Origin: Planctomycetaceae bacterium
GTDB taxonomy: Bacteria; Planctomycetota; Planctomycetia; Planctomycetales; Planctomycetaceae
Length of the DNA stretch: 64,000 nucleotides
Direction of reading: 5' to 3'
Assembly (NCBI GenBank): GCA_019636285.1
Contig: JAHBXV010000008.1
Coordinates: 1-64,000 of the forward strand
Below the pieces are notes generated by a model. That model did no database searches. It was not told where the DNA came from and was given only the letters and a program-made list of their open reading frames with translations. A program made the translations under genes and the position numbers. Below are positions 1 to 64,000 of this stretch, piece after piece (the first letter of the stretch is position 1; each line of letters starts with the position of its first letter).

Positions 1-1022
1 TCCGCTTCGATTCGACGCAGCATGTCGAGCAATCGCTCGAATGCAGGCGGTTCACCGAAGATCATTTCCTGCATCTTGCGGTAATCCTGCTCCAGTTCCG
101 GCAGGCGAGCATCGGGAGGGACGATCCGGAGCGTGCCCGGTTTGGCCTCCGTGTACCGTGCCCAGGCTGCGGGAAAGAAGACTTCCTTGTGCCGAGCGAC
201 TTTCAGCAGCAGTTCGGTATCCTTGATTGCGGCCCTCCCCAGGTCATGCTCGTACAGTCGCACGACGTCGTAATAGTGCCTCGATTGCCGATCCCGGAAC
301 TTCTTGTCCGCCGGTGCATGGTGCCACATATGCAGCACCGTGGCTTTCTCCCAGAAGGTCCGCTCGGCAGCCAAGACATGGACTTGGCATCCAGCCTCCT
401 TGAAGATATTGGGAAAGTCCTCCGCCGCGTAGGACGTGACGGTGGCCTCAATGGCTGGCCAATGGTCCGAACGTGCTCCAAATTCCATCCGCACGGCTGA
501 CCGGATATAGGCCGGTTCGTCGGCGGGGTGATCCCGGCTTTCTGCCGGATAGTGGAACAACAAGGTCTGCCCGTCCGGGTCGTCCTCGGCCAATTCCAGG
601 TCCCAACTCGTCGAGGGCGGTTCGCCCAAGGCGTTACCGAAGGACTCGATGAGTTGGGGCAGCAACCGTTCCCGGATGACTCGTTGGCACGTTTCAGTCA
701 ACGCTTCGAGTCCGTGCTTCCGTTTCTTGCCGGATGTGGCGTTGAGCGGATCGCTCTCGCCGCCGAATCCCAGCCCGGCCCGGTCGAAGGACAGGTCCAC
801 GTCTTCCGAAAAGCGTTCGATAATCCCGAACACTTTGGACAACGACGTGCCGCCCTTGAACAGCAGTCCGGCTGGTGGATTGTGCAACGTGAACAACCGC
901 TTGAGCGTCCAGCAGACCCAGAAATCCTTTTCGATGATCGCTGGTGTCAGGCCGCGTTGTCTTGCGGTTTCCGCGAACAGGTCCGTCCGGTCAGCAATGG
1001 GGAGCCGTGCAATGTCATCCAT
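1..1022 (-). CDS. AbiEii-type nucleotidyltransferase toxin (partial)
   Basis: Toxin half of a type IV AbiE toxin-antitoxin pair. The frame opens at ATG 1022 and is still open at base 1, so the C-terminus is outside the window; about 340 residues are visible. The nucleotidyltransferase signature is clear: FKGGTSLSKVFG at residues 55-66, then SEDVDLSFD at 72-80, giving the GS..K and DxD pair of the DNA polymerase beta-like fold. A later RTFWEKATVLHMWHH segment is also typical of AbiEii/AbiGii. The start overlaps the stop of the upstream antitoxin gene by 8 bp, which implies translational coupling. Family members transfer nucleotides to tRNA or other RNA targets; the target of this one is unknown. 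The family call is confident, the biological role is inferred. Confidence 0.88.
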   Translation of the reverse strand, partial: MDDIARLPIADRTDLFAETARQRGLTPAIIEKDFWVCWTLKRLFTLHNPPAGLLFKGGTSLSKVFGIIERFSEDVDLSFDRAGLGFGGESDPLNATSGKKRKHGLEALTETCQRVIRERLLPQLIESFGNALGEPPSTSWDLELAEDDPDGQTLLFHYPAESRDHPADEPAYIRSAVRMEFGARSDHWPAIEATVTSYAAEDFPNIFKEAGCQVHVLAAERTFWEKATVLHMWHHAPADKKFRDRQSRHYYDVVRLYEHDLGRAAIKDTELLLKVARHKEVFFPAAWARYTEAKPGTLRIVPPDARLPELEQDYRKMQEMIFGEPPAFERLLDMLRRIEA

Positions 1023-1644
1023 GACCGGCCACCTCCAGTTCTGCCTGGGCAATCTGCCGGACAGCAGCAGCGATCCAGTCGGTCGTGTAGCGGGCGTCCT
1101 GGAGCAGCCCCCGCCGCTGGTCTGGTGACAGGGCACGCCGAATCTGGCCGATCACCTTGTCGTCCACGGCGGCCTGCCCAAGATGCCGCAGGGCTTGAAA
1201 GACCATCGCACTGGTCCGGCTCCCCACCGGCAGTTCCTTCGGAGCCGCGTGACGAATCTGGATCGTCGTGTTGCCGATCTTCACCAGACGGGTCCGCCCA
1301 TCGCTCAGGTAAACAGGCTTGGCAGGCACCTGCGTGGACAGTCCCAGCCGGTTGGCGGCCACCGCACCCGAAGGAACCACCTGGCTGCCGGTCTGCCGGG
1401 CCAGGGCGTCGGCAATGTCGTCCAAATCGGGGCCGAGGGGGATTCCCAGCCGGTCATTCATACACGGATAATGGTAGAGGCCGCGCCCCAACCGCAGGAT
1501 GTCGCCATTCCTGACCAGCCGTGAGAGCGACTGGTCGGCGGCATCGCGGCTGCCCAGGTCAAGGAAGTCCTTCGGAATGAAGACCTTTCCCCGGCCTTGG
1601 CTGCGAATCCGGCTCAGAATGTCGTCTTGTACGGTTGTGGTCAT
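1015..1644 (-). CDS. AbiEi-type antitoxin / DUF6088 family regulator
   Basis: Cognate antitoxin, 209 residues. The open frame extends upstream to a TTG, but ATG 1644 is chosen because GGAGCAAGAGCC lies just before it. An N-terminal winged-helix region (ILSRIRSQGRGKVFIPKDFL, then LSRLVRNGDILRLGRGLYHY) is followed by the AbiEi core with SGAVAANRLGLSTQVP and YLSDGRTRLVKIGNTTI. In the family this protein binds the promoter and represses the operon, and it neutralises the toxin without a stable protein complex. Gene order (antitoxin first, 8-bp overlap with toxin) is standard for AbiE. GTACGCGAGT about 25 bp upstream of the start could belong to an operator, but that is a guess. Confidence 0.85.
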   Translation of the reverse strand: MTTTVQDDILSRIRSQGRGKVFIPKDFLDLGSRDAADQSLSRLVRNGDILRLGRGLYHYPCMNDRLGIPLGPDLDDIADALARQTGSQVVPSGAVAANRLGLSTQVPAKPVYLSDGRTRLVKIGNTTIQIRHAAPKELPVGSRTSAMVFQALRHLGQAAVDDKVIGQIRRALSPDQRRGLLQDARYTTDWIAAAVRQIAQAELEVAGHG

Positions 1645-2232
1645 GGCTCTTGCTCCAGTCAGAAAAGTGTACGCGAGTTTCTGACAGAAGGCAAGATCCG
1701 ATGACGACGTGGGTTCCGAATAGACCGCCCGGCGGTCGGCTTCCAAGCCGTGTGCCTGTTCGGAAAATGACGGTAAAACAACGGCCTACACTGTCAGTAC
1801 CTTGAGAAGTAGGCCCCCAGAGTGACGGACAAATACACCAGTGTCACCTTTCGCAACCTTCATTCCAGCTTTGGTTTACCATCCTCGATTTGGCGGCGCA
1901 ACCCCGCTTCCCAGCCCCGGACGCCCGCGATAAAAAGTTCAAACGGCGTCCTGTCCTCTCCGCTCATCTTGCAGACGGAAAGAAAACATTCTTGTGCTCA
2001 CGGCGAAAAAGCCGAACCGTGGAGCAGGAGAACAGTAGATCAGTTGAGAAAAACTTCTCTCCACTGCGGTCTACTGTTCCACTGCTCTCCTATTCTTTCT
2101 CTGGGGTTTTCAGGATCTTCGTGTTCGAGACTCTTCAGGTCGAACAGAAGGCCGTCGACTTTCTAGTCGATCAATTCAACCTGGACGCACTTTCGGTTGC
2201 CAACGAGACGCACTCGCGGAGTGCCGCAAAAT
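1645..2232. other. Intergenic region, no supported gene
   Basis: Upstream region of the AbiE operon and downstream region of the hybrid kinase at 2233. Two overlapping plus-strand frames (1822-2166 and 1890-2297) have no recognisable composition or ribosome-binding site and are not called. The notable content is the long hairpin at 2021-2090. Confidence 0.6.
2021..2090. repeat. 70-bp imperfect inverted repeat
   Basis: Left arm GGAGCAGGAGAACAGTAGA is complementary to right arm TCTACTGTTCCACTGCTCTCC with two small bulges. A second internal pairing (CAGT.GAGAA with TTCTC..ACTG) closes around AAAC. Together they would form one long stem of about 30 pairs. There is no T-tract directly after it on the minus strand, so it is not a textbook terminator of the kinase gene, though it sits just beyond that gene's end. 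It could be a miniature element or an RNA processing hairpin. Confidence 0.65.
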
Positions 2233-3795
2233 TCAGGCCGATTCGCCTTCGAGCGACGAGAGCATTGTCTGAAGGGTGGCGAATTCGAGCGGTTTGACGA
2301 GGTGGTGGTCGAAGCCAGCGTCTTGAGAGAGCTGGCGGTCTTCGTCCTGGCCCCAACCTGTCAGTGCGACAATCGTGATTCCGGCTGAGTCGGGATCATT
2401 TCGTAGCCGCCGCGCGACTTCGTGGCCGTCCATTTCCGGCATGCCGATATCGAGCAGAACGACCTGCGGACGGAATGTGCGGCTGACCTTCAGGGCTTCG
2501 GGTCCGCCATAGGCGGTAATGACCTCGGCCCCGAGCAGTTTCAACAGCATGGCCAGGCTGTCGGCCGCGTCCCGGTTGTCGTCAACAACCAGGATTCGTC
2601 GACGGGACAAACCACAGTAACCGCCTGGTTCAACGCGCGGGGCATGGGACTTCGCGACCAGAGCCAGCGGCAGCCGTACCACGAACTCGGACCCGCACCC
2701 CAGCCCTTCGCTGTGTCCCTCGACGGTACCGCCGTGCATTTCCACAAGATTTCTGACGAGCGCGAGCCCGATACCGAGCCCTCCCTGCGTATTCCGGCCG
2801 TGCGAGTCGACCTGGGTGAAGAGATCAAACACGCGCGGCAGCATTTCGGCGGGAATTCCGGCTCCTGTATCACGGACCGAAACACGAACGTGCGCGTTTT
2901 CCCGCGTGACGTCCAGCCAGATCTGTCCGCCATGCGCGGTGTACTTGGCCGCGTTATTCAGAAGGTTGGCAAAAACCTGCGCCAGCCGCACCAGGTCTCC
3001 CTCGACCGTGATGGGCTCCGGCGGAAGCGTCAGCATGAACTGATGGCCCGCCGTGTCGATCAGGGGGCGGCTGGTTTCAATCGCGCACCGCACCACCGCC
3101 GCGATTTCGATGGGCTCTTTCCGAAGCTCGATCTTGCCACGGGTGATGCGCGACACCTCCAGCAGATCGTCGACCAGGCGGACCATATGGTTCACCTGCC
3201 GCTCCATCATTTCGGCGACGCGCTCGGCGGCCGGATCGAGTTGTCCCGACATCCGCAGGATATTCAACGAGTTGCAGATCGGCGCCAACGGGTTACGCAG
3301 CTCATGGGCCAATGTCGCCAGAAACTCGTCTTTCCGCCGGTCGGCTTCCTTCAGCGACTGAGCGTATTCGCGGGTCTCGTTCAGAAGCCGGGCGACTTCC
3401 TGGCGCTGTCGGTACAGCTCGAAAAACACGTCTGCCTTACTTTTCAGAATGTCCGGTTCGACCGGTTTCTGAAGGAAGTCGACAGCTCCCGCTTCGTAGC
3501 CGCGAAATCGCCGCTTCTGGCTGTCTGTTCCGGCAGTCACGAAAATAATCGGCACGCGGCGGGTTCGCTCGGTTCCCCGCATCAGTTCCGCCAGCTCAAA
3601 CCCGTCCATGCCCGGCATCTGGACATCGACCAGCGCGAGGGCGACATCGTACTTGAGAACCAGTTCCAGCGCTTCCTGGCCCGTGCGAGCCTCAAGCGTG
3701 ACCAATCCCTCGCGGCGCAAGAGTCCCGAGAGGGCCAAAAGATTTTCCTCAAGGTCATCGACCAAAAGGAAATAAACAGGTTCAGTCGCGGTCAT
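2233..3795 (-). CDS. Receiver-histidine kinase-receiver hybrid protein
   Basis: 520-residue cytoplasmic signalling protein with no membrane segment. Receiver 1 (about 8-125) has phospho-acceptor D57 in LVDVQMPGMDG and K110 in FLQKP. A short linker leads to a HisKA domain with phospho-acceptor H164 in LATLAHELRNPL. The HATPase domain (about 270-385) has DTGAGIPAEMLPRVF and GGLGIGLALVRNLVEMHGG. Receiver 2 (400-520) has D449 in LLDIGMPEMDG and a VKP motif near 101 residues into the domain. It is the last gene of a four-gene minus-strand operon; its ATG overlaps the CheB stop as ATGA. It probably accepts signals from the upstream CHASE3 kinase through its first receiver, which is inference from gene order. 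Confidence 0.92.
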   Translation of the reverse strand: MTATEPVYFLLVDDLEENLLALSGLLRREGLVTLEARTGQEALELVLKYDVALALVDVQMPGMDGFELAELMRGTERTRRVPIIFVTAGTDSQKRRFRGYEAGAVDFLQKPVEPDILKSKADVFFELYRQRQEVARLLNETREYAQSLKEADRRKDEFLATLAHELRNPLAPICNSLNILRMSGQLDPAAERVAEMMERQVNHMVRLVDDLLEVSRITRGKIELRKEPIEIAAVVRCAIETSRPLIDTAGHQFMLTLPPEPITVEGDLVRLAQVFANLLNNAAKYTAHGGQIWLDVTRENAHVRVSVRDTGAGIPAEMLPRVFDLFTQVDSHGRNTQGGLGIGLALVRNLVEMHGGTVEGHSEGLGCGSEFVVRLPLALVAKSHAPRVEPGGYCGLSRRRILVVDDNRDAADSLAMLLKLLGAEVITAYGGPEALKVSRTFRPQVVLLDIGMPEMDGHEVARRLRNDPDSAGITIVALTGWGQDEDRQLSQDAGFDHHLVKPLEFATLQTMLSSLEGESA

Positions 3796-4409
3796 TGTGG
3801 CGGAGAGAATTCCTGGAGGAACGCGGTCATTTCTTCCAAGCTCAACGTATGTGCTTCCGGGCAGATTTTCAGGGCTGCGAGCGGCATCGTCGAGACATGG
3901 GCCAGCTCTGGAGTTTGCACAATCGCGATTCCGCCCGCGCTCGTGATGGCCTTCAAGCCACGGGCACCGTCATCATTGGCTCCAGTTAGAATAACGCCAA
4001 TCAACCGGGGACCAAATGCCTCGGCGGCCGTCTCGAAGAGGACGTCCACCGAGGGGCGCGAATAGTGTACTGGTTCTTCACTGGATAGCGAAAGTCGCTT
4101 GTCAGGTTCCACCAGCAAATGATAATCCGGCGGAGCCAGATAGACGGTCCCCGGTTCGATCGGCTCCTTGTCATCCGCCTCGCGTACGTCGACATTGCAT
4201 TTTGCGTCCAGGAGCTCTGCCAGGATGCTCTTCCGGTCTGGCGAGAGGTGAACCACGACCAGGATTGGCAATCGAAAGCTCGCGGGAAGCGGAGCCAAAA
4301 GTTCCGCCAATGCTTCCAACGCGCCGGTCGAGGCTCCCACCACGATCGCTTCAACCGGCATCCGGCTCGGGGCGAGCGCCGATCCGGGCTCATTGACTTC
4401 TTCCCTCAT
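3792..4409 (-). CDS. CheB-type protein-glutamate methylesterase without receiver domain
   Basis: 205 residues, a stand-alone CheB catalytic domain. The catalytic triad is visible: S27 in VVGASTGA, H54 in VVVHLSPDR and D147 in LTGANDDGARG. The domain normally hydrolyses glutamyl methyl esters or deamidates glutamine on chemoreceptors, and in standard CheB it is gated by an N-terminal receiver. That receiver is absent here, so control must come from elsewhere, perhaps from the neighbouring hybrid kinases. It is translationally coupled on both sides: it overlaps the CheR stop at 4406-4409 and the kinase start at 3792-3795. No chemoreceptor, CheW or CheA gene is in the window, so a role in flagellar taxis is doubtful. 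Confidence 0.93.
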   Translation of the reverse strand: MREEVNEPGSALAPSRMPVEAIVVGASTGALEALAELLAPLPASFRLPILVVVHLSPDRKSILAELLDAKCNVDVREADDKEPIEPGTVYLAPPDYHLLVEPDKRLSLSSEEPVHYSRPSVDVLFETAAEAFGPRLIGVILTGANDDGARGLKAITSAGGIAIVQTPELAHVSTMPLAALKICPEAHTLSLEEMTAFLQEFSPPQ

Positions 4410-5233
4410 GCCAAACCCTGCTTCTGGTAGATTCGCATTCCCGCGGAAAAGTCGCTGAACGCATCGGCGTGGCGGGAAAAACGCAAGCTCTCCTTGGCGC
4501 CCAGCCCCAGAAAGCCCTTTCGACTGAGCGAATCCTTGAAGAGCCCGATCGCCCGATCCTGCAATTCGCGGTCGAAATAGATCAGCACGTTCCGGCAGGA
4601 AACTAGATGAACCTCGGCAAAGACGGCGTCGCTCACCAGGCTATGGTCGGAAAAGACGGTTCGCTTTCGCAGACTTTTGTCGAACACGGCGGCTCCATAG
4701 GCCGCCGTGTAGTAATCGGAAAGGGACGACTTCCCTCCCGACTTACGATGATTCTCGGTAAACAGCGGGATTCGATCGAGATCATAGATTCCGGCTTCGG
4801 CCTTCTTCAATGCTTCCCCATTGATGTCCGTGCCGTAGATCAGCGTGCGTTCCTCAAGTCCTTCCTCGCGAAAAAGAATGGCCAGCGAATAGACTTCCTC
4901 GCCCGCGCCGCACCCCGCCACCCAGACTTTCAGGGACGGGTACGTCTTCAGATGCGGGACGACGAGTTCCCGGATCATCCGGAAGTATTCGGGATCCCGA
5001 AACAGTTCGCTCACCTGAACCGTCAGAAATCCCAACAGTTCGGGGAAGACCGTGGCGTCGTGCAGTACCCGGTCCTGAAGCTGGGAATAGGTCTGGCAGC
5101 CAAAGCGCTCGCGCGCCAGCCCCAGACGCCGTTTGATCGATGCCAGCGAGTAGCCCCGAAAGTCATAGTGGTACTGTCCCCGGATCGCCTCCAGTAGCAG
5201 CGACAGCTCCAGAGTCTCGGTCGTTTTCGCCAC
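4406..5233 (-). CDS. CheR-type protein-glutamate O-methyltransferase
   Basis: SAM-dependent methyltransferase, 275 residues from GTG 5233. A longer frame begins at TTG 5314, but GGAG sits 7 bases before the GTG and nothing comparable precedes the TTG. The N-terminal alpha domain (YHYDFRGYSLASIKRRL) is followed by the SAM-binding fold with WVAGCGAGEEVYSLA and IYGTDIN, and the CheR signature HLVSCRNVLIYFD. It partners the CheB encoded directly downstream (4-bp overlap). It sits between two hybrid kinases, so the pair probably sets adaptation in a kinase pathway rather than in motility; that is inference. The gap to the upstream kinase stop is about 100 bp. Confidence 0.92.
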   Translation of the reverse strand: MAKTTETLELSLLLEAIRGQYHYDFRGYSLASIKRRLGLARERFGCQTYSQLQDRVLHDATVFPELLGFLTVQVSELFRDPEYFRMIRELVVPHLKTYPSLKVWVAGCGAGEEVYSLAILFREEGLEERTLIYGTDINGEALKKAEAGIYDLDRIPLFTENHRKSGGKSSLSDYYTAAYGAAVFDKSLRKRTVFSDHSLVSDAVFAEVHLVSCRNVLIYFDRELQDRAIGLFKDSLSRKGFLGLGAKESLRFSRHADAFSDFSAGMRIYQKQGLA

Positions 5234-5337
5234 GAATCGACTCCACGTCGTACCGTGAAAACCCTCTAGACGCCTAAAAAGTTCCCGACTTCGAAGGAGT
5301 TTCCAAAGCGCCAATCGGCGTTTGACGGAGGCTTACG

Positions 5338-8300
5338 TCACCTGGGCATCCAGACCCGGACGAGGGAAAGAAGTTTGTCGACATCGAGCGGCTTGGCCAT
5401 GTAGTCGTTGGCTCCGGCGGCAAGACACTTCTCCTGGTCATCCCGCATTGCTTTTGCAGTCAGCATGAGGACCGGAAGTTTCGTCCACTCACGGCGTTTG
5501 CGGATCTCGCGCAGGGCCGTCAATCCATCCATTTCCGGCATCATCACGTCCATCAGGACCAGGTCCACCGACTGATCGGGATCCGACGCGGCCTTCTCCA
5601 GCATCTCCAACGCTTCGCGACCATTGCGAGCAATCCGGACTGTTGCGCCGCGAGGCTCGAGAATGCTTGTGAGCGCGAACACATTTCGCACGTCGTCTTC
5701 CACGATCAGAATCGATCGGTCTTCCAGCACCGCGTCGCGACTGCGGGCCTTCGCCAGCATTTTCTGTCGTTCGGCCGGCATCTCCGCGACCACCTGGTGC
5801 AGGAACAGCGTCACTTCGTCCAGTAGCCGCTCGGGAGATTTCGCCCCCTTGATGATAATCGACTTTGAATATCGCCGCAGCCGCTGTTCCTCGTCGGCCG
5901 AGAGATCGCGTCCCGTGTAGACGATGACCGGCGGAAACGAGTATGCATCCTCGCGGCTGAGCGTTTCCAGAAGCGAATACCCCGATGCGTCCGGAAGCGT
6001 CAGGTCGAGAACCATGCAGTCGAACGTCGCATCCTTCAATTCCTTGAGACACGCGGCCGCGTTCGCGGCCCCCACCGTTTCAACCTCGTCCGATCCCAAC
6101 AGCCTTCGCATGCTGTCCAGTTGCACCGGATCGTCTTCGACAATCAGCACCCGCCGCATTCGCTGCTCAAGTCGGGACTCCAGCCGTTTCAGGGCTTCCG
6201 CCAGCTCGTCTCGCTTCACGGGTTTCAGCATGTAGCCGATGGCCCCCAGCGAAAGCGCCGTTTGCGCGTAGTCTCCCGCGGAAACCACGTGAACGGGGAT
6301 ATGCCTCGTCCGGCCGTCCTGCTTGAGTCGGTCCAGCACGGAAAGTCCGGAATGATCGGGCAGGCTGATGTCCAGTATGATCGCGCTGGGCGAATACTGG
6401 ACCGCCATGGTGAGGGCTTCTTCGGCGGTCGGAGCGATGAGGCATTGAAAATGGAGTTCGTGCGCCAGGTCATACAGGATCCGCGCGAAAGCTTCGTCGT
6501 CCTCCACCATCAGAATCCGCCGACTGCCGCTAATCAGATGATCGCGATCATCGTCCACGTGACGACGGCGTACCGGCGCGGGGGCGGGCAACGACGTCCC
6601 GCGAGCGACCGTCGACCCATCGATGGCCAAGCCCATCCCGCCGGGGGGGGCTTCCCCCGTTTCTTGGGCCGCGCGATCCTGCGAACGCGGCAATACCAGC
6701 GTGGGATCGTGGATTTCCGGGAGGATGACCGTGAACGTGCTGCCCACATCGGGCTCGCTCGTGAGACGAATTTCGCCACCCAGCAATCGCGCCAGTTCCC
6801 GCGAAATGGAAAGTCCCAGGCCGGTCCCGCCGTATTTACGGTTCGTTGTCCCGTCCGCCTGCCGGAATGCTTCGAACACCATTTGCTGCTGGTGCCGGGG
6901 AATGCCGATTCCCGTATCCTTCACCGTGAACGCGATGCGTCCTCCCGGCTCCCTGTTGAGAGTCAGTTCCACGCTTCCAGTGTCGGTGAATTTGATGGCA
7001 TTGGAGAGAAGATTTTTGAGCACCTGCTCGAGCCGCTGACGATCGGTCTCGATGCTCGCCGGGCATTCGGAGGAAATGTTGGTGCGAAAAGCAATCCCTT
7101 TCTGACCGGCCAGAGGATCAAATGTTCGCGTCAGGTCATTGACCAATTTCGACAGGTGGACCGACTCCGACCGAACTTCCATGCCTCCGGCTTCGATCTT
7201 CGACAAATCGAGAATATCGTTGATGAGCGACAGGAGATCGTTCCCGGCCGACCGAATCGTCTCGGCATACCGCACCTGCTCGGCCGTCAGGTTTCCCGAC
7301 GGATTGTCCGCGAGAAGCTTGGCCAGAATCAGCGACGAACTCAGCGGAGTCCGCAGCTCGTGGGACATGTTCGCCAGAAAGTCCGACTTGTACCGGCTGG
7401 CCTGCTCAACTTCCTCGGCCTTCTGTTGCAGGTCGGCCTTGGTTCGCGCGAGAACATCCCGTTCGGCCGCCAGAATTTCGGCTTGCTCCATCAGTTGCAC
7501 GTTCGTCTGTTCCAACTCGGCTTGTTGCTGCTCCAATCGTGATTGTGATTCCCGCAGAAATCGTCCCTGTTCCTCGAGTTCCTCGTTGGTGACGCGCAGC
7601 TCTTCGCTTTGTGCCTGGATCTCCTCGGACTGCCTTTGAGTTTCTTCCAGCATGTCCTGCAGATGAGCCCGGTAAACCGCGGCCTGCACCGCGGCGGCGA
7701 TCGAATTCGAAGCCGACTCGATCAACTCGGTGGCTGGCCCGCTGATCGGATGCACGAACCCCAGTTCCAAAACAGCCTTCACTCCGCCGTCACCGGCTGC
7801 CGGAGCAATGACGAGATTGCGTGGTTTCCCCTGCCCCAGCGCGGAACCAAAAGTCAGATACCCATCGGGCACATCGCGCACCAGGAACGTCTTTCCATCC
7901 TGGGCCGCTTGGCCAAGCAATCCGTCTCCCGCCTGAAATTCTTCGGGAATCTGGCTGGCGTCGCGAACTCCATAGGTCGCAACCCGACGGAAACGCCCTC
8001 CGTCCTCGGCATAGAATGCCCCGGCATGGGCATCCAGGTAGTCGGCCAGAAACTTGAGCACGCTTCCGCCAATCTGGCTCAGTCGTTGATCCCCAAGCAT
8101 GGCCGCGCTCAGTTCATTCTGCCCGCGTAAGAGCCATTCCTGCCGTTGACGGCTGAGTGCAGCCCGACGCAACAGATGGCCCACCACGCTCGTGAGAAAA
8201 ACTCCCAGGACGCTCGTCACGATGTTGCTTGCCATGGCGGTCTGATAGGCATTGTTCATTTCCCCCAGCCGACCCGACCGCAGTTCCCGTTCGTGAGTCT

Positions 8301-8814
8301 CCATCAAGGCAATCTGCTCCCGGATCGCCTCCATTTCCAGGACTGCCTGATCCGTCACGACGACTTCCCGCACGGCTTCGAATCCGTGGGTTCGACGAAG
8401 ATCGATCGTCTTCTTCAATCCCTTCAGCTTGGCATCAATTCGCTTTCGGAGTGCCGGAATCCGTTCCAGTTGACGAGCATTGTCTCCCATCAGTCGTTCA
8501 GCATCTTCCAGTCGCTCATCAATTTGGGTGATCGCCGAGGTGTAGGGCGCGAGGTATCTCTCGTCGCCGGTGAGGATAAAACCCCGTTGCCCGGTCTCGG
8601 CATCCCTGACCAGCGACAGAAGATCGTCGAGCACGGTGAGAACTTCATGCGTGTGAGTGACCGATACCGCATCCCGCAGGATGGCGCGAGTATTCAGAAA
8701 GGCCATCGCCCCACCAACGACGAAGAACATGACGACAATGGCCAGACTGACCACGAGTGCCGGGTCCATGCCCAGCGCTTCATGAAGAGTCGATTTAGAG
8801 TTCTTTGTGTCCAT
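5338..8814 (-). CDS. CHASE3-GAF hybrid histidine kinase with three receivers
   Basis: 1,158-residue membrane sensor. Transmembrane 1 is at about 18-41. A CHASE3 sensor domain (about 45-190, with TGQRGFILTGDERYL) lies outside the membrane and transmembrane 2 is at about 196-215. A GAF-like domain (about 255-390) and a Q/E-rich coiled coil (about 390-480) follow. The HisKA domain has H485 in FLANMSHELRTPLSS; the HATPase has DTGIGIPRHQQQMVF and GGTGLGLSISRELARLLGG. Three receivers follow: ILDISLP, VLDLTLP and LMDVMMPEMDG. The second lacks the usual KP turn (IIIKGAKSP). This is the first gene of the operon continuing with CheR, CheB and the second hybrid kinase. The layout is common for stress or envelope sensors; the ligand is unknown. 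Confidence 0.93.
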   Translation of the reverse strand: MDTKNSKSTLHEALGMDPALVVSLAIVVMFFVVGGAMAFLNTRAILRDAVSVTHTHEVLTVLDDLLSLVRDAETGQRGFILTGDERYLAPYTSAITQIDERLEDAERLMGDNARQLERIPALRKRIDAKLKGLKKTIDLRRTHGFEAVREVVVTDQAVLEMEAIREQIALMETHERELRSGRLGEMNNAYQTAMASNIVTSVLGVFLTSVVGHLLRRAALSRQRQEWLLRGQNELSAAMLGDQRLSQIGGSVLKFLADYLDAHAGAFYAEDGGRFRRVATYGVRDASQIPEEFQAGDGLLGQAAQDGKTFLVRDVPDGYLTFGSALGQGKPRNLVIAPAAGDGGVKAVLELGFVHPISGPATELIESASNSIAAAVQAAVYRAHLQDMLEETQRQSEEIQAQSEELRVTNEELEEQGRFLRESQSRLEQQQAELEQTNVQLMEQAEILAAERDVLARTKADLQQKAEEVEQASRYKSDFLANMSHELRTPLSSSLILAKLLADNPSGNLTAEQVRYAETIRSAGNDLLSLINDILDLSKIEAGGMEVRSESVHLSKLVNDLTRTFDPLAGQKGIAFRTNISSECPASIETDRQRLEQVLKNLLSNAIKFTDTGSVELTLNREPGGRIAFTVKDTGIGIPRHQQQMVFEAFRQADGTTNRKYGGTGLGLSISRELARLLGGEIRLTSEPDVGSTFTVILPEIHDPTLVLPRSQDRAAQETGEAPPGGMGLAIDGSTVARGTSLPAPAPVRRRHVDDDRDHLISGSRRILMVEDDEAFARILYDLAHELHFQCLIAPTAEEALTMAVQYSPSAIILDISLPDHSGLSVLDRLKQDGRTRHIPVHVVSAGDYAQTALSLGAIGYMLKPVKRDELAEALKRLESRLEQRMRRVLIVEDDPVQLDSMRRLLGSDEVETVGAANAAACLKELKDATFDCMVLDLTLPDASGYSLLETLSREDAYSFPPVIVYTGRDLSADEEQRLRRYSKSIIIKGAKSPERLLDEVTLFLHQVVAEMPAERQKMLAKARSRDAVLEDRSILIVEDDVRNVFALTSILEPRGATVRIARNGREALEMLEKAASDPDQSVDLVLMDVMMPEMDGLTALREIRKRREWTKLPVLMLTAKAMRDDQEKCLAAGANDYMAKPLDVDKLLSLVRVWMPR

Positions 8815-9287
8815 CAGTTGACTGCCATCCGATCTTTTCGCCTATTCGCGGAAAGTCCTCGTCATTCGGAACCTCCCGATCATCTCGCGCCGTCCCCGGA
8901 GCCCCACGTTCCGTGGTCCCCACCCGCTTGGGCACAAACTATCGCATCAGATAGTGACCGCCCGGACACAGATCGGTCAATCTTCCCGGACGAGTTGGGG
9001 GAAGGGCGAGTCGGAAAGCGCCAGCAGCAGTTCTTGCGGATCAGGGAGCGATTCACTTCCCGACCCAGGTCGCGCGCGGCTGGCTGCGACACACTCAAGC
9101 CGTCGCGCGGGGACATTATTGCAGGTGACGAATGAACACTTCTCCGCGGCGAATGGCCAGTCAGAAGCCGTCCACGATGATGCGGCGGAAGCAGAACCAA
9201 ACGAAACCGAAAAAGCGACGCGCAATCCGACGCGCGCGGTCGCGGAACTGACGCGCATGGACGGGAAAAGCGACGCGCCCCAAATGG
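8815..9287. other. Upstream region of the CHASE3 kinase operon, no supported gene
   Basis: About 470 bp between the kinase start and the tRNA-Met terminator. Open frames on both strands (for example 8954-9367 plus and 8880-9356 minus) cross the terminator and the tRNA and are not genes. It probably holds the operon promoter, but no convincing -35/-10 pair was recognised. Confidence 0.5.
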
Positions 9288-9314
9288 AAAAACCCCTGCA
9301 AAACAGGGGTTTTT
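9288..9314 (-). terminator. Intrinsic terminator of tRNA-Met
   Basis: Perfect 11-bp stem AAAAACCCCTG / CAGGGGTTTTT with loop CAAAA. On the minus strand it follows the tRNA-Met 3' end by about 12 bases and ends in a run of T, a textbook rho-independent terminator. The A/T symmetry would also let it work in the other direction. Confidence 0.92.
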
Positions 9315-9326
9315 CTGAGAAACGCA

Positions 9327-9399
9327 TGGCGGTGGTGGGAATTGAACCCACGACACACGGCTTATGAAGCCGCTGCTCTAACCGCTGAGCTACACCGCC
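9327..9399 (-). tRNA. tRNA-Met(CAU), elongator-like
   Basis: 73-nt cloverleaf read on the minus strand. Acceptor GGCGGTG pairs with CACCGCC, discriminator A; D-arm GCTC/GAGC; anticodon stem GCGGC/GCCGT enclosing TTCATAA, anticodon CAT; T-arm GTGGG-TTCAATT-CCCAC. CCA is not encoded. The first acceptor pair is G-C and the anticodon stem lacks the three consecutive G-C pairs of initiators, so this is an elongator tRNA-Met or a tRNA-Ile2 whose C34 is modified to lysidine. These two cannot be separated by eye. Confidence 0.95.
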
Positions 9400-9732
9400 G
9401 CCCGGTTGGGAAAGAGTAATCTACCGTCCGGACCGAATCCGGCAACCCTCGCGGCTCTAGAATCAGACGGTCGAAGCGAATTCCACGGATTTCGGCAGCG
9501 CGGTGCTCTCCGGGAGTGTCCGACCCCGCAGAACTGGTCCGGCGCTACTTTCCCGGAGCTTGCCCGGGCGGAGATCGCGGCGGATGATGCTGTCGGCGTA
9601 GTGAACAGGGCTCTTCGAGATTGACAATCGGGCTGACCGCATGAAGCGGTCCGAAACCCCGGGGGGCTGGTCAACCAGCAGTTCCCAGGCGACAGAAAAG
9701 ACGCCAGGCCGGCGGGGAATGCTGGCTCGTTG
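9400..9732. other. Intergenic region between tRNA-Met and host-attachment gene
   Basis: About 330 bp. A minus frame at 9390-9674 runs into the tRNA and has no protein-like features. No repeat, terminator or gene was recognised; it should hold the tRNA promoter. Confidence 0.5.
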
Positions 9733-10188
9733 CTATCCAGTCAGAATTTCTTCGCGCGATTCCAGGTACGATTGAAGGTCCGCGTCGGAAAGGCCTGTCA
9801 CATCGGCGTTCAGTTCGCGAACGACCATTCGACCCAAGACCGGCGACCAGCTTTCGCGCAAAGTCCCCAGGAACTTTGGAGCGGCGACGACGATCAGCTC
9901 GTCGAAGCGATTCTCGAGCCGACAACCTTCCAGGTAGCTGGTCAGTTCAGCGGCGAACCGTCGTGCCTCCACATGGTCGAGATCTTCGTGCGGCTCAAGG
10001 GCGGAGTAATACCCGGCCGGGTGGGCGACTCGTCCGGGCTGGTCCGACTTGCACTCACTCACGCGAGCGCGCCCAGGTCCATGGCTCCAGCAGTGAAGCG
10101 TGGGATACGGAACCTGCCCATCGGGAAGGCGGTGCAGGAGCTTGGCTCGACTGCGGTCGGCGACAAGAATCCAAGTTACGCCAGACAT
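9733..10188 (-). CDS. Host-attachment (attachment protein-like) family protein
   Basis: 151 residues from ATG 10188, chosen over a frame open to 10413 because GAGGAG lies about 6 bases upstream. The start MSGVTWILVADRSRAKLL and the later RFAAELTSYLEGCR, ELIVVAAPKFLGTLRE and RELNADVTGLSDADLQSYL match the family named 'protein required for attachment to host cells' in plant-associated proteobacteria. The fold is related to the archaeal release-factor/pelota-like domain. Biochemical function is unknown and the name is historical; in a planctomycete it is best read as a small cytosolic protein of unknown role. It stands alone, with a large gap on either side. Confidence 0.8.
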   Translation of the reverse strand: MSGVTWILVADRSRAKLLHRLPDGQVPYPTLHCWSHGPGRARVSECKSDQPGRVAHPAGYYSALEPHEDLDHVEARRFAAELTSYLEGCRLENRFDELIVVAAPKFLGTLRESWSPVLGRMVVRELNADVTGLSDADLQSYLESREEILTG

Positions 10189-10684
10189 GATTCTCTCCTC
10201 GTTCTTCACGAAGAAGTTCATCGGATCGTGGACTCTATCGCCGATTATAAATCGCGACTCCTGAACTGCAACAAGCGTTCCTTGGGCTGATGCGTTCTTC
10301 CCGCTGCCGAAGAAAGGCATATCCCGCGATAGCCTGCGTTTCTTCCGCGGAAATTCACCTCTTGAGGCGGACAGCAACGTCTGGACGCCGCATCGAGATT
10401 TGGTTGTCGACAATCGCCGTCCCGATCGTTTTACCCGACGATGTCCGCCGCGACGCCGTAGAATGTGATGGGGGGCGCGCCGAGTGGAGAACGCGGCTTC
10501 CCAGACCTGACCGGTGTGACGTATTCTTCCGATGATGCTTCACGGTCATTTGTTCAGGCACCAACGGTGCCTAAGAGGCATTCAGTCGATGGCGGCTTGC
10601 ACATGACGAAATGGATCCGACAACGGCAACCGAGCCTGGCCCGTTCTCGGGCCGCCTGATCGGGACTTCTCTGGCGAGACCGGC
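10189..10684. other. Intergenic region between divergent genes
   Basis: About 500 bp separating the minus-strand attachment protein from the plus-strand msrP; both promoters should be here. A short perfect hairpin AGGCACC-AAC-GGTGCCT lies at 10556-10572. Small plus frames (10290-10535, 10465-10659) show no protein-like composition and are not called. Confidence 0.5.
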
Positions 10685-11683
10685 ATGACACATGACAACG
10701 ACTACTCCGGAAAGGAGCTGGCGGATGAGGTGACCCCTCGCTCGTTGATGTTCAATCGCCGACAATGGCTGAAGACCTCGGCGGCCGTCGCGTCGGTCGC
10801 GACGACATTCGGAATTTATCGAGCCTTTAATCCGGTCCGGCCGGTTGTCGATCCCGGGAAGGCCCTGTCGGGATTGCAGGCTCCCTCGGAGAGCGATATC
10901 GACCTCGCTGCTCAGGGTTACACGATCGACGACCCGTGGACGCCGCGAGACGACATCCTGACGTACAACAACTTTTATGAATTCACGACCAACAAACGTG
11001 CCGTGGCGAGCGTCGCTCGGGGATTCGATACGAGCGGCTGGGTTGTCGCCGTGGACGGGCTGGCCGCATCGCCTCGCGAGTTTTCCATCGCCGATCTAAT
11101 GGAACTGGCACCGCTGGAAGAGCGAATTTACCGGATGCGCTGCGTGGAAACGTGGTCCATGGTGATTCCCTGGAATGGAATTCCACTGTCCGCGCTGCTC
11201 GCGGCCGTCCGCCCTCTGCCGTCCGCGCGGTATGTCGCCTTCGAGACTCTCCTGGATCCGGCGAGGATGCCCGGCCAGCGGTCGTTCGTGCTTGACTGGC
11301 CGTATGTCGAAGGACTGCGTATCGACGAGGCCATGCATCCGCTGACAATTCTGGCGCTCGGGCTTTATGGTGAAGAACTTCCGCCGCAAGATGGGGCTCC
11401 CGTGCGTCTGGTCGTTCCCTGGAAATACGGATTCAAGGGGATTAAATCGATCGTGCGAATCACGCTGACGGACACCGAGCCGCCGACGTCCTGGAACCTG
11501 CAAGCGCCGCACGAATATGGTTTCTATGCGAACGTGAATCCCTCCGTGCCGCACCCCCGCTGGAGTCAGGCGACCGAGCAGCGAATTGGAGAAACTGGCC
11601 GCCGCGAGACGCTCCTCTTCAACGGATACAAGACCCACGTCGCGAGCCTTTACGAGGGCATGAACCTCGAAGTGAATTTTTAG
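10685..11683 (+). CDS. msrP: Protein-methionine-sulfoxide reductase catalytic subunit MsrP
   Basis: Molybdopterin enzyme, 332 residues, that reduces methionine sulfoxide in envelope proteins. A twin-arginine signal [18 protein letters not shown] (RR at 25-26) indicates folded export by Tat. The sulfite-oxidase-type Mo-cofactor domain contains the probable Mo-ligand C153 in [16 protein letters not shown], and [20 protein letters not shown] further on, all characteristic of YedY/MsrP. The C-terminal [16 protein letters not shown]-like segment ([16 protein letters not shown]) is also diagnostic. It is followed 104 bp later by its membrane partner, so the two form a repair operon for oxidised periplasmic proteins. 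ATG 10685 is kept as the start; a shorter ATG at 10748 would still retain the twin arginines. Confidence 0.95.
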
Positions 11684-11787
11684 AATTGATCGGTAAGTGA
11701 TATGGACGGCCTGGCTCGTGTGAAGGCTGTTCGACTGACGACCCGGCTCTGCGTGACGAGTTGCCGCAAGACAAGAGTATCGACGCC

Positions 11788-13467
11788 ATGGATGCAGAGT
11801 TCGCACGGAAGCTGGTCTGGCTCAATGGTGCCGTCCCGGCGCTGATTCTTTCGTGGGATGCCTTCCAGGGACAGTTGGGCGCGAATTCCGTCAACGTGGC
11901 CATTCACATCACGGGGCTGCTGTCGCTGATCTTTCTGTTCCTGTCGCTCCTGGTCACACCGCTCCGTTGGATTACCGGTTGGGACGGAATCATCGCCTGC
12001 CGACGCCCGCTCGGGCTGTATGGATTCTTCTACGCGCTGCTGCACTTCGGAATCTATTTCGCGCTGGATCGCCAGGCCAGCATTACGAGCACCGCAAGTG
12101 AAATCGGATCGCGACGATTTCTGCTGGTCGGATTCGTTGCGCTTATGCTGCTGGTGCCACTTGCGGTGACTAGCACGCAGGGCATGATTCGACGATTAGG
12201 GCCGCGTCGTTGGAAGGGACTCCATCGATTGGTGTACCTCGTGGCGATCCTGGGCGTGGTCCATTTCTACATGCAGGTCAAGAGCGATACTCGACAGCCG
12301 CTGGCTTTTCTGCTGGTGTTGATCCCGATTCTGGGGTTTCGACCGCTCCAGCATTTCCTGGGGCAACGCGGTCGGGCGGGCAAGACCGCGCGGCAAATGA
12401 AGCCCCATTTCCGCGGAGAGCTTGTCGTCAGCGACATTGTGCAGGAGTCGCACCATGTCAAGACGTTTCGACTGGCGATGCCAGATGGGACGGACATTCC
12501 CTGGACTCATCAGCCGGGCCAGTTCGTGACGTTGACGCTGGATATCGACGGAGAACCTGTTCGCCGATGTTATACGATGGCGTCGCCACCGACCGAACGC
12601 CGCCACGTCGATCTGTCGATCAAGTGCCTGCCGGAGGGGCGTGTCTCACGATGGTTGCATGAACGTCTTAAGATCGGCGACCGCCTGCATGTCTCTGGAC
12701 CAGCCGGCGTGTTTTGGTTCGACGGACTCTCGAGCGATTCGGTCGTGCTGATCGCGGGGGGAATCGGCATCACGCCGCTGATGTCGATGCTGCGATACCT
12801 GACCACGAGTGACTGGCAAGGAGAAATCCTGCTCATCAACGTGGTTTCATCGCCGCGCGACGCCGTGTTTCTGGACGAACTTGAACAGATGTCTCGCCAG
12901 TTCCCCAATGTTCGCGTGGTGAATCATTTCAGCCGCGAGCAACCGGTGCCGATCGCCGCGGTGCCGAACGAACGCTGGGAGATTCGGAGCGGACGGCTGT
13001 CGAAAGAGAGCCTGGCAACATTCGCGCCAGAGCTGGCGTTGGCCCCGGTTTACCTCTGCGGGCCGACCGACATGATGGCGGTAACGCTTGGCTTCTTGCG
13101 GGATTTGGGCATGCCGGAGACTCGCCTGCACACCGAAGAGTTTCAACTGCCGCCCGAGTCGGTCCAGGCATTGGACATCGCTGCCGGCAACGGACCCGAA
13201 ATCGCGTCGACGATCGCTTTCACACAATCTGGCCGAACCATACACGTCGACGGGCGGAAGACGATTCTGGAAGCCGCCGAAGAGGCTGGTGTTGACCTTC
13301 CGTGGGATTGTCGGAGCGGAATCTGTGGGACGTGCCAGGTTCGCTGTATATCGGGCCAGGTCGTTATGGCCGAGCGTGTCGCGTTGTCGAAAGAGGACGA
13401 AAGGCAAGGCTACGTCCTCGCCTGCCAGGCCATTCCGGTCAGCTTTCACATCGCGATTGAGGCTTAG
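11788..13467 (+). CDS. msrQ: MsrQ-like haem membrane protein fused to FAD/NAD reductase and [2Fe-2S] ferredoxin
   Basis: 559 residues from ATG 11788 (the frame extends to a TTG at 11761). Residues about 8-190 are an MsrQ/ferric-reductase-like membrane domain with several helices and candidate haem histidines in ALLHFGIYF, LHRLVYLV and GVVHFYMQ. Then come an FAD-binding barrel with RRCYTMASPP, an NAD(P)-binding fold with VLIAGGIGITPLMSML, and a C-terminal plant-type ferredoxin with C508, C513, C516 and C546. E. coli MsrQ has only the membrane part and takes electrons from quinol or a separate flavin reductase. Here a complete NAD(P)H to FAD to FeS to haem chain could feed MsrP from one polypeptide. 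The domain calls are firm; the electron path is inference. Confidence 0.88.
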   Translation: MDAEFARKLVWLNGAVPALILSWDAFQGQLGANSVNVAIHITGLLSLIFLFLSLLVTPLRWITGWDGIIACRRPLGLYGFFYALLHFGIYFALDRQASITSTASEIGSRRFLLVGFVALMLLVPLAVTSTQGMIRRLGPRRWKGLHRLVYLVAILGVVHFYMQVKSDTRQPLAFLLVLIPILGFRPLQHFLGQRGRAGKTARQMKPHFRGELVVSDIVQESHHVKTFRLAMPDGTDIPWTHQPGQFVTLTLDIDGEPVRRCYTMASPPTERRHVDLSIKCLPEGRVSRWLHERLKIGDRLHVSGPAGVFWFDGLSSDSVVLIAGGIGITPLMSMLRYLTTSDWQGEILLINVVSSPRDAVFLDELEQMSRQFPNVRVVNHFSREQPVPIAAVPNERWEIRSGRLSKESLATFAPELALAPVYLCGPTDMMAVTLGFLRDLGMPETRLHTEEFQLPPESVQALDIAAGNGPEIASTIAFTQSGRTIHVDGRKTILEAAEEAGVDLPWDCRSGICGTCQVRCISGQVVMAERVALSKEDERQGYVLACQAIPVSFHIAIEA

Positions 13468-13502
13468 GCCGCGAGCCATGCTCGACGCTTCCGGCTTTTC
13501 TG

Positions 13503-13537
13503 CCAGTGAACCCGGAAACCAGCGGTTTCCCAACTGG
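13503..13537 (+). terminator. Stem-loop after the msrPQ operon
   Basis: GGAAACC-AGC-GGTTTCC forms a 7-bp stem, extended outward by CCAGT/ACTGG across a small internal loop, 36 bp after the msrQ stop. No T-tract follows, so it may be a weak terminator or an mRNA 3'-stabilising hairpin. Confidence 0.4.
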
Positions 13538-13675
13538 AACTGGCGAACCCTGCGAACGCTCGGCGTGTCTTAAATAGACCACGGTCCGTTGGAACGAGTA
13601 TCCGTCAGTCGGGCCTGTTCGCTTCTGAAGTCGACCGAACGGCGATGCGACCAAACTTCTTCTCAGCGATTCATC

Positions 13676-14038
13676 ATGAAGACGGCCGAACATCTTCAGG
13701 AGGCGACACTCGCGCAGCGCGTGGCCGGGGAAGATCTGCACGTTGACGACTACGTGGCCGTCCTCAAGACGACCGGTCAGTTTCTTTCGTGCATGTGGGA
13801 TCATTTCGACCCTGGTTCGGAGAAAATCGTTCGCGTTCCTTACATTCCCGACGACGCCGGAACGCCGCTGAAGGTCTTCGCGATCTGTCTCCCCTTCGTC
13901 TACGCGAAGCGTCCGAATGACACGGTCGCGACGATCGACTTGCGGATGACGGAGATCGTTCGCGTCGACAAAGGGATTGCGAAGACCGTCAGGAAGCAGA
14001 TCAAGGGGAAGGTCGGCTCAGCGGCGATCCTGCCGTGA
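13676..14038 (+). CDS. Hypothetical protein, 120 residues
   Basis: I do not recognise the family. ATG 13676 is preferred over an in-frame start at 13589 because conserved-looking sequence begins at MKTAEHLQEATLAQRVAGED. The protein is soluble, mixed alpha/beta in composition and ends in a basic stretch (KTVRKQIKGKVGSAAILP). A segment YVAVLKTTGQFLSCMWD followed by VRVPYIPDDAGTPLKVFAICLPFVYAK looks like an RNA- or ligand-binding beta barrel, but that is only impression. The ribosome-binding site is weak. The gene follows msrPQ after about 200 bp and the stem-loop, and is convergent with the DUF1501 gene 33 bp downstream. Codon use matches its neighbours, which supports it being real. Confidence 0.6.
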   Translation: MKTAEHLQEATLAQRVAGEDLHVDDYVAVLKTTGQFLSCMWDHFDPGSEKIVRVPYIPDDAGTPLKVFAICLPFVYAKRPNDTVATIDLRMTEIVRVDKGIAKTVRKQIKGKVGSAAILP

Positions 14039-14071
14039 CCTGCCACGACTCGTCGCCCCACGCAGGCTCAT

Positions 14072-15520
14072 TCAGCCGACGAGCTGATTGATGACTCGGC
14101 CGGGACAGACAACGAGCGGACGCCCCTGCTGGTCGTGCAGTTCCAACCCCTCGGGAACGCCCAAAAGGTGGTAGATCGTCGCGACCAGGTCGACCGGTGC
14201 GACTGGGTCCAGCGCGGGATAGGCGGCATGGCGATCGGAGGCCCCAATGACCTGGCCGCCGCGCGTGCCGCCACCCGCCACGACCGTTGAGAAACAGTTG
14301 GGCCAGTGATCGCGTCCGTCCGCGCCCGCACCGGCATCGCTGTTCCGTTGGCCAATGCGGGGCGTGCGGCCGAATTCACCGGTCCAGACGACAAGCGTTT
14401 CGTCGAGCAATCCCCGGTCCTGCAAATCATCCAGGAGTGCCGAGAACGCACGATCGGCGGGGGGCATCAGTCTCTCACGGTGATCGATGAAATTGCGGCT
14501 GTGAGTATCCCAATAGACGCTGACGTTCTTGATTCCGTCGTTGGGCCAGAAAACGGTGACGAATGGAATTCCTCGTTCGACCAGTCGGCGGGCTTGGAGC
14601 ACCGACTGACCATGCGGATTGCGGCCGTAGCGATCGCGCACGTCATCCGGTTCCGCCGAGAGGTCGAACGCCGCCTGACCGACTCCCGCCGCCAGGAGAT
14701 CGAACGCGCGGCTGTAATGGCGCATCAGCGATCCCGGCGCGCCGGCTTCCTGAAACGTCGAAAGTTGCTCTTCGAGGCGACCGAGCAGAGACTGCCGCGA
14801 GCGCATCCGCGAAATGTTGATTCCGTCCTGCAGGAGAAAATCGCCCACGCGGTAGTCGGGCAGGTCGGGCCGGGCGTCGATCGTCAGGGGATCCCATGAA
14901 GACCCCAGCCATCCCGCGAACTGGCCGTGGCTCTGCTCGACAAACCTCGGTACGTCGCCGGGCATCTTGGGCCGCATCTGGACAAACGGCGGTAGCGGAT
15001 CGCGACCGCGGCCGAGCTTTCCGAGCACGGCCCCCATGCTGGGCCAGTCATCCCGCAGATCATTGCTGACCGGTGGCGGCTGACCCGTGAGGAGATAATG
15101 CGTCGCGGTGGTGTGATCGACGTTGTTGTGCGTCATCGACCGAATAATGGCGAGCTTGTCGCAACGTCGCGCCAGCAACGGGAAATGCTCGCAGATTTCG
15201 ATTCCGGGGACGTTCGTAACAATGGGGCGAAACTCGCCACGAATTTCGGCAGGCGCGTCCGGCTTGAGATCCCACGTCTCCTGCTGGGCGGGTCCGCCCC
15301 ACATGAACAACAGGATGACGGCTTTCGCGCGGCCAGGAGGCTGATTCAGGCCGGCAGCCTGTGCTGCTTCTTGCGCCGCGAACAGCTTCGGCAACGACAT
15401 CCCCATGAGGCCCAGCGAACCGGCCCGGAGGATATCGCGACGAGTCACAGTCGCCGGCCTATTCATGACTTCGGAATCCATGTGCGGAAGCGGCTTTGAA
15501 CGAGAAATCTCCCCAAACAT
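14072..15520 (-). CDS. DUF1501 (sulfatase-like) exported protein
   Basis: 482 residues. A twin-arginine type signal TRRDILRAGSLGLMGMSLPKL shows export; start codons ATG 15520, 15481 and 15466 are all possible. The body has the DUF1501 landmarks: VILLFMWGGPAQQETWDLKPDAP near the N-terminus, RSMTHNNVDHTTATHYLLTG, then LVVWTGEFGRTPRIG and DHWPNCFSTVVAGGG, ending in VDLVATIYHLLGVPEGLELHD. The fold is that of the alkaline phosphatase/sulfatase superfamily, but the formylglycine CxPxR motif is absent. In planctomycetes these proteins usually occur with DUF1549/DUF1553 haem proteins; here such a gene lies further upstream at 18280. Substrate unknown. Confidence 0.93.
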   Translation of the reverse strand: MFGEISRSKPLPHMDSEVMNRPATVTRRDILRAGSLGLMGMSLPKLFAAQEAAQAAGLNQPPGRAKAVILLFMWGGPAQQETWDLKPDAPAEIRGEFRPIVTNVPGIEICEHFPLLARRCDKLAIIRSMTHNNVDHTTATHYLLTGQPPPVSNDLRDDWPSMGAVLGKLGRGRDPLPPFVQMRPKMPGDVPRFVEQSHGQFAGWLGSSWDPLTIDARPDLPDYRVGDFLLQDGINISRMRSRQSLLGRLEEQLSTFQEAGAPGSLMRHYSRAFDLLAAGVGQAAFDLSAEPDDVRDRYGRNPHGQSVLQARRLVERGIPFVTVFWPNDGIKNVSVYWDTHSRNFIDHRERLMPPADRAFSALLDDLQDRGLLDETLVVWTGEFGRTPRIGQRNSDAGAGADGRDHWPNCFSTVVAGGGTRGGQVIGASDRHAAYPALDPVAPVDLVATIYHLLGVPEGLELHDQQGRPLVVCPGRVINQLVG

Positions 15521-15621
15521 CAGTCGCGGTTGATGTTACCGGCTAGTCGTGGGGTTTGGAAGACGGATCGCACCGTTGAAGCGGCATCCCGAACTCGGCT
15601 TCTTGACGAGAACGCTGCGAA

Positions 15622-16800
15622 TCACGGACTCAGCGCTTTCTGATTCCGCTTCACAGCAGCTTGGCGAATCCGATCATTCGCCTCCTTCAGCCGCGGCGGC
15701 CACTCAAAGCGCGGAGCCGTGGCGGGATCGTAGCCGGCAAGATGACCGTGCAGTCGTGTCGCTGGCTTTGTATAGCGAAGCTCAGTGTCGCCGAAGACTT
15801 CGCGACACAGCGCCGCGAGGCGCGGATCATAGGTGAGAAGTTCCTCACGCGTATTGACGTGGTTGTGGTCGTGGTCGTTCTCGCGGTTGTTGTCGAACCA
15901 GGATTGCACTCCTTCCGCGAAGTACTCGTGGTGATTGACGCTGGCGTACTTCCCGGCCCAGAGACCCTCAGCCATCGCCGCGTCGTAAGCAGCCTTCAGC
16001 CGGGTATCGAACTCCGGATCGACGTTCGTCATCCCGCGCAGGTGAATGTTGTGAGCCAATTCATGAATCAGAATGCACTCGGTCGAGTATGGGTCGCCCT
16101 CGTAGCCGAGGAGGTTTTCCTCGGCGCAGGTACACAGCGGATCACGCTCACTTCCGCCGAGGCCCCGCGCCCGTGCGTCCCAGTAGTCTTTGCCCGAAAT
16201 CCCATTGAACTCGCCCGGTACTGCGTCCGCGAGGCGGACGAACTCTGGTTGATCGGTCGTGTATTCGTTATGAGCAAGAATGCACAGTCGCGACCCACTG
16301 CGAATCATCGCCGCACGAACATCCGGCCGCTTGGCCAGCATGAGGTCGACCAGATACGCGGCTTCGAGTAGGGCATAACGATTTACTCGCTCGGAAGCCA
16401 CGATCGGAAAGCCGGTCGCGGTGACACGCTGCGTGTAGAAGGGTGGGATACCATCCGGCTCGGGCGGCGCGAACCGCACCGCCTGCACCAGCAATTCGCT
16501 GGTCACGATTCGCTCGGCGGCATCCTTCTGGCCGACGATCGCGAACCGATGGCCAAGAGTCGTTGTGATGAACGTGTCGCGCCCCGGTTCGATGCGACCG
16601 TTCGAAACACGTTCATTCTCACTCTTCAGCCAGAAGACCTCTATCGGTTGGTCACTGCCGTTGAGAATCTGCAGGACCGGTCGCCGCATTGGCCGCTGAA
16701 CCGGTCCGCCTTTGCTTGCCGGTTCTTCGGCACTCGCAATGATTGATGCCACAAAATGGACGGCTGTAAAGTGGAGCATCGACTGGAATTTGAACGGCAT
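15622..16800 (-). CDS. Exported HExxH metallopeptidase-like protein with VHL-beta-like domain
   Basis: 392 residues from ATG 16800, which gives a signal peptide (LHFTAVHFVASIIASAEE) and has AGGA upstream. Residues about 42-104 resemble the beta domain of the von Hippel-Lindau protein: PVLQILNGSDQPIEVFWLKS, then RIEPGRDTFITTTLGHRFAI with the LGH turn of that fold. The catalytic half has the zinc motif HELAHNIH (H246, E247, H250), followed by YASVNHHEYFAEGVQSWFDN, where the HEYFAEG stretch could supply the third ligand. Planctomycete proteins joining VHL-like domains to other modules are known; the combination here is my reading. It sits between two DUF1501 genes on the same strand, 100 bp from one and about 70 bp from the other. 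Substrate unknown. Confidence 0.75.
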   Translation of the reverse strand: MPFKFQSMLHFTAVHFVASIIASAEEPASKGGPVQRPMRRPVLQILNGSDQPIEVFWLKSENERVSNGRIEPGRDTFITTTLGHRFAIVGQKDAAERIVTSELLVQAVRFAPPEPDGIPPFYTQRVTATGFPIVASERVNRYALLEAAYLVDLMLAKRPDVRAAMIRSGSRLCILAHNEYTTDQPEFVRLADAVPGEFNGISGKDYWDARARGLGGSERDPLCTCAEENLLGYEGDPYSTECILIHELAHNIHLRGMTNVDPEFDTRLKAAYDAAMAEGLWAGKYASVNHHEYFAEGVQSWFDNNRENDHDHNHVNTREELLTYDPRLAALCREVFGDTELRYTKPATRLHGHLAGYDPATAPRFEWPPRLKEANDRIRQAAVKRNQKALSP

Positions 16801-16871
16801 GGCTGGCTGTTCCTGGAGGACGTTCGACGTCGTCAAAACAGCTCACCCCGTCTGTTCGCTGGATGCAAGCC

Positions 16872-18260
16872 TCAAGACTGCAGGATCTCCTTGACCACCC
16901 GGCCATGCACGTCGGTCAGACGGTAGTCGCGGCCGGCGTGCCGGTAGGTGAGCCGTTCGTGGTCGATACCCAACAGATGCAGAATCGTTGCGTGAAAATC
17001 GTGGACATGGACGCCCTTGTCGGCGACAGTCGAGGCAATCTCATCCGTCTCGCCGTAGCTGATGCCCCCCTTCACGCCGCCGCCAGCCAGCCACGAGGAA
17101 AAGCATGCGCTGTGATGGCCGCGGCCTTTCTCGCCATCCACGCCTGGCGTCCGGCCGAACTCGGTCGTCCAGACCACCAGGGTCTCCTCCAGCATGCCAC
17201 GCGCCTTGAGATCGCGGAGGAGACCCGCAACGGGCTGGTCAATGGCTTTCGCATGGTCGGCGTGTTCAGCCATGTTGCCATGCTGGTCCCAATTGTGGCT
17301 GCTGCTGCCATCAACCAATTCAATGAACCGGACACCCCGTTCGGCGAGACGCCTCGCGACGAGACATTGCCAGCCGAAGCCCTCTGTCTGGCCGCGCTTC
17401 AGTCCATACAGCGAGAGCGTGCCGTCATCCTCGCGGCTGACGTCGAAAACCTCCGGCGCGTCGGTCTGCATGTGAAAGGCCGTTTCAAAGCTGCGGATTC
17501 GGGCCGACAGCTCCGCATCATGAGACCGTTCCGCCAGATGCCGTGAATTCAGAACATCGGCCAACCCCAGTTCCAATTCCTGAAGACCGCTTTCACTCGT
17601 ACGGCGGGCCAGGTTTGGAATCGGCTCGGCTCCGCCAATCACCCGCACGCCTTGGTGATATGCCGGGAGAAAATCATTGTTAAAAATCTGTGTCCCCGCA
17701 TACGGCATCTGCGGAGCGAGCGCCACGAACGACGGCAGGTTCCTGTTCGCGGTTCCCAGCCCATAACTCACCCACGAGCCGATGCTTGGTCGCGAGAAGA
17801 AAAACGATCCCGTATGCATCCCCAGCGTGGCGTTGTAGTGCTCGTTGTCGTTCCCATGCAGCGATTTGATGAGGCAGATGTCATCCATCAATTCACGCAA
17901 GTGCGGGAACAGGTCGCTGACCAGCGTCCCGCATTCGCCGCCGGGCTTGAAGTCCCACAGCGGCCGCAGCAGGCGACGTTCCTCGTTCGACAGCCCGCCA
18001 CCAACGCCGGTCTTTTTCCCATCCGCGGCGAAGAGCGCCGGTTTATAGTCGAACGTGTCCATCTGAGACACGCCGCCGTTGGAGAAGATAAAGATCACCC
18101 GTTTGGCACGGGCTGGAAAATGGGATGGCTTCTCCGCCAGTGGATCGTCGGCCTTCGGGCCTGAGTCTGCGAGAAGCTCGCTTAACAGGCCCGGCATCAG
18201 CATTGAACCGCCGACGAACGACCGAAGCATCTCGCGGCGAGGAAAACGGAAAGTAGTCAT
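16872..18260 (-). CDS. DUF1501 (sulfatase-like) exported protein
   Basis: 462 residues from ATG 18260, which follows GGTGGCTC; a frame open to 18368 would overlap the upstream gene. The N-terminus TFRFPRREMLRSFVGGSMLM is a Tat-type signal. DUF1501 landmarks: VIFIFSNGGVSQMDTFDYKP, LIKSLHGNDNEHYNATLGMH, SHNWDQHGNM, LVVWTTEFGRTPGVDG and HHSACFSSWLAGGG, ending in HATILHLLGIDHERLTYRH. It lies 19 bp downstream of the DUF1549/DUF1553 gene, the classic planctomycete pair, so the two proteins probably act together at the cell surface or periplasm on an unknown, likely polymeric, substrate. It differs clearly from the DUF1501 protein at 14072, so this is not a recent duplication. Confidence 0.94.
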   Translation of the reverse strand: MTTFRFPRREMLRSFVGGSMLMPGLLSELLADSGPKADDPLAEKPSHFPARAKRVIFIFSNGGVSQMDTFDYKPALFAADGKKTGVGGGLSNEERRLLRPLWDFKPGGECGTLVSDLFPHLRELMDDICLIKSLHGNDNEHYNATLGMHTGSFFFSRPSIGSWVSYGLGTANRNLPSFVALAPQMPYAGTQIFNNDFLPAYHQGVRVIGGAEPIPNLARRTSESGLQELELGLADVLNSRHLAERSHDAELSARIRSFETAFHMQTDAPEVFDVSREDDGTLSLYGLKRGQTEGFGWQCLVARRLAERGVRFIELVDGSSSHNWDQHGNMAEHADHAKAIDQPVAGLLRDLKARGMLEETLVVWTTEFGRTPGVDGEKGRGHHSACFSSWLAGGGVKGGISYGETDEIASTVADKGVHVHDFHATILHLLGIDHERLTYRHAGRDYRLTDVHGRVVKEILQS

Positions 18261-18279
18261 GAGCCACCAGGATTTCGGA

Positions 18280-21189
18280 TCAGTCGAGATACACGAATTC
18301 ATTGAGCCGTAAGAGGGCGCGGACGTATGCTTCCCACGCTTGTCCCCTTGCGACATCGTCGCTTGCACCGTTTGCTTGAAGGCGAGCCGTCGCCTCGGCG
18401 AGGAACTGCTCGGCTGCGGTCACTTCATCGGCCGTCGGTTGTCTGGCGAAAAGTAACTCATAGGCAAGCGCGACTCGTCCGGCGGATTCATTCGACGCCG
18501 ACCGAATTCGTTCCGCGATGAGCTTCGCCTGACCGTGGACGAACGGATCATTCAATAGAAAAAGCGCCTGGAGCGGCGTTGTGCTTGTCATCCGCACAGC
18601 CGTGCTGGTCGAGGGATCCGCGCCGTCGAAAATGGCCAGGTACGGATGCCGCTGAATCCGTTGCGTCATCAGGTACACGCTGCGATGGTTCGACTCGTAG
18701 ACGGCCTTGAATGGCTTATGCTGCGTGAAGTCCCATGTGTGCTGCTCCGGAAACGGCGGGGCTCCGGCCGGTGTGAGATCCAGATTCTCTCCCACAAAGA
18801 GTAATGTGTCACGAATCGCCTCGGCATCGAGACGGCGACGCGAAAAGCCGGCCAGCCAGTCGTTTGCCGGATCGACCTCTCGTGCTCTCTCGGAACGATG
18901 CGATGACTGCCGATAGGTGCGGGAACAGACCATCAGTCGGTGCATCTGCTTGATCGACCAGCCTTCCGCCCGAAATCGCACGGCCAGCCAGTCGAGTAGT
19001 TCCGGATGCGTCGGCGGTCGTCCTTGCTTCCCGAAATCGTTCGGCGTGGGAACCAAACCGCGTCCAAAATGATGTTGCCAGAGTCGGTTCACCATCACGC
19101 GGGCCGGAAGCGGGTTGTCCGGCGACATGATCCACTCCGCCAGTTCCACGCGGCCGCTAGTCTCGCATTGGGATGGGAGTTCGCTCCCTCCGAGGACTGC
19201 CGGGAAGTGGCGCGGCACCGGGTCGCCGAGGTTCGTGGGGTCGCCGCGCAACTGAATTGCTGCGTCACTTCGCGTCGCGGCATCGGTCACCGCATACGCC
19301 GTCTCGAACAACGGCGGTTGCTGGCGATGGTCCCGCGCCTGCTTCTCCGCCTTGGCGATCGCCTCTTGCAGCGACTTCTTCTCCGCGTCGGACGCCTTCT
19401 TGAGGGCGTCCTTCAGGTTCTTAACCTCCGCATCCAGCCGATTCTGTTCTTTCGACCGCTGGGCCAATGCCCGGTCCAACTCCGCCTGTCGTTCGACGGG
19501 CACGAGCGGCACGAAATCGCGCTGCCGCTTTTCGAGTTCGATTCCCGGCCACGGATAGCGTGTGCTGCTGAAGACACCATACAGCCCGTAATAGTCGCGG
19601 GCGGTCACTGGATCGAACTTATGATCGTGGCACCGCGCGCAGCTCAGTGACAATCCCAGAAACGCTCGTCCCAGATTGTCGATCGTGTCTTCAATCGTCA
19701 GATGCCAGGGATAGTCGTCGACCCGCGAGCCGAACCGTCGCGCGTTGGCCAGGTAACCCGTGGCGATGATCCGCGCCTGTCGCTCGTCTTCCGTCGCGCC
19801 GTCGCGCAGGTCACCCGCCAATTGATCGCCGACGAATTCGTCATACGGCAAATCGCGATTGAACGCGTCGATCACCCAGTCGCGGTAGCGGTGCATCTGC
19901 GGGATGGGGTAATCCGAATTATCCCCCGCCGTGTCCGCGTACCGTACGACGTCCAGCCAATGCCGTCCCCACCGCTCGCCATATCGGGGCGACGCCAGCA
20001 ATCGCTCGACGACGGTTTCATAGGCTCGCGGACTGTCATCGGCCAGGAAAGTCGCCATCTCCTCCGGCGTGGGCGGCAAGCCGATCAAGTCATACGATAT
20101 TCGTCGCAGCAGCGTTCGCCGATCGGCTTCCGGTGCGGGGTGCAACTGGTGCTCTTCGAGCTTTGCCAGCACGAAGTGATCAATCTCGTTGAGCGGCCAC
20201 TCCGGCATGCCGACCTTTGGCAGGGGCGGTTCCACGATCGGTCGGAATGACCAGAACTCCCGCGCGGCTGCGACATCGATCTGCTTGCCGCGATACTTCG
20301 AGACCGTCGCCCGCGGATCGGGAGCCCCCATGCCGATCCATGCTTCGAGGTCGCGGATCTCCTCATCCGACAACTTCCCCGCCGGCGGCATCTGCAAGTG
20401 TTCGTTGTCGTAGCGAACCGCTTCCATCAAGAGGCTTTTGTCGAGGTTCCCGGGGACGACAGCCGGACCATTCGCTCCGCCCCGCCGCAGCGTCGCCCGC
20501 GAATCGACCAGCAGATCGCCGCCGAGATCTTCCGCTTCGCTGCTATGGCACTCATAGCAGTGCATCACCAGCAGCGGTCGGATGCGTTTCTCGAAGAATG
20601 CCAGTTGCTCCTCGGTGATGGCTTCCGTCACTCCATCGTAGCGGCCGCTCCAGAGTTCGATCCCCGACCAGTTGGCCGCTCCTCCCTGGCTGGTGAGCAC
20701 GATCTTGCCATCGCCCCGCGCCTGCGTCTCCCACGGGCCCAGCCGTTCCCAGTGGCCCGCCGTGCCGCTGCGATAATTCGTCAGCACGCGGCGGCCGTTG
20801 ACGTCGATCGAATACGTTTCCGGGTCGTTGTCTTCCCACACATACAGAAAGACCGTGTAGATCCCGGCCGGGATGCCCGTCAGTTCGACCCGGTTGCCCC
20901 CCCAGCGGCTGCTGCGAATCATCCGCGCCCGCTCATCGTCCGTTTCGGGCACCAGCGGAACCGACTGATTGTCGAAGGCCCGATCGTTGCACACATACTG
21001 CGAGGACTCCTTCCCCTCCCAGGCGTGGCCGTCGATCGTCACGGCGGGGCCATTGAGGTTCAGGCCGCGAAAAAACGACGGCTCCTCCCCGGCTCGCAGA
21101 GTGGCCGCGGCCGTGACGCTCCAGACGACGATCATTCCCCCGAGCAGCCGATTAACGGCGGCGCGGGGACAGCAACTGCTGCTTGCCAT
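18280..21189 (-). CDS. PSCyt1/DUF1549/DUF1553 planctomycete cytochrome-type protein
   Basis: 969 residues with a signal peptide. Domain order: a carbohydrate-binding-like beta domain (about 38-185), a planctomycete cytochrome c domain PSCyt1 with haem motif CYECH in VMHCYECHSSEAEDLGG (about 195-290), DUF1549 (about 330-535) with a second CxxCH in LSLSCARCHDHKFDP, a charged coiled coil (about 565-625) and DUF1553 (about 690-940) containing NRLWQHHFGRGLVPTPNDFG. These proteins are abundant in planctomycetes and are thought to take part in degrading complex sugars; direct biochemistry is lacking. The gene is immediately upstream of a DUF1501 gene, and its ATG lies 38 bp inside the end of the GntR regulator gene, so all three are probably one transcript. 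Confidence 0.94.
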   Translation of the reverse strand: MASSSCCPRAAVNRLLGGMIVVWSVTAAATLRAGEEPSFFRGLNLNGPAVTIDGHAWEGKESSQYVCNDRAFDNQSVPLVPETDDERARMIRSSRWGGNRVELTGIPAGIYTVFLYVWEDNDPETYSIDVNGRRVLTNYRSGTAGHWERLGPWETQARGDGKIVLTSQGGAANWSGIELWSGRYDGVTEAITEEQLAFFEKRIRPLLVMHCYECHSSEAEDLGGDLLVDSRATLRRGGANGPAVVPGNLDKSLLMEAVRYDNEHLQMPPAGKLSDEEIRDLEAWIGMGAPDPRATVSKYRGKQIDVAAAREFWSFRPIVEPPLPKVGMPEWPLNEIDHFVLAKLEEHQLHPAPEADRRTLLRRISYDLIGLPPTPEEMATFLADDSPRAYETVVERLLASPRYGERWGRHWLDVVRYADTAGDNSDYPIPQMHRYRDWVIDAFNRDLPYDEFVGDQLAGDLRDGATEDERQARIIATGYLANARRFGSRVDDYPWHLTIEDTIDNLGRAFLGLSLSCARCHDHKFDPVTARDYYGLYGVFSSTRYPWPGIELEKRQRDFVPLVPVERQAELDRALAQRSKEQNRLDAEVKNLKDALKKASDAEKKSLQEAIAKAEKQARDHRQQPPLFETAYAVTDAATRSDAAIQLRGDPTNLGDPVPRHFPAVLGGSELPSQCETSGRVELAEWIMSPDNPLPARVMVNRLWQHHFGRGLVPTPNDFGKQGRPPTHPELLDWLAVRFRAEGWSIKQMHRLMVCSRTYRQSSHRSERAREVDPANDWLAGFSRRRLDAEAIRDTLLFVGENLDLTPAGAPPFPEQHTWDFTQHKPFKAVYESNHRSVYLMTQRIQRHPYLAIFDGADPSTSTAVRMTSTTPLQALFLLNDPFVHGQAKLIAERIRSASNESAGRVALAYELLFARQPTADEVTAAEQFLAEATARLQANGASDDVARGQAWEAYVRALLRLNEFVYLD

Positions 21190-21847
21190 AGGTCAAGTGA
21201 TCCTCCAGGGCCGCGACGGCCCCCTCGCCATCGCCGGCAATCACGGCCTGGGCGATCCGGCGATGTTCGTCGACACACGGTTGCAGGCGGGACAGATCGT
21301 CGCCAAACACGCGGCTGATCACCCGGTGAATGCGTCCCCGCAGGTCGGCCATCACCCGCAGAATTTCCCGGTTCCCCAGGAACTCGCAATACATCTGATG
21401 GTATTCCGCATCGAGATCGATCGACGCCGCCAGGTTCCGCTCGTCCGCCGCCCGCTGAGCCGCCGCAAGATTGGCTTCCAGCCGCCGGGTCTCGTCGGCG
21501 TTCAACTTCCCGGCGATCGACCGCAGCACGAACGCCTCAAGGGCCTGGCGAATCTCGAACTGGTCGGCAATCTCGTGGACGGTCAGCTCCCGCACCACGA
21601 TCCCCTGCTGGGGCGAAACAACGACAAACCCCTCCGCCGCCAACCGCTCCAGCGCCGCCTTCACCGGCGTCTTGCTCATCCCCAATTCCGCCGCCAGCCG
21701 CCGCTCCGAAAGAAACGCCCCGGCCGGAAACCGCTCCGAAAGAATCCACCCCCGCAGCACCTCATAAGCCTGCCTCTTCAGCAGCGCCCGATCGGCACCG
21801 GCAACGTCATTTCGAGGCATTTCGACCGAAACAGCAGGGGTTGCCAT
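21152..21847 (-). CDS. GntR-family (FadR/FCD type) transcriptional regulator
   Basis: 231 residues from ATG 21847 (GAGGG upstream; a TTG at 21892 is less likely). The N-terminal winged helix (LRGWILSERFPAGAFLSERR, AAELGMSKTPVKAALERLAA) is followed by an FCD ligand domain with the metal-binding pattern: D and H in LDAEYHQMYCEFLGN, then H in VDEHRRIAQAVIAGD and EDHLTYG. FCD regulators usually sense carboxylic acids or sugar acids. The gene is first in the transcription unit with the haem protein and DUF1501 protein, its stop lying 38 bp inside the next gene, so it probably controls that operon and itself. The palindrome at 21903 is the likely operator. Confidence 0.92.
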   Translation of the reverse strand: MATPAVSVEMPRNDVAGADRALLKRQAYEVLRGWILSERFPAGAFLSERRLAAELGMSKTPVKAALERLAAEGFVVVSPQQGIVVRELTVHEIADQFEIRQALEAFVLRSIAGKLNADETRRLEANLAAAQRAADERNLAASIDLDAEYHQMYCEFLGNREILRVMADLRGRIHRVISRVFGDDLSRLQPCVDEHRRIAQAVIAGDGEGAVAALEDHLTYGKQQLLSPRRR

Positions 21848-21902
21848 GAGACGAAAGCCCTCGTCGGCGATGCGAATTTCGAGTGGACTCAACTGGAATC
21901 AT

Positions 21903-21916
21903 ACTGAGATCTCAGT
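21903..21916. promoter_or_regulatory. Perfect 14-bp palindrome, putative GntR operator
   Basis: ACTGAGATCTCAGT lies 56 bp upstream of the GntR ATG. It is followed by TG, and CAACT occurs about 10 bp to its left, so a wider weak symmetry CAACT...AGTTG exists. Position and symmetry fit autoregulation by the FCD regulator; the assignment is inference. Confidence 0.55.
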
Positions 21917-22063
21917 TGAATGCAAGCGTCGCGACCGGGGCGAGGATACTGGGTTCGTCATTCTCCACCTCGATACTTTACTCGATCCACGGAGCATGCT
22001 CCCATGACGATATCGGGGCCTGATTGAGACCCTGGGGGAACCAATTGGGCGTGAAGGATGTTC

Positions 22064-25000
22064 TTAAGATGGCCTTAGTCGTCTTGCGGCCTGCCACATC
22101 CCTAGAATTGACAATACGCCTGATCGTATCGTGACGTCGACTGTATTCACTCTCTCGATCTCGTCTCGAATTCTTGCCCACACCCAACTTCGGTCATGTC
22201 TTTTCCCGATTGACTCCCAGACAAGTGATATAAGTGTAGTCCGATCAAACTCTCTCGGTGCAGACTCAAATACGGCAAACATAATTCTGATCGCGGCTGC
22301 CACGATTGCCTGGCCATTGATTGAATTTCGTTCGAGGCTTTTGATACACGCGCGAAGAAGTTTTCCGGATGGACTCCATCCGCAATCAGCGCCCGCGTAC
22401 GCGATCATTGACCACGTACATTGCACGGGAGTGTAACCCATTTCGATCAACCGCAACAGAAACCGATCACGCCACGCCTCCGTAGCATATCCATGAGTCG
22501 CACACGAATAACTCACTGCTTCAGAGGAGAACGTTTCAAGCTTCACATCTTCATGACACACCGCTCCGACTAGAAAGTCATCGGTCCATATGGGAAGTTG
22601 CTCTTCCTGGGCCAGGGCTATCGATTCCGCAGTCGAGCTGCCAAGTCTATCGACCAAATTCTTCCGGTTCTCTTCATCAAGCCGCACGAGAGAAAACCCT
22701 TCGACGAGGGTGCATTCTTCCTTGACGGCCTCGATGAAGTCGTAAAACGGAAGACCTCCCGTCTCAACGCCATTTCTGCTGATCGATATAGCTTGCGAAA
22801 GAGCGCCCTCAGCGGCCAAGCTTGTCAAGAGCCCCCCGCCTCTGCCCATTTCCTTGGATAAATTCATCAATTCTGCGACGATACCCCACGAAATGAACTT
22901 CTTCCCCGGCAAGTAACCAAGAATGGATATCTCGCCAGTCAGGTATAGAGTGGCAAGAGCCGTGCTGTCCAAGACTACGCCATGCCCCTTGTGGATCGCA
23001 GTGATTCCCTCCCTGACCTCATCGAATGAACTGTGTGGGCATCTGACAGGCAATTCCTCCTTGCACCCGCAATAAAGTGCCGCTTCGAGAGCTGTGCAGT
23101 TAATGGCAGTCGCGAATAGCGTCGCCGATGCTAGAGTCGATCGCACAACTTCCTCGCACTCCTCCATTCTATTGCGTTGAGAGTCAAGAACCTTCAGTAG
23201 TTCCCCCATTTCGATCGAGCCATCATCGTTTCTTGGAAATTGCAGTTGCCAAAGAAAAGGATGCTCTGGAAAGTCGCGCTCCCAATTGTCCATGGACATC
23301 CGAAGTCGGTAAACGAACTTCGGAATGATCTCGACAATCTGGGCTTCGCGATTCCCAAGTTGACCTGAGGACAACTCTACCGAATCCCCGACACGCTTTC
23401 CGAGCAGTTTCACTGCCAGTGAATCTGTTGGAGAGTATTCCCGGTAACCACGCTGTGGGTTGTGGCTGTCCTCGATGATGCACCACGTTACGTCGGTGCT
23501 ACCTACTTCGACAAAGCACACCGCTGAGCCGATCGTCACTGTTTCGCACTCGGGAAGGTCGGGTTGCCCCACACCGGGTGGGAAGAATGAAAGAACCACG
23601 GCTTGATGGGCAAAGTGAGATTCAAAATTCCTCCTCACCAGCTCATAGGCGTATTTCACGCTGCTCAATCGGTCCGGACCGCGCGTTAAAATATCCACAA
23701 CCGCAAGACCCAGTGGAGGAATCACCGACTCCGGCCTCGGTAGTCCCTCCACTGAAAAATCACAGTCGGTGTCCAGTTCCATAAGAAGCGAAAGATGCGA
23801 ATGCCGCGCGTTTACTTCGCGACGAAGATCTTCGTCAATTGGTGCAGATCGAAGCTCCCCCATAAGCTGAAGTGCAGATGGAATACAGTGGAAGCGCTGA
23901 AGGATATTAAGCTCAATGTGGATCGGGTCGCGTAAAAAGTGTCCCGAATGTCTAAGTTGGTCACACAATCTCAAGGCGAAGTCAAAATCCTCGGTCTTGT
24001 AAGCGAGTGCCACTACCGCGGCGGCGTCGACAGGGTTGACGTGCGGGCCAATAATCGACTTCCACAGACAGATCGAATCACGCTCGAGTCCAGCCCTTTT
24101 GCACTCAATTGCAACTCTGCGTTTCTCGAAATAAGGTATGTCGTCCGAAAGAAGAGTCAGAGCTTCACGGATGTGTTTACACGCCTCTTCGCCATGTCCC
24201 GCCATTCGGGACGCCATACTCCTGAGAAGTGGGTGCGCATGTGGCGGAAGGGTGCCCTCGGGAACCCGCTCTAAATGTGCCTCCGCATCTTCTTCGAATG
24301 ACTCCCCATCAGAGAGTGATAGCATTTCTTCAAGTATGTCGATCCGAAACGACGTAGCTACAGTGGGAAGAGTCGAAAGCAGGCCGTCGAGTATCTCCTT
24401 GGCTTCTTTTCGATGCGAGACAGGGTCTAGTGACCGCAGGGTGTGTGCCAGGAAGTAACGAGTGCGCCCGCTGACGTCATAAGACGCACTCGCTCTCAAA
24501 ATGGAAACGGCGCCTTCGTCGTCTTCTCTCTCCAAAAGAACGGCAGCATATTGCCGAGCGTAATCAGGATTCGTCCGGTCTGAGTTGTACGCGTGGTGGA
24601 AATGGGACAAAGATTCGGCGTGCTGCCCAAGCAGACTAGTGGCGCATCCCAAATAGAAGCGTAGCGTTGCAATACGCTTTGTTTGCGTGGGTGGAGTATC
24701 CCGCAGTGCATTCGAAAAGCAGGTGGATGCTTCGTTCAAGCGGCTCCGGTGCTCTTCAGGGAACTTGTCAGATAGAGTGGACATCACGAAATGGCGCGAT
24801 TGCTCGATCAATGCATAGCCAAGAACTTCGTTGAGAACGGCCGCTGACGGATTGTGGACGAGGGCTTTGCGGGCATAGATTTCGGCTGTTTCGGGAAGTT
24901 CACTCGCGAGAGCACGAAAGGCAAGTGCCAAGCAAGTTTCTGGGGCGTTCCTCAGATCGAGCTGTACGAGTGACTCTAGTGAGGCGAAGTCGATATCTGG

Positions 25001-25933
25001 AGTTGAGTATCGAACGTAAGAGGCGAATGCGAGGTCAGAAGTAGGAAAGTCAGTGACGAGTGAATCTGAGAGGCGACTCGCCGTCTTTGTATCTCCCTGA
25101 AGGGCATATCCCATTGCTTCATTGACTCGTGCGCGTTCGTCATCCGGGTTGTATTGTCTGGCAGAAATCAGGCAATTCGCAGCATCTTCGGTATTCTCAT
25201 TCGCGAGATGGGCGAAACCAGCGTTTGCTACGAGGCGATACCGGTCTCGCGGTGTCATTTGGGCCCAGTGGCGCTCTCTGAGAATATCTAACCGTGTTAA
25301 TGCCACATCGGGGCGGTTGGCGTCAAGAGCGCCGAGTGCTATACGCAGCTCGTGTTCAACGTCGGGAAGTGTAGCCGCATTCTGTGTTTGCAGTTGTGTT
25401 AGTGTTGTCTCGTAAAGTGCCTGCAGAGTGTGCTGGCAACTCTCTAGGTTCGTGTTCATTGAGTGGAGAGTGGCATTCGTGTCAACAGCTATGCTGTACG
25501 AAGTGGACCGAAAGTGCGGCTCGCTGATCTTACAGATGCCGTGGAGGCGGTGCGCAAGCTGACTGATATAGTCATGTGCCACATCGGAGCTGATGGTAAA
25601 GAAAGGTGCTCGTTCACCGTCCTGTGACCTTACCCATTCCCAGCGGACGAGAAGATCCTCTTGCCAGTCATCGACGGTGGGGATGTCATAGGCGAGGAGT
25701 TTCTCTAAAACACGCCGCTGTCGCTCAAGACCGGTGTCATTCGGCCCGTGCGTAGTGATGCCCAACAATGAAGCAATGTCGGGAAGATAGGCATCTTCAG
25801 GAAGTCCGCTTCGCCATCGATCGGCTGCAGTGGAAAGATCGCGGAAGAGGGGGGTGCCCCTGAACGCGTCAAGAGCGGCACGTTGAAGGTACGAGATTGT
25901 GAACTTCGAGAACCACTGCGTGAAGGGATCCAT
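22064..25933 (-). CDS. Large TPR / GreA-C-like / PIN-domain protein (probable conflict-system protein)
   Basis: 1,289 residues, cytosolic. After a helical N-terminal region (about 1-190), residues about 190-760 are TPR-like helical repeats (for example AGFAHLANENTEDAANCLIS, YYNPDDERARVNEAMGYAL-type units). Residues about 826-885 match the C-terminal barrel of GreA/GreB: YSPTDSLAVKLLGKRVGDSV followed by AQIVEI. The C-terminal PIN-like nuclease domain starts near 980 with acidic residues in VVLDSTALATLYL, WGIVAELMNL and LPIWTDDFLVG (about 1116). I recall TPR-GreAB-C-PIN proteins being described as parts of NTPase-linked conflict systems. The gene is visibly A+T-richer than its neighbours, suggesting transfer. 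No NTPase partner lies beside it. The architecture is firm, the defence role inferred. Confidence 0.8.
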   Translation of the reverse strand: MDPFTQWFSKFTISYLQRAALDAFRGTPLFRDLSTAADRWRSGLPEDAYLPDIASLLGITTHGPNDTGLERQRRVLEKLLAYDIPTVDDWQEDLLVRWEWVRSQDGERAPFFTISSDVAHDYISQLAHRLHGICKISEPHFRSTSYSIAVDTNATLHSMNTNLESCQHTLQALYETTLTQLQTQNAATLPDVEHELRIALGALDANRPDVALTRLDILRERHWAQMTPRDRYRLVANAGFAHLANENTEDAANCLISARQYNPDDERARVNEAMGYALQGDTKTASRLSDSLVTDFPTSDLAFASYVRYSTPDIDFASLESLVQLDLRNAPETCLALAFRALASELPETAEIYARKALVHNPSAAVLNEVLGYALIEQSRHFVMSTLSDKFPEEHRSRLNEASTCFSNALRDTPPTQTKRIATLRFYLGCATSLLGQHAESLSHFHHAYNSDRTNPDYARQYAAVLLEREDDEGAVSILRASASYDVSGRTRYFLAHTLRSLDPVSHRKEAKEILDGLLSTLPTVATSFRIDILEEMLSLSDGESFEEDAEAHLERVPEGTLPPHAHPLLRSMASRMAGHGEEACKHIREALTLLSDDIPYFEKRRVAIECKRAGLERDSICLWKSIIGPHVNPVDAAAVVALAYKTEDFDFALRLCDQLRHSGHFLRDPIHIELNILQRFHCIPSALQLMGELRSAPIDEDLRREVNARHSHLSLLMELDTDCDFSVEGLPRPESVIPPLGLAVVDILTRGPDRLSSVKYAYELVRRNFESHFAHQAVVLSFFPPGVGQPDLPECETVTIGSAVCFVEVGSTDVTWCIIEDSHNPQRGYREYSPTDSLAVKLLGKRVGDSVELSSGQLGNREAQIVEIIPKFVYRLRMSMDNWERDFPEHPFLWQLQFPRNDDGSIEMGELLKVLDSQRNRMEECEEVVRSTLASATLFATAINCTALEAALYCGCKEELPVRCPHSSFDEVREGITAIHKGHGVVLDSTALATLYLTGEISILGYLPGKKFISWGIVAELMNLSKEMGRGGGLLTSLAAEGALSQAISISRNGVETGGLPFYDFIEAVKEECTLVEGFSLVRLDEENRKNLVDRLGSSTAESIALAQEEQLPIWTDDFLVGAVCHEDVKLETFSSEAVSYSCATHGYATEAWRDRFLLRLIEMGYTPVQCTWSMIAYAGADCGWSPSGKLLRACIKSLERNSINGQAIVAAAIRIMFAVFESAPREFDRTTLISLVWESIGKRHDRSWVWARIRDEIERVNTVDVTIRSGVLSILGMWQAARRLRPS

Positions 25934-26339
25934 GAGGGTATGCCGAGGGGATCACTGTGCGTGAAAAAAATAATGAGCTGGTGCGGCCAAATAGTCTGAA
26001 TGCGAGCTGTGTTATCGCCGAAGAGCCAAGGAAGTTCGTGTTTTCGAATGAGCGACGTATTGACGAACGAGGTTTGGCTCGTGATTGTTAATCTAGACAT
26101 CTGTGAGCCGTCCGGCAATTGCTCCATGTGAGGGGTGGTCGTCAATTTGGCGATGCCCATGTTGACGACAAAAGTGCCGGGACACTTTTGCTCGATTGCC
26201 AGGTAAATCACAGGAACCTTGTTGTGTCCATTTGCCATTGAATATTCGGACTACTGACAATTCTGAAACGCGAGTTTATTTTAGTGGCAATACGTAAAAG
26301 TCGTCCGTTGGTATTCTTTAGCGCAGTGCCCACCCCCAA
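25934..26339. other. Intergenic region upstream of the TPR/PIN gene
   Basis: About 400 bp, A+T-rich like the gene it precedes. A minus frame from 26238 encodes about 100 residues before it enters the TPR/PIN gene in another frame; composition is not convincingly protein-like. A second minus frame (26208-26762) is antisense to the plus-strand gene. The promoter of the TPR/PIN gene is expected here. No repeat was recognised. Confidence 0.45.
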
Positions 26340-26804
26340 ATGCCCCCCTCCCCCCTCTACCGCTCCGTCAACACCCGCACCCACGGCGTCCGGCACCTTT
26401 CCGGCGGGGACTATCGCCATGAGCGGAATAAGAAGGCGGTTACGGATTCCGAGGCCATACGGTCGCCCATGCATGGAAAAGTGAGGCGGGGGCGGGATTA
26501 TACGCCGTTGTTTCGGTTTCTGTTGTCGCGAGTCGGCTGCCGCTGGGATGACGTCTATTCCGAGGCGAAGGCCCGGCTGGATACCACCGAGCCCATCTTC
26601 TGGATGGTGGCCCGGACCGAAGAGGACCGCCAGGAGTACGTCTGCCTCGGCGAATCGACCTTCTTCAGCGGGTTGTTCGTGGATGACGAGGGACTGCTGC
26701 AACTCGTCAATCCGCGGCTGACGGCCAAAGACATGACCCCCTTCTGCACCTGCTGCACTCACACCCTGAACGGCATTCGCTTTGGCGAGTCCGGGCGTTC
26801 CTAG
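26340..26804 (+). CDS. Conserved planctomycete-type hypothetical protein
   Basis: Up to 154 residues. The core from about residue 24 (GGDYRHERNKKAVTDSEAIR, MHGKVRRGRDYTPLFRFLLS) resembles a small protein I have seen repeatedly in planctomycete genomes, with PIFWMVA and a C-terminal FCTCCTHTLNG. That last motif has three closely spaced cysteines and a histidine, suggesting a metal site. The start is uncertain: ATG 26340 covers all the conserved-looking sequence, while ATG 26469 would begin at the core; neither has a strong ribosome-binding site. The first 20 or so residues may be non-coding. No function is known. It marks the return to high G+C after the TPR/PIN gene. Confidence 0.65.
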   Translation: MPPSPLYRSVNTRTHGVRHLSGGDYRHERNKKAVTDSEAIRSPMHGKVRRGRDYTPLFRFLLSRVGCRWDDVYSEAKARLDTTEPIFWMVARTEEDRQEYVCLGESTFFSGLFVDDEGLLQLVNPRLTAKDMTPFCTCCTHTLNGIRFGESGRS

Positions 26805-27017
26805 TCGAACTGGTCTCCGTTCACTCAGGGGCGAACGGTCGCGTGGTCAGGTCGGCCCGGTCCGCTGGCGAGGACATCTGGTCTGTTGGTATCTTTCTGG
26901 CGCCTGCCGAGCGAGGTTAGCTGGGCCCTGCCTCTCAATTCGCGGCTGTCAGGCGTTTCCACTTCAGGCGATATCTTGCCACAAAGCCAACGAGAACAAC
27001 GGACAAAGGGACCAGCG

Positions 27018-29549
27018 ATGCGCATGTCTTTCCGGATGGCTGTCACGGTTCGGTCTCTCTTCGTGTCGTCCATCATCGTTTCAATGTTGAGCGGGGGCCC
27101 GTGTCTGGCCCAGCAGCCGGCTACCCCGGCAGCCGGGTCGCCGGGGGCGACGCGCTCGATCGACGGGAAACAACTTCCGGCTCCGGATCCCAAATTCGGC
27201 GGGGTCATCAAGTCGGACGCACTTCAATCGAAGCCCTGGTGGGCGCCCCGCATCGTGCCTCCGAAGGGCGCGCCCAACGTCCTGCTCATCATTACCGATG
27301 ACGCCGGTTTCGGCGTGCCCAGCACCTTCGGCGGCGTCATTCCGACTCCCGCCATGGATCGCGTTGCCAATAATGGGCTGCGTTACAACAACATCCACTC
27401 GACCGCGCTCTGTTCGCCGACTCGGGCCGCACTCATTACCGGCCGAAACCATCACTCGGTCGGCTTCGGCGTGATCTCCGAGCAGTCCACCGGATACCCC
27501 GGATACAACAGCATCATCCCCAAAGACAAAGCCACGGTCGGGCGGATCCTGCTCGACAACGGCTACGCGACATCCTGGTTCGGCAAGGACCATAACACGC
27601 CCGCCTTCGCAGCCAGCCAGGTGGGGCCTTTCGACCTCTGGCCGACCGGGTTGGGGTTTGAGTACTTCTACGGCTTCGTCGGCGGCGATTCGAACCAGTG
27701 GCAGCCGAATCTGTTCCGCAACACGACCCAGATCTATCCGTTTGAAGGAAAACCCGGCTGGAATCTGGTGACCGGCATGGCCGATGACGCCATCGACTAT
27801 CTCAATCGGCTGAATCAGATCGATCCTTCGAAGCCGTTCTTCGTGAAGTACGCCCCCGGCGCGACGCATGCGCCGCACCATCCCACGAAAGAATGGGTCG
27901 ACAAGATTCACGACATGCACCTGTTCGACGACGGCTACAACAAGCTGCGCGAACGAATCTTCGCAAACCAGAAGAGGCTCGGCGTCATTCCGGCAGATAC
28001 TCAATTAGAACCCTGGCCGGACGACGTACTGAAGCCCTGGGACCAGTTGAGCGCCGACGAGCAGAAGCTCTTCATCAAACAGGTCGAAATCTTCGCCGCG
28101 TATGCCGCCTATAGCGACCACGAGATCGGTCGCGTCATTCAGGCGGTCGAGGACATTGGCAAACTCGAGAACACGCTCATCATCTACATCAACGGCGATA
28201 ACGGCACCAGCGCCGAAGGCGGACCGCTCGGCACGCCCAACGAAGTCGCCTTCTTCAACGGCGTCAACATGATGCCGGTCGAGGAGCAGATGAAGTGGTA
28301 CGACGTCTGGGGGACGGAAGAAACCTATAACCATATGTCGGCCGGGTGGTCGTGGGCGTTTGATACGCCGTTCACGTGGTTCAAGCAAAATGCCTCGAAG
28401 CTGGGCGGCATCCGCCAGAACATGGCGATCTCATGGCCGGCGCGTATCAAGGAAAAAGGCGGCCTGCGCGAACAGTTTTGTCATGTGATCGACATTGTCC
28501 CGACCATCCTGGAAGCCGCCGGAATTGCAGCTCCGGAAGTCGTCGACGGCATCCCGCAGGCTCCCATTGAAGGGACGAGCCTCGTCTATACATTCGACGA
28601 AAAGAACGCGAAGGCCTCGTCGCAACACAAGACCCAGTACTTCGAGATGATGGGACAATGGGCGCTGTATCACGAGGGCTGGCTGCTGAGCACGAAGGTC
28701 AATCGCGCTCCATGGGAAGCCTTCGGCGCGGCGAATACCGACCCGCTCAACAACCAGGTGCTCGAACTTTACGACCTGTCGAACGACTTCAGCCAGTCCC
28801 GGAACATCGCCGACCAGAATCCGGAAAAGATCAAGGCGATGAAAGAGATGTTCATCGCCGAAGCGAAGAAGTTCCAGGTCTTTCCAATGGATGCCTCCGT
28901 CGGTGCGCGCATTGTCGCCCCTCGGCCCAATATCACCGCCGGACGTACCGAATTTGTTTACACGCTGCCCATGACGGGCCTGCCGCAGGGGGATTCGCCA
29001 TTCCTGCTGAACAGTTCCTACACAATCACGGCTGACATTACCGTTCCCGCCGAAGGAGCCGAGGGGATTATTCTGACTTCGGGAGGGCGTTTTTGTGGCT
29101 ATGGGCTCTACCTGCTCAAGGGCAAGCCCGTCTTTCTGTGGAACCTCCTCGATTTGAATCGAATCAAATGGGAGGGCCCGGAAGCACTCTTGCCGGGTCA
29201 GCATGTTGTTGAGTTCGACTTCGAATATGAAGGACTTGGCGCGGGGACACTGCTGTTCAACAACATGAGCGGCCTGGGTCGACCGGGGACCGGCACGCTG
29301 AAGGTCGACGGCAAAGTCGTTGCCACGAAGAAAATGGAACAATCCGTCCCGATGATTCTGCAGTGGGACGAAGCGTTCGACATTGGCTCCGACACGCTGA
29401 CGGGAGTGAACGACGCCGACTACAAGCCTCCGTTCCCCTTGACGGCCAAACTCAACAAGCTGACGCTCACCGTGGACCGGCCGCAGTTGTCGCCAGGAGA
29501 TATCAAAAAGCTCGAAGAGGCGATGCGCAATAACAAGTCCAGCGAGTGA
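27018..29549 (+). CDS. Exported arylsulfatase (type I, formylglycine)
   Basis: 843 residues from ATG 27018; a frame open to 26886 has no better site. A signal peptide precedes ACLAQQP-like cleavage (MLSGGPCLAQQ). The sulfatase signature ALCSPTRAALITGRN places the cysteine to be converted to formylglycine at about residue 131. Metal-binding residues are visible in LLIITDDAGFG and in NGDNGTSAEGG. After the catalytic domain a C-terminal beta-rich region (about 640-800) follows. The sequence resembles the large AtsA-like arylsulfatases rather than short sugar sulfatases. It removes sulfate esters, probably outside the cytoplasm. No formylglycine-generating enzyme is encoded nearby. The next gene follows after 31 bp and may be co-transcribed. 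Confidence 0.94.
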   Translation: MRMSFRMAVTVRSLFVSSIIVSMLSGGPCLAQQPATPAAGSPGATRSIDGKQLPAPDPKFGGVIKSDALQSKPWWAPRIVPPKGAPNVLLIITDDAGFGVPSTFGGVIPTPAMDRVANNGLRYNNIHSTALCSPTRAALITGRNHHSVGFGVISEQSTGYPGYNSIIPKDKATVGRILLDNGYATSWFGKDHNTPAFAASQVGPFDLWPTGLGFEYFYGFVGGDSNQWQPNLFRNTTQIYPFEGKPGWNLVTGMADDAIDYLNRLNQIDPSKPFFVKYAPGATHAPHHPTKEWVDKIHDMHLFDDGYNKLRERIFANQKRLGVIPADTQLEPWPDDVLKPWDQLSADEQKLFIKQVEIFAAYAAYSDHEIGRVIQAVEDIGKLENTLIIYINGDNGTSAEGGPLGTPNEVAFFNGVNMMPVEEQMKWYDVWGTEETYNHMSAGWSWAFDTPFTWFKQNASKLGGIRQNMAISWPARIKEKGGLREQFCHVIDIVPTILEAAGIAAPEVVDGIPQAPIEGTSLVYTFDEKNAKASSQHKTQYFEMMGQWALYHEGWLLSTKVNRAPWEAFGAANTDPLNNQVLELYDLSNDFSQSRNIADQNPEKIKAMKEMFIAEAKKFQVFPMDASVGARIVAPRPNITAGRTEFVYTLPMTGLPQGDSPFLLNSSYTITADITVPAEGAEGIILTSGGRFCGYGLYLLKGKPVFLWNLLDLNRIKWEGPEALLPGQHVVEFDFEYEGLGAGTLLFNNMSGLGRPGTGTLKVDGKVVATKKMEQSVPMILQWDEAFDIGSDTLTGVNDADYKPPFPLTAKLNKLTLTVDRPQLSPGDIKKLEEAMRNNKSSE

Positions 29550-29580
29550 ACCGGTGCGAGAAGGAGCTCGAGACGGTGCG

Positions 29581-30318
29581 ATGAGGGAGCCGCCCAAAGC
29601 CCAACTGATGACCACTAGCCCGGCTTCACGCTACTCGGCGATGCAGTTTCTGATCTGCTTCGTGCTGTTCCTGGGCGTTTCGCCCGTCTTCGACGACTTC
29701 GAGCAGGGAACGCTCATTGAATCGGTGTTGTTGTCGCTGGTCCTGCTGTCGGCCATTGTCGCGGCCGGAGGGCGGCGGCGAACCGTTGTCGTGGCTTCAG
29801 CCCTGGCGGCCCCCGCCATCGTCGGGAAATGGCTGCACCAGTTTCATCCCGATGTGATTCCGATTGAACCGGTCTTCGTCATCGGGATGCTGTTCGCCGG
29901 GTTCATCGTCTCCCATCATTTTCTGTACATCGTGAGATCCCGCGAAGTCGACAGCCAGGTCTTGAGCGCCGGGATTTCGACGTACCTGATGCTGGGGCTT
30001 TTATGGGCCTTTGGCTACCTGCTGCTCGATAATCTCAGCCCCAATTCATTCACGATTCACCTGGAGCGAGAAGGACAGACACAGCTCAACAGCTTCGCGG
30101 CCCTGTACTTCAGCCTCGGCACGATGAGCGGCCTGGGAATTACCGATGTCGCGCCGGCATCGGATGTCGCCCGAATGCTGGCCCTGCTCCAGTCGCTGGT
30201 TTCGGTCTTCTATCTCGCCATTTTCATTTCATGCCTGGTGTCGATGCACATGGCTGGAAGACCGACTAGCGATTCGGCTCGCACCGAGCCGGGTTCCAAC
30301 CGGAAGCTCGCAAAATGA
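29581..30318 (+). CDS. Ion-channel-like membrane protein with degenerate pore
   Basis: 245 residues from ATG 29581; GTG 29554 is an alternative. Six hydrophobic segments can be traced: about 25-43, 48-66, 70-83, 98-118, 134-152 and 206-230. Between the last two lies a pore-like loop ALYFSLGTMSGLGITDVAP. Its position and TMSGLG pattern resemble the two-helix potassium-channel pore (normally TVGYGD), but the filter is altered. Proteins of this kind are common and annotated as ion-channel family or hypothetical. Potassium selectivity should not be assumed. It follows the sulfatase by 31 bp on the same strand and is convergent with the RND permease 17 bp downstream. Confidence 0.65.
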   Translation: MREPPKAQLMTTSPASRYSAMQFLICFVLFLGVSPVFDDFEQGTLIESVLLSLVLLSAIVAAGGRRRTVVVASALAAPAIVGKWLHQFHPDVIPIEPVFVIGMLFAGFIVSHHFLYIVRSREVDSQVLSAGISTYLMLGLLWAFGYLLLDNLSPNSFTIHLEREGQTQLNSFAALYFSLGTMSGLGITDVAPASDVARMLALLQSLVSVFYLAIFISCLVSMHMAGRPTSDSARTEPGSNRKLAK

Positions 30319-30335
30319 GACCGCCGCTGTCCGCC

Positions 30336-33300
30336 TCAGACGGACGGCGTTTCCTGCGAAGACGCAGTAGCCGTGGCTGTCACGGCAGCAGACCGACTTC
30401 CGCCATATCCAGTCAGCCAGCGGACGACGTAAAAGAAGACCGGCGTGAACAGGACGCCGAAGATCGTGACGCCGATCATGCCGCTGAAGACGGCAATCCC
30501 CAGCGTCGTCCGCATTTCGGCTCCGGCCCCCGTCGCGCGGACGAGCGGAACCACTCCCAGAATAAACGCGAATGACGTCATGAGAATGGGTCGCAGCCGT
30601 AGCCGACAAGCCTCGACGGTCGCATCGATCAGCGATCGCCCTTCGTCCTGAAGCTGCTTGGCAAACTCGACGATCAGAATCGCGTTCTTTGCCGCCAGCC
30701 CCACCAGCACCACCAGGCCAATCTGCACGAAGATATTGTTATCGCGGCCCGCAATTACCACCCCCACGAGCGCCGCCAGGATGCACATCGGCACGATCAG
30801 CAGAATCGCCAGCGGCAGCGACCAGCTTTCGTATTGAGCCGATAGCACCAGAAACACGAAGACGACAGCCAGCGGGAAGACCAGCTTGGTCAACAAGTCC
30901 TGGCTGGCGAGAATCTGCTGGTACGTTAGCTCGGTCCACTCGAACCCCATCGAGCTCGGCAGAAGCTGGCCGGCCATCGCGTTCATGATGTCGATGGCCT
31001 CGGACGAACTGACGCCCGGCGACATGTTCCCGTTGATCTCCGCGGACGGATAGAGCTTATAGCGGTTGACGATCGCCGGTCCGCTGGTTTCCTTGAGCCG
31101 GATGAGAGTCGCCAGCGGAACGCGGACGCCGCCAGACGTGCGGACTTCCAGCCGGCCGATGTCCTCGACGCGCGATCGATAGCGCGGATCGGCCTGCACG
31201 TTGACCTGCCAACTGCGGTTCTGAAACGTGAAATCGTTGACGTAGGCGGCGCCAAGATAAGCCTGAAGAGCCGTGTTGATTTCGCTTAAGGGGACGCCAA
31301 TCGACTTCGCTTTCTCACGGTCGATCTCCACATACAACTGCGGCTGCGAAACGCTGAACGTCGAGATCAATCCGGCCAGTCGCGGGTCTCGTGTCCCTTC
31401 GTCGCGCAGGTTCTGAATCGCTCCCTGTAGCGCCCGCAGCCCGGCGCCGCGTCGATCCTCGACCTGTAACTTGAAGCCGCCCGTGCTGCCGAGACCGTCG
31501 ACCGGCGGCGCGCCAAAGACGGCGATCTGTGCCCCCTGGAACTCGCGGAACTTTTGCCGTAGCGCTGCCGCAATGGCTGGAGCCGCGAGATCGGCATGGC
31601 CGGCACGATTCGCGAACGGTTCGAGCAAAACGAACATCCCGCCCGCATTGCTCAGATTCGTACTGAGAATTGTCGAATAACCAGCCAGATCGATTGTATG
31701 CGCGATCCCGGGGACCGATCGGGCGACTTCACCGAGTTGACGAATCAGTTCATCCGTCCGCTCCAGACTGGCCCCATCCGGCAACTGGGCGTTAACGACG
31801 AGATAACCCTTATCCTGCTCGGGAATAAAGCCAACGGGGACGCGCGTTGCCGTGAAAACGGTCAAGCCCATCAGGCCGGCATAGAGCACCAACACCACCA
31901 CCGACAATCGCAGAAACCCCTTCACGATCGCGGCATAGCCAGCGATGGAGATATCGAATGCACGATTGAAGAGCTGAAAACCAAACCCCAGGATGCGATT
32001 GACCACGCCGCTCAGAAGCCAGCCGACCACAAACCCCGCCGCGAACACCACAAGACGCAGCCACCACGGCCCAACCGGTCCACCATGTCCGCCGGTCGTT
32101 TCATGATGGGCAGCTTCCAGGCCCAGCATTGCCGCCGCCGGCGCGACGAGAAACACATACGCAGCCAGCCCTGCAATCAGGGCGACACCCAGTCGCGGCA
32201 GGGCTTCGGTCGGACCATGTTTATGTCCCTTTGCATGCGGCTTGAGCAACAGGGCGCAGAGCGCTGGGCTGAGTGTCAGGGAATTGAACGCTGAAATGAT
32301 CGTCGACGCGGCAATCGTCAACGCGAACTGCTTATAGAACTGGCCGCTGATCCCCGCCATGAAGGCTGTCGGAATGAACACCGCGCACAAAACCAGTGAA
32401 ATCGCGATGACGGGCGCGGTCACTTCTTGCATCGCTTTACGGCTGGCATCGCGTGGCGATAACCCCTCCGCCAGCCAGCGCTCGACGTTCTCGACGACCA
32501 CGATCGCGTCGTCGACCACGATGCCGATCGCGAGCACGAGGCCGAACAGCGACAAGTTGTTCAGCGAGAATCCCAGACCTGCCATGATGGCGAAGGTGCC
32601 GATCAGTGACACCGGCACGGCCACCATCGGAATCAGCGTTGCCCGCCAGTTCTGCAGGAACACCAGCACGACGACGAAGACCAGCACGAACGCTTCAATC
32701 AGAGTGTGATAGACGCTGGCAATCGATTCTTCGACGAAGATCGTCGTATCGTACTCGATGCGGTGCTCGATCCCTTCGGGAAACGACTGACTCAACTCGG
32801 CCATTCGCTCGCGAATGTGACCAGCCGTTTCCAGCGCATTCGAGCCGGGCAACTGAAAGATGGCGAGCGTGATGCTCGGCTGGCCATCAAGATAGCTGTT
32901 GACGTCGTAGTTCTTCGCCCCCAGTTCGACCCCCTTCTGGAGCGGTCGCCCCTGGTCATCGAAGGTGGTGTCCCGCACGATGTCGCGAAGATAAACCAGT
33001 TCGCCCTGTTGGCCCGACTTAATAATGATCGCGGCAAACTGCTCTTCGCTGGTCAGTCGCCCCTGAGTGTTGATGGGAATCTGGAAAGGTATGTTCAGGT
33101 CTGGCGGTGTCGGAGGCTGACCGATTCGTCCCGCGGCCACCTGAATATTCTGCTCGGTGATGGCCTTCAGGACGTCGCTGGCCGTTAACTGCCGCGCGGC
33201 GAGCTTCGCCGGGTCGAGCCAGACGCGCATGCTGTAATCGCGCGGACCCAGGAAGACGACGTCGCCCACCCCCTTCACGCGGGCGAGTTCATCCTTCACG

Positions 33301-33785
33301 TTCAGGAGGGCATAGTTGCTGAGGTAGAGCTGGTTGTAGCGATCACCCGGCGAGATCAGATTCACGCACATCAGGATGCTGGGCGACTTCTTCTTGGTCG
33401 TGACCCCAATCTTCTTGACTTCTTCCGGCAGCTTGGCCTGGGCCACGCTCACGCGGTTCTGCACCATGACCTGGGCCATGTCGAGGTTCGTGCCGAGTTC
33501 GAACGTCACGTCCAGGTTCATCTGGCCGTCGTTCGTGCTCTTCGACGCCATGTAGAGCATCCGCTCGACGCCGTTGACCTCGAGTTCAATCGGCGTCGCG
33601 ACCGTCTCGGCGACAGTCACCGCATTCGCGCCGGGATAGGTGGCCGTGACCGAGACAACCGGCGGCGCCACCTCCGGGTACTGCGCGATCGGCAATTGTG
33701 TCAGCGACACCACGCCCACGATCACGATCACGACGGAGAGGACCGTCGCGAAAATCGGCCGGTCGATAAAGAAGCTGGAAAGCAT
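30336..33785 (-). CDS. RND efflux permease (HAE1/AcrB-like) with extra membrane insertion
   Basis: 1,149-residue inner-membrane proton/drug antiporter subunit. It starts MLSSFFIDRPIFATVLSVVI and has the two large periplasmic loops of the family. The proton-relay aspartates are in IGIVVDDAIVVVENVERWL (TM4). Compared with AcrB (about 1,050 residues) it carries an insertion at about 515-600, just after TM6 (ALCALLLKPHAKGHKHGP). The insertion has two additional hydrophobic segments and a His/Gly-rich loop (AAHHETTGGHGG). It lies 72 bp downstream of its periplasmic adaptor gene on the same strand. No TolC gene is adjacent; one is encoded at 61137. Likely exports hydrophobic toxicants; substrate unknown. 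Confidence 0.95.
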   Translation of the reverse strand: MLSSFFIDRPIFATVLSVVIVIVGVVSLTQLPIAQYPEVAPPVVSVTATYPGANAVTVAETVATPIELEVNGVERMLYMASKSTNDGQMNLDVTFELGTNLDMAQVMVQNRVSVAQAKLPEEVKKIGVTTKKKSPSILMCVNLISPGDRYNQLYLSNYALLNVKDELARVKGVGDVVFLGPRDYSMRVWLDPAKLAARQLTASDVLKAITEQNIQVAAGRIGQPPTPPDLNIPFQIPINTQGRLTSEEQFAAIIIKSGQQGELVYLRDIVRDTTFDDQGRPLQKGVELGAKNYDVNSYLDGQPSITLAIFQLPGSNALETAGHIRERMAELSQSFPEGIEHRIEYDTTIFVEESIASVYHTLIEAFVLVFVVVLVFLQNWRATLIPMVAVPVSLIGTFAIMAGLGFSLNNLSLFGLVLAIGIVVDDAIVVVENVERWLAEGLSPRDASRKAMQEVTAPVIAISLVLCAVFIPTAFMAGISGQFYKQFALTIAASTIISAFNSLTLSPALCALLLKPHAKGHKHGPTEALPRLGVALIAGLAAYVFLVAPAAAMLGLEAAHHETTGGHGGPVGPWWLRLVVFAAGFVVGWLLSGVVNRILGFGFQLFNRAFDISIAGYAAIVKGFLRLSVVVLVLYAGLMGLTVFTATRVPVGFIPEQDKGYLVVNAQLPDGASLERTDELIRQLGEVARSVPGIAHTIDLAGYSTILSTNLSNAGGMFVLLEPFANRAGHADLAAPAIAAALRQKFREFQGAQIAVFGAPPVDGLGSTGGFKLQVEDRRGAGLRALQGAIQNLRDEGTRDPRLAGLISTFSVSQPQLYVEIDREKAKSIGVPLSEINTALQAYLGAAYVNDFTFQNRSWQVNVQADPRYRSRVEDIGRLEVRTSGGVRVPLATLIRLKETSGPAIVNRYKLYPSAEINGNMSPGVSSSEAIDIMNAMAGQLLPSSMGFEWTELTYQQILASQDLLTKLVFPLAVVFVFLVLSAQYESWSLPLAILLIVPMCILAALVGVVIAGRDNNIFVQIGLVVLVGLAAKNAILIVEFAKQLQDEGRSLIDATVEACRLRLRPILMTSFAFILGVVPLVRATGAGAEMRTTLGIAVFSGMIGVTIFGVLFTPVFFYVVRWLTGYGGSRSAAVTATATASSQETPSV

Positions 33786-33857
33786 GGCTTGTCCGCGGTG
33801 GCAAGAAGGTGAAGCCGTGAAATGCGACCGTTCGCCAGGAATGAGACTGCGATCGCT

Positions 33858-35048
33858 CTAACGGCTCGCGGTCGTTATGACGGCTTCGGCCTCCGGATCG
33901 ACCGGATCGACAGGGTAGTTGACGCGTGCCCGCTGCAAGCCGTCCACGATGATCCAACTGGCAGGCGACAGCCCATGCTCGCCCGGCAAGATGACCCGCT
34001 GGCCATCATCCAGGAGGCGGCCCAACTGAACGTCGCGGCGGACCACGGTTTTCTTGTCATCCACTTCCAGGACGTAGCGACGATCCTGATCGCTCAGAAT
34101 CGCGGCGTCCGGAACCAGCAGCGACTTTTGCGGCAGCGTGGCATTCGGAGCGCGAATATGGACCCGGCTACCCGGAACGAACTCGCCGGTCGGATTCGCA
34201 ATTGTCCCGCGAATTTCGATAGTCCCCGTTTCCGGATCAATCCGGTTCTCGGCGAAGTCGATCTTCCCCTGGTGAGGAAACCCAGTGTCGATCTCCAGCG
34301 AGAACTGAAAGGGAACCTGAAGATCACCGTCCAGATCCTCGTCACGCGCCTTGCCTGCCTGTAGCTTCGCGCGATCCTGCCGGAATCGAAGCACGGTGTT
34401 TTCGTCTGCATGAAAATAGGCGTGAATCGGGTCGATTGACACGATGGTGGTCAGCAGGGGATCGCTCCCGCCCGCACCGACCAGATTTCCTTCCACCAGT
34501 TGCGCGCGACCGATCTTTCCGGAAATTGGAGCCACGATTTTGGAGTACGTCAGGTCGAGCTCGCGGCGCCGTGCTTCTTCCTCGGCCGCGATGAGCTTTG
34601 CGTCCCACGACTTTCGCGAGGCAATCACCTTCTGCAGATCGGCTTCCGTCACGACCTTCTTATCGAACAGACCCTGGTTTCGCTTTTCCTCCTCCAGTTC
34701 GAACTGAAGCTGTGCGCGAGCCACCTCGATCTGGCTTTTCGCGACGGCCACCTCGGCCTCGAACGGACGTGGGTCGAGCGTGAAGAGCAGGTCCCCCTCT
34801 TTGACGAGTTGCCCATCTTTGAAATGGACCTTGTCGATGTGTCCACGAACCCGCGACCGAATCTCAACGGTCTTGGCTGCCTCCAGCCAGCCGTTAAAGT
34901 CGGTGTAGTCCTGGACTTCCTGTTCCACGGGATGGCCAACCGTGACCTTTGGTGGCGGCAACGGAACCGGTTCGGGCGGCTTGGCGCAGCCGATGGAAAC
35001 CAGACCCACCAGAACAACACCGCGCATCCGCACAGGAGCGAGTCTCAT
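33858..35048 (-). CDS. RND periplasmic adaptor (membrane fusion) lipoprotein
   Basis: 396 residues. The N-terminus MRGVVLVGLVSIGCAKPPEP has a lipobox (SIGC), so the mature protein is probably anchored by lipid in the inner membrane. It contains the lipoyl half-domain (EIRSRVRGHIDKVHFKDGQL), an alpha-hairpin coiled coil (SQIEVARAQLQFELEEEKRN onward), the second lipoyl half (LTYSKIVAPISGKIGRAQLV) and the beta-barrel/membrane-proximal domains. It bridges the permease encoded directly downstream and an outer-membrane channel. Two candidate ATGs (35048 and 35027) both retain the signal; the first is kept. The two-gene order adaptor then permease is the normal one for this transporter class. Confidence 0.94.
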   Translation of the reverse strand: MRLAPVRMRGVVLVGLVSIGCAKPPEPVPLPPPKVTVGHPVEQEVQDYTDFNGWLEAAKTVEIRSRVRGHIDKVHFKDGQLVKEGDLLFTLDPRPFEAEVAVAKSQIEVARAQLQFELEEEKRNQGLFDKKVVTEADLQKVIASRKSWDAKLIAAEEEARRRELDLTYSKIVAPISGKIGRAQLVEGNLVGAGGSDPLLTTIVSIDPIHAYFHADENTVLRFRQDRAKLQAGKARDEDLDGDLQVPFQFSLEIDTGFPHQGKIDFAENRIDPETGTIEIRGTIANPTGEFVPGSRVHIRAPNATLPQKSLLVPDAAILSDQDRRYVLEVDDKKTVVRRDVQLGRLLDDGQRVILPGEHGLSPASWIIVDGLQRARVNYPVDPVDPEAEAVITTASR

Positions 35049-35320
35049 GCGTCACACTGCCTTGAATCAATCGGGAAAAATCGAGATATGGAAGGGGGCT
35101 GGAACAGCCAGTTGCTCAGCTCGCCATGCCGTCAATTCCGGCAATCGGCAGCCGAACGCATGACCGTCGCGGTAGTCTGACCAAATGAAAGCGTGTCAGC
35201 AACTGTTGCGAACCGGCCGACGTCGGCATTGCTGAGTCGTCAAAGATTCAGTCACCAGACTTCCTTGAGAACTGCCCCGCAAGCGAGTAGCATCCTCATC
35301 GACCGGCCTGCCGCGTCAAC

Positions 35321-35394
<74 letters not shown>

Positions 35395-35677
35395 GTTTCT
35401 TCCAGCAAAGCCAGCCACAACACGGCCATTGGCCCCTTCGCACTCTTCGCTGGCGTCGCGATCTGCTCGATCATGCGGATCCTGTGCTTTCCAGCGATAT
35501 TGCCTCGCTGTCTGTGACGGCGAGACCAACTCCTTCAGCGCTGGCGAGAGATCAGCCCAACAGTTGGCATCTTCCGCTGGGCTTCCGTAACATGCGTCCA
35601 TCAGTTGGGGCGATCACGTAGCGGCTCGTCGCTCCAGCCCCTGAACCATTCCTGTCGTTCGATCAAGGGGGGAATCC

Positions 35678-35935
35678 ATGATGCAGAAGCACACAATGGC
35701 ATTGGGTTACTTCTTCCTCGCGATCTTCTGCATCTTCACGTCCGCGCAAGAATCGTTGCGAATGTTCTCCCCGCCGTTGCTCGTGGCGGCATTCGCAGCG
35801 GCGATGATGGGCTTGGGATTCTTGCTGAGCGCGGTCGCGCCCCTATTTGCGGCGGTAAAGGACTGGTTCATTCGACTGATGCGTCTCGCCCAACAACCTC
35901 CAGTCGAACACAAACCGCTTTCGGCCGAGGGGTGA
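35678..35935 (+). CDS. Small membrane protein, 85 residues
   Basis: Two hydrophobic segments: about 8-24 (ALGYFFLAIFCIFTSA) and about 33-60 (LLVAAFAAAMMGLGFLLSAV), followed by an amphipathic helix with a charged C-terminus. The ATG has a strong ribosome-binding site (AAGGGGGG, 7 bases upstream), which supports it being real despite its size. I do not recognise the family. It is the first gene after tRNA-Arg, inside the segment bounded by the repeated anticodon arm, and is more G+C-rich than the next two genes. Confidence 0.6.
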   Translation: MMQKHTMALGYFFLAIFCIFTSAQESLRMFSPPLLVAAFAAAMMGLGFLLSAVAPLFAAVKDWFIRLMRLAQQPPVEHKPLSAEG

Positions 35936-36168
35936 TCGGCGTTTTGAAGTTCGGGGCGATCAAGCTTTAACCGGCCGCCGGGAGCATCGAACGATGCACG
36001 AAACCGCTGACACGCCGGCAATTGTCGATGACCCCGAGGGATGCTGGATGGCGTATGGTCCGCAATGCGGACGTTCCTTTGACGTCAGCGGAATCGGATA
36101 CCAGTGTGCAACCCGTGGGCTACGTGTTACGTTAAGGTCTTCCTGTTCACACTCGAAGATATTCGCAC

Positions 36169-36828
36169 ATGCACTACATCGGGTTCTGGGCTCGAACGAT
36201 CTATGACGATCCACTCGTCTTTCCTCAGGAGTTGCCGATTTGTTCAGACGTGGCGCTCCGTGAAAAAATGATACGCTATTTGAATGCCGGGATTGTTCAC
36301 GAGGTTTATCGAGGCTGGTCGTATTGCCGTTATCACTGCGGCATTTCCGACGAGGAGATGGGTGACTGCGAACTTACGGATGGAACGTGGGTGTGGCCTA
36401 TCGGCTTGGCGCACTACGTCGACACGCACCATATTTCGTTGCCGCCGGAGTTTGTGAATTCAGTGTTGGAGCTACCGTTAGATCCATCGCTGTCCCAGTA
36501 CACAACTCCGGATGCGTATTGGATAGTCTGGTCTCAGCAACAGCGCACGCAGTCCAAAAAGCATCTCGTGTCACAATTGCGAGAACAGTGTGATCGCGAA
36601 TGTTCTCTCGCGCTTGAGCAAGAGTATGAGTCGCAGACGAGGGAGACTGGTATGTCGAGCAAAAAATGCATTTGGAAGAGTTGCACTTCTGCGGCACTCA
36701 AGGATCGAGTTTTTTGTGCGAGGCATCTTGACGCACGCGCTAATCAGGGAGAATTAAAAGTCTACGCATGGGAGCGGCGGTTTCACTATACTTCTGTATT
36801 TCTTCAAGCTTTGAAGTCTCAGAGCTAA
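36169..36828 (+). CDS. Hypothetical protein with Cys/His-rich C-terminus
   Basis: 219 residues, visibly A+T-rich compared with the window and probably acquired. The middle part (YRGWSYCRYHCGISDEEMGD, then LTDGTWVWPIGLAHYVDTHH and ISLPPEFV) resembles a short domain seen in many bacterial hypothetical proteins, with a conserved W-P and a final histidine pair. The C-terminal part has CIWKSCTSAALKDRVFCARH, a C-x4-C-x10-C-x2-H arrangement that could bind zinc. A helical region (about 120-165) joins the two. ATG 36169 has no obvious Shine-Dalgarno. It lies inside the tRNA-Arg-bounded segment. No function can be assigned. Confidence 0.6.
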   Translation: MHYIGFWARTIYDDPLVFPQELPICSDVALREKMIRYLNAGIVHEVYRGWSYCRYHCGISDEEMGDCELTDGTWVWPIGLAHYVDTHHISLPPEFVNSVLELPLDPSLSQYTTPDAYWIVWSQQQRTQSKKHLVSQLREQCDRECSLALEQEYESQTRETGMSSKKCIWKSCTSAALKDRVFCARHLDARANQGELKVYAWERRFHYTSVFLQALKSQS

Positions 36829-36948
36829 CAAGGCGCGCGAACCGTCACATCATCATCCCCCATGGTACAGAAAATGGGGGCAGGTCAGGCATCACTTCCA
36901 GTTGACTCCATGATGCCTTAGCCACCACATAGCAAGGAATCGAAGCCA

Positions 36949-37356
36949 ATGGATGAACCGATCGTCATTATCCAGGAGCCGCCATCCTCCGGGAAACAGC
37001 GTCATGGTTGCCTTGCTGTGTATCTCACGTTCATGGTGATCGTCAACGCGGTATTGGCACTCTATTTTCTTGTCGGCGCAGAAAGCATACGAGAGAATGC
37101 TGATGAGATGCCGGAGTGGGTCATTCCGGCTCTTTTTGTCGTCAGTATTTTCAATCTGCTTTGTGCGGTTGCTCTATTTCAGTGGAAAAAGTGGGGCTTC
37201 TGGGGATTTGTGTGCTCCGCCATCGTTGTGTTCTGCATCAACGTCTCTATTGGGAGCGACCCCGCCAGTGCCGGCAGGGGACTGCTGAGTATCGCGATTC
37301 TCTATGGAGTGCTGCAGATCGGCAAGAAACGCAACGGCTGGACGCAGTTGGAGTGA
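36949..37356 (+). CDS. Small multi-span membrane protein, 135 residues
   Basis: Hydrophobic segments at about 21-45, 59-76, 83-100 and 109-121, with a short charged N-terminus (MDEPIVIIQEPPSSGKQRHG) that presumably faces the cytoplasm. KWGFWGFVCSAIVVFCINV and the GLLSIAILYGVLQI ending resemble small bacterial membrane proteins with no known function. ATG 36949 follows GGAATCGAAGCC, a moderate ribosome-binding site. It is A+T-richer than flanking genes. Third and last gene within the tRNA-Arg-bounded segment; the partial anticodon-arm copy begins about 100 bp after its stop. Confidence 0.6.
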   Translation: MDEPIVIIQEPPSSGKQRHGCLAVYLTFMVIVNAVLALYFLVGAESIRENADEMPEWVIPALFVVSIFNLLCAVALFQWKKWGFWGFVCSAIVVFCINVSIGSDPASAGRGLLSIAILYGVLQIGKKRNGWTQLE

Positions 37357-37454
37357 AAGCGATGGGGAGCAGGACGGTTGTCGTAAGTTCCTGGCCAGTC
37401 CTAAAAAAGTAGGTCGCGTCCAGCGAACCACATTCGGAGTAGGTACGAAGGAGG

Positions 37455-37475
37455 ATCAGTCTTCGGAACCGAGGG
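37455..37475. repeat. Copy of the tRNA-Arg anticodon arm (candidate att site)
   Basis: GTCTTCGGAACCGAGGG (37459-37475) is identical to tRNA-Arg 35351-35367, and the match extends to 21 nt with one mismatch (35347-35367). The rest of the tRNA is not duplicated. Here the flanks have changed so that the copy forms its own hairpin (ATCAG...CTGAT). It is in direct orientation, 2,108 bp downstream, which is the geometry of attL/attR left by tRNA-targeting integration. No integrase gene is visible between the copies. Confidence 0.6.
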
Positions 37476-37512
37476 CTGATGGCCAGCACCCATCACCCCA
37501 AGATCACTTCCC

Positions 37513-38559
37513 TCACAGCGTCGCAATCTCCGCATTGCGCAGTGTTGCCCCATAGTACTTCTGGTACTGAGACTTCCGCTCCAGATCGGCGATGATCGTT
37601 TCGGTGAAGTCGATGCCTGTGTGCTTCTCGCTGCTGCCCAGGCCGCCGGGGCTGAAGACGTTGATCTCCATCAGTTTGTCTTCGACGATGTCCAGGCCGA
37701 CGAGGAACATGCCGTCGTGGACGAGCTTCGGACGGACGATCTCGACGAGTTCCAGCATTTTGTCGGTCACCTCCGCTTCGACGCTTTCACCGCCGGAATG
37801 CATGTTGCTTCGGGCATCGCCTGAGTTATTGACCCGCCGAAAAGCGGCATACTTCCCGTCTCGGTAAAGAGCCCGACCGTTCATCACGAAGAGCCGTACG
37901 TCTCCCTGCGCGGCCGCGGGGAGATATTCCTGGGCGATGCAATAGCCGTCGCGGATGACGGCATCGATCATCTGGTTGATGTTGGCCTGTTCGTCTTCTT
38001 TGATGAGAAAGACGCTTTGTCCGCCGGACCCCTGCAGCGGCTTGATGACAACTTTGTCGCGCTGTTCTTTGATAAAAGCCTTGATCTCGTCGACATCCCG
38101 GCTGATGCAGGTCCGTGGTCGAACTTGTTCTGGGAAGTGCTGGAAGTAAGTTTTATTGATGGCATGGGCGAGATTGCCCGGATCGTTCAGCACGATTGTC
38201 CCACGTGTCGCCGCGAGCTGGCTGAAGAGGATGCCGCTGGTCTGGGCCCAGCTTCGCTCGACCGCGTCTTCCGAGGGGTCGTTGCGCAGCAGCAGGACAT
38301 CGAGTTCGTCGACTGAGATGCGTTCCCACTCGGTGTCGTCCGATTGAAGCTCGGCCAGGTAATCCTTCAGGGATTCGTGCTTTTCATTCTTCACAGTCCG
38401 GGCAAACGCATTGATCGAGCCGTCGGGCGAATAGATAAAGTCGCCGACGCCAAGCGTATAGGCTTGATGCCCCATATTAATCGCCGTCAGGGAAAGCCTC
38501 GTCGTCGTGTACGCGGCCTTCTCCGTCATGACGTCATTGACGACAAATCCAATCTTCAT
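37513..38559 (-). CDS. Glutathione synthetase-like ATP-grasp ligase
   Basis: 348 residues. It begins MKIGFVVNDVMTEKAAYTTT and has the GshB-like pre-ATP-grasp and ATP-grasp domains: KVVIKPLQGSGGQSVFLIKE for nucleotide binding, AQEYLPAAAQGDVRLFVMNG, and the metal-binding end MEINVFSPGGLGSSEKHTG. It should join a carboxylate to an amine or thiol using ATP. Despite the similarity it need not make glutathione, since no gamma-glutamylcysteine synthetase is nearby. It is the last gene of a three-gene operon; its ATG overlaps the stop of the DUF1704 gene by 4 bp. The operon partners suggest an amide-bonded metabolite or a peptide tag; that is inference. Confidence 0.9.
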   Translation of the reverse strand: MKIGFVVNDVMTEKAAYTTTRLSLTAINMGHQAYTLGVGDFIYSPDGSINAFARTVKNEKHESLKDYLAELQSDDTEWERISVDELDVLLLRNDPSEDAVERSWAQTSGILFSQLAATRGTIVLNDPGNLAHAINKTYFQHFPEQVRPRTCISRDVDEIKAFIKEQRDKVVIKPLQGSGGQSVFLIKEDEQANINQMIDAVIRDGYCIAQEYLPAAAQGDVRLFVMNGRALYRDGKYAAFRRVNNSGDARSNMHSGGESVEAEVTDKMLELVEIVRPKLVHDGMFLVGLDIVEDKLMEINVFSPGGLGSSEKHTGIDFTETIIADLERKSQYQKYYGATLRNAEIATL

Positions 38560-40526
38560 GATTGTTGCTCCAGAAGTTCCAGAACCGTGCGGCCACGACA
38601 GGCTTCGAGACGTTCTCGCAGCTTGCCGTTATTCCAGAAGCGAGGAAGTAATTTGGGAGGTCGAATAATGCCTCGGCGGCGCAGCTCCTGGATGTACGGC
38701 AGATGCGGCAGGCCAAATTTTCCAACGTATAAGGGCTCGAGATCGTGCCCCCCGGCGAGGTACTTCAGAAGATCGCGAAGGCCGCGCAGGTAGATAATGT
38801 CCTTGGTGAGCCCGCCGCCCCGATGGGCGCGCATCGACATGATGAACGACTGCCGCGCGCGGAACCCGAAGTCGTCGCGCAGTTGTTGAAACGTGTCGAG
38901 GAACGAAGTGCCCGCTGCCACGGATGCGACGGCCATCACCCGACCCGCAAGAGTTCGCGAACGCGAGGCCGACAAGCCGCCGCAAAGGTACTCGGCGAGG
39001 ACGGCAAGGCCTTCCTGGAGTTCCTCGTAACCGGCAAGACCCGCATACAACTGGCGAAACGGCTGACAGCGGCCGTTGAAATAGGTCACCAGGTGCGTGC
39101 CGATCTCATGATGCAAGAGCGGCTCGACGCGATCGGGGCGCAGCCTGAGCGTGCTGGAAATCAGTAATTTTCCCCGCGAGACCATAATCCCCGCCGCGAT
39201 GGTGTCGCTGAGTTCGACGGTCGCGTTGAACTCCGGCATCTGCTGGTGATAGAAGTCGATTTCGTCGCGAGCAAGATCGATAATCTCCGGCGGATCAAGG
39301 CACTCCTCCAGCGGACAGTCGTCGTCCGAAAGAGAATCCAGCCGAGTCAATTTCCGCGGAACCGTGGCGAGAACCGCGCGAGCAAGGGCGATCAGTTCTT
39401 CATCGGGAGCCCCATAAAGCTGATGGCTGCTGAAGAGAAAGTTGGGCGTGTTCAGGTCGTTGAGGGCCGTCAACTGGCGGTCGATCTCGGCTTGTTTTTC
39501 CCAGAAAAGATGGCCCAGCGTCGGATCTTCTATCCGCTCGATCTCGATGCCGAACAGGCGACGCTTGAGCAGCCGGGGATGGTAAGGCAGCGGTCGGTAC
39601 AGAAAGGTCGGCGGATGCCGGAAGCTGTCCTCATGAAAGTCCCGCCAGGCGACTTCCGCGTTGATCGGGGTCGCCTGCAGCACGAAGTCGAACGCTTCGG
39701 CAACTTCACTGAGTTGCTGATCGACGAGCCGCGCCGCCTTGACCATCGACGATGGTCCCAGCGATTCGAAGTGCGTCGGTTTTGAATTGCCGTCTCCACC
39801 CGTGAAGCTGACAATTGTCTTCCGGAGGGCACTGGACAGTTCCGCGCGAAGCGTTTGCAGCAGCATGGGATACAGCGTCCCATGCCGTGGGTCGCGATAA
39901 ATGGGCTTCACCGCCAGGCCGAGTTCGCAGCAGCCGGCGGCATTTCGTTCAGGCGTGATCAGTTCCAGCGGTGGCAGACCGGGAGGAACAATCGTCTCGA
40001 CCGAACGCACCCTCACCTGCGCCGACTGACCATGAATGGAAATGTCCTCGAGCGCGGATTTGAAAGCTTCGATGGTGCTTGGCATCACCTCCGGCTCCGT
40101 GGCCACGATTTCAAACTCGGGCCGGGTCGACGTATCAATCGTCTCGTCGCTGTCCGGATCGGAAGACAGCGACCAGATTTCGACGAAGAGGAACGTGCCG
40201 AAGTGCTCGCGCATCGTATCGTCAAGGCTCTGGCACAGGCGGCGCAGACCCGCGGTATGCTTCCGCTCGCCCGATGTGAACACATAGGCCGCTTCCGTCG
40301 TGACGAGTTCGGACGTACCGGCATCCGAGTGATCGGATGGCGCGCGATAAAGACAGAGAAACGGCAGTTGACGGTCGAATCGCAAACGGCCATCACCGGG
40401 AAGATTACGGCGGACTCGTTTATTCTGACGCAGGCGTTTGCAGGCGGCACGGGCGACCCCATCGAAGTCGGATGGCGGTTTCGAGATGTCCGTGTCGTGC
40501 GGCAAATGGGGTGGAGTATCAGTCAT
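38556..40526 (-). CDS. DUF1704 / QEGLA-motif metallopeptidase-like protein
   Basis: 656 residues from ATG 40526, which overlaps the upstream stop by 4 bp. The zinc site is HEIGTH at about 473-478 (LLHHEIGTHLVTYFNGRCQP), followed by the family tag YEELQEGLAVLAEYLCGGLS that gives the name 'flavohemoglobin expression-modulating QEGLA motif protein'. The eukaryotic tubulin tyrosine carboxypeptidase MATCAP shares this domain, so a carboxypeptidase activity is plausible. It is the central gene between an N-formylglutamate amidohydrolase and an ATP-grasp ligase. That suggests one enzyme adds and another removes a terminal amino acid on some peptide or metabolite. No signal peptide. The family assignment is firm, the substrate unknown. 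Confidence 0.9.
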   Translation of the reverse strand: MTDTPPHLPHDTDISKPPSDFDGVARAACKRLRQNKRVRRNLPGDGRLRFDRQLPFLCLYRAPSDHSDAGTSELVTTEAAYVFTSGERKHTAGLRRLCQSLDDTMREHFGTFLFVEIWSLSSDPDSDETIDTSTRPEFEIVATEPEVMPSTIEAFKSALEDISIHGQSAQVRVRSVETIVPPGLPPLELITPERNAAGCCELGLAVKPIYRDPRHGTLYPMLLQTLRAELSSALRKTIVSFTGGDGNSKPTHFESLGPSSMVKAARLVDQQLSEVAEAFDFVLQATPINAEVAWRDFHEDSFRHPPTFLYRPLPYHPRLLKRRLFGIEIERIEDPTLGHLFWEKQAEIDRQLTALNDLNTPNFLFSSHQLYGAPDEELIALARAVLATVPRKLTRLDSLSDDDCPLEECLDPPEIIDLARDEIDFYHQQMPEFNATVELSDTIAAGIMVSRGKLLISSTLRLRPDRVEPLLHHEIGTHLVTYFNGRCQPFRQLYAGLAGYEELQEGLAVLAEYLCGGLSASRSRTLAGRVMAVASVAAGTSFLDTFQQLRDDFGFRARQSFIMSMRAHRGGGLTKDIIYLRGLRDLLKYLAGGHDLEPLYVGKFGLPHLPYIQELRRRGIIRPPKLLPRFWNNGKLRERLEACRGRTVLELLEQQS

Positions 40527-41308
40527 GGCCGCTCCAATTCCGCGGCGACGCCGGGCAGCGTCGACTGGAGCGCATGGTAGATTCGCTCCACCTCGTCCAG
40601 GTCGGCTTCCCCCGACCATTCATCCATGAAGAACTTCTTGACTTCAATGGCGATCGAACAGACCTGCCTGGGAAACGTGGCGTGAATCCAGCGCCCGAAC
40701 TCTCCTCCCTGAAACTTCACGTTCTCGCGCACATCCAGTCTGCGGCCATTGAAGTCATGGTTCCGTAAGTCGGACATCAATCGATCGACGACCGGTGCCC
40801 AGTATCGGCGCTCCATTGTCCCAGTGCCGATATTAACTTCGGGATTGGCCGCGACGTCGGCAGGAACGGCGTCGCGGCCCTCGCGGCGATGGTTATAGGT
40901 ATGCAGATCGTAGACGACCACTTTTCCATGCTGGCCCACAAGCTCGCGAAACAGAGACTCGATCGCGGCGTAGAACGCGTCGTATTCAGATAACGACTCC
41001 GCCACAAGATCCGTAGACGGGGGTTCGCGCCAGACGTTCAGGCCCCAGGCATCTTCGGGGCGCTGATAGACGGCCTTGTTCCGGGGACGATTCAAGTCGA
41101 CCTCGAACCGGGAGCGCAGACCGATAATCTGTGTCTTTGCGATCTGTGCCCACTCCGCGGAAAAGGGGTCTTCCTCCTGCAATTGGCCGCGATCATCGAG
41201 GGCCAACGCCGCCCTCACCGCCTGGCGAGTGGCATGACCTTGATGAATGGCGGCCGCGACGATCGGACTCCGGCCTCGCCGAAAGATGCAATATGGTGGC
41301 AGAGACAT
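40523..41308 (-). CDS. N-formylglutamate amidohydrolase family protein
   Basis: 261 residues from ATG 41308, which follows GGGAGG by 6 bases; a frame open to 41332 is less likely. Features: VAAAIHQGH near the N-terminus, EVDLNRPRNKAVYQRPEDAW and KVVVYDLHTYNHRREGRDAV, typical of the zinc-dependent FGase/HutG2 fold, and IAIEVKKFFMDEWSGEADL at the C-terminus. HutG2 releases formate or glutamate from N-formylglutamate in histidine breakdown, but no other hut genes are present. In this operon (ATGA overlap with DUF1704) it probably cleaves another N-acyl or gamma-amide bond. First gene of the operon; no operator was recognised upstream. Confidence 0.88.
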   Translation of the reverse strand: MSLPPYCIFRRGRSPIVAAAIHQGHATRQAVRAALALDDRGQLQEEDPFSAEWAQIAKTQIIGLRSRFEVDLNRPRNKAVYQRPEDAWGLNVWREPPSTDLVAESLSEYDAFYAAIESLFRELVGQHGKVVVYDLHTYNHRREGRDAVPADVAANPEVNIGTGTMERRYWAPVVDRLMSDLRNHDFNGRRLDVRENVKFQGGEFGRWIHATFPRQVCSIAIEVKKFFMDEWSGEADLDEVERIYHALQSTLPGVAAELERP

Positions 41309-41661
41309 CGCACGCCTCCCCCTGTCGGACAACCCCAGATGCAGACGAGCAAAGGTTGTGCCGGGGTCGAGCAGACAAGTGTGCCCAGCAAGCGCCTGGC
41401 CGAACGCGTGACTCGGTACGCTGACCGTCCACCATGAACGCCGGGCGAGCAGAGTTGCGAAGGTCCGGGATTGCCCGGCGAAGCCTTATCCCCGCAATTT
41501 CTTGCGCATCAGCTTCGGCACGAAGTTTGCCTCGACAGTTTTTTCGCGAACGAGAACGAAAGAGATGAGCCGCGAACAGTCGCGGAAACTCGGTTGGGCC
41601 TCCTTCGTGCGATCGTCTTCGCGGTTAGGGCACCAGCGCGCTTCCTCCAAGGCACACGGCC
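41309..41661. other. Intergenic region between divergent units
   Basis: About 350 bp separating the FGase operon (minus) from the stress-gene stretch (plus). Small frames on both strands show no convincing protein features. A short inverted repeat CCGCGA-ACAG-TCGCGG lies near 41570. No gene supported. Confidence 0.5.
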
Positions 41662-41814
41662 ATGTCGACCATTCTCCTCATCATTGTGATCCTGTTACTG
41701 CTGGGCGCGGTACCAGCATGGCCTCACAGTCGAAATTGGGGCTACGGGCCCAGCGGCGGTTTGGGACTGATCCTGCTCATCCTCGTCGTTCTACTGCTGA
41801 TGGGGCGTCTTTGA
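41662..41814 (+). CDS. DUF3309-family small membrane protein
   Basis: 50 residues, not captured by usual length cut-offs. It starts MSTILLIIVILLLLGAVPAW, has a turn PHSRNWGYGPSGGLG and a second hydrophobic stretch ILLILVVLLLMGRL, a near-consensus DUF3309 protein: two membrane helices joined by the W-P-x-S-x-x-W-G-Y-G-P-S loop. AAGG lies 9 bases before the ATG. Function is unknown; the family is widespread in proteobacteria and planctomycetes and often lies next to stress genes such as CsbD, as here. It opens the stress-protein stretch. Confidence 0.85.
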   Translation: MSTILLIIVILLLLGAVPAWPHSRNWGYGPSGGLGLILLILVVLLLMGRL

Positions 41815-42048
41815 ACCACGAGGGGCAGCCGCATTTCACTTGGGGCGCATGCTCGTCGCAACCGGCCCTGTGAAGACTCGCGGCATGTCGACCTATTATC
41901 CCGCGAGCCACGCTCTGCTGCGTGCGATCGGTCACGGCGAGCAACTCACCGGGTCTTGGCACGCCGCATGCTTAACGGGCTTCACGACGACGACCGAGCG
42001 AAAGAGTCGGTGCGATTGTCCGAGTCCTTCAACACCAGGAGAGAGAAA

Positions 42049-42252
42049 ATGAACTGGGACCAGCTCAAAGGAAAGTGGACGCAGGTTAAAGGCCAGGCCA
42101 AGCAGCGGTGGGGCGAATTGACGGATGACGACTTCGACAAAATCGACGGAAAGCGCGAAGAGCTTCTCGGAAAAGTGCAGGAACGATACGGCATTGCCCG
42201 GGAAGAGGCTGAAAAGCAGGTCAAGGAGTTCGAGAGTTCCTGCCATTGCTGA
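42049..42252 (+). CDS. CsbD-family stress protein
   Basis: 67 residues from ATG 42049, preceded by AGGAGAGAG. MNWDQLKGKWTQVKGQAKQR followed by WGELTDDDFDKIDGKREELL and KVQERYGIAREEAEKQV is a textbook CsbD sequence. The extreme C-terminus SSCHC adds two cysteines. CsbD in Bacillus is controlled by the general stress sigma factor; the biochemical function is unknown. The protein is small, hydrophilic and probably cytosolic. It is followed by another small stress-type gene 131 bp downstream. Confidence 0.95.
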   Translation: MNWDQLKGKWTQVKGQAKQRWGELTDDDFDKIDGKREELLGKVQERYGIAREEAEKQVKEFESSCHC

Positions 42253-42383
42253 GGACTTGCGTCCAGATTTCGGGGACGTGAGTTGCGGCATTTGCCGCTC
42301 TTTGTGCGATGCGCGGCGCCATTCCTCGCACGGAGGTTTTGCGAGCGCCGCTCAACGCACTGACACAAACAGGAGGTGTCGTC

Positions 42384-42683
42384 ATGCCAAAGTGGTCCAG
42401 CAAGGATGAACGACAGTACAACCACATCAAAAAAAATGCCTTGGACGATGGAAAGAGCGTCGAGCGCGCCGAAGAGATCGCGGCGCGCACCGTGAACAAG
42501 CAGCGTCGCAAAGAGGGGCGCACGCCGAACCGGGTCACTCAGGGAACTGGAAATCCGAACCGATCGCTCGAACAGCGCTCGGTCGAGGAACTCCGGAACG
42601 TCGCATCGAAAATGAAGATCGTCGGTCGCGGCAAAATGCGAAAAGCCGAGTTGGTATCGGCCATCCGGGCGAAACGCCATTGA
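42384..42683 (+). CDS. Small basic protein with Rho N-terminal (SAP-like) domain
   Basis: 99 residues from ATG 42384, preceded by AGGAGG. The N-terminal half (WSSKDERQYNHIKKNALDDG, KSVERAEEIAARTVNKQRRK) is the KU-like/'plasmid stabilisation' pattern found in small stress proteins. The C-terminal half (SVEELRNVASKMKIVGRGKM followed by RKAELVSAIRAKR) is a Rho_N/SAP-type nucleic-acid-binding fold. It is strongly basic and likely binds DNA or RNA. Similar proteins are common beside CsbD and DUF892 genes. It overlaps no other likely start; the next gene's ATG is 80 bp downstream. Confidence 0.85.
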   Translation: MPKWSSKDERQYNHIKKNALDDGKSVERAEEIAARTVNKQRRKEGRTPNRVTQGTGNPNRSLEQRSVEELRNVASKMKIVGRGKMRKAELVSAIRAKRH

Positions 42684-42763
42684 AGGCGCCGAGTTCGTCC
42701 CGCGCGTCCACTGGCACCTTCGGGACGGTTCGAGGCCGTAACTCAGGTCGGAAAGCGAGCATC

Positions 42764-44302
42764 ATGAGTGATACCCTGTCGACGCACCGGTCCTGGTGGA
42801 TAGGTCGAAACGGCTCGGACGCTCGTCGCCTCGAGCCTCGTTATCCCCGCGTCCAGGAGGACATTCACACCCGTGTCGCCATCATGGGCGGCGGTATCAC
42901 GGGATTATCGACGGCCCTGGAATTGCTGGACCGAGGGTATGACGTAGCGGTCTTTGAGTCCGCGGTGATCGGCTGCGGCACGACGGGGGGAAGTACCGGG
43001 CATCTCGACGCGCATCCCGAAGGGGGGCCGTCGAGTCTGTCGCGAGTTTTAGGGCTGAATAAGGCGCGGCAAGCTGTCGCGTTGCGTCTCGACGCCATCG
43101 ACGCGGTTGAACGTCGCGTGAACGGTGATTGTGAGTTCCAGCGGCTCCCGGCGTACTTCTATTCAGAGAATCCCGACGACGCCAATTCCCTTCGTGAACA
43201 GGGGGAACTTGCCTCGCGGATGGGACTGAACGTGGATCAACTCGCCACGGTGCCCTACCCCAATGCTGCGTGCGGCTATCGAATCGACGACATGGCTCGC
43301 ATCGATAGTTTGGCCTATGTCAAACATCTCGCCCAGATGGTGAGCGACAGGGGGGGACGTATCTTCGAGAACTCCCTGGTGGCCGGGCCGGTCGAGACGC
43401 GACCGGAATCGCTCGATGTCAATGGCTCGAAAGTCTATTTCGAGGAAGTCGTCGTTGCGGTCCACTGCAACGACACGGATGCCCTTTATCTCTATCTCGA
43501 GACACCCCCTTACCAGTCCTATGTTCTCGCCGCCCGGGTCAGCGATCCCCCGCCCGATGCCCTCTACTGGGATAATGCTAATCCCTACTTCTACACTCGA
43601 CGTGCTTCCGCCAGCGATCCGAAACTGCTCCTGATCGGCGGCTGCGACCATCGCACCGGTACCGACGACCCAATCGAGGCGGAACGCCGGCTGGAAGAGT
43701 ATGCCCGCGAGCATTTCGCGGTCGAGGAAATCGTTTGCCGCTGGAGCGCGGAACTCTTCGAACCGACGGACGGCCTGCCGATGATTGGCAAAGTCCCAGG
43801 CAAGGAGAATGTCTGGATCGCGACGGGATTCAGCGGGATTGGCCTTACCTGGGGAACCGCGGCCGGCGGATTGCTCGCCCGACAGATCAATGGCGAATCC
43901 GTCCCGCTCGAAAATGATTTGTCACCTTCACGCTTCGGAGTGTTGGGACTGGCGACCATGGCCGCGGAACAGATGACAACCGCGGTTAACCTGGCGGAAC
44001 GAATTCTTCCCGCATCGACGATCAATCCCCATGAGCTCAAGCCCGGCGAAGGAAAAGTCGGCATGGTCGACGGCGTGCATGCCGCGATCTGTCGCGATCA
44101 CGCGGGATGCGAGCATCGACTGAGTCCGATCTGCACGCACATGGGAGGCGTTGTCCATTGGAACGCCGCCGCGGGGACGTGGGATTGTCCGGTGCACGGC
44201 GGCAGGTATACGGCGGACGGGCGACGTCTCTACGGTCCACCGGAGAGTTCTCTCGAAGCAATGTCCGCCAAACCCGCGCAGGTCAAGATTTCCGAAGAGT
44301 GA
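42764..44302 (+). CDS. FAD-dependent oxidoreductase with C-terminal Rieske domain
   Basis: 512 residues from ATG 42764. The DAO-type FAD-binding fold starts with VAIMGGGITGLSTALELLDR, a GxGxxG dinucleotide motif, and continues to EPTDGLPMIGKVPGKENVWI and ATGFSGIGLTWGTAAGG. The C-terminal domain (about 430-510) has CTHMGG and CPVHGG, the two Cys-His pairs that hold a Rieske [2Fe-2S] cluster. Enzymes of this layout are annotated as FAD-dependent oxidoreductases of unknown substrate and often accompany stress genes. The protein has no signal peptide, so it acts in the cytoplasm. Confidence 0.93.
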   Translation: MSDTLSTHRSWWIGRNGSDARRLEPRYPRVQEDIHTRVAIMGGGITGLSTALELLDRGYDVAVFESAVIGCGTTGGSTGHLDAHPEGGPSSLSRVLGLNKARQAVALRLDAIDAVERRVNGDCEFQRLPAYFYSENPDDANSLREQGELASRMGLNVDQLATVPYPNAACGYRIDDMARIDSLAYVKHLAQMVSDRGGRIFENSLVAGPVETRPESLDVNGSKVYFEEVVVAVHCNDTDALYLYLETPPYQSYVLAARVSDPPPDALYWDNANPYFYTRRASASDPKLLLIGGCDHRTGTDDPIEAERRLEEYAREHFAVEEIVCRWSAELFEPTDGLPMIGKVPGKENVWIATGFSGIGLTWGTAAGGLLARQINGESVPLENDLSPSRFGVLGLATMAAEQMTTAVNLAERILPASTINPHELKPGEGKVGMVDGVHAAICRDHAGCEHRLSPICTHMGGVVHWNAAAGTWDCPVHGGRYTADGRRLYGPPESSLEAMSAKPAQVKISEE

Positions 44303-44440
44303 ACATCAAGAAGCACGAGAAAGCCTGCTCCGGGGACATTTGACTTCGCCAGGATCCGCCTCCGCGAATTCATGTTAACCGCTAACGCCGAACGCCGATG
44401 GAGCGTGCGAACAAGTTCGGCACCCTCGAGGAGACCTCTC

Positions 44441-44755
44441 GTGAACAAGCATCCATCCTGTATCGAGGCCTGCCAGAAATGCGCGACGGCCTGCGAAATC
44501 TGCCTGAATGCGATGATCGATCAACGGAGTGACAACGACTGCCCTCGCTGTTGCCGGGAATGTATTGACCTGTGCCTGTTGTGCGCTCAGGCCGGTGCCC
44601 GCGAAAGTCGCTTCCTGGCTGCGATTTGTCATCTCTGCGCGGATGCGTGCGAGTGGTGCGCCGAGCAGTGCGGAGCGCATGCGCACGATCACTGCCGGAA
44701 ATGCGCGGAAGCGTGTCGGGCCTGCGCGAAGGAATGCCGCGAGATGTCGGCATAA
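44441..44755 (+). CDS. Four-helix-bundle copper-binding protein (Csp/DUF326-like)
   Basis: 104 residues from GTG 44441, preceded by GAGGAG; the frame stays open upstream to 44372 with no site. About 21 cysteines are arranged on helices in Cx2C and Cx3C spacing (CIEACQKCATACEIC, CPRCCRECIDLCLLC, CHLCADACEWCAEQC, CRKCAEACRACAKEC). This is the pattern of copper storage proteins, which bind many Cu(I) ions inside a four-helix bundle. No signal peptide is visible, so it resembles the cytosolic Csp3 group and would buffer copper inside the cell. No copper exporter or CopY/CueR-type regulator is adjacent. Confidence 0.9.
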   Translation: MNKHPSCIEACQKCATACEICLNAMIDQRSDNDCPRCCRECIDLCLLCAQAGARESRFLAAICHLCADACEWCAEQCGAHAHDHCRKCAEACRACAKECREMSA

Positions 44756-44781
44756 GCCAGCGGCGGCCGTGCCGTACGGTG

Positions 44782-44862
44782 AGCCTCCGTCAAATCCCGG
44801 TTGGCGTCTCGGAACCCCTGCAAATTCAGGTACGTTTCGGATGTCCGGAGGGTTTTGACGGT
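44782..44862. repeat. Dispersed REP-like inverted repeat, copy A
   Basis: About 81 bp. Left arm CCGTCAAATCCCGGTTGG, inner hairpin CCTG-CAAATT-CAGG, right arm CCGGAGGGTTTTGACGG. The outer ends are complementary (CCGTCAAA with TTTTGACGG). It lies between the Csp and PfpI genes. Sister copies are at 48041, 50008, 60251 and 60519. Confidence 0.75.
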
Positions 44863-44905
44863 ATTACGTAAGTATCGAGAACTCAAACCAAGGGAGTAGA
44901 GAATC

Positions 44906-45472
44906 ATGAGCAGCAATTCACTCGAGGGAAAGAAAATCGCGTTCCTCGCGACCTGCGGTTTCGAGCAGGTGGAATTGACCGATCCCTGGGAGGCCGTCAA
45001 GGAGGCCGGCGCGACCGTGCATCTGGTCTCTTTGAAATCAGGAGAGATTCAGGGAATGCATCACGATAAAAAGGGGGACACCTTCACGGTCGATAAGACT
45101 GTTGATGAGGTGAGCGCGGAAGACTACGACGGCCTTGTTCTGCCAGGTGGAGTCGCCAATCCCGATACGCTTCGGACCAACGAAACCGCCGTCTCTTTCG
45201 TTCGCGACTTTTTCAAACAGCACAAACCGGTCGCGGCGATCTGCCATGGCCCTTGGACACTCATCGAAGCTGACGTCGTTCGCGATCGCAGGGTCACGTC
45301 GTGGCCCAGCCTGAAGACCGATCTTCGAAATGCCGGCGCGCAATGGGTGGATGAAGAATGCGTCGTCGACGAAGGTTTGGTGACGAGCCGCCGCCCGGAC
45401 GACTTGCCCGCCTTCTGTTCAAAAGCCGTCGAAGAATTCGCGGAAGGGATCCACGCGGAACAATCGATGTAG
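44906..45472 (+). CDS. PfpI/DJ-1-family cysteine hydrolase
   Basis: 188 residues. The nucleophile elbow is C113-H114 in VAAICHGPWTLIEADVV, with the acidic partner in CGFEQVELTDPWEAVKEAG (E20 or E23). This matches the YhbO/YraA/PfpI group annotated as type 1 glutamine amidotransferase-like or general stress protein 18. Family members act as deglycases or chaperone-like hydrolases that protect against aldehyde and oxidative stress; which one applies here is not determined. ATG 44906 follows AGGGAGTAGAG. Repeat copy A lies in the upstream region. Confidence 0.93.
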   Translation: MSSNSLEGKKIAFLATCGFEQVELTDPWEAVKEAGATVHLVSLKSGEIQGMHHDKKGDTFTVDKTVDEVSAEDYDGLVLPGGVANPDTLRTNETAVSFVRDFFKQHKPVAAICHGPWTLIEADVVRDRRVTSWPSLKTDLRNAGAQWVDEECVVDEGLVTSRRPDDLPAFCSKAVEEFAEGIHAEQSM

Positions 45473-45709
45473 GAGGGTCGCGCCCGGCGGATTGGCGTGA
45501 TGCCTCTTTGAATCCGTCCTCGGGCTTCGCGTCGTCATCCCGAGGCGTTCCGCGGATGCGGAGTGAATGGAACGCTCGGTGGCGAGAGTTGAGAAAGTCG
45601 TGGGAATTCGTCAGTCTTTCTCGCGTGACACGCGCCACGGAATTCCCGACTCCGTACGGCGGACAAACCGGTTTGAGACTTCCGACGACCCAGGGTTTTA
45701 CGGCTGACC

Positions 45710-47017
45710 ATGGACGCCCAATCCTATCAGGCCCTCGCCGTTTCATTGGGACTGGGCCTGTTGGTTGGGTTGCAGCGAGAATGGCGCGAGTCTGCTATCG
45801 CTGGTGTCCGAACATTTCCAATCCTCTCGATGCTCGGAACGCTCACCGCGCTTTTGGGAGGTGAGATGGCTGCGTCGGCGGTCGCGATGGGATTCCTCGC
45901 GGTCGCCGCTCTGATGGTCATGGCGAATCTGGTGAAGATCGCTAATGACGACACCGATCCCGGCATGACCACCGAAGCGGCCGCGCTGTTGATGTATGTG
46001 GTCGGCGTTGCCCTGGGAGTGGGGCTGACAGGTCCGGCAATCGTTGCCGCTGGCGCCGCGGCAGTGCTGCTGCATTGGAAAGATCAGTTGCACGGAGTCG
46101 TCAAGGCGATTGGCGAGAAAGAGTTCCGGGGACTGATTCACCTCGTCCTGATCTCGCTGGTCATTCTGCCCGTCCTTCCCGATCAGGTCTATGGGCCCTA
46201 CGATGTCCTCAATCCGTATCGAATCTGGCGGATGGTGGTTCTGATTGTTGGAATCAGCATGGTGGCGTACGTCGCCTACCGCCTTCTGGGCGCCGGGGCC
46301 GGCGCGATTCTGGGCGGAATCTTCGGCGGACTCATCTCCAGCACGGCGACGACGGTCAGTTACGCACGACAGACAAAAGAGACTCCGGCATATTCTCCGA
46401 TGGCCGCGCTGGTCATCGCCATCGCCTCGACCATCGTGAATGTTCGTGTCCTGATCGAGATTGGCGCGGTGGCGCCCGGCCTGCTCCGTTCGGCTCTCCT
46501 ACCCATCACCGTCATTCTGGGATTGATGGTTGTCGTATGCATCTGTCTCTATTTTCCGATTCGCAGCCAGGAGTCCCATGCGCCGGATCAGGACAACCCG
46601 GCACAGCTCAAGCCGGCTCTTGTCTTCGGCGCGATATACGCAGTGATCCTGTTTGTCGTCGCGGCCGCGAAGCATCACTTCGGCAACGAGGCTCTGTATG
46701 CCGTCGCATTGATCTCCGGCCTGACGGATGTGGACGCAATCACGCTTTCGACGGCGGAACTCTTCCAGGAGGGCCGAATCGAGGCCGAGACAGCCTGGCG
46801 CGTGATCGTGGTGGCGATGCTCGCGAATCTCGTGTTCAAGGCGGGGGCCGTTGCGGTTCTGGGAAGCCGAAGGCTATTGCTCTACGTGGCGGTTGTTTTT
46901 GGCATTTCGATCGCGGGCGGAATCGCGGTGCTGCTTTGGTGGCCTGACATGCAGCTCGAACTGCCAATCGCATCGCCAGGTGAAGAGGTCGAGAAGCCTG
47001 TCGAAGCCCCGAAGTGA
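45710..47017 (+). CDS. MgtC/SapB plus DUF4010 multi-span membrane protein
   Basis: 435 residues with about 12 hydrophobic segments. The N-terminal region (about 8-140) is MgtC/SapB-like: LGLGLLVGLQREW, GVRTFPILSMLGTLTALLGG and MTTEAAALLMYVVGVALG. The rest is DUF4010, with GGLISSTATTVSYARQTKE and ISGLTDVDAITLSTAEL, where the central D residues lie in a membrane segment. Such fused proteins are frequent in bacteria and have no proven function; a role in ion or magnesium homeostasis is often assumed from MgtC. The upstream gap (45473-45709) shows no gene. Confidence 0.88.
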   Translation: MDAQSYQALAVSLGLGLLVGLQREWRESAIAGVRTFPILSMLGTLTALLGGEMAASAVAMGFLAVAALMVMANLVKIANDDTDPGMTTEAAALLMYVVGVALGVGLTGPAIVAAGAAAVLLHWKDQLHGVVKAIGEKEFRGLIHLVLISLVILPVLPDQVYGPYDVLNPYRIWRMVVLIVGISMVAYVAYRLLGAGAGAILGGIFGGLISSTATTVSYARQTKETPAYSPMAALVIAIASTIVNVRVLIEIGAVAPGLLRSALLPITVILGLMVVVCICLYFPIRSQESHAPDQDNPAQLKPALVFGAIYAVILFVVAAAKHHFGNEALYAVALISGLTDVDAITLSTAELFQEGRIEAETAWRVIVVAMLANLVFKAGAVAVLGSRRLLLYVAVVFGISIAGGIAVLLWWPDMQLELPIASPGEEVEKPVEAPK

Positions 47018-47133
47018 TTAAGCATCCCTGACACATGCTTGTCGAAAAGCCATAAAACACCAGGCCAACACCGCATTGCACGGAGGGTGTGTTAAAAGCT
47101 CCAACTCGCGCGTGACGACCCATGGGCGGGAAC

Positions 47134-47856
47134 TCAAGCAGACGTCGTCGATCGCGCGAGGAGGAATGTCCCACCCGAACAGCGTCCGCAGGGGGGCACC
47201 GGCCTCGTTTCATCGTGCCGCTGACAATGGCCGCAATTCGTGCAGGCAAGGGGGACATCCGCATGCGTGCAGTCGCCGGCCGGAATAATGGCCGCCTCAT
47301 CGAGTTCAACCCGTTCACACAACGACAGGCCAAATCGTTCAAGATCGTCATGGAATGTAAAGACGCTCAGACGCCCGGAGGTTTCCAGGATCGCCAGCCG
47401 CGCGTTCGCGAGGTTCTCGACCCCTTTCTCGCGGAGCAGCATCACGAGCTCATCGAAGGGAACGTGTTCATCACGGAGAGCGGCGAGGTCGACCTCGCCG
47501 TCACGAATGCAGACGCGAGGGACTCCCTCGACGAATTTCTCAATCCGATCATGCTGTTCTGTCGCCCAGGAAAGGCACCGCTGCATGACGACAATGACGA
47601 TGAGCACGATCATGGGCGGCAACAACGGCACTGTCGGATAGAACATGGGGTCGCCCAGTGCCGATCCCATCGCGATCAACACGACGAACTCATACGGCGA
47701 AACCTGGCCGATTCCTCGCTTGCCCAGCCAGCGGACCAGGATGAGAGCGAACAACAGCAGCGTGATTGTGCGGGCGACCAATTCCACCAGAAAGATTGGC
47801 GGAGTCTCTCCCCACAAGGCATTCCGCGTCGAGAAGTCGTAGCCTGCCCAGTCCAT
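47134..47856 (-). CDS. DUF421 (YetF-like) membrane protein with Cys-rich tail
   Basis: 240 residues from ATG 47856, which follows GGAGAGACGCC; ATG 47877 and an earlier frame are alternatives. Three N-terminal membrane segments contain RWLGKRGIGQVSPYEFVVLI, the DUF421 signature, and SALGDPMFYP. A soluble domain follows (FVEGVPRVCIRDGEVDLAAL, DELVMLLREKGVENLANARL). The C-terminus adds CTNCGHCQRH and PPCGRC, a pair of CxxC-type knuckles likely to bind zinc. YetF-like proteins are spore- or stress-associated in Bacillus; function unknown. It is convergent with the MgtC/DUF4010 gene. Confidence 0.88.
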   Translation of the reverse strand: MDWAGYDFSTRNALWGETPPIFLVELVARTITLLLFALILVRWLGKRGIGQVSPYEFVVLIAMGSALGDPMFYPTVPLLPPMIVLIVIVVMQRCLSWATEQHDRIEKFVEGVPRVCIRDGEVDLAALRDEHVPFDELVMLLREKGVENLANARLAILETSGRLSVFTFHDDLERFGLSLCERVELDEAAIIPAGDCTHADVPLACTNCGHCQRHDETRPVPPCGRCSGGTFLLARSTTSA

Positions 47857-48040
47857 GGCGTCTCTCCGTCCATTCATGAAAACGCTGTGCCGTTCAAAAA
47901 TGACTGGCACGGCGAACTCAAGCGGTTCAGGGACATGGACACTGAAAGACTCGGTCTCCTAACCCTCGGCTGCCTTCCTGGCGATGCGATCGCTCGCCTC
48001 CATCGGTCCGAGTAGCAGGTCGCGGGCGAAACGAACTGAA

Positions 48041-48118
48041 ACACGTTTCAAAACCCGGTTGGTGGCAGCAAAACGTCTCGAAATTGGGGACACCCCCGTC
48101 GTCCAGAGGGTCTTGAAA
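48041..48118. repeat. Dispersed REP-like inverted repeat, copy C (subtype II)
   Basis: Left arm CGTTTCAAAACCCGGTTGG and right arm CCAGAGGGTCTTGAAA frame a 78-bp unit. It differs from copies A and D in having TTTC/GAAA outer ends and an unrelated interior. It lies in the roughly 300-bp gap 47857-48151, which otherwise holds no supported gene. Confidence 0.7.
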
Positions 48119-48151
48119 CCACCTCTATTAAATCCCCGAGGGCATCGACTC

Positions 48152-48271
48152 TCAGAAGTCGCAGCCGCGGAAGAAAAGCAGCAGGATGACCACGATGGTG
48201 GGCAGCCCCAGCAACCATCCGGCAAGCGCATACTTAATCTTTCCGCTACGGTCGCGAGTGTTGTCCGTCAT
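48152..48271 (-). CDS. Very small membrane protein, 39 residues
   Basis: Minus-strand frame below usual length limits: MTDNTRDRSGKIKYALAGWL followed by LGLPTIVVILLLFFRGCDF. A charged N-terminus, a single membrane helix and a terminal RGCDF give it the look of a conserved one-pass miniprotein. The flanking DNA in other frames is not protein-like. The ribosome-binding site is weak. I do not recognise a named family. It lies between repeat copy C and the terminator at 48307, among stress genes. Confidence 0.5.
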   Translation of the reverse strand: MTDNTRDRSGKIKYALAGWLLGLPTIVVILLLFFRGCDF

Positions 48272-48306
48272 GATGGATCTCGAAGTGATTGGGACCAGGC
48301 GAGCGC

Positions 48307-48354
48307 AAAAAAATGCCGGCTTCCTGCCCGACGCGTGTCGGGAGCAGGAAGCCG
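48307..48354 (-). terminator. Intrinsic terminator downstream of the glycine-zipper stress gene
   Basis: CGGCTTCCTGC-CCGAC-GCGT-GTCGG-GA-GCAGGAAGCCG forms a stem of 16 pairs with a two-base bulge. Read on the minus strand it is followed by CATTTTTTTG, giving the T-tract of a rho-independent terminator. It ends transcription from the minus-strand genes at 48522 and beyond. Confidence 0.8.
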
Positions 48355-48521
48355 CCGAACCGTGGGAAACTGCGGTCCGTGAGAATCTCTAACACAGGCA
48401 AGTGTGTGAGGTGCTCTAATACGCATCCCAGAAAATAACCGCGCGTGACGATCGGCTGATCGTCATGGCATGGTCACACCTTCCCTCGTGGCAGCCGCGC
48501 AATTGCTTCTGGGGTGTGGTA

Positions 48522-49064
48522 TTAGTCATTGTCGACCGATGTGACCGCCTTCACGGAGATGTGTTCCGCGCCGCCGTCATCGAAGATTTTCTTCGCGAGG
48601 TCAACTTCGTCGCTGTCCACGACGCGGACAGAGATCAACGCACGCCCATTCTTGAGGTGTCCCTCGTATGCCTGCGCCTCGTACTCGGAAAAACCCATGC
48701 CGATGAGAGCGCCGGTCAACCCCCCCGCGGCTGACCCGATCGCGGCCCCTCCAAGTGCCGCCAGAATCGGTCCGGCGGCGATGAATGGTCCGAGTCCTGG
48801 GATCGCCAGGGCGCCGATTCCGGCCATCCAGCCCAGCGCTCCGCCAAGGAGCAGGCCCGCCCCCGTCCCGGTGGCGGCCCCCTCGGGGGCTTTTGTGTTT
48901 CCTTCCATGACAATCTCGCCATCCGCCCCTTCCTGGGCCATGATGAGCGATATCTCGGATTCCATGAAGCCCGCGGCGCGGAGGTTGTTCAGAATCGTCA
49001 TCGCTTCCTGGCGATTGTTCGCGATTCCAAAAACGGCCTGGGCGTGTTCGACATGAGTAGCCAT
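48522..49064 (-). CDS. Glycine-zipper general stress protein (YflT/DUF1269-like)
   Basis: 180 residues from ATG 49064, preceded by GGGGAG; the frame is open to 49133. The N-terminal alpha/beta part (AVFGIANNRQEAMTILNNLR, AAGFMESEISLIMAQEG) is the general-stress-protein fold. A long glycine-zipper membrane-like stretch follows (GAGLLLGGALGWMAGIGALA, AALGGAAIGSAAGGLTGALI). The C-terminal part (YEGHLKNGRALISVRVVDSD, KIFDDGGAEHISV) closes the fold. Proteins of this type sit beside CsbD, BON and DUF892 genes in stress islands of many bacteria. Function unknown; the glycine zipper suggests membrane association. It lies 65 bp downstream of the BON lipoprotein gene. Confidence 0.88.
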   Translation of the reverse strand: MATHVEHAQAVFGIANNRQEAMTILNNLRAAGFMESEISLIMAQEGADGEIVMEGNTKAPEGAATGTGAGLLLGGALGWMAGIGALAIPGLGPFIAAGPILAALGGAAIGSAAGGLTGALIGMGFSEYEAQAYEGHLKNGRALISVRVVDSDEVDLAKKIFDDGGAEHISVKAVTSVDND

Positions 49065-49129
49065 TGTGATTCTCCCCGTAGAGTTTGTTGAAATGGTGTG
49101 ATCGGCCCGCGCGGTCCTTGAGATCCCCA

Positions 49130-49513
49130 TCAATTTGCGTCTGGGACGACCTCGAGTTCGTTGGTGACATGACCTTCCCCGGCGATCTTCTCGGCGACGT
49201 CGCCGATTCGCTCTTTCTCGGCAGCCGACTCCACCGGTCCACGAAGGACGACGTTGCCTTCGTTGCTGATAATCTTGACGTTGCGCCCATTCACCGACAG
49301 ATCTTCGATTTCGAGCACTGTTTCCCGAATCTTCGCCGTCAAGTCGATATCAGCCTGCTTGTTGGACTGATCCATCGGTGTCTTGGTGGTGCCATTGGCA
49401 TCCCGCTCGTTGACAGCCGTGTTATCCTTCGCGGGTGTTGGGGCCATGTTGGTCTCGTCGGCACAACCCGCGATGAGCAGGCTCAGGCCGATGAGGGAAA
49501 ATAACGAGCGCAT
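49130..49513 (-). CDS. BON-domain lipoprotein
   Basis: 127 residues. Signal and lipobox: MRSLFSLIGLSLLIAGCADE, lipidation at C17. A low-complexity linker is followed by one BON domain (IDLTAKIRETVLEIEDLSVN, VKIISNEGNVVLRGPVESAA, NELEVVPDAN). BON domains bind phospholipid and are found in osmotic- and envelope-stress proteins such as OsmY. The ATG follows AGGAGAT by 4 bases. It sits in the envelope, probably the outer membrane or inner face. It forms a probable pair with the glycine-zipper protein downstream. Confidence 0.93.
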   Translation of the reverse strand: MRSLFSLIGLSLLIAGCADETNMAPTPAKDNTAVNERDANGTTKTPMDQSNKQADIDLTAKIRETVLEIEDLSVNGRNVKIISNEGNVVLRGPVESAAEKERIGDVAEKIAGEGHVTNELEVVPDAN

Positions 49514-49600
49514 GATAAATCTCCTGTGGGAGTAGAGCGTTTTCTCAAAACGATCCGCATGAAGTCCGCGGTGTCCCGCGAGCGGAATGTAGGTAAGCGA

Positions 49601-49966
49601 CTAGGGCGTCGGATACGTGTACTCATAGGCATGGCGGATATAGCGGCGATTGGCGTCATAGTCGCCATCGAAGTCCTCGCGCAATGTTGCATCCAGTTCG
49701 TCATTCCATGTCGGATAACTCTCGCCGTAATAACACTGGGCCGCGTAGCCGAATCGAAACGCCTGCTCGCGATTCTCGAAGGCATTCTCGGAGCCGACAG
49801 CCTGCCTGACGGTGTCGTCGACATCCTGATCCATGTCGCGATTGCCATCGATGCCGAAGTCCGCTTTCGTCTGCTCCCAGTCATTGGCGAAGGCGGCCTT
49901 GACTCGTTCCCAGCCACTCAGCGTCTCGCCAGTACACCAGGTCGGCTGTTTCGTTGTCGTGCGCAT
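49601..49966 (-). CDS. Small acidic hypothetical protein, 121 residues
   Basis: Soluble, acidic, rich in aromatic residues: WERVKAAFANDWEQTKADFG, FRFGYAAQCYYGESYPTWND and YDANRRYIRHAYEYTYPTP. Proteins with this 'F.N.WEQTK.DFG' start occur in stress clusters next to BON and CsbD genes, but I know of no function. The ATG at 49966 has GGGAG 8 bases upstream. Repeat copy B lies about 40 bp upstream of the start, so the promoter is probably close to or inside it. The BON gene starts about 90 bp downstream. Confidence 0.75.
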   Translation of the reverse strand: MRTTTKQPTWCTGETLSGWERVKAAFANDWEQTKADFGIDGNRDMDQDVDDTVRQAVGSENAFENREQAFRFGYAAQCYYGESYPTWNDELDATLREDFDGDYDANRRYIRHAYEYTYPTP

Positions 49967-50007
49967 GACATTCTCCCGGATAGTAATTCGTTGATAGTGT
50001 CAGAATT

Positions 50008-50062
50008 GCGGTAAAACCCTGCGAAGTTAGGAACAGTGTGGACATCCAGAGGGTTTTGACGG
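50008..50062. repeat. Dispersed REP-like inverted repeat, copy B (short form)
   Basis: About 55 bp: left arm CGGTAAAACCCT, right arm CCAGAGGGTTTTGACGG, the interior shorter than in copies A, D and E and without the CCGGTTGG segment. AAAACCCT and AGGGTTTT are fully complementary. It lies between the divergently placed hypothetical gene (ATG 49966) and the DUF892 gene end. The interval 50063-50194 holds nothing else recognised. Confidence 0.65.
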
Positions 50063-50194
50063 TACTGCATGGCATTCGTCGGTGGCGTGGGTCGCCGGGG
50101 CGTCCATGCCCATGGCGTCACGATGAGTCGATGAAGAAGAGTGGATTCCGCCCCTCCGCGAGCCGACTTCCTTCGCTATGGATGCGAGCATGGT

Positions 50195-50692
50195 TCACTT
50201 GGCGGTGCGCGCCGCCGGGTTCACCGTGTTGAGTGCCAGGACGTTGAGTTTCTCGTTCGCGGCTGATTCTTCGTTGAGGATCTCATCGAGCACCTTGGCG
50301 GCATCGGCATGGCCGAGCGTTTCGGCGAATGCGCGGGCCGTCCCATAGCCCGAGATTTCGTAATGCTCGACACGCTGGGCGGCCGCGATGAGTGCCGCGT
50401 CCTTCACGCTGGCGGGAGCCTTTTCCTTGATGACCTCGGCCCCCTCGGCGATAAGCCCTTCCATGGCGTCGCACTTGGTGCTGCCAGGATTAACCTCGAA
50501 CCGATGCAGGAGGTGATGCACGCGTTCCAACTGGGAAGTGGTTTCTTCCAGATGAGCTTCGAATGCCTGCTTGAGTTGCGGGTTCGAGGCCGCTTCCACC
50601 ATTTTGGGGAGCGCTTCGGTCAACTGCTTCTCGGCGCTGTAAAGGTCTTTGATCTCGTGGATGAACAGATCCTGTAGAGTTTGCAGGCTCAT
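50195..50692 (-). CDS. DUF892 (YciE/YciF-like) ferritin-like protein
   Basis: 165 residues from ATG 50692, preceded by TTGGAGAAG; the frame is open further but without a site. LQDLFIHEIKDLYSAEKQLT, EALPKMVEAASNPQLKQAFE and a later RVEHYEISGYGTARAFAETL are diagnostic. Conserved E, H and D residues on a four-helix bundle (HEIKDLYSAEKQ, HLEETTSQLERVH, EHYEISGYG) form the predicted di-iron site. YciF-type proteins are induced by osmotic and other stress; activity is undetermined. The divergent SDR gene starts about 510 bp upstream, so the promoters of both lie in 50693-51205. Confidence 0.94.
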   Translation of the reverse strand: MSLQTLQDLFIHEIKDLYSAEKQLTEALPKMVEAASNPQLKQAFEAHLEETTSQLERVHHLLHRFEVNPGSTKCDAMEGLIAEGAEVIKEKAPASVKDAALIAAAQRVEHYEISGYGTARAFAETLGHADAAKVLDEILNEESAANEKLNVLALNTVNPAARTAK

Positions 50693-51205
50693 GGACTTCT
50701 CCAATGTGGAGGTGCGACGATCGGGCCAAAGTGTGCCCCCGATCCGATCGGGGCACGCTAGGGAAAATAGATGCCGAGCGGAGTGGTGCATCGGGGAGAC
50801 ACTGAAAGCGGTGTGGTGCCCGATCCCGTGCCTTCCCCGCATTCCCACTTTTAGATTCGCGATGAGTGTTCGCTCTGCAACTGGAGCGTTGTCTCGCTTC
50901 TGGTGAACGGCAGTGACGCGTGTTTCTCAACTGGGAAGCAATCGGCGCGCCGATCAAAACCAGAAATCGTTGCGGCTGGCGCGGAAGTCGTTTTGGGCGT
51001 GTTTTTTCAAGATCCTCGCTGCCGACGACTGACATGACATCGATATTGTCGCAGGTTGCTGGTCGCTAGCAGTCCGCCTCGAACGTCGGGCGATCAGTTC
51101 ATTGTCGACTGAGGGCCAAGTCGGGGGCCGGAATATGATTTGCTAATTCTTCTCGTGGTGATTTGGTTTTCTCGACTTCGCGCAAGCTCACATGGGAGGC
51201 TCCTC
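50693..51205. other. Intergenic region between divergent DUF892 and SDR genes
   Basis: About 510 bp without a supported gene. It contains a near-perfect palindrome at 50733-50756 (GTGCCCCCGATC / GATCGGGGCAC), about 40 bp upstream of the DUF892 start. That could be an operator or a transcript-end hairpin. No other structure was recognised. Confidence 0.5.
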
Positions 51206-52099
51206 ATGGCGAACAAATCGCAACAACGCGGCAAGTCCGAGTCGGAACAAGAGCGCCCTGAACAGTCGCAATCTCGTCAACCCGGTCGTCAACGGCCCAT
51301 GCGTCCCCAGCCACGGGTGATTCGCGAAAACTACCGCGGTAGCGGCAAGCTTCAGGGAAAGGTGGCCCTCATCACCGGTGGCGACAGCGGGATCGGTCGC
51401 AGTACCGCCGTTCTCTTCGCGCGCGAAGGTGCCCACCTCGCGATCCTCTATCTGGAGGAAACTCAGGACGCGGAGGAAACCAGGTCGCTCGTTGAAGCCG
51501 AGGGAACTCGCTGCCTGCCCCTCAAGGGGGACATCGGCAGTCAGTCGTTCTGCCGGCAAGCAGTCGCGAAAACCATCGAGGAGTTTGGACGACTCGATTG
51601 TCTTATCAACAACGCGGCTGAGCAGCATCCGCGGGAAGGAGTCGAAGAGATCGAAGAGAAGCACCTGGTGGGGACATTTCGGACGAATATCTTCTCGATG
51701 TTCTACCTGACGCAGGCCGCTCTCCCTCATTTGAAAAAGCAAAAGGGAAGCACGATTATCAATACGACCTCCGTCACCGCCTATCGGGGCAGCCCCGAAC
51801 TCCTCGACTATTCGGCCACCAAGGGAGCCATCGTCAGCTTCACCCGGTCGCTAGCGCAGCAATTGGTGAAGGATGACATCCGCGTCAATGCCGTCGCTCC
51901 CGGTCCAATCTGGACGCCGCTCATCCCGGCGACGTTCGACGAAGAGGAAGTCAGCAAGTTCGGCAGCGACTCCCCGATGGGTCGCGCCGGCGAACCGGAT
52001 GAGTGCGCCACCTGCTTCCTGTTTCTCGCCTCGGAAGACTCGTCCTACATGACCGGACAGGTGCTCCATCCCAACGGCGGCGAGATCATCAACGGATGA
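51206..52099 (+). CDS. SDR-family oxidoreductase (YghA-like)
   Basis: 297 residues from ATG 51206, preceded by GGGAGG. A Q/R/P-rich N-terminal extension (KSQQRGKSESEQERPEQSQS) typical of this subgroup leads into the Rossmann fold with ALITGGDSGIGRSTAVLFAR (TGxxxGIG) and LINNAAEQHP. Catalytic residues are in INTTSVTAYRGSPELLDYSA (S, Y) with the K of ATKGAIVSF. The ending GQVLHPNGGEIING is also typical. E. coli YghA reduces keto or glyoxal-type compounds; the substrate here is unknown. Such SDRs are regular members of stress clusters with DUF892. Confidence 0.94.
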   Translation: MANKSQQRGKSESEQERPEQSQSRQPGRQRPMRPQPRVIRENYRGSGKLQGKVALITGGDSGIGRSTAVLFAREGAHLAILYLEETQDAEETRSLVEAEGTRCLPLKGDIGSQSFCRQAVAKTIEEFGRLDCLINNAAEQHPREGVEEIEEKHLVGTFRTNIFSMFYLTQAALPHLKKQKGSTIINTTSVTAYRGSPELLDYSATKGAIVSFTRSLAQQLVKDDIRVNAVAPGPIWTPLIPATFDEEEVSKFGSDSPMGRAGEPDECATCFLFLASEDSSYMTGQVLHPNGGEIING

Positions 52100-52221
52100 T
52101 GGATGTCCCCCCGGCCTCGCTTGGTCGAACGCCCCGGGAAGAAGAGTTCTTCAGCCGAGAATCTCGGCGAGAACAATCCATTGCGAATCACGGTGATAGC
52201 CCCGGATCCGGAATCAGCCGT

Positions 52222-52238
52222 TCCCGACAATGTCGGGA
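52222..52238. terminator. Perfect stem-loop between convergent units
   Basis: TCCCGAC-AAT-GTCGGGA, a 7-bp perfect stem with a 3-base loop, lies between the SDR gene (plus) and tRNA-Lys (minus). No T-tract follows on either strand, so it is a weak terminator candidate only. Confidence 0.35.
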
Positions 52239-52289
52239 GCCGCGGCACAAGACACTTTGGAGGCGTCCCGAGAACCGCGGAATGCGAAG

Positions 52290-52362
<73 letters not shown>

Positions 52363-52495
52363 GGCTCGGGAACCCAGACTTGGCAGAGCCCCTCGCGAAG
52401 TGCCGAATTGTAGCCGGGGCGGCGGGGAGAGCAAACCCACCGGGCGCGGCTTCTCGCGGTTACCAGAGATTGGCCCGGATTCGTCCCCTCAAACG

Positions 52496-52545
52496 GAAAA
52501 AACGCGGGCACGACCTCTTTCAAGTTCGTGCCCGCGTCGGTTTTT
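52496..52545 (-). terminator. Intrinsic terminator of the Spy-like gene
   Basis: Perfect 12-bp stem ACGCGGGCACGA / TCGTGCCCGCGT with an A-run on the left and CGGTTTTT on the right. Read on the minus strand, the left A-run becomes the T-tract, about 130 bp after the stop of the gene at 52671. The stem is bidirectional in appearance. Confidence 0.88.
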
Positions 52546-52670
52546 CGACACATTTTCAGAGAATCGACCGGATCATCCGGACGGTTCCCGCTCTCGTCCT
52601 CCCGCGCTGACATCGAATTCGCGGATATCACCCAAAAATCAACGTCGCATCGAGACCGAGAAGGCCCTCA

Positions 52671-53420
52671 TTACTGCGGCGCGCCAGGAGGACGACCGCC
52701 GCCCGGACCGCGCTGTCCGCGACCACCACCGAATCCGCCAAACTGCGGAGCCGGGAAGTTAAACTTTTCTCCCACCAGCGATTCCCAGATCGCCTTTTGT
52801 TCGGCATCCAGAAGGGCCATCACGTCGGCATCCGCCTTCTCTCGCTTCGCACGCATTTCAGCCATCGCCTTTTCGCGCTCTTCCTGCGAAGCTTCTCGCA
52901 GGTTGCCGAAGGCGGAGAAATCGGGACGAGCGGCTTCCTGAATTTCGCGCATCTTGGTCTTCTGTTCGTCCGTCAGACCGAGCTTTTCAGCAACGTCCGG
53001 GCGACCAAGAGCCTGGGCTCCCTGGCGTTGAATATCCAGTTGACGAAGTCGCGTGATCTGCTCTTCGGAAAGGACCGACTTCATCGCTTCGTCGGTCTTC
53101 TTCTGAAGCTCTTCCATGCGCTTCCGCATTTCCGCCCGTTCTTCCTCGGAGAGATTTCCGAATCCCCCGCGCTGGCCGCCACCCTCGGGCCGCAGTCCTT
53201 CCATGGCGGTCCGCAGCTTCTGCTGCTGCTCGTCGGTCACCTTCAGCTCGGCGCGAACTTCGGGCATCATCAAAAGGCCCATCGGGCCGCCAAACCCGCC
53301 ACCGCCGCGACCCCGTCCGCCGCCGGGCCCGCCAGGCCCACCGGGCGGTTGAGCCAGCAGGCCGCCGGCCGTGGATCCCAGAACTGCCGCCACCGTCAAC
53401 ATCAGGGCGATTCGCCTCAT
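52671..53420 (-). CDS. Exported Spy/CpxP-like protein with Gly-rich ends
   Basis: 249 residues. Signal peptide RIALMLTVAAVLGSTAGGLL, cleavage near LLAQPP. Glycine/arginine-rich low-complexity segments lie just after it (GGRGRGGGGFGGPMG) and at the C-terminus. Two copies of a helical unit follow the LTxxQ type: LKVTDEQQQKLRTAMEGL and LGLTDEQKTKMREIQEAA, with LSEEQITRLRQLDIQRQGAQ between them. The pattern suggests a periplasmic chaperone or metal-sensing protein of the Spy/CpxP kind, and many planctomycete homologues exist; this is a family-level inference. The intergenic DNA upstream (53421-53673) holds no other gene. Confidence 0.8.
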   Translation of the reverse strand: MRRIALMLTVAAVLGSTAGGLLAQPPGGPGGPGGGRGRGGGGFGGPMGLLMMPEVRAELKVTDEQQQKLRTAMEGLRPEGGGQRGGFGNLSEEERAEMRKRMEELQKKTDEAMKSVLSEEQITRLRQLDIQRQGAQALGRPDVAEKLGLTDEQKTKMREIQEAARPDFSAFGNLREASQEEREKAMAEMRAKREKADADVMALLDAEQKAIWESLVGEKFNFPAPQFGGFGGGRGQRGPGGGRPPGAPQ

Positions 53421-53673
53421 TGTCCGTCTCCTCGGAATTGCGTACTGGTCTGGCTGCCTTCATCAACGACCGGGCGAAACGCTCGTCCTTTCGTCGTGAT
53501 TCGAGGATTTAACCACTTCTCGGCGAACGAGTATCGGGGATTTTCCCAAAGGCGGCCCCTCAAACTCAGAAAAGCGGCTTCGTTGGACCCACGGGCGACG
53601 GCAGAAATCGTTTGTCGCGAAATGGGGTTCGTTCATCACTCGATCGATCCCATGCGCGCCATTACAACGAGAT

Positions 53674-55338
53674 CTACGGAAGGGGGCGGCGTGGACGCGC
53701 CACCGGTTGATGAGCCCTCTTCCCTGCTGCCCAAATGTCAACTGGTGTTGTATTCGACTGGCGTTCTCCAGGACGTGACCGTCCCGACTCGGCAATCTGC
53801 TCCAGTTCGGCAATCAGGCGGCTCACGATTTCAGGTTGCTCGGCCTGTACGTTGCGCGTTTCTCCAATGTCTTTGACCAGATCAAAGAGCTGGATGAGCG
53901 GGCCTTCGCTCGTGTCATCCCGATTGGGACGCGGCTCGCTCCACCCGCCCGATCCCGGACAAAGCAGCAGTTTCCAGGTCTTGTCGCGGATGGCAAACGA
54001 GCCATCAATCGAATGACTGACCAGCAGCTTCCGAGGACTGGCGGAAGCATCCGACCAGGTTGATGCGAAGCTGAAACTGTCCTCCGCCGTCGCATCCGTC
54101 AATGCTTCTCCAAGCACATCAGCTACCGTTGCAAAGACATCGGTCAGACAGACCAGCGATCGCGACGATGCTCCCGCCGGAACATGACCCGGCCAGCGAA
54201 CGAGAAACGGGACGCGATGACCTCCCTCGTAGAGATCCGCCTTGTGACCTCGGAAAACGAAATTGGGGTTGTGTCCGCGCTCCAGCAATTCGGGAAACTG
54301 CGCCTGCGGCGAGCAGCCATTGTCGCTCGTGGCGACGACGAGGGTCGAATCCGAGATGCCCAGTCGATCCAGCGTCGCCAGGATCTCGCCCACGGCCCAG
54401 TCCGTTTGCAGCACGAAATCCCCATACGGATTCAGTCCGCTCCGTCCCTGCCACTCTGCCGTTGGCAGAATAGGAGTATGGGGCGATGCCAGTGGAACAT
54501 ACAGAAAGAACGGACGGCGATCATCCTTCGCCGCTCGCTCCAGAAAGTCCACCGCCTCCCGCGCGAGGTCGGGAAGCACTGACGCCGCGTCGAATCCAGG
54601 CGCCGCCGGCCCTTGTCGCGTTGTCGGGCCGTCTTCCCGACCGTGCATCATGAGAAACCCGCGATCTTCGGTCGGTGCTGCCGTCAGCCGGTCATTCCGC
54701 AAATAGGCATAGGGTACCATGTCGAGCGATGCGGAGATGCCGAAGTATTCGTCGAAGCCTACGCTCAGCGGTCCATTGGAGACCGGCTGCGAGTAGTCGA
54801 CATTGAAGACCTGGTCGCGCGGTTCGATACTCAGCTCCGTGACGGACTTGCCCGGCAGGACGACCCACTCCATCCCCAGATGCCACTTCCCCACGCATCC
54901 GGTGTGGTAGCCACGCGACTGGAGGAACGAGGCCATCGTCTCGCGACCCGGCTCGATCAGCCGCGGACTAAGGCCCCCGAGCACCCCGGACTTGAGTTTC
55001 GACCTCCAGCAATAACGGCCCGTCAACAACCCATAGCGCGTCGGCGTGCAAACCGCCGACGGAGTATGCGCGTCGAGATAGGTCATCCCTTCCCGCGAAA
55101 GTCGATCCCAGTTCGGAGTCGTCAGTTTGCTGTCCGAATTCAGGCAGCTCAAATCGCCATATCCCAGATCATCGGCCAGGATGACGACAATGTTCGGGCG
55201 GTCTGCGGCCAACAATCCACTGGATGCCGAGACTGTCGCGAACAGCAAACTGGCCATCCAGGAATGTCGTCGGAACCAGCGAAATCTCGAAGTGGAAAGA
55301 CTCGCGATCATGCCCGCGGATCGAAGAGAACCAGACAT
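53674..55338 (-). CDS. Exported sulfatase (arylsulfatase A-like)
   Basis: 554 residues (ATG 55338; ATG 55311 or 55257 also possible) with a signal peptide ending near GLLAAD. PNIVVILADDLGYGDLSCLN supplies metal ligands; AVCTPTRYGLLTGRYCWRS carries the formylglycine cysteine at about residue 97; GYHTGCVGKWHLGM and LVVATSDNGCSPQ complete the active site. It hydrolyses sulfate esters of sugars or aryl compounds in the periplasm. The C-terminal tail (RPRRPLP) is unremarkable. Unlike the sulfatase at 27018 it has the usual length. It lies 70 bp downstream of the giant haem protein gene and is probably co-transcribed with it. Confidence 0.95.
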   Translation of the reverse strand: MSGSLRSAGMIASLSTSRFRWFRRHSWMASLLFATVSASSGLLAADRPNIVVILADDLGYGDLSCLNSDSKLTTPNWDRLSREGMTYLDAHTPSAVCTPTRYGLLTGRYCWRSKLKSGVLGGLSPRLIEPGRETMASFLQSRGYHTGCVGKWHLGMEWVVLPGKSVTELSIEPRDQVFNVDYSQPVSNGPLSVGFDEYFGISASLDMVPYAYLRNDRLTAAPTEDRGFLMMHGREDGPTTRQGPAAPGFDAASVLPDLAREAVDFLERAAKDDRRPFFLYVPLASPHTPILPTAEWQGRSGLNPYGDFVLQTDWAVGEILATLDRLGISDSTLVVATSDNGCSPQAQFPELLERGHNPNFVFRGHKADLYEGGHRVPFLVRWPGHVPAGASSRSLVCLTDVFATVADVLGEALTDATAEDSFSFASTWSDASASPRKLLVSHSIDGSFAIRDKTWKLLLCPGSGGWSEPRPNRDDTSEGPLIQLFDLVKDIGETRNVQAEQPEIVSRLIAELEQIAESGRSRPGERQSNTTPVDIWAAGKRAHQPVARPRRPLP

Positions 55339-55408
55339 CGGAGGCCCCGGAACAAGAAATTGTCAGACTCGTTACGGCTGCGTGACTGTGTCCGACTCGC
55401 GCGCGGTT

Positions 55409-58400
55409 CTATTCGGCAACCCGCATCAGCGAGACGTAGTCAATGCCAACCATGTAACCCTTCACCGCGGCCGGGTTCGCGCCCACGATTTCGAATGTCA
55501 CGCGATGTTCGCCGCGCGACAGGCGTCGTCGCCCTAGAGAGACGGGCGGCGTAATCACCACACCGTCATTCATAAGATCGATCGCCGGAATCGCAACCTC
55601 ATCGTCCCAGGAAATCTTAACGATGCCATAGTCGATTGCCTTGGTCAGCGCCGTATAGGTGTCGTACGTACCATCCTCGGGAACCTGAATCGCCAACGTC
55701 AGCCGGTTGCCAGGTTTGGCTCCGGTCCACCACAACTGAGAGTTCCCGCTCCATCGACCCAGGTTGAACCCCGCCATCGGTTGCGGACGCGCGGCACCTC
55801 CCGTCACATCCAGCGGTTTCAACGACTCGGCTTCGATCGCTCCGGCCACTCGGCCCGTTTGCGGATCAAGCCACGGCCCTTCGCCTGGCAAGGGAACCTG
55901 ATAGGCGGTTTGCAGATAGGCGACCAGATCGCGCGCGTCCCCTTCCGGCAATTGCTTCAATTGCCCTTCCGGCATCAGCGAAACGTCCGTCAGCTTTCGC
56001 TCGTCGATGTCGTCCTTGACGAGGGTGACCAGTTCCAGCGGCGTCTGCACGATAACAGCAGTGTCGTTCTCCGACTTCACCACTCCCGAGACAACCCGCC
56101 CATCCGCCAGGGCGAACGTCGTCATCTGGTAGTCCTTGCCGACAATCGCGCTCGGGTCGAGCAGATTTTCGAGCAGGTAATCGAGGTTATGCCGATTCGA
56201 TCCCGTCAGGTCGGGGCCAATCATCTTGCCCGCATCGAACAGCTTATGGCACGTCGCGCACGTCTTGTTGAATTGAACCCGCCCATTGGGAAGGTTGGCG
56301 TCCTTAAGTCTGGCCGACGTCAGCACCGCCTGCCAGTGCTTCAATTGGGCCACCTTCTCTTCCGAAGCCGGGCGAATCGTCCCCCAGACCTCATTGAGAC
56401 GCTTGAGGAGTTTCTCATCACGCGACTGCGAGAGCTGCCGGACAGCGAACGCAGACAGGTCGCCGCGCGGAACCGCACCCGCGTCGATGGCATCCAGCAG
56501 CAGCAGTGTCGAAGGAACCCGCGCCAGCAGCGTGCTGATCGCCGCCTGGCGACCTTCCTCGCCCAGTTTTCCGTACGCGTCGAGCAGTGCTTTATCACTC
56601 CGACGGCTGTCGAAGGACGCCAATGCTTGAACGGATGCGGTCGACAGTGCCTGGTCATCAAACAGGGTGATCAGAATCTCGGGAGTTCCGGAATCTCGGG
56701 CGGCGAGCAGCGAGTCGAGCGCGAGTCGTCGCCGTTCGACCGGTAGCCCGCGGTCGGCAAGTGTCTTCCGAAGCGCGGGCAGAACCCGCTCATCGCCAAA
56801 CTTCACCGCCACGAACTCGGCTTGCTGCCGGATCGTCTCGTCCGGTGATTGACTCAGAACCTCGTAACAGCGTTTCCATGCTTCGGGCATCGGGAGTGAA
56901 GACCTCTGCTTGAGAGCCGTCACAACCTCTTCGAGCATCCAGCCATGATCGGCTGGAGGAGCATCCGTCAGACGGGCCAGAAGCGGCCCATTTCCGCTCT
57001 CTTCCGCCGCGAGTCGGCGAACGATGAATCGGGACACAAGCGGAATTTGACAATCTGCCAGCAGACTGAGTGCTCGACCCGGATCACGCATGACGCAAGG
57101 TTCGATCGCATACCAGTTCATCAGCGGCAGATTGTGGTCGTTCGCGTCTTCGGCATGCTTGAGCAGCGACGGAAACACGGCCCACCGCGCATCCTCTGGC
57201 AGACGCTGAAGCGCGCTGCAAACCGCCAGTCGCACGACCGGAGAATTCGCGGCTTCTACCAGTTTCGCCAGTTCGCTCGCGGACCGCTCGGAATCGGCCG
57301 GCTTTTCCGCCGCCAGACGAATCAGCCACGCAATCGTCTCAGGTGCCCTCGGCCTTTCAGTTGCTTGAGCAAGTTCGTCTTCGCTGAGGCCCCCCGTGAC
57401 GTGCATCGTCCAGAGGTAACGTAACTGATCGCGAGTCGATTGGGCCGCCAGGAAGCGGCTGCGCAATTCTTCGCGAATCGGCTCGGACAGCTTTCCACTT
57501 GCCGATCGTTCCTGCAGCAGACGACGGGCATGGCGGCTGTACCACTCATTCGAGTTCGTCAGGTGTTCGACCAGCGCCAGATCATCAAGTTGGGCCAGGT
57601 TCACTTCGACGTGGCGCGGCTCTCCATAAACGATTTTGAAGATGCGCCCATTCCCCCGGTCGTGTTTCTCGTCTTCGCGATGGTGGCACTGGTTCCGGTC
57701 GTACCAGTCGATCATGGTCACGTTGCCATCCGGCCCGTACGTGAGATAAATCCACTGCGACCAACTGTCATTGGCAAAGCAGAAATCTGGAGCCGCGTCG
57801 CCCACGTAACCCGAGCCGCCGCTGGTCAGTCGATCGTGGTTCAATCGGCTGCCGTGAATGTTGTTCATAAAGAGCTGGTCGCGGTAACGCTCCGGCCAGA
57901 GTCCCCCCTGGTAGATCATTGCACCGGCATGAGCATGGCCGCCGCCAATCCCGTTCGACGCGTCGCGATCGGCATTATTCCACTGGTTGCCAACCCAATG
58001 CCGATGGCGGGCAATCGTCTTAATGTCATCGAACGTGTAAGGGTTGAAATGAGCCCCGGCCTGCCTCTGATAACGGGCTCCCGGAATGATGTGATACAGG
58101 TGCGGAATCACGCACGCCGTCGCGAAGGCTTCCCCGACTTCGTTGAAGTCGACGCCCCACGGGTTGCTCGTTCCTTCCGCGAAGACCTCGAACTCGCGAC
58201 GAATGGGATGATATCGCCAGATTCCCGCATTGATCGGCACGCGCTCGGCTTCCGGCGTTCCTGGTTTGCCCACTCGCGAATGCGTGAAGACCCCGTGGCA
58301 GCCGTATAGCCAGCCGTCTGGTCCCCAGATCAAGGCGTTCAGCGTCTCGTGCGTGTCCTGGTATCCCCAGCCATCAAGCAGGATTTCGGCTGGCCCATCG

Positions 58401-60007
58401 GGACGATCGTCGCCATCGCGATCGGGAATGAATAAGAGGTACGGCGCCGCGCCGACCCAGATGCCGCCAAATCCGTACTCCAGCCCGCTGACAAGATTGA
58501 GTCCCTCGATGAACACCGTTCGCTTATCGAACTTCGCGTCGCCATCGGTATCTTCAAAAATGAGGATGCGGTCCCGCGCCTGGTCGTCCGGGACACGCAC
58601 CGGGTACGAGTACGCTTCCGCCACCCAGAGTCGTCCACGATCATCGAACGCCATCGCGATCGGTTGCTGGACATCAGGCTCCGCCGCACAGAGACGAACA
58701 TGAAAGCCGGGAGGCATCGTCATAGCCTGCGCGGCCGCCTCCGGCGAAAGCCCTTCCGCCATCGGTGGTCGCTTCTTCGGCTGGCGGCGTTCGTATTCTT
58801 CGGGAGAGACATCTTTGAGCTGCTGAAGATGAACGAAGGCCCCCTTCTTATTCCCCACGATCACGTCGGGAACACCGTCGCCTGAGATGTCTTCCGCCAC
58901 GACCTGCGTCCCGACGCCGGAATCATCGTCAATTAAATGTGGAATCCAGTCGACACCGTCCGGGCCGCGCCGCAGCTCGAACCAGTACAACACCGCCGGC
59001 GCGCCGGGATCGGGGTCGCCATTCGGTCCGTGTGCCCAATACCGCTTCCCCGTGACAATGTCCTTCAGGCCATCCCCGTTCATGTCCACGAGCGCGATCG
59101 CATGGATCTGCGAGAATTGAATGCCATACGGGTTGTCCGCTGGCTTTTCGCCCGTAATGACCTGGCGCTCGAACGTCACGCCATCGTTCGAGGGAATGTT
59201 GCGATACCAGACGAGTCCAAAGCCATGAGCCTGGAGGCTCGTGATGACGTCGTTGCGCCCGTCGCCATCGACATCGTACGCGTACATCTGCGCGCCGCCG
59301 GCCGGAGTGAACGAAAACGGGTGTTTGGTCCAGACGGGGTCGCCTTCGAGCGATGCCGGCTGTTCCCACCAGCCGCTCTTCTCCAGGAGATCCATCCGAC
59401 CGTCGCCATTCACGTCGCCATAGCCGAGACCGTGAGTGAACCGTCCCCCGGCCGATTGATCGGAAATTCGGTGAAACGTCCAGGGAGCGGCCGGATCGCT
59501 CCAATTCGGCGAGGCGTACCCGAAGTAACCATCGGTCGAACAGATGATCTCGGGTTTTCCGTCGCCGGTCAGATCGCCCCACGTCGGCGACTCGTTGTCG
59601 ACAACATCGAAGACTTTGTTGCGGGCCCACATCCCCGCCTTCCCCTGGGGGTTCTCGTACCAGGAAGCGTCCTGGCCCGGAAAACCCAGCACGAGAATGT
59701 CATCCCACCCGTCGCCATTGATGTCGTGCCCATAGGCGAAGAAGTTGTCCGAATACCCATGCGGATCAAACGGCTTCGGCGGTGCGAACGAGTGTCGCTC
59801 TTTGAAGTCAGGACCGGCATACCATTGCGGACCAATCGCGACATCCCGATGGCCGTCGCGGTTGAAGTCCCCAACCGCCGCCCCTTCCGAGAAAAAGACT
59901 TTGTCCAGGTGGTGCCGTTCGAAGGTCCGCAGACGAGGGGCATCATTCGCGATCAGCAGGGCTTGAAAGAAATTCGCCACGGCAATCGTTCGAATGGCCC
60001 AATGCAT
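55409..60007 (-). CDS. Giant PVC-type haem protein: FG-GAP, dehydrogenase-like, HEAT, CxxCH, sugar-binding
   Basis: 1,532 residues with an N-terminal signal-like segment. Residues about 30-400 are FG-GAP/VCBS beta-propeller repeats with calcium-type loops (GDFNRDGHRD, DINGDGWDDI, DVNGDGRMDL, DVDGDGRNDV). About 427-795 is the planctomycete membrane-bound dehydrogenase-like propeller (MPPGFHVRLCAAEPDVQQPI, GRLWVAEAYSYPVR). About 800-1225 is HEAT-like helices. A cytochrome c domain has CATCHKLFDAGKMIGPDL near 1249. The C-terminal domain (about 1440-1530) is beta-rich and carbohydrate-binding-like. The protein should be exported and redox-active, probably in polysaccharide turnover together with the downstream sulfatase; substrate and partners are unknown. 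Confidence 0.92.
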   Translation of the reverse strand: MHWAIRTIAVANFFQALLIANDAPRLRTFERHHLDKVFFSEGAAVGDFNRDGHRDVAIGPQWYAGPDFKERHSFAPPKPFDPHGYSDNFFAYGHDINGDGWDDILVLGFPGQDASWYENPQGKAGMWARNKVFDVVDNESPTWGDLTGDGKPEIICSTDGYFGYASPNWSDPAAPWTFHRISDQSAGGRFTHGLGYGDVNGDGRMDLLEKSGWWEQPASLEGDPVWTKHPFSFTPAGGAQMYAYDVDGDGRNDVITSLQAHGFGLVWYRNIPSNDGVTFERQVITGEKPADNPYGIQFSQIHAIALVDMNGDGLKDIVTGKRYWAHGPNGDPDPGAPAVLYWFELRRGPDGVDWIPHLIDDDSGVGTQVVAEDISGDGVPDVIVGNKKGAFVHLQQLKDVSPEEYERRQPKKRPPMAEGLSPEAAAQAMTMPPGFHVRLCAAEPDVQQPIAMAFDDRGRLWVAEAYSYPVRVPDDQARDRILIFEDTDGDAKFDKRTVFIEGLNLVSGLEYGFGGIWVGAAPYLLFIPDRDGDDRPDGPAEILLDGWGYQDTHETLNALIWGPDGWLYGCHGVFTHSRVGKPGTPEAERVPINAGIWRYHPIRREFEVFAEGTSNPWGVDFNEVGEAFATACVIPHLYHIIPGARYQRQAGAHFNPYTFDDIKTIARHRHWVGNQWNNADRDASNGIGGGHAHAGAMIYQGGLWPERYRDQLFMNNIHGSRLNHDRLTSGGSGYVGDAAPDFCFANDSWSQWIYLTYGPDGNVTMIDWYDRNQCHHREDEKHDRGNGRIFKIVYGEPRHVEVNLAQLDDLALVEHLTNSNEWYSRHARRLLQERSASGKLSEPIREELRSRFLAAQSTRDQLRYLWTMHVTGGLSEDELAQATERPRAPETIAWLIRLAAEKPADSERSASELAKLVEAANSPVVRLAVCSALQRLPEDARWAVFPSLLKHAEDANDHNLPLMNWYAIEPCVMRDPGRALSLLADCQIPLVSRFIVRRLAAEESGNGPLLARLTDAPPADHGWMLEEVVTALKQRSSLPMPEAWKRCYEVLSQSPDETIRQQAEFVAVKFGDERVLPALRKTLADRGLPVERRRLALDSLLAARDSGTPEILITLFDDQALSTASVQALASFDSRRSDKALLDAYGKLGEEGRQAAISTLLARVPSTLLLLDAIDAGAVPRGDLSAFAVRQLSQSRDEKLLKRLNEVWGTIRPASEEKVAQLKHWQAVLTSARLKDANLPNGRVQFNKTCATCHKLFDAGKMIGPDLTGSNRHNLDYLLENLLDPSAIVGKDYQMTTFALADGRVVSGVVKSENDTAVIVQTPLELVTLVKDDIDERKLTDVSLMPEGQLKQLPEGDARDLVAYLQTAYQVPLPGEGPWLDPQTGRVAGAIEAESLKPLDVTGGAARPQPMAGFNLGRWSGNSQLWWTGAKPGNRLTLAIQVPEDGTYDTYTALTKAIDYGIVKISWDDEVAIPAIDLMNDGVVITPPVSLGRRRLSRGEHRVTFEIVGANPAAVKGYMVGIDYVSLMRVAE

Positions 60008-60250
60008 GGCTCGGTCTCGCGCGACTCACGGGAGTAGACTTTGAAGAGTAGTCTTGAAGCGTATCGCTCCCGCCGTGCCAATTCGAGCGAAATTGGCAAG
60101 TTCCCCGGATAGCAAGTTGCACGGTCCCGCTCCTTCACGCAACGTGAATTGGCGCTGCGGAAACAAGGCACGTCGCCCCCAGAAGCCCGCCCGAATACGG
60201 ATCACATCGTCGCCGCATTCGGACTCAATTGGGTCGCAACGACACATGAG

Positions 60251-60329
60251 GCTCCGTCGAAAGCCGGTTGGCGGGTTGGAAAACTCTGCAAATTCAGGAT
60301 CATCTCGGACGTCCAGAGGGTTTTGACGG
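60251..60329. repeat. Dispersed REP-like inverted repeat, copy D
   Basis: 79 bp: CCGTCGAAAGCCGGTTGG at the left, CAAATTCAGG in the middle, GTCCAGAGGGTTTTGACGG at the right. It matches copies A and E over most of its length. The surrounding interval 60008-60694 (about 690 bp) contains no supported gene; the minus frame at 60026-60391 is an artefact of reading through this repeat. Confidence 0.75.
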
Positions 60330-60481
60330 TACGACATGAGAGGGTTGGATCTCTCTTCACGCCGACAGGCGAACATTGCCGGTTTCGCCACGGTGCATCG
60401 CGCGGGATAAGTTCAGCTTACCCAACTGCCCTTGGTTGACTGCGGAAGCTCATGAACCCGCGTCGATCTCCACTAAAGCCC

Positions 60482-60648
60482 GTTTCAAAACCCGGTTGGG
60501 GACGTGAAAATGTCACGAGCCTCCATCAAAAGCCGGTTGCCGGGCTGGAAAAGTCTACAAATTCAGGATCATTTCGGACGTCCAGAGGGTTTTGACGGCA
60601 CGACACGAAAGTGACGATCGCCCCGGCGTCCAAAGGGTTTTGAAAGCA
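60482..60648. repeat. Composite REP-like repeat: copy E nested in a subtype II copy
   Basis: The inner unit (60519-60599) is copy E: ATCAAAAGCCGGTTG, then ACAAATTCAGGATCATTTCG, then CCAGAGGGTTTTGACGG. It is flanked by a separated outer pair: left GTTTCAAAACCCGGTTGG (60482-60499) and right GTCCAAAGGGTTTTGAAA (60628-60645). The outer arms match subtype II (copy C at 48041), so one repeat appears to have landed inside another. Confidence 0.65.
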
Positions 60649-60694
60649 TCCGTAGAGCGACCCGTGCCATTCCAACCGATCCGAAGGTGATGCC

Positions 60695-60976
60695 ATGATT
60701 CGGCGCTTTCTGAAGAACTATGCCGAGCGCCACCGAAATCCCGCGAACCGGTTCTTTCACGCGCTCGGACTTCCGGTCACGTTCGTCCTTCCTGTCGTCT
60801 TCTTGTGCCAGTCGCGGGAAGTCGCGGCCGGGCTGGCATTTATTGTCGGCTACGCGCTGCAGTTCCTGGGGCATGCGTGCGAAGGGAACGACGCAGGAGA
60901 AGTGGTCCTGATTAAAAGAGCCCTCGGGCTCCCCTATCGGGAATTTGGCTCGGTCGGGCATTCCGTCAAGCAGTGA
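60695..60976 (+). CDS. Mpo1/DUF962-like membrane protein
   Basis: 93 residues. NYAERHRNPANRFFHALGLP with the conserved histidines and N-P-x-N, followed by two hydrophobic segments (VTFVLPVVFLC, AGLAFIVGYALQFLGHACEG), matches the Mpo1-like/DUF962 family. The yeast member Mpo1 is an Fe-dependent dioxygenase of 2-hydroxy fatty acids; bacterial short forms are uncharacterised. ATG 60695 has GAAGG upstream. It is followed by the TolC gene after 160 bp. Confidence 0.85.
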   Translation: MIRRFLKNYAERHRNPANRFFHALGLPVTFVLPVVFLCQSREVAAGLAFIVGYALQFLGHACEGNDAGEVVLIKRALGLPYREFGSVGHSVKQ

Positions 60977-61136
60977 CGATTGTTCCGCCGATACTCGACC
61001 TAGCGATTGTACCGACGATTCGGACGATCACAGGGAGCGGGGATTCAAGCGCTTGTTTGACTCGCGGCAACCGGCCCAATCGGCTCGGATGCCGACACAA
61101 GACGGGCGACCATCATCCCAGGGACGGGGGGATTCG

Positions 61137-63200
61137 ATGCGGTGGGACAAGTCAATCCGATGGCTGAACGCCATCCTGATCAGTAGTTCGTTGGTTGGCT
61201 GCCACACAGCGCGCACCATTCATTACTTCGGGGACTCGGATCTCGAGTATTATCGAGACAAGGTGCTCGAGGTTCAGTATCCGAACGTGACGCAGGCCAC
61301 GCCGGAGAACGTCGCCTACAGCGGGGCGCCGCGCACGATCATCGATGAGAAACCGCCGGAAATCTGGAATCTCTCGCTGCAAGAGGCGCTCCATCTCTCG
61401 CTCGTCAACAACAAGATGATCCGCACGAGGAGCCAGTTCCTCGGGAACAACAGCATCCTGACGAGTCCGACAACGGCACCGTCGGTTTACGATCCGGCAA
61501 TTTCCGAAACGGGATTCCTGTTCGGTCGCCGCGGGGTCGAGGCCGCCCTCTCCGATTTCGACGCCCAGTTTGCCACTCAAATGCTTTGGGGGCGTAACGA
61601 GAACGCCACGAATAGCCAGTTCGGTTTCGCCCCGGGTTTCGTCAATACCCAGGAAACCGGTCAGTTCAATTCGTCATTGACGAAGTCGATCGTGACAGGC
61701 GGCCAGTTCCAGGTGCAGCACAACTGGAACTATCTCGGCACCAACAACCCAACGACCCTGTTCCCGTCGTCTTACACGGGCGTGCTGGGCTTCAACTATA
61801 CCCAGCCGTTATGGGCGGGGGCCGGGTCCGAGTACACGCGCATCGCCGGTCCCGCGCGGCCTGGCCTGGGCGGACTGATCGGCGTGAATCAGGGGGTGGT
61901 GATCGCGCGCATCAATCAGGACATCAGCGTCGCGGATTTCGAGCAGTCCGTCTTGCAGATGGTCTACGATGTCGAAGCCATGTACTGGGATCTCTATCTC
62001 GCGTACCGGCAGTACGACGCCGAAGTCGCGAACCAGAAGAGTTCGCTCCAAACCTGGACGGAAACGCATGCCAAGCACGAAGCCCAGCTCATCGGGTTCG
62101 GCGCCGCTGTCGATGCCCAGGCCACCGAAAACTATTTCGAGACCCGAACCCGCGTCGAACAGGCCCTCGCCAATGTCTACGATCTCGAAAACCAGTTTCG
62201 TCGTCTGATCGGCCTCGGTGTGAACGACGGTCGTCTGATTCGACCATCCGACCGACCTGTTCAGGCCGAGTTCCTGCCGAACTGGGAAGTCGGGCTCGTC
62301 GAAGCCCTCAATCGCCGTGTCGAGCTTCGCCGCCTGAAGTGGCAGGTCAAGAGCCTCGAACTGCAATTGGTGGCCGCTCGAAATGCCGCCAATCCCCAGC
62401 TCAACTTCGTGTCCGGCTATCAGATCAACGGATTCGGTGATCGTTTGATCGCTTCCGACAATGCAGACGGAATCACGTCCGAAGGCTTTAACAGCGCCTA
62501 CGGCTCGATGACACGCGGCGACCAGACCGCCTGGGCCTTGGGTTTTCAGTTCTCGGTTCCGCTGGGCTTGCGCACCGCCAAGGCGCAAGAGCGAAACATC
62601 GAACTCCAGTTGATGAAACAGCGGGCCGCGCTTGCCGCGGGCGAGCAGGACGTCTCGCACGAACTCGCCGCGTCGATTCAAGCCATTCATGCGGCGTACA
62701 CGATCGCGAAGACCAACTTCGATCGACGCGTCGCCTCCGAAGAACGTGTTCAGGCGACGGAACAGGAAGTCGAGGCGGGGCTGGCCGGAGCCACGGTGGA
62801 CCTGCTCTTGCGAGCCCAGGCGTCGCGCGCCGCCGCCGAAGTCGCGCTCTTCACCGCCGTCGTCAACTACAACAAGGCCATCGCGGACATGCATCTCCGG
62901 CAGGGAACGCTGCTCGATATCAATGGAATCTCCATCTCGGAAGGAGAATGGGTGGGGGCCGCCAAGGACGAGGCTCTCCGCCGAGCCTGGGCGCGTAGCT
63001 ACGCCATCCCGAACGATCATCTCGAGGCCCGTCCCGCCGAGTTCTCGTCGCCATTTCCCTACATGAAGACCGATCTCGCGCCCGGGACCGGTGTTCCCGT
63101 CGAGGACGGCGCGGCGATCCTGAACGTGGAACCGGCCTTGGACGACGCTCCGGCAGGGCTGCCCCCGCAAGTTCCACCGGCTCCCCCTGCGGGACCGTGA
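61137..63200 (+). CDS. TolC-family outer-membrane efflux lipoprotein
   Basis: 687 residues from ATG 61137, with GGGACGGGGGGATTCG before it; an open frame back to 60945 overlaps the previous gene. Signal and lipobox: RWLNAILISSSLVGCHTART, lipidation at C22. The body is long and helical: WNLSLQEALHLSLVNNKMIR, a first outer-membrane efflux repeat, then NRRVELRRLKWQVKSLELQL, LVAARNAANPQLNFVSGYQI, and a second repeat ending near YNKAIADMHLRQGTLLDING. A Pro-rich tail closes the protein. It would form the outer channel for an RND or type I exporter; the closest pump in the window is at 30336. Confidence 0.92.
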   Translation: MRWDKSIRWLNAILISSSLVGCHTARTIHYFGDSDLEYYRDKVLEVQYPNVTQATPENVAYSGAPRTIIDEKPPEIWNLSLQEALHLSLVNNKMIRTRSQFLGNNSILTSPTTAPSVYDPAISETGFLFGRRGVEAALSDFDAQFATQMLWGRNENATNSQFGFAPGFVNTQETGQFNSSLTKSIVTGGQFQVQHNWNYLGTNNPTTLFPSSYTGVLGFNYTQPLWAGAGSEYTRIAGPARPGLGGLIGVNQGVVIARINQDISVADFEQSVLQMVYDVEAMYWDLYLAYRQYDAEVANQKSSLQTWTETHAKHEAQLIGFGAAVDAQATENYFETRTRVEQALANVYDLENQFRRLIGLGVNDGRLIRPSDRPVQAEFLPNWEVGLVEALNRRVELRRLKWQVKSLELQLVAARNAANPQLNFVSGYQINGFGDRLIASDNADGITSEGFNSAYGSMTRGDQTAWALGFQFSVPLGLRTAKAQERNIELQLMKQRAALAAGEQDVSHELAASIQAIHAAYTIAKTNFDRRVASEERVQATEQEVEAGLAGATVDLLLRAQASRAAAEVALFTAVVNYNKAIADMHLRQGTLLDINGISISEGEWVGAAKDEALRRAWARSYAIPNDHLEARPAEFSSPFPYMKTDLAPGTGVPVEDGAAILNVEPALDDAPAGLPPQVPPAPPAGP

Positions 63201-63351
63201 TTGACACGCTCCCTCGCACGCTCAATCTGGAATCGTGCCGAGTCGCGTTGAACTCACCCTTCCGTCAGGCCAAAATACGGACTTAGTGAACTGGGTAGTG
63301 TTGGGGCGAGCCCTGGCAGAATCCGGCACCAGTGGGTCTGTTTTTGAACGG

Positions 63352-64000
63352 ATGAGCCGCCATATGGACGCGTCCAAGCGTCTTCGTCGATTGATACGTG
63401 TCATTGATGTGTTGCAATCCGGACAGATCCTGAATTCCCAGGAACTCGCGGAGCGATGTCGCGTCAGTCGGCGCACCATCTTTCGCGATCTTGCTCTTCT
63501 GCAGGACTCGGGCCTTGCGATCCACTACGACGAACAGCGCCAGGGGTACTTCATGCCCTGGCGTTTGTCGATCGGACATACACCGCTGACGCTCCCGGAA
63601 GCCCTGGCATTGCAACTGGTCTGTCAGGCCGCTCGCGACGCCTCGTCCGGCATTCCCTTTCAGGAACTCGCCGTCGAGGCGGCCGAGAAAATCCGCGCGA
63701 CGCTTCCCCCGACGATCCAGCAGACGTTGGGCAGCCTCGGTGAGTCTTTGGAGATTCGCCTCGATCCCCATAACCCGCTCAAGCAGTCCGAGGAACACTA
63801 CCGGCTCACGCTCAGGGCCGTCCTGGAACGCCGGCAGGTCCGCATCGAGTACGACAGCGCCTCGGAACAAAAGCGAATCTCGACCGCGATCAGCCCGTAC
63901 CGACTCCTGTTCAGTCGGCGAAGCTGGTACGTGATTGGCAGATCTTCGGTCCACCGTGCGGTGCGCACATTCAACATTGGCCGCATCGCATCGGCCCGCC
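63352..64000 (+). CDS. HTH/WYL-domain transcriptional regulator (partial)
   Basis: At least 216 residues; the frame is open at the window edge. ATG 63352 or 63364 are the candidate starts. The N-terminal helix-turn-helix (RLRRLIRVIDVLQSGQILNS, QELAERCRVSRRTIFRDLAL) is the DeoR-like/HTH_11 type of YafY. The C-terminal part has RVRIEYDSASEQK-like sequence and YRLLFSRRSWYVIGRS, the beginning of a WYL ligand-binding domain. WYL regulators bind nucleic-acid or nucleotide ligands and often control DNA-damage or defence genes. What lies beyond the edge is unknown, so no target can be suggested. Confidence 0.88.
   Translation, partial: MSRHMDASKRLRRLIRVIDVLQSGQILNSQELAERCRVSRRTIFRDLALLQDSGLAIHYDEQRQGYFMPWRLSIGHTPLTLPEALALQLVCQAARDASSGIPFQELAVEAAEKIRATLPPTIQQTLGSLGESLEIRLDPHNPLKQSEEHYRLTLRAVLERRQVRIEYDSASEQKRISTAISPYRLLFSRRSWYVIGRSSVHRAVRTFNIGRIASAR

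Follow-up and report, generated by a model that had tools for sequence, protein, structure and literature searches.

The locus analyzed here raises the question of what is built, and what is taken apart, by an operon that joins one ligase to two amide-cleaving enzyme families. The window, a 64,000-nucleotide stretch of Planctomycetaceae bacterium DNA, carries this operon on the minus strand at positions 37513-41308. The first gene (40523..41308) encodes a 261-residue N-formylglutamate amidohydrolase-like (FGase) enzyme, the second (38556..40526) a 656-residue protein of the long DUF1704/MATCAP type, and the third (37513..38559) a 348-residue GshB-like ATP-grasp ligase. The original prediction described two 4-bp ATGA overlaps between these genes, and both junctions were verified in the sequence, the FGase stop overlapping the DUF1704 start at 40523-40526 and the DUF1704 stop overlapping the ligase start at 38556-38559. 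Pfam searches agreed with the predicted families (PF05013 at 69.7 bits against a cut-off of 28.9, PF08014 at 289.1 bits against a gathering score of 27, and GSH-S_ATP, PF02955, at 168 bits), and the HEIGTH and QEGLA motifs were both found in the DUF1704 protein. Scanning the operon for promoters and terminators revealed no signal beyond chance expectation. A viral origin was rejected, as the DUF1704 protein, used alone in one scan of viral contigs that can detect only close relatives, had no match there.

The DUF1704 protein contains more than its named domain, as PF08014 matched only residues 296-640 of 656. Its score against the TIGR02421 QEGLA model, 329.8, fell just below the curated cut-off of 338.65. 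Structural alignment with VIA-align indicated that residues 282-655 (38562..39683, minus strand) form a gluzincin peptidase domain like that of human MATCAP (7z6s; Z 24.8, rmsd 3.2 over 297), and the metal motif (H473, E474, and H478) and Glu505 of the QEG motif were invariant in 75 of 75 aligned sequences. The N-terminal region matched FGase in profile-profile comparison (E 3.8e-6, probability 87%) and matched the FGase domains of two natural fusions more strongly (E 8.8e-15, 98%), and residues 43-250 aligned with the FGase structure 2q7s (Z 14.0, rmsd 3.7 over 183). The position of FGase residue H136 was occupied by Trp in 66 of the 75 DUF1704 sequences, and the HxGH and EEDP segments fell outside the profile alignment of the FGase-like domain. 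Natural FGase-DUF1704 fusions occur at six loci (L078, L086, L188, and L219-L221), some of which adjoin a ligase. We conclude that the long DUF1704 peptidase and the FGase-DUF1704 fusions are homologous and have a common ancestry, and that residues ~43-250 (39777..40400, minus strand) are a decayed, probably catalytically dead FGase domain. Assignment of the protein to the MATCAP family was correct, but its second, degenerate domain had been overlooked. A published study reports that human TMCP/MATCAP removes C-terminal residues and shortens poly-Glu chains, and carboxypeptidase tests described there concern human and Tetrahymena members (PMC10499314); for bacterial members, our search found neither a substrate nor an activity.

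The separate FGase gene, by comparison, appears intact. Its AlphaFold model had a pLDDT of 94.9, its best solved structural match was the FGase 2q7s (TM 0.74), and residues H22, E45, E46, H136, and E222 (own numbering), which are putatively catalytic, were the same in all 58 aligned copies. The PF05013 fold is common to the N-formylglutamate deformylase HutG, but the window FGase scored only 24.3 against the HutG equivalog cut-off of 278.75, and no histidine-utilization gene was found among the ten proteins of the 35- to 45-kb region. Histidine use was rejected as the role of the gene on the basis of that score.

The possibility that homologs of the three genes might rarely be adjacent was addressed in 80 loci from about 12 phyla, chosen as the best matches to the window's protein, a choice that favors look-alikes. 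All three genes were present in 68 of the 80, with the exact FGase-DUF1704-ligase order in 55. FGase was absent from nine loci, seven of which extend for 2.7 kb or more on the side where the gene normally lies. Among 76 same-strand DUF1704-ligase neighbor pairs, the spacing lay between -10 and +30 bp in 63, and in 33 the start of the ligase match preceded the last base of the DUF1704 stop by 4 bp; conservation of this junction excludes a chance joining of the genes. Conversely, 21 of 24 ligase matches of at least 380 bits in the phylum had a DUF1704 gene or contig-edge piece no more than 5 kb away; two ligases of the phylum had no DUF1704 in the stretch read, and a third stood next to a mere remnant. 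An Ensifer plasmid ligase (L180) likewise stood without DUF1704 in the stretch read. In gammaproteobacteria (a sample that left out two broken pieces of G304), the long or fused DUF1704 gene adjoined a ligase at 12 of 13 loci and was accompanied by an FGase gene or domain at 13 of 13, three of these loci being contigs already within the 80, whereas neither partner was found at any of 27 short DUF1704 loci. Short DUF1704 genes at L081 and L091 stood beside a GshB-like or RimK ligase and AstE/AspA, another acyl-amino-acid hydrolase family, which we read as a functional substitution for FGase. We conclude that association with the ligase and FGase belongs to the long or fused DUF1704 subfamily, and that the survey proposed with the original prediction reveals a ligase and two kinds of amide-cleaving enzyme kept together as a conserved unit. 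Rare adjacency, which that prediction named as a refutation, therefore does not apply.

Some operons contain two or three ligases, with three at L067 and L107. In a ligase tree that left out identical sequences and matches below 300 profile positions or 150 bits, 10 of 126 sequences formed a separate clade with support of 1.0, and 10 of 10 of these came from genomes that also hold an ordinary ligase. Restriction of the separate clade to such genomes suggests that the two types make successive additions.

The surrounding genes suggest a link to osmotic or ion homeostasis. MscS channels were ~26-fold denser in operon flanks than in the same genomes (16 in 0.608 Mb against 243 in ~241 Mb), although the loci that prompted this observation also supplied the flank count, and the two counts used different models. 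No gammaproteobacterial locus showed the MscS link, and among the Bacteroidota loci a single one did. CorA was found near the operon five times where ~0.15 was expected, but 4 of 39 short DUF1704 loci also have CorA nearby, so it is not specific to the operon. In a single RNA-seq study of Photobacterium damselae, neighboring genes named GshB and QEGLA were up 38.4-fold and 27.5-fold, respectively, at 1% relative to 3% NaCl (PMC10308900), their adjacency being taken from locus tags (A0J47_RS17020 and A0J47_RS17025, strain RM-71) and the architecture from a congener, by which they are probably the ligase and an FGase-DUF1704 fusion. Betaine transporters went down at 1% NaCl in the same data (PMC10308900) while both of these genes rose, which disfavors synthesis of a compatible solute at high salt. 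The original interpretation is partly supported: its description of the gene set as a ligase with two amide-cleaving families was sound, but it missed the extra and probably dead FGase-like domain, the multiple ligases, and the osmotic and ionic context.

One way in which such an operon could function is in making or recycling glutathione or a close thiol peptide, the ligase acting as an additional GshB and both hydrolases serving in salvage. Consistent with this, the ligase scored 458.8 against a cut-off of 408 for NF009110 (PRK12458), a subfamily named "glutathione synthetase" by NCBI, and its family profile matched E. coli GshB (1gsa), with which it shares a fold family, as the closest solved relative (8.9e-58, compared with 1e-17 for a RimK-type ligase). 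The ligase nonetheless fell well short of both GshB equivalog cut-offs (197.9 against 272 and 181.9 against 299.05), and it has operon partners other than those of GshB. Moreover, neither of the two glutamate-cysteine ligase families searched (PF04107 and PF04262) was found in this genome, which is 99.77% complete, and 19 of 45 operon carriers, this genome among them, lack both the GCS2 and Glu_cys_ligase families. Ordinary glutathione synthesis is therefore unlikely in this genome and was rejected as the leading reading. A GCS2-family gene was present in 24 of the 45 carriers, so a glutathione-linked role is possible there, but glutathione alone fits poorly with the presence of three ligases in a single operon, and we consider this explanation unlikely overall.

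Alternatively, the ligase could extend a protein C terminus that DUF1704 trims, with FGase handling a side product. Eukaryotic MATCAP/TMCP opposes a ligase of ATP-grasp fold, and in the tubulin tail cycle of TTL/TTLL (TTL acting on tubulin) and MATCAP/TMCP the peptidase domain is homologous to that of the window. The window system differs in being bacterial and in having a ligase without a Pfam TTL match, TTL not being among six Pfam families found at E 0.001. A second parallel is RimK-RimB of Pseudomonas, in which an ATP-grasp poly-glutamate ligase acting on RpsF is likewise encoded with a peptidase that reverses it, a retropepsin-like trimming protease; fusions exist (a RimBK hybrid), as they do between FGase and DUF1704, and the pair is linked to environmental change (PMC11957791, PMC12239564). 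Short DUF1704 genes lay near RimK and RimB at 2 of 27 short loci (L241 and L242), and RimK was up 52-fold at low salt in the P. damselae data (PMC10308900). In contrast to RimK, the window ligase is GshB-like (44 against a cut-off of 331 for the RimK equivalog PRK10446); the peptidase is a MATCAP gluzincin rather than a retropepsin, no RimB-type domain (PF05618) being present in the three operon proteins; and FGase is an extra component without an obvious role. With no candidate target gene seen in the operon, modification of a protein tail is doubtful, if somewhat less so than the glutathione explanation. Least probable is a catabolic set in which FGase and DUF1704 degrade environmental N-acyl peptides and the ligase is accessory. 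Hydrolases are two of the three enzymes, and an ABC-transporter ATPase cluster is found near 17 loci, of which 8 are not from Pontibacter, but the remaining transporters that recur and could be identified are channels and cation transporters, ligase copies multiply, and the ligase is the partner most often kept (76 of 80 loci, compared with 71 for FGase).

Our preferred reading, with a probability of about 0.5, is a ligate-and-trim module analogous in action to RimK-RimB, assembled from other families, and used at low osmolarity. Judging from fold and family, the ATP-grasp ligase would activate a carboxylate and couple an amino acid to a protein tail or to a small, peptide-like acceptor, the MATCAP-type metallopeptidase would trim C-terminal residues from the ligase product, and the FGase-type enzyme may cleave an N-acyl-amino-acid end or intermediate. 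With a separate, active FGase taking its place, the FGase half of DUF1704 may have turned into a dead domain that probably binds a ligand or partner. Where an operon has two distinct types of ligase, two residues are probably added one after the other, and as a first guess the substrate is an acidic, glutamate-containing peptide. The association with osmotic and ionic genes is consistent with a role in adaptation, most likely to low osmolarity. The rlo operon of Pseudomonas likewise pairs an ATP-grasp enzyme (RloC) with a peptidase (RloA), unlike DUF1704 a secreted aspartic peptidase, and strains from which the three Rlo peptidases are all missing fail when exposed to hypo-osmotic stress (PMC12239564). 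A fuller version, which we offer tentatively as one possibility, is an ancient, undescribed bacterial system. Here a short peptide or tail would be built stepwise by a single GshB-like ligase or by several, and would be shortened by the MATCAP-type carboxypeptidase, whose dead FGase domain would regulate it through pairing with the live FGase; the product would be needed at low osmolarity and work with MscS-type channels and Mg2+ transporters.

Among the papers searched, there was none joining DUF1704, or formylglutamate amidohydrolase, with ATP-grasp, one unrelated paper for DUF1704, one paper for the QEGLA name, and none for the Sinorhizobium meliloti locus tags SMb21378-81, which were guesses. 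Iyer et al. 2009 (10.1039/b917682a), reportedly a survey of amidoligase gene neighborhoods, may already list this one. New here are the decayed FGase domain, the multi-ligase operons with their separate clade, the density of MscS, the link to low-salt induction, and carriers without GCS families. The uninformative database name "flavohemoglobin expression-modulating" thereby gives way to a hypothesis that can be tested biochemically and physiologically, for genes that occur in about a dozen phyla. Among the carriers is the genetically tractable S. meliloti, the three genes lying in strain 1021 on pSymB at about 1,122,942-1,126,743 of NC_003078.1. A gene published as a glutathione synthase, among the top low-salt functions in P. 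damselae, is suggested to belong to another pathway, and the peptidase family that trims human tubulin gains a bacterial setting. If the proposal is true, the eukaryotic tubulin cycle of ATP-grasp ligase and MATCAP would draw on a combination of enzymes that was already maintained as a single operon in bacteria.

As originally noted, three minus-strand genes are joined by two ATGA overlaps, both of which were read directly in the sequence: an N-formylglutamate amidohydrolase (FGase) gene (40523-41308), a DUF1704/MATCAP gene (38556-40526), and a GshB-like ATP-grasp ligase gene (37513-38559). Pfam assigned the first protein to FGase (PF05013, 69.7 bits), residues 296-640 of the second to MATCAP (PF08014, 289 bits), and the third to the prokaryotic glutathione synthetase domains (168 bits). 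When compared with NCBIfam models, the first protein scored far from HutG, the second fell slightly short of the cut-off for QEGLA, and the third scored below the GshB equivalogs and matched the subfamily NF009110 (458.8 bits; cut-off, 408). An AlphaFold model of the separate FGase (pLDDT 94.9) had 2q7s as its best structural match (TM 0.74), and His22, Glu45, Glu46, His136, and Glu222 were invariant in an alignment of 58 separate FGases. The enzymes of the operon are all members of known families. Divergent genes upstream (41956-45472), which resemble a group of stress genes, encode CsbD, a protein with a Rho_N domain, a DAO-Rieske oxidoreductase, and a member of the DJ-1/PfpI family; two other loci (L100 and L101) likewise have a CsbD-like gene close to the operon. 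A 1289-aa ORF elsewhere in the window (22064-25933, minus strand) appeared repeat-rich by eye.

The first approximately 295 residues of the DUF1704 protein received no Pfam assignment. A profile of the FGase neighbors matched this N-terminal stretch weakly (26 bits), profile-profile comparison with separate FGases gave an E value of 3.8e-6 (probability, 87%), or 1.5e-5 (79%) with larger alignments, and the FGase portions of two naturally occurring fusions to DUF1704 gave a stronger match (8.8e-15; 98%). The full-length AlphaFold prediction (pLDDT 91.9) aligned with human MATCAP over residues 282-655 (Z 24.8, rmsd 3.2 over 297). Over residues 43-250, a decayed FGase domain, it aligned with the N-formylglutamate amidohydrolase 2q7s (Z 14.0, rmsd 3.7 over 183). 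At the position of FGase His136, 66 of 75 aligned FGase-like domains of DUF1704 proteins have Trp, and the segments bearing FGase His22 and Glu45/46 fall outside the profile alignment, such that the domain looks catalytically dead. Arg61 and Glu116 were kept in all 75, which suggests that the domain may still bind some ligand or partner.

To survey the operon, 84,980 species genomes were scanned with a profile of the long DUF1704 protein, the type that carries the FGase-like domain; at least 590 stretches matched, and 563 of those listed encode a relative. The best 80 of at least 563 relatives were used, a sample that favors look-alikes of the window's DUF1704 protein. Judged by their record titles, these loci, many of which belong to metagenome-assembled genomes (MAGs), represent Planctomycetota, Poribacteria, Calditrichota, Verrucomicrobia with Kiritimatiellae, Campylobacterota, Gemmatimonadota, Acidobacteria, alpha- and gammaproteobacteria, Desulfobacterales, Polyangiaceae, Bacteroidetes, and Actinomycetota. 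FGase and ligase were both present in 68, the ligase only in 8, the FGase only in 3, and neither in 1, and the plain order FGase-DUF1704-ligase was found in 55. All four ligase-less loci had less than 2.5 kb of sequence remaining downstream. In seven of the nine FGase-less loci, the sequence extended for at least 2.7 kb on the side where the FGase usually lies, and thus the FGase is truly missing or elsewhere in those seven.

Within the window's phylum, PF08014 was found in 42 of 246 genomes and the ligase above its cut-off in 12; matches to the ligase at E 0.001 occurred in 134 but were mostly weak and to other ATP-grasp ligases. At 380 bits or more, 21 of 24 ligase matches had a DUF1704 gene within 5 kb, a count that takes in a fusion (genome G036), a locus with only the MATCAP half seen (G132), and a contig-edge piece (G177). 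The exceptions were G135:C20, G244:C420, and G130:C120; on the last contig (L076, 7547-8925), the ligase adjoins a DUF1704 remnant of 138 aa, and the operon has apparently decayed. The same trio occurs on rhizobial and related megaplasmids, including S. meliloti 1021 pSymB; in Ensifer sp. PDNC004, only the ligase was present in the stretch examined. Roseateles sp. XES5 (record marked unverified) and Shinella plasmids (L182 and L183) share one arrangement, in which the trio has phosphonate genes and a photolyase on one side and, close downstream on the other, a multi-subunit cation/H+ antiporter. No description of the three-gene operon or of its physiology turned up in the literature searched; Iyer et al. 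2009, outside that search, is the main work that may predate this account.

PF08014 was also found in 39 of 274 sampled gammaproteobacterial genomes, from which 40 loci were taken (41 of 43 rows, with two broken pieces of genome G304 left out). Thirteen of these were long or fused, three being contigs already among the best 80; the FGase was separate in 10 (one split into two ORFs) and fused to DUF1704 in 3. The ligase adjoined 12 of the 13, and neither the operon's ligase nor its FGase was found at any of the 27 short gammaproteobacterial loci. We conclude that the operon is a feature of the long/fused DUF1704 subfamily. A RimK-RimB pair was nearby in two short loci, L241 (7265-8601) and L242 (4058-5450); the L242 pair is separated from DUF1704 by a CorA gene (5464-6465). 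Fusions had the ligase next door at L078, L188 (Photobacterium sp. DA100), L219, and L220 and lacked it in the stretch examined at L086 and L221; those of L078 and L188 are 44% identical and both retain the FGase motifs.

Two short loci of the window's phylum, single cases among those examined, apparently follow the same logic with other parts, the FGase being replaced by a different acyl-amino-acid hydrolase. In G065 (L081, 950-4205), a short DUF1704 (950-2038) precedes genes for an AstE/AspA-type hydrolase and a ligase of the GshB-like kind; in G155 (L091, 7643-11554), a short DUF1704 precedes AstE/AspA and a RimK carrying a TrkA_C domain. AstE/AspA enzymes, like FGase, take acyl groups off amino acids.

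At least two ligases were present in L066, L067, L068, L105, L107, L113, L121, L145, and L222, with three in a row in L067 and L107. A tree of 126 ligases contained a separate clade of ten (support, 1.0) with a distinct N terminus, each found in a genome that has an ordinary ligase as well. Eight share a locus with the ordinary copy, that of L075 adjoins a second copy broken into two ORFs, and the contig of L062 carries another operon (L063) at a distance of about 20 kb; both copies in L222 fall outside the clade. These findings suggest that two acceptor specificities would be used one after the other. Neither glutamate-cysteine ligase family, PF04107 (GCS2) or PF04262 (Glu_cys_ligase), was found in the window's genome (99.77% complete). 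Among 45 carrier genomes, GCS2 matched in 24, Glu_cys_ligase in 2, and neither in 19, a count that includes some incomplete MAGs and covers these two routes only. Judged from these two families, glutathione synthesis alone is an unlikely role for the operon.

Recurring neighbors of long loci encode MscS channels, CorA, MgtE, CNNM, an amino-acid-permease-family transporter that is presumably of the cation-chloride type, response regulators, and an ABC ATPase. In the same 45 genomes, MscS had 243 matches in about 241 Mb (sums made by hand) and 16 in flanks, at 15 of 50 loci (0.608 Mb), about 26-fold the expected 0.61; the two counts rest on different MscS models, and the link was spotted and tested in the same loci, the genomes being chosen afterwards. 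CorA was found 5 times in flanks versus about 0.15 expected (58 genome-wide, summed by hand). No MscS was near gammaproteobacterial loci, and among Bacteroidota loci only L127 had one. In a control of 39 short loci (0.44 Mb), there was no MscS, against about 8 expected at the long-locus density (19 matches at 18 of 111 loci in 1.05 Mb, with four contigs entering the count twice) and 0.4 at the genome average, but CorA was near four: L090 (8309-9325, directly after DUF1704), L092 (5623-6630), L233 (6989-7975), and L242. We conclude that MscS is associated with the long class and CorA with both.

An RNA-seq study of Photobacterium damselae (PMC10308900), the one paper in the literature searched that names the QEGLA protein, reports that, in 1% versus 3% NaCl, A0J47_RS17025 (QEGLA) was up 27.5-fold, A0J47_RS17020 (named glutathione synthase GshB) 38.4-fold, and RimK 52-fold, and betaine transporters were down. 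The consecutive tags, from which adjacency in P. damselae was taken, give ligase then QEGLA, matching the order in Photobacterium sp. DA100, and we infer that they are the operon's ligase and FGase-DUF1704 fusion. The carboxypeptidases MATCAP/TMCP also shorten poly-glutamate chains (PMC10499314), RimB trims RimK additions and also stimulates poly-glutamate synthesis (PMC11957791), and cells under hypo-osmotic stress require Rlo peptidases, one of which is co-encoded with an ATP-grasp protein (PMC12239564). By analogy with RimK-RimB, MATCAP, and Rlo, the ligase would add one or more residues and DUF1704 would trim the product, and the FGase would open an acyl-amino-acid bond. We infer that the three enzymes would share a substrate, perhaps glutamate-like, that ligation would proceed in sequential steps, and that the operon would have a role at low osmolarity.
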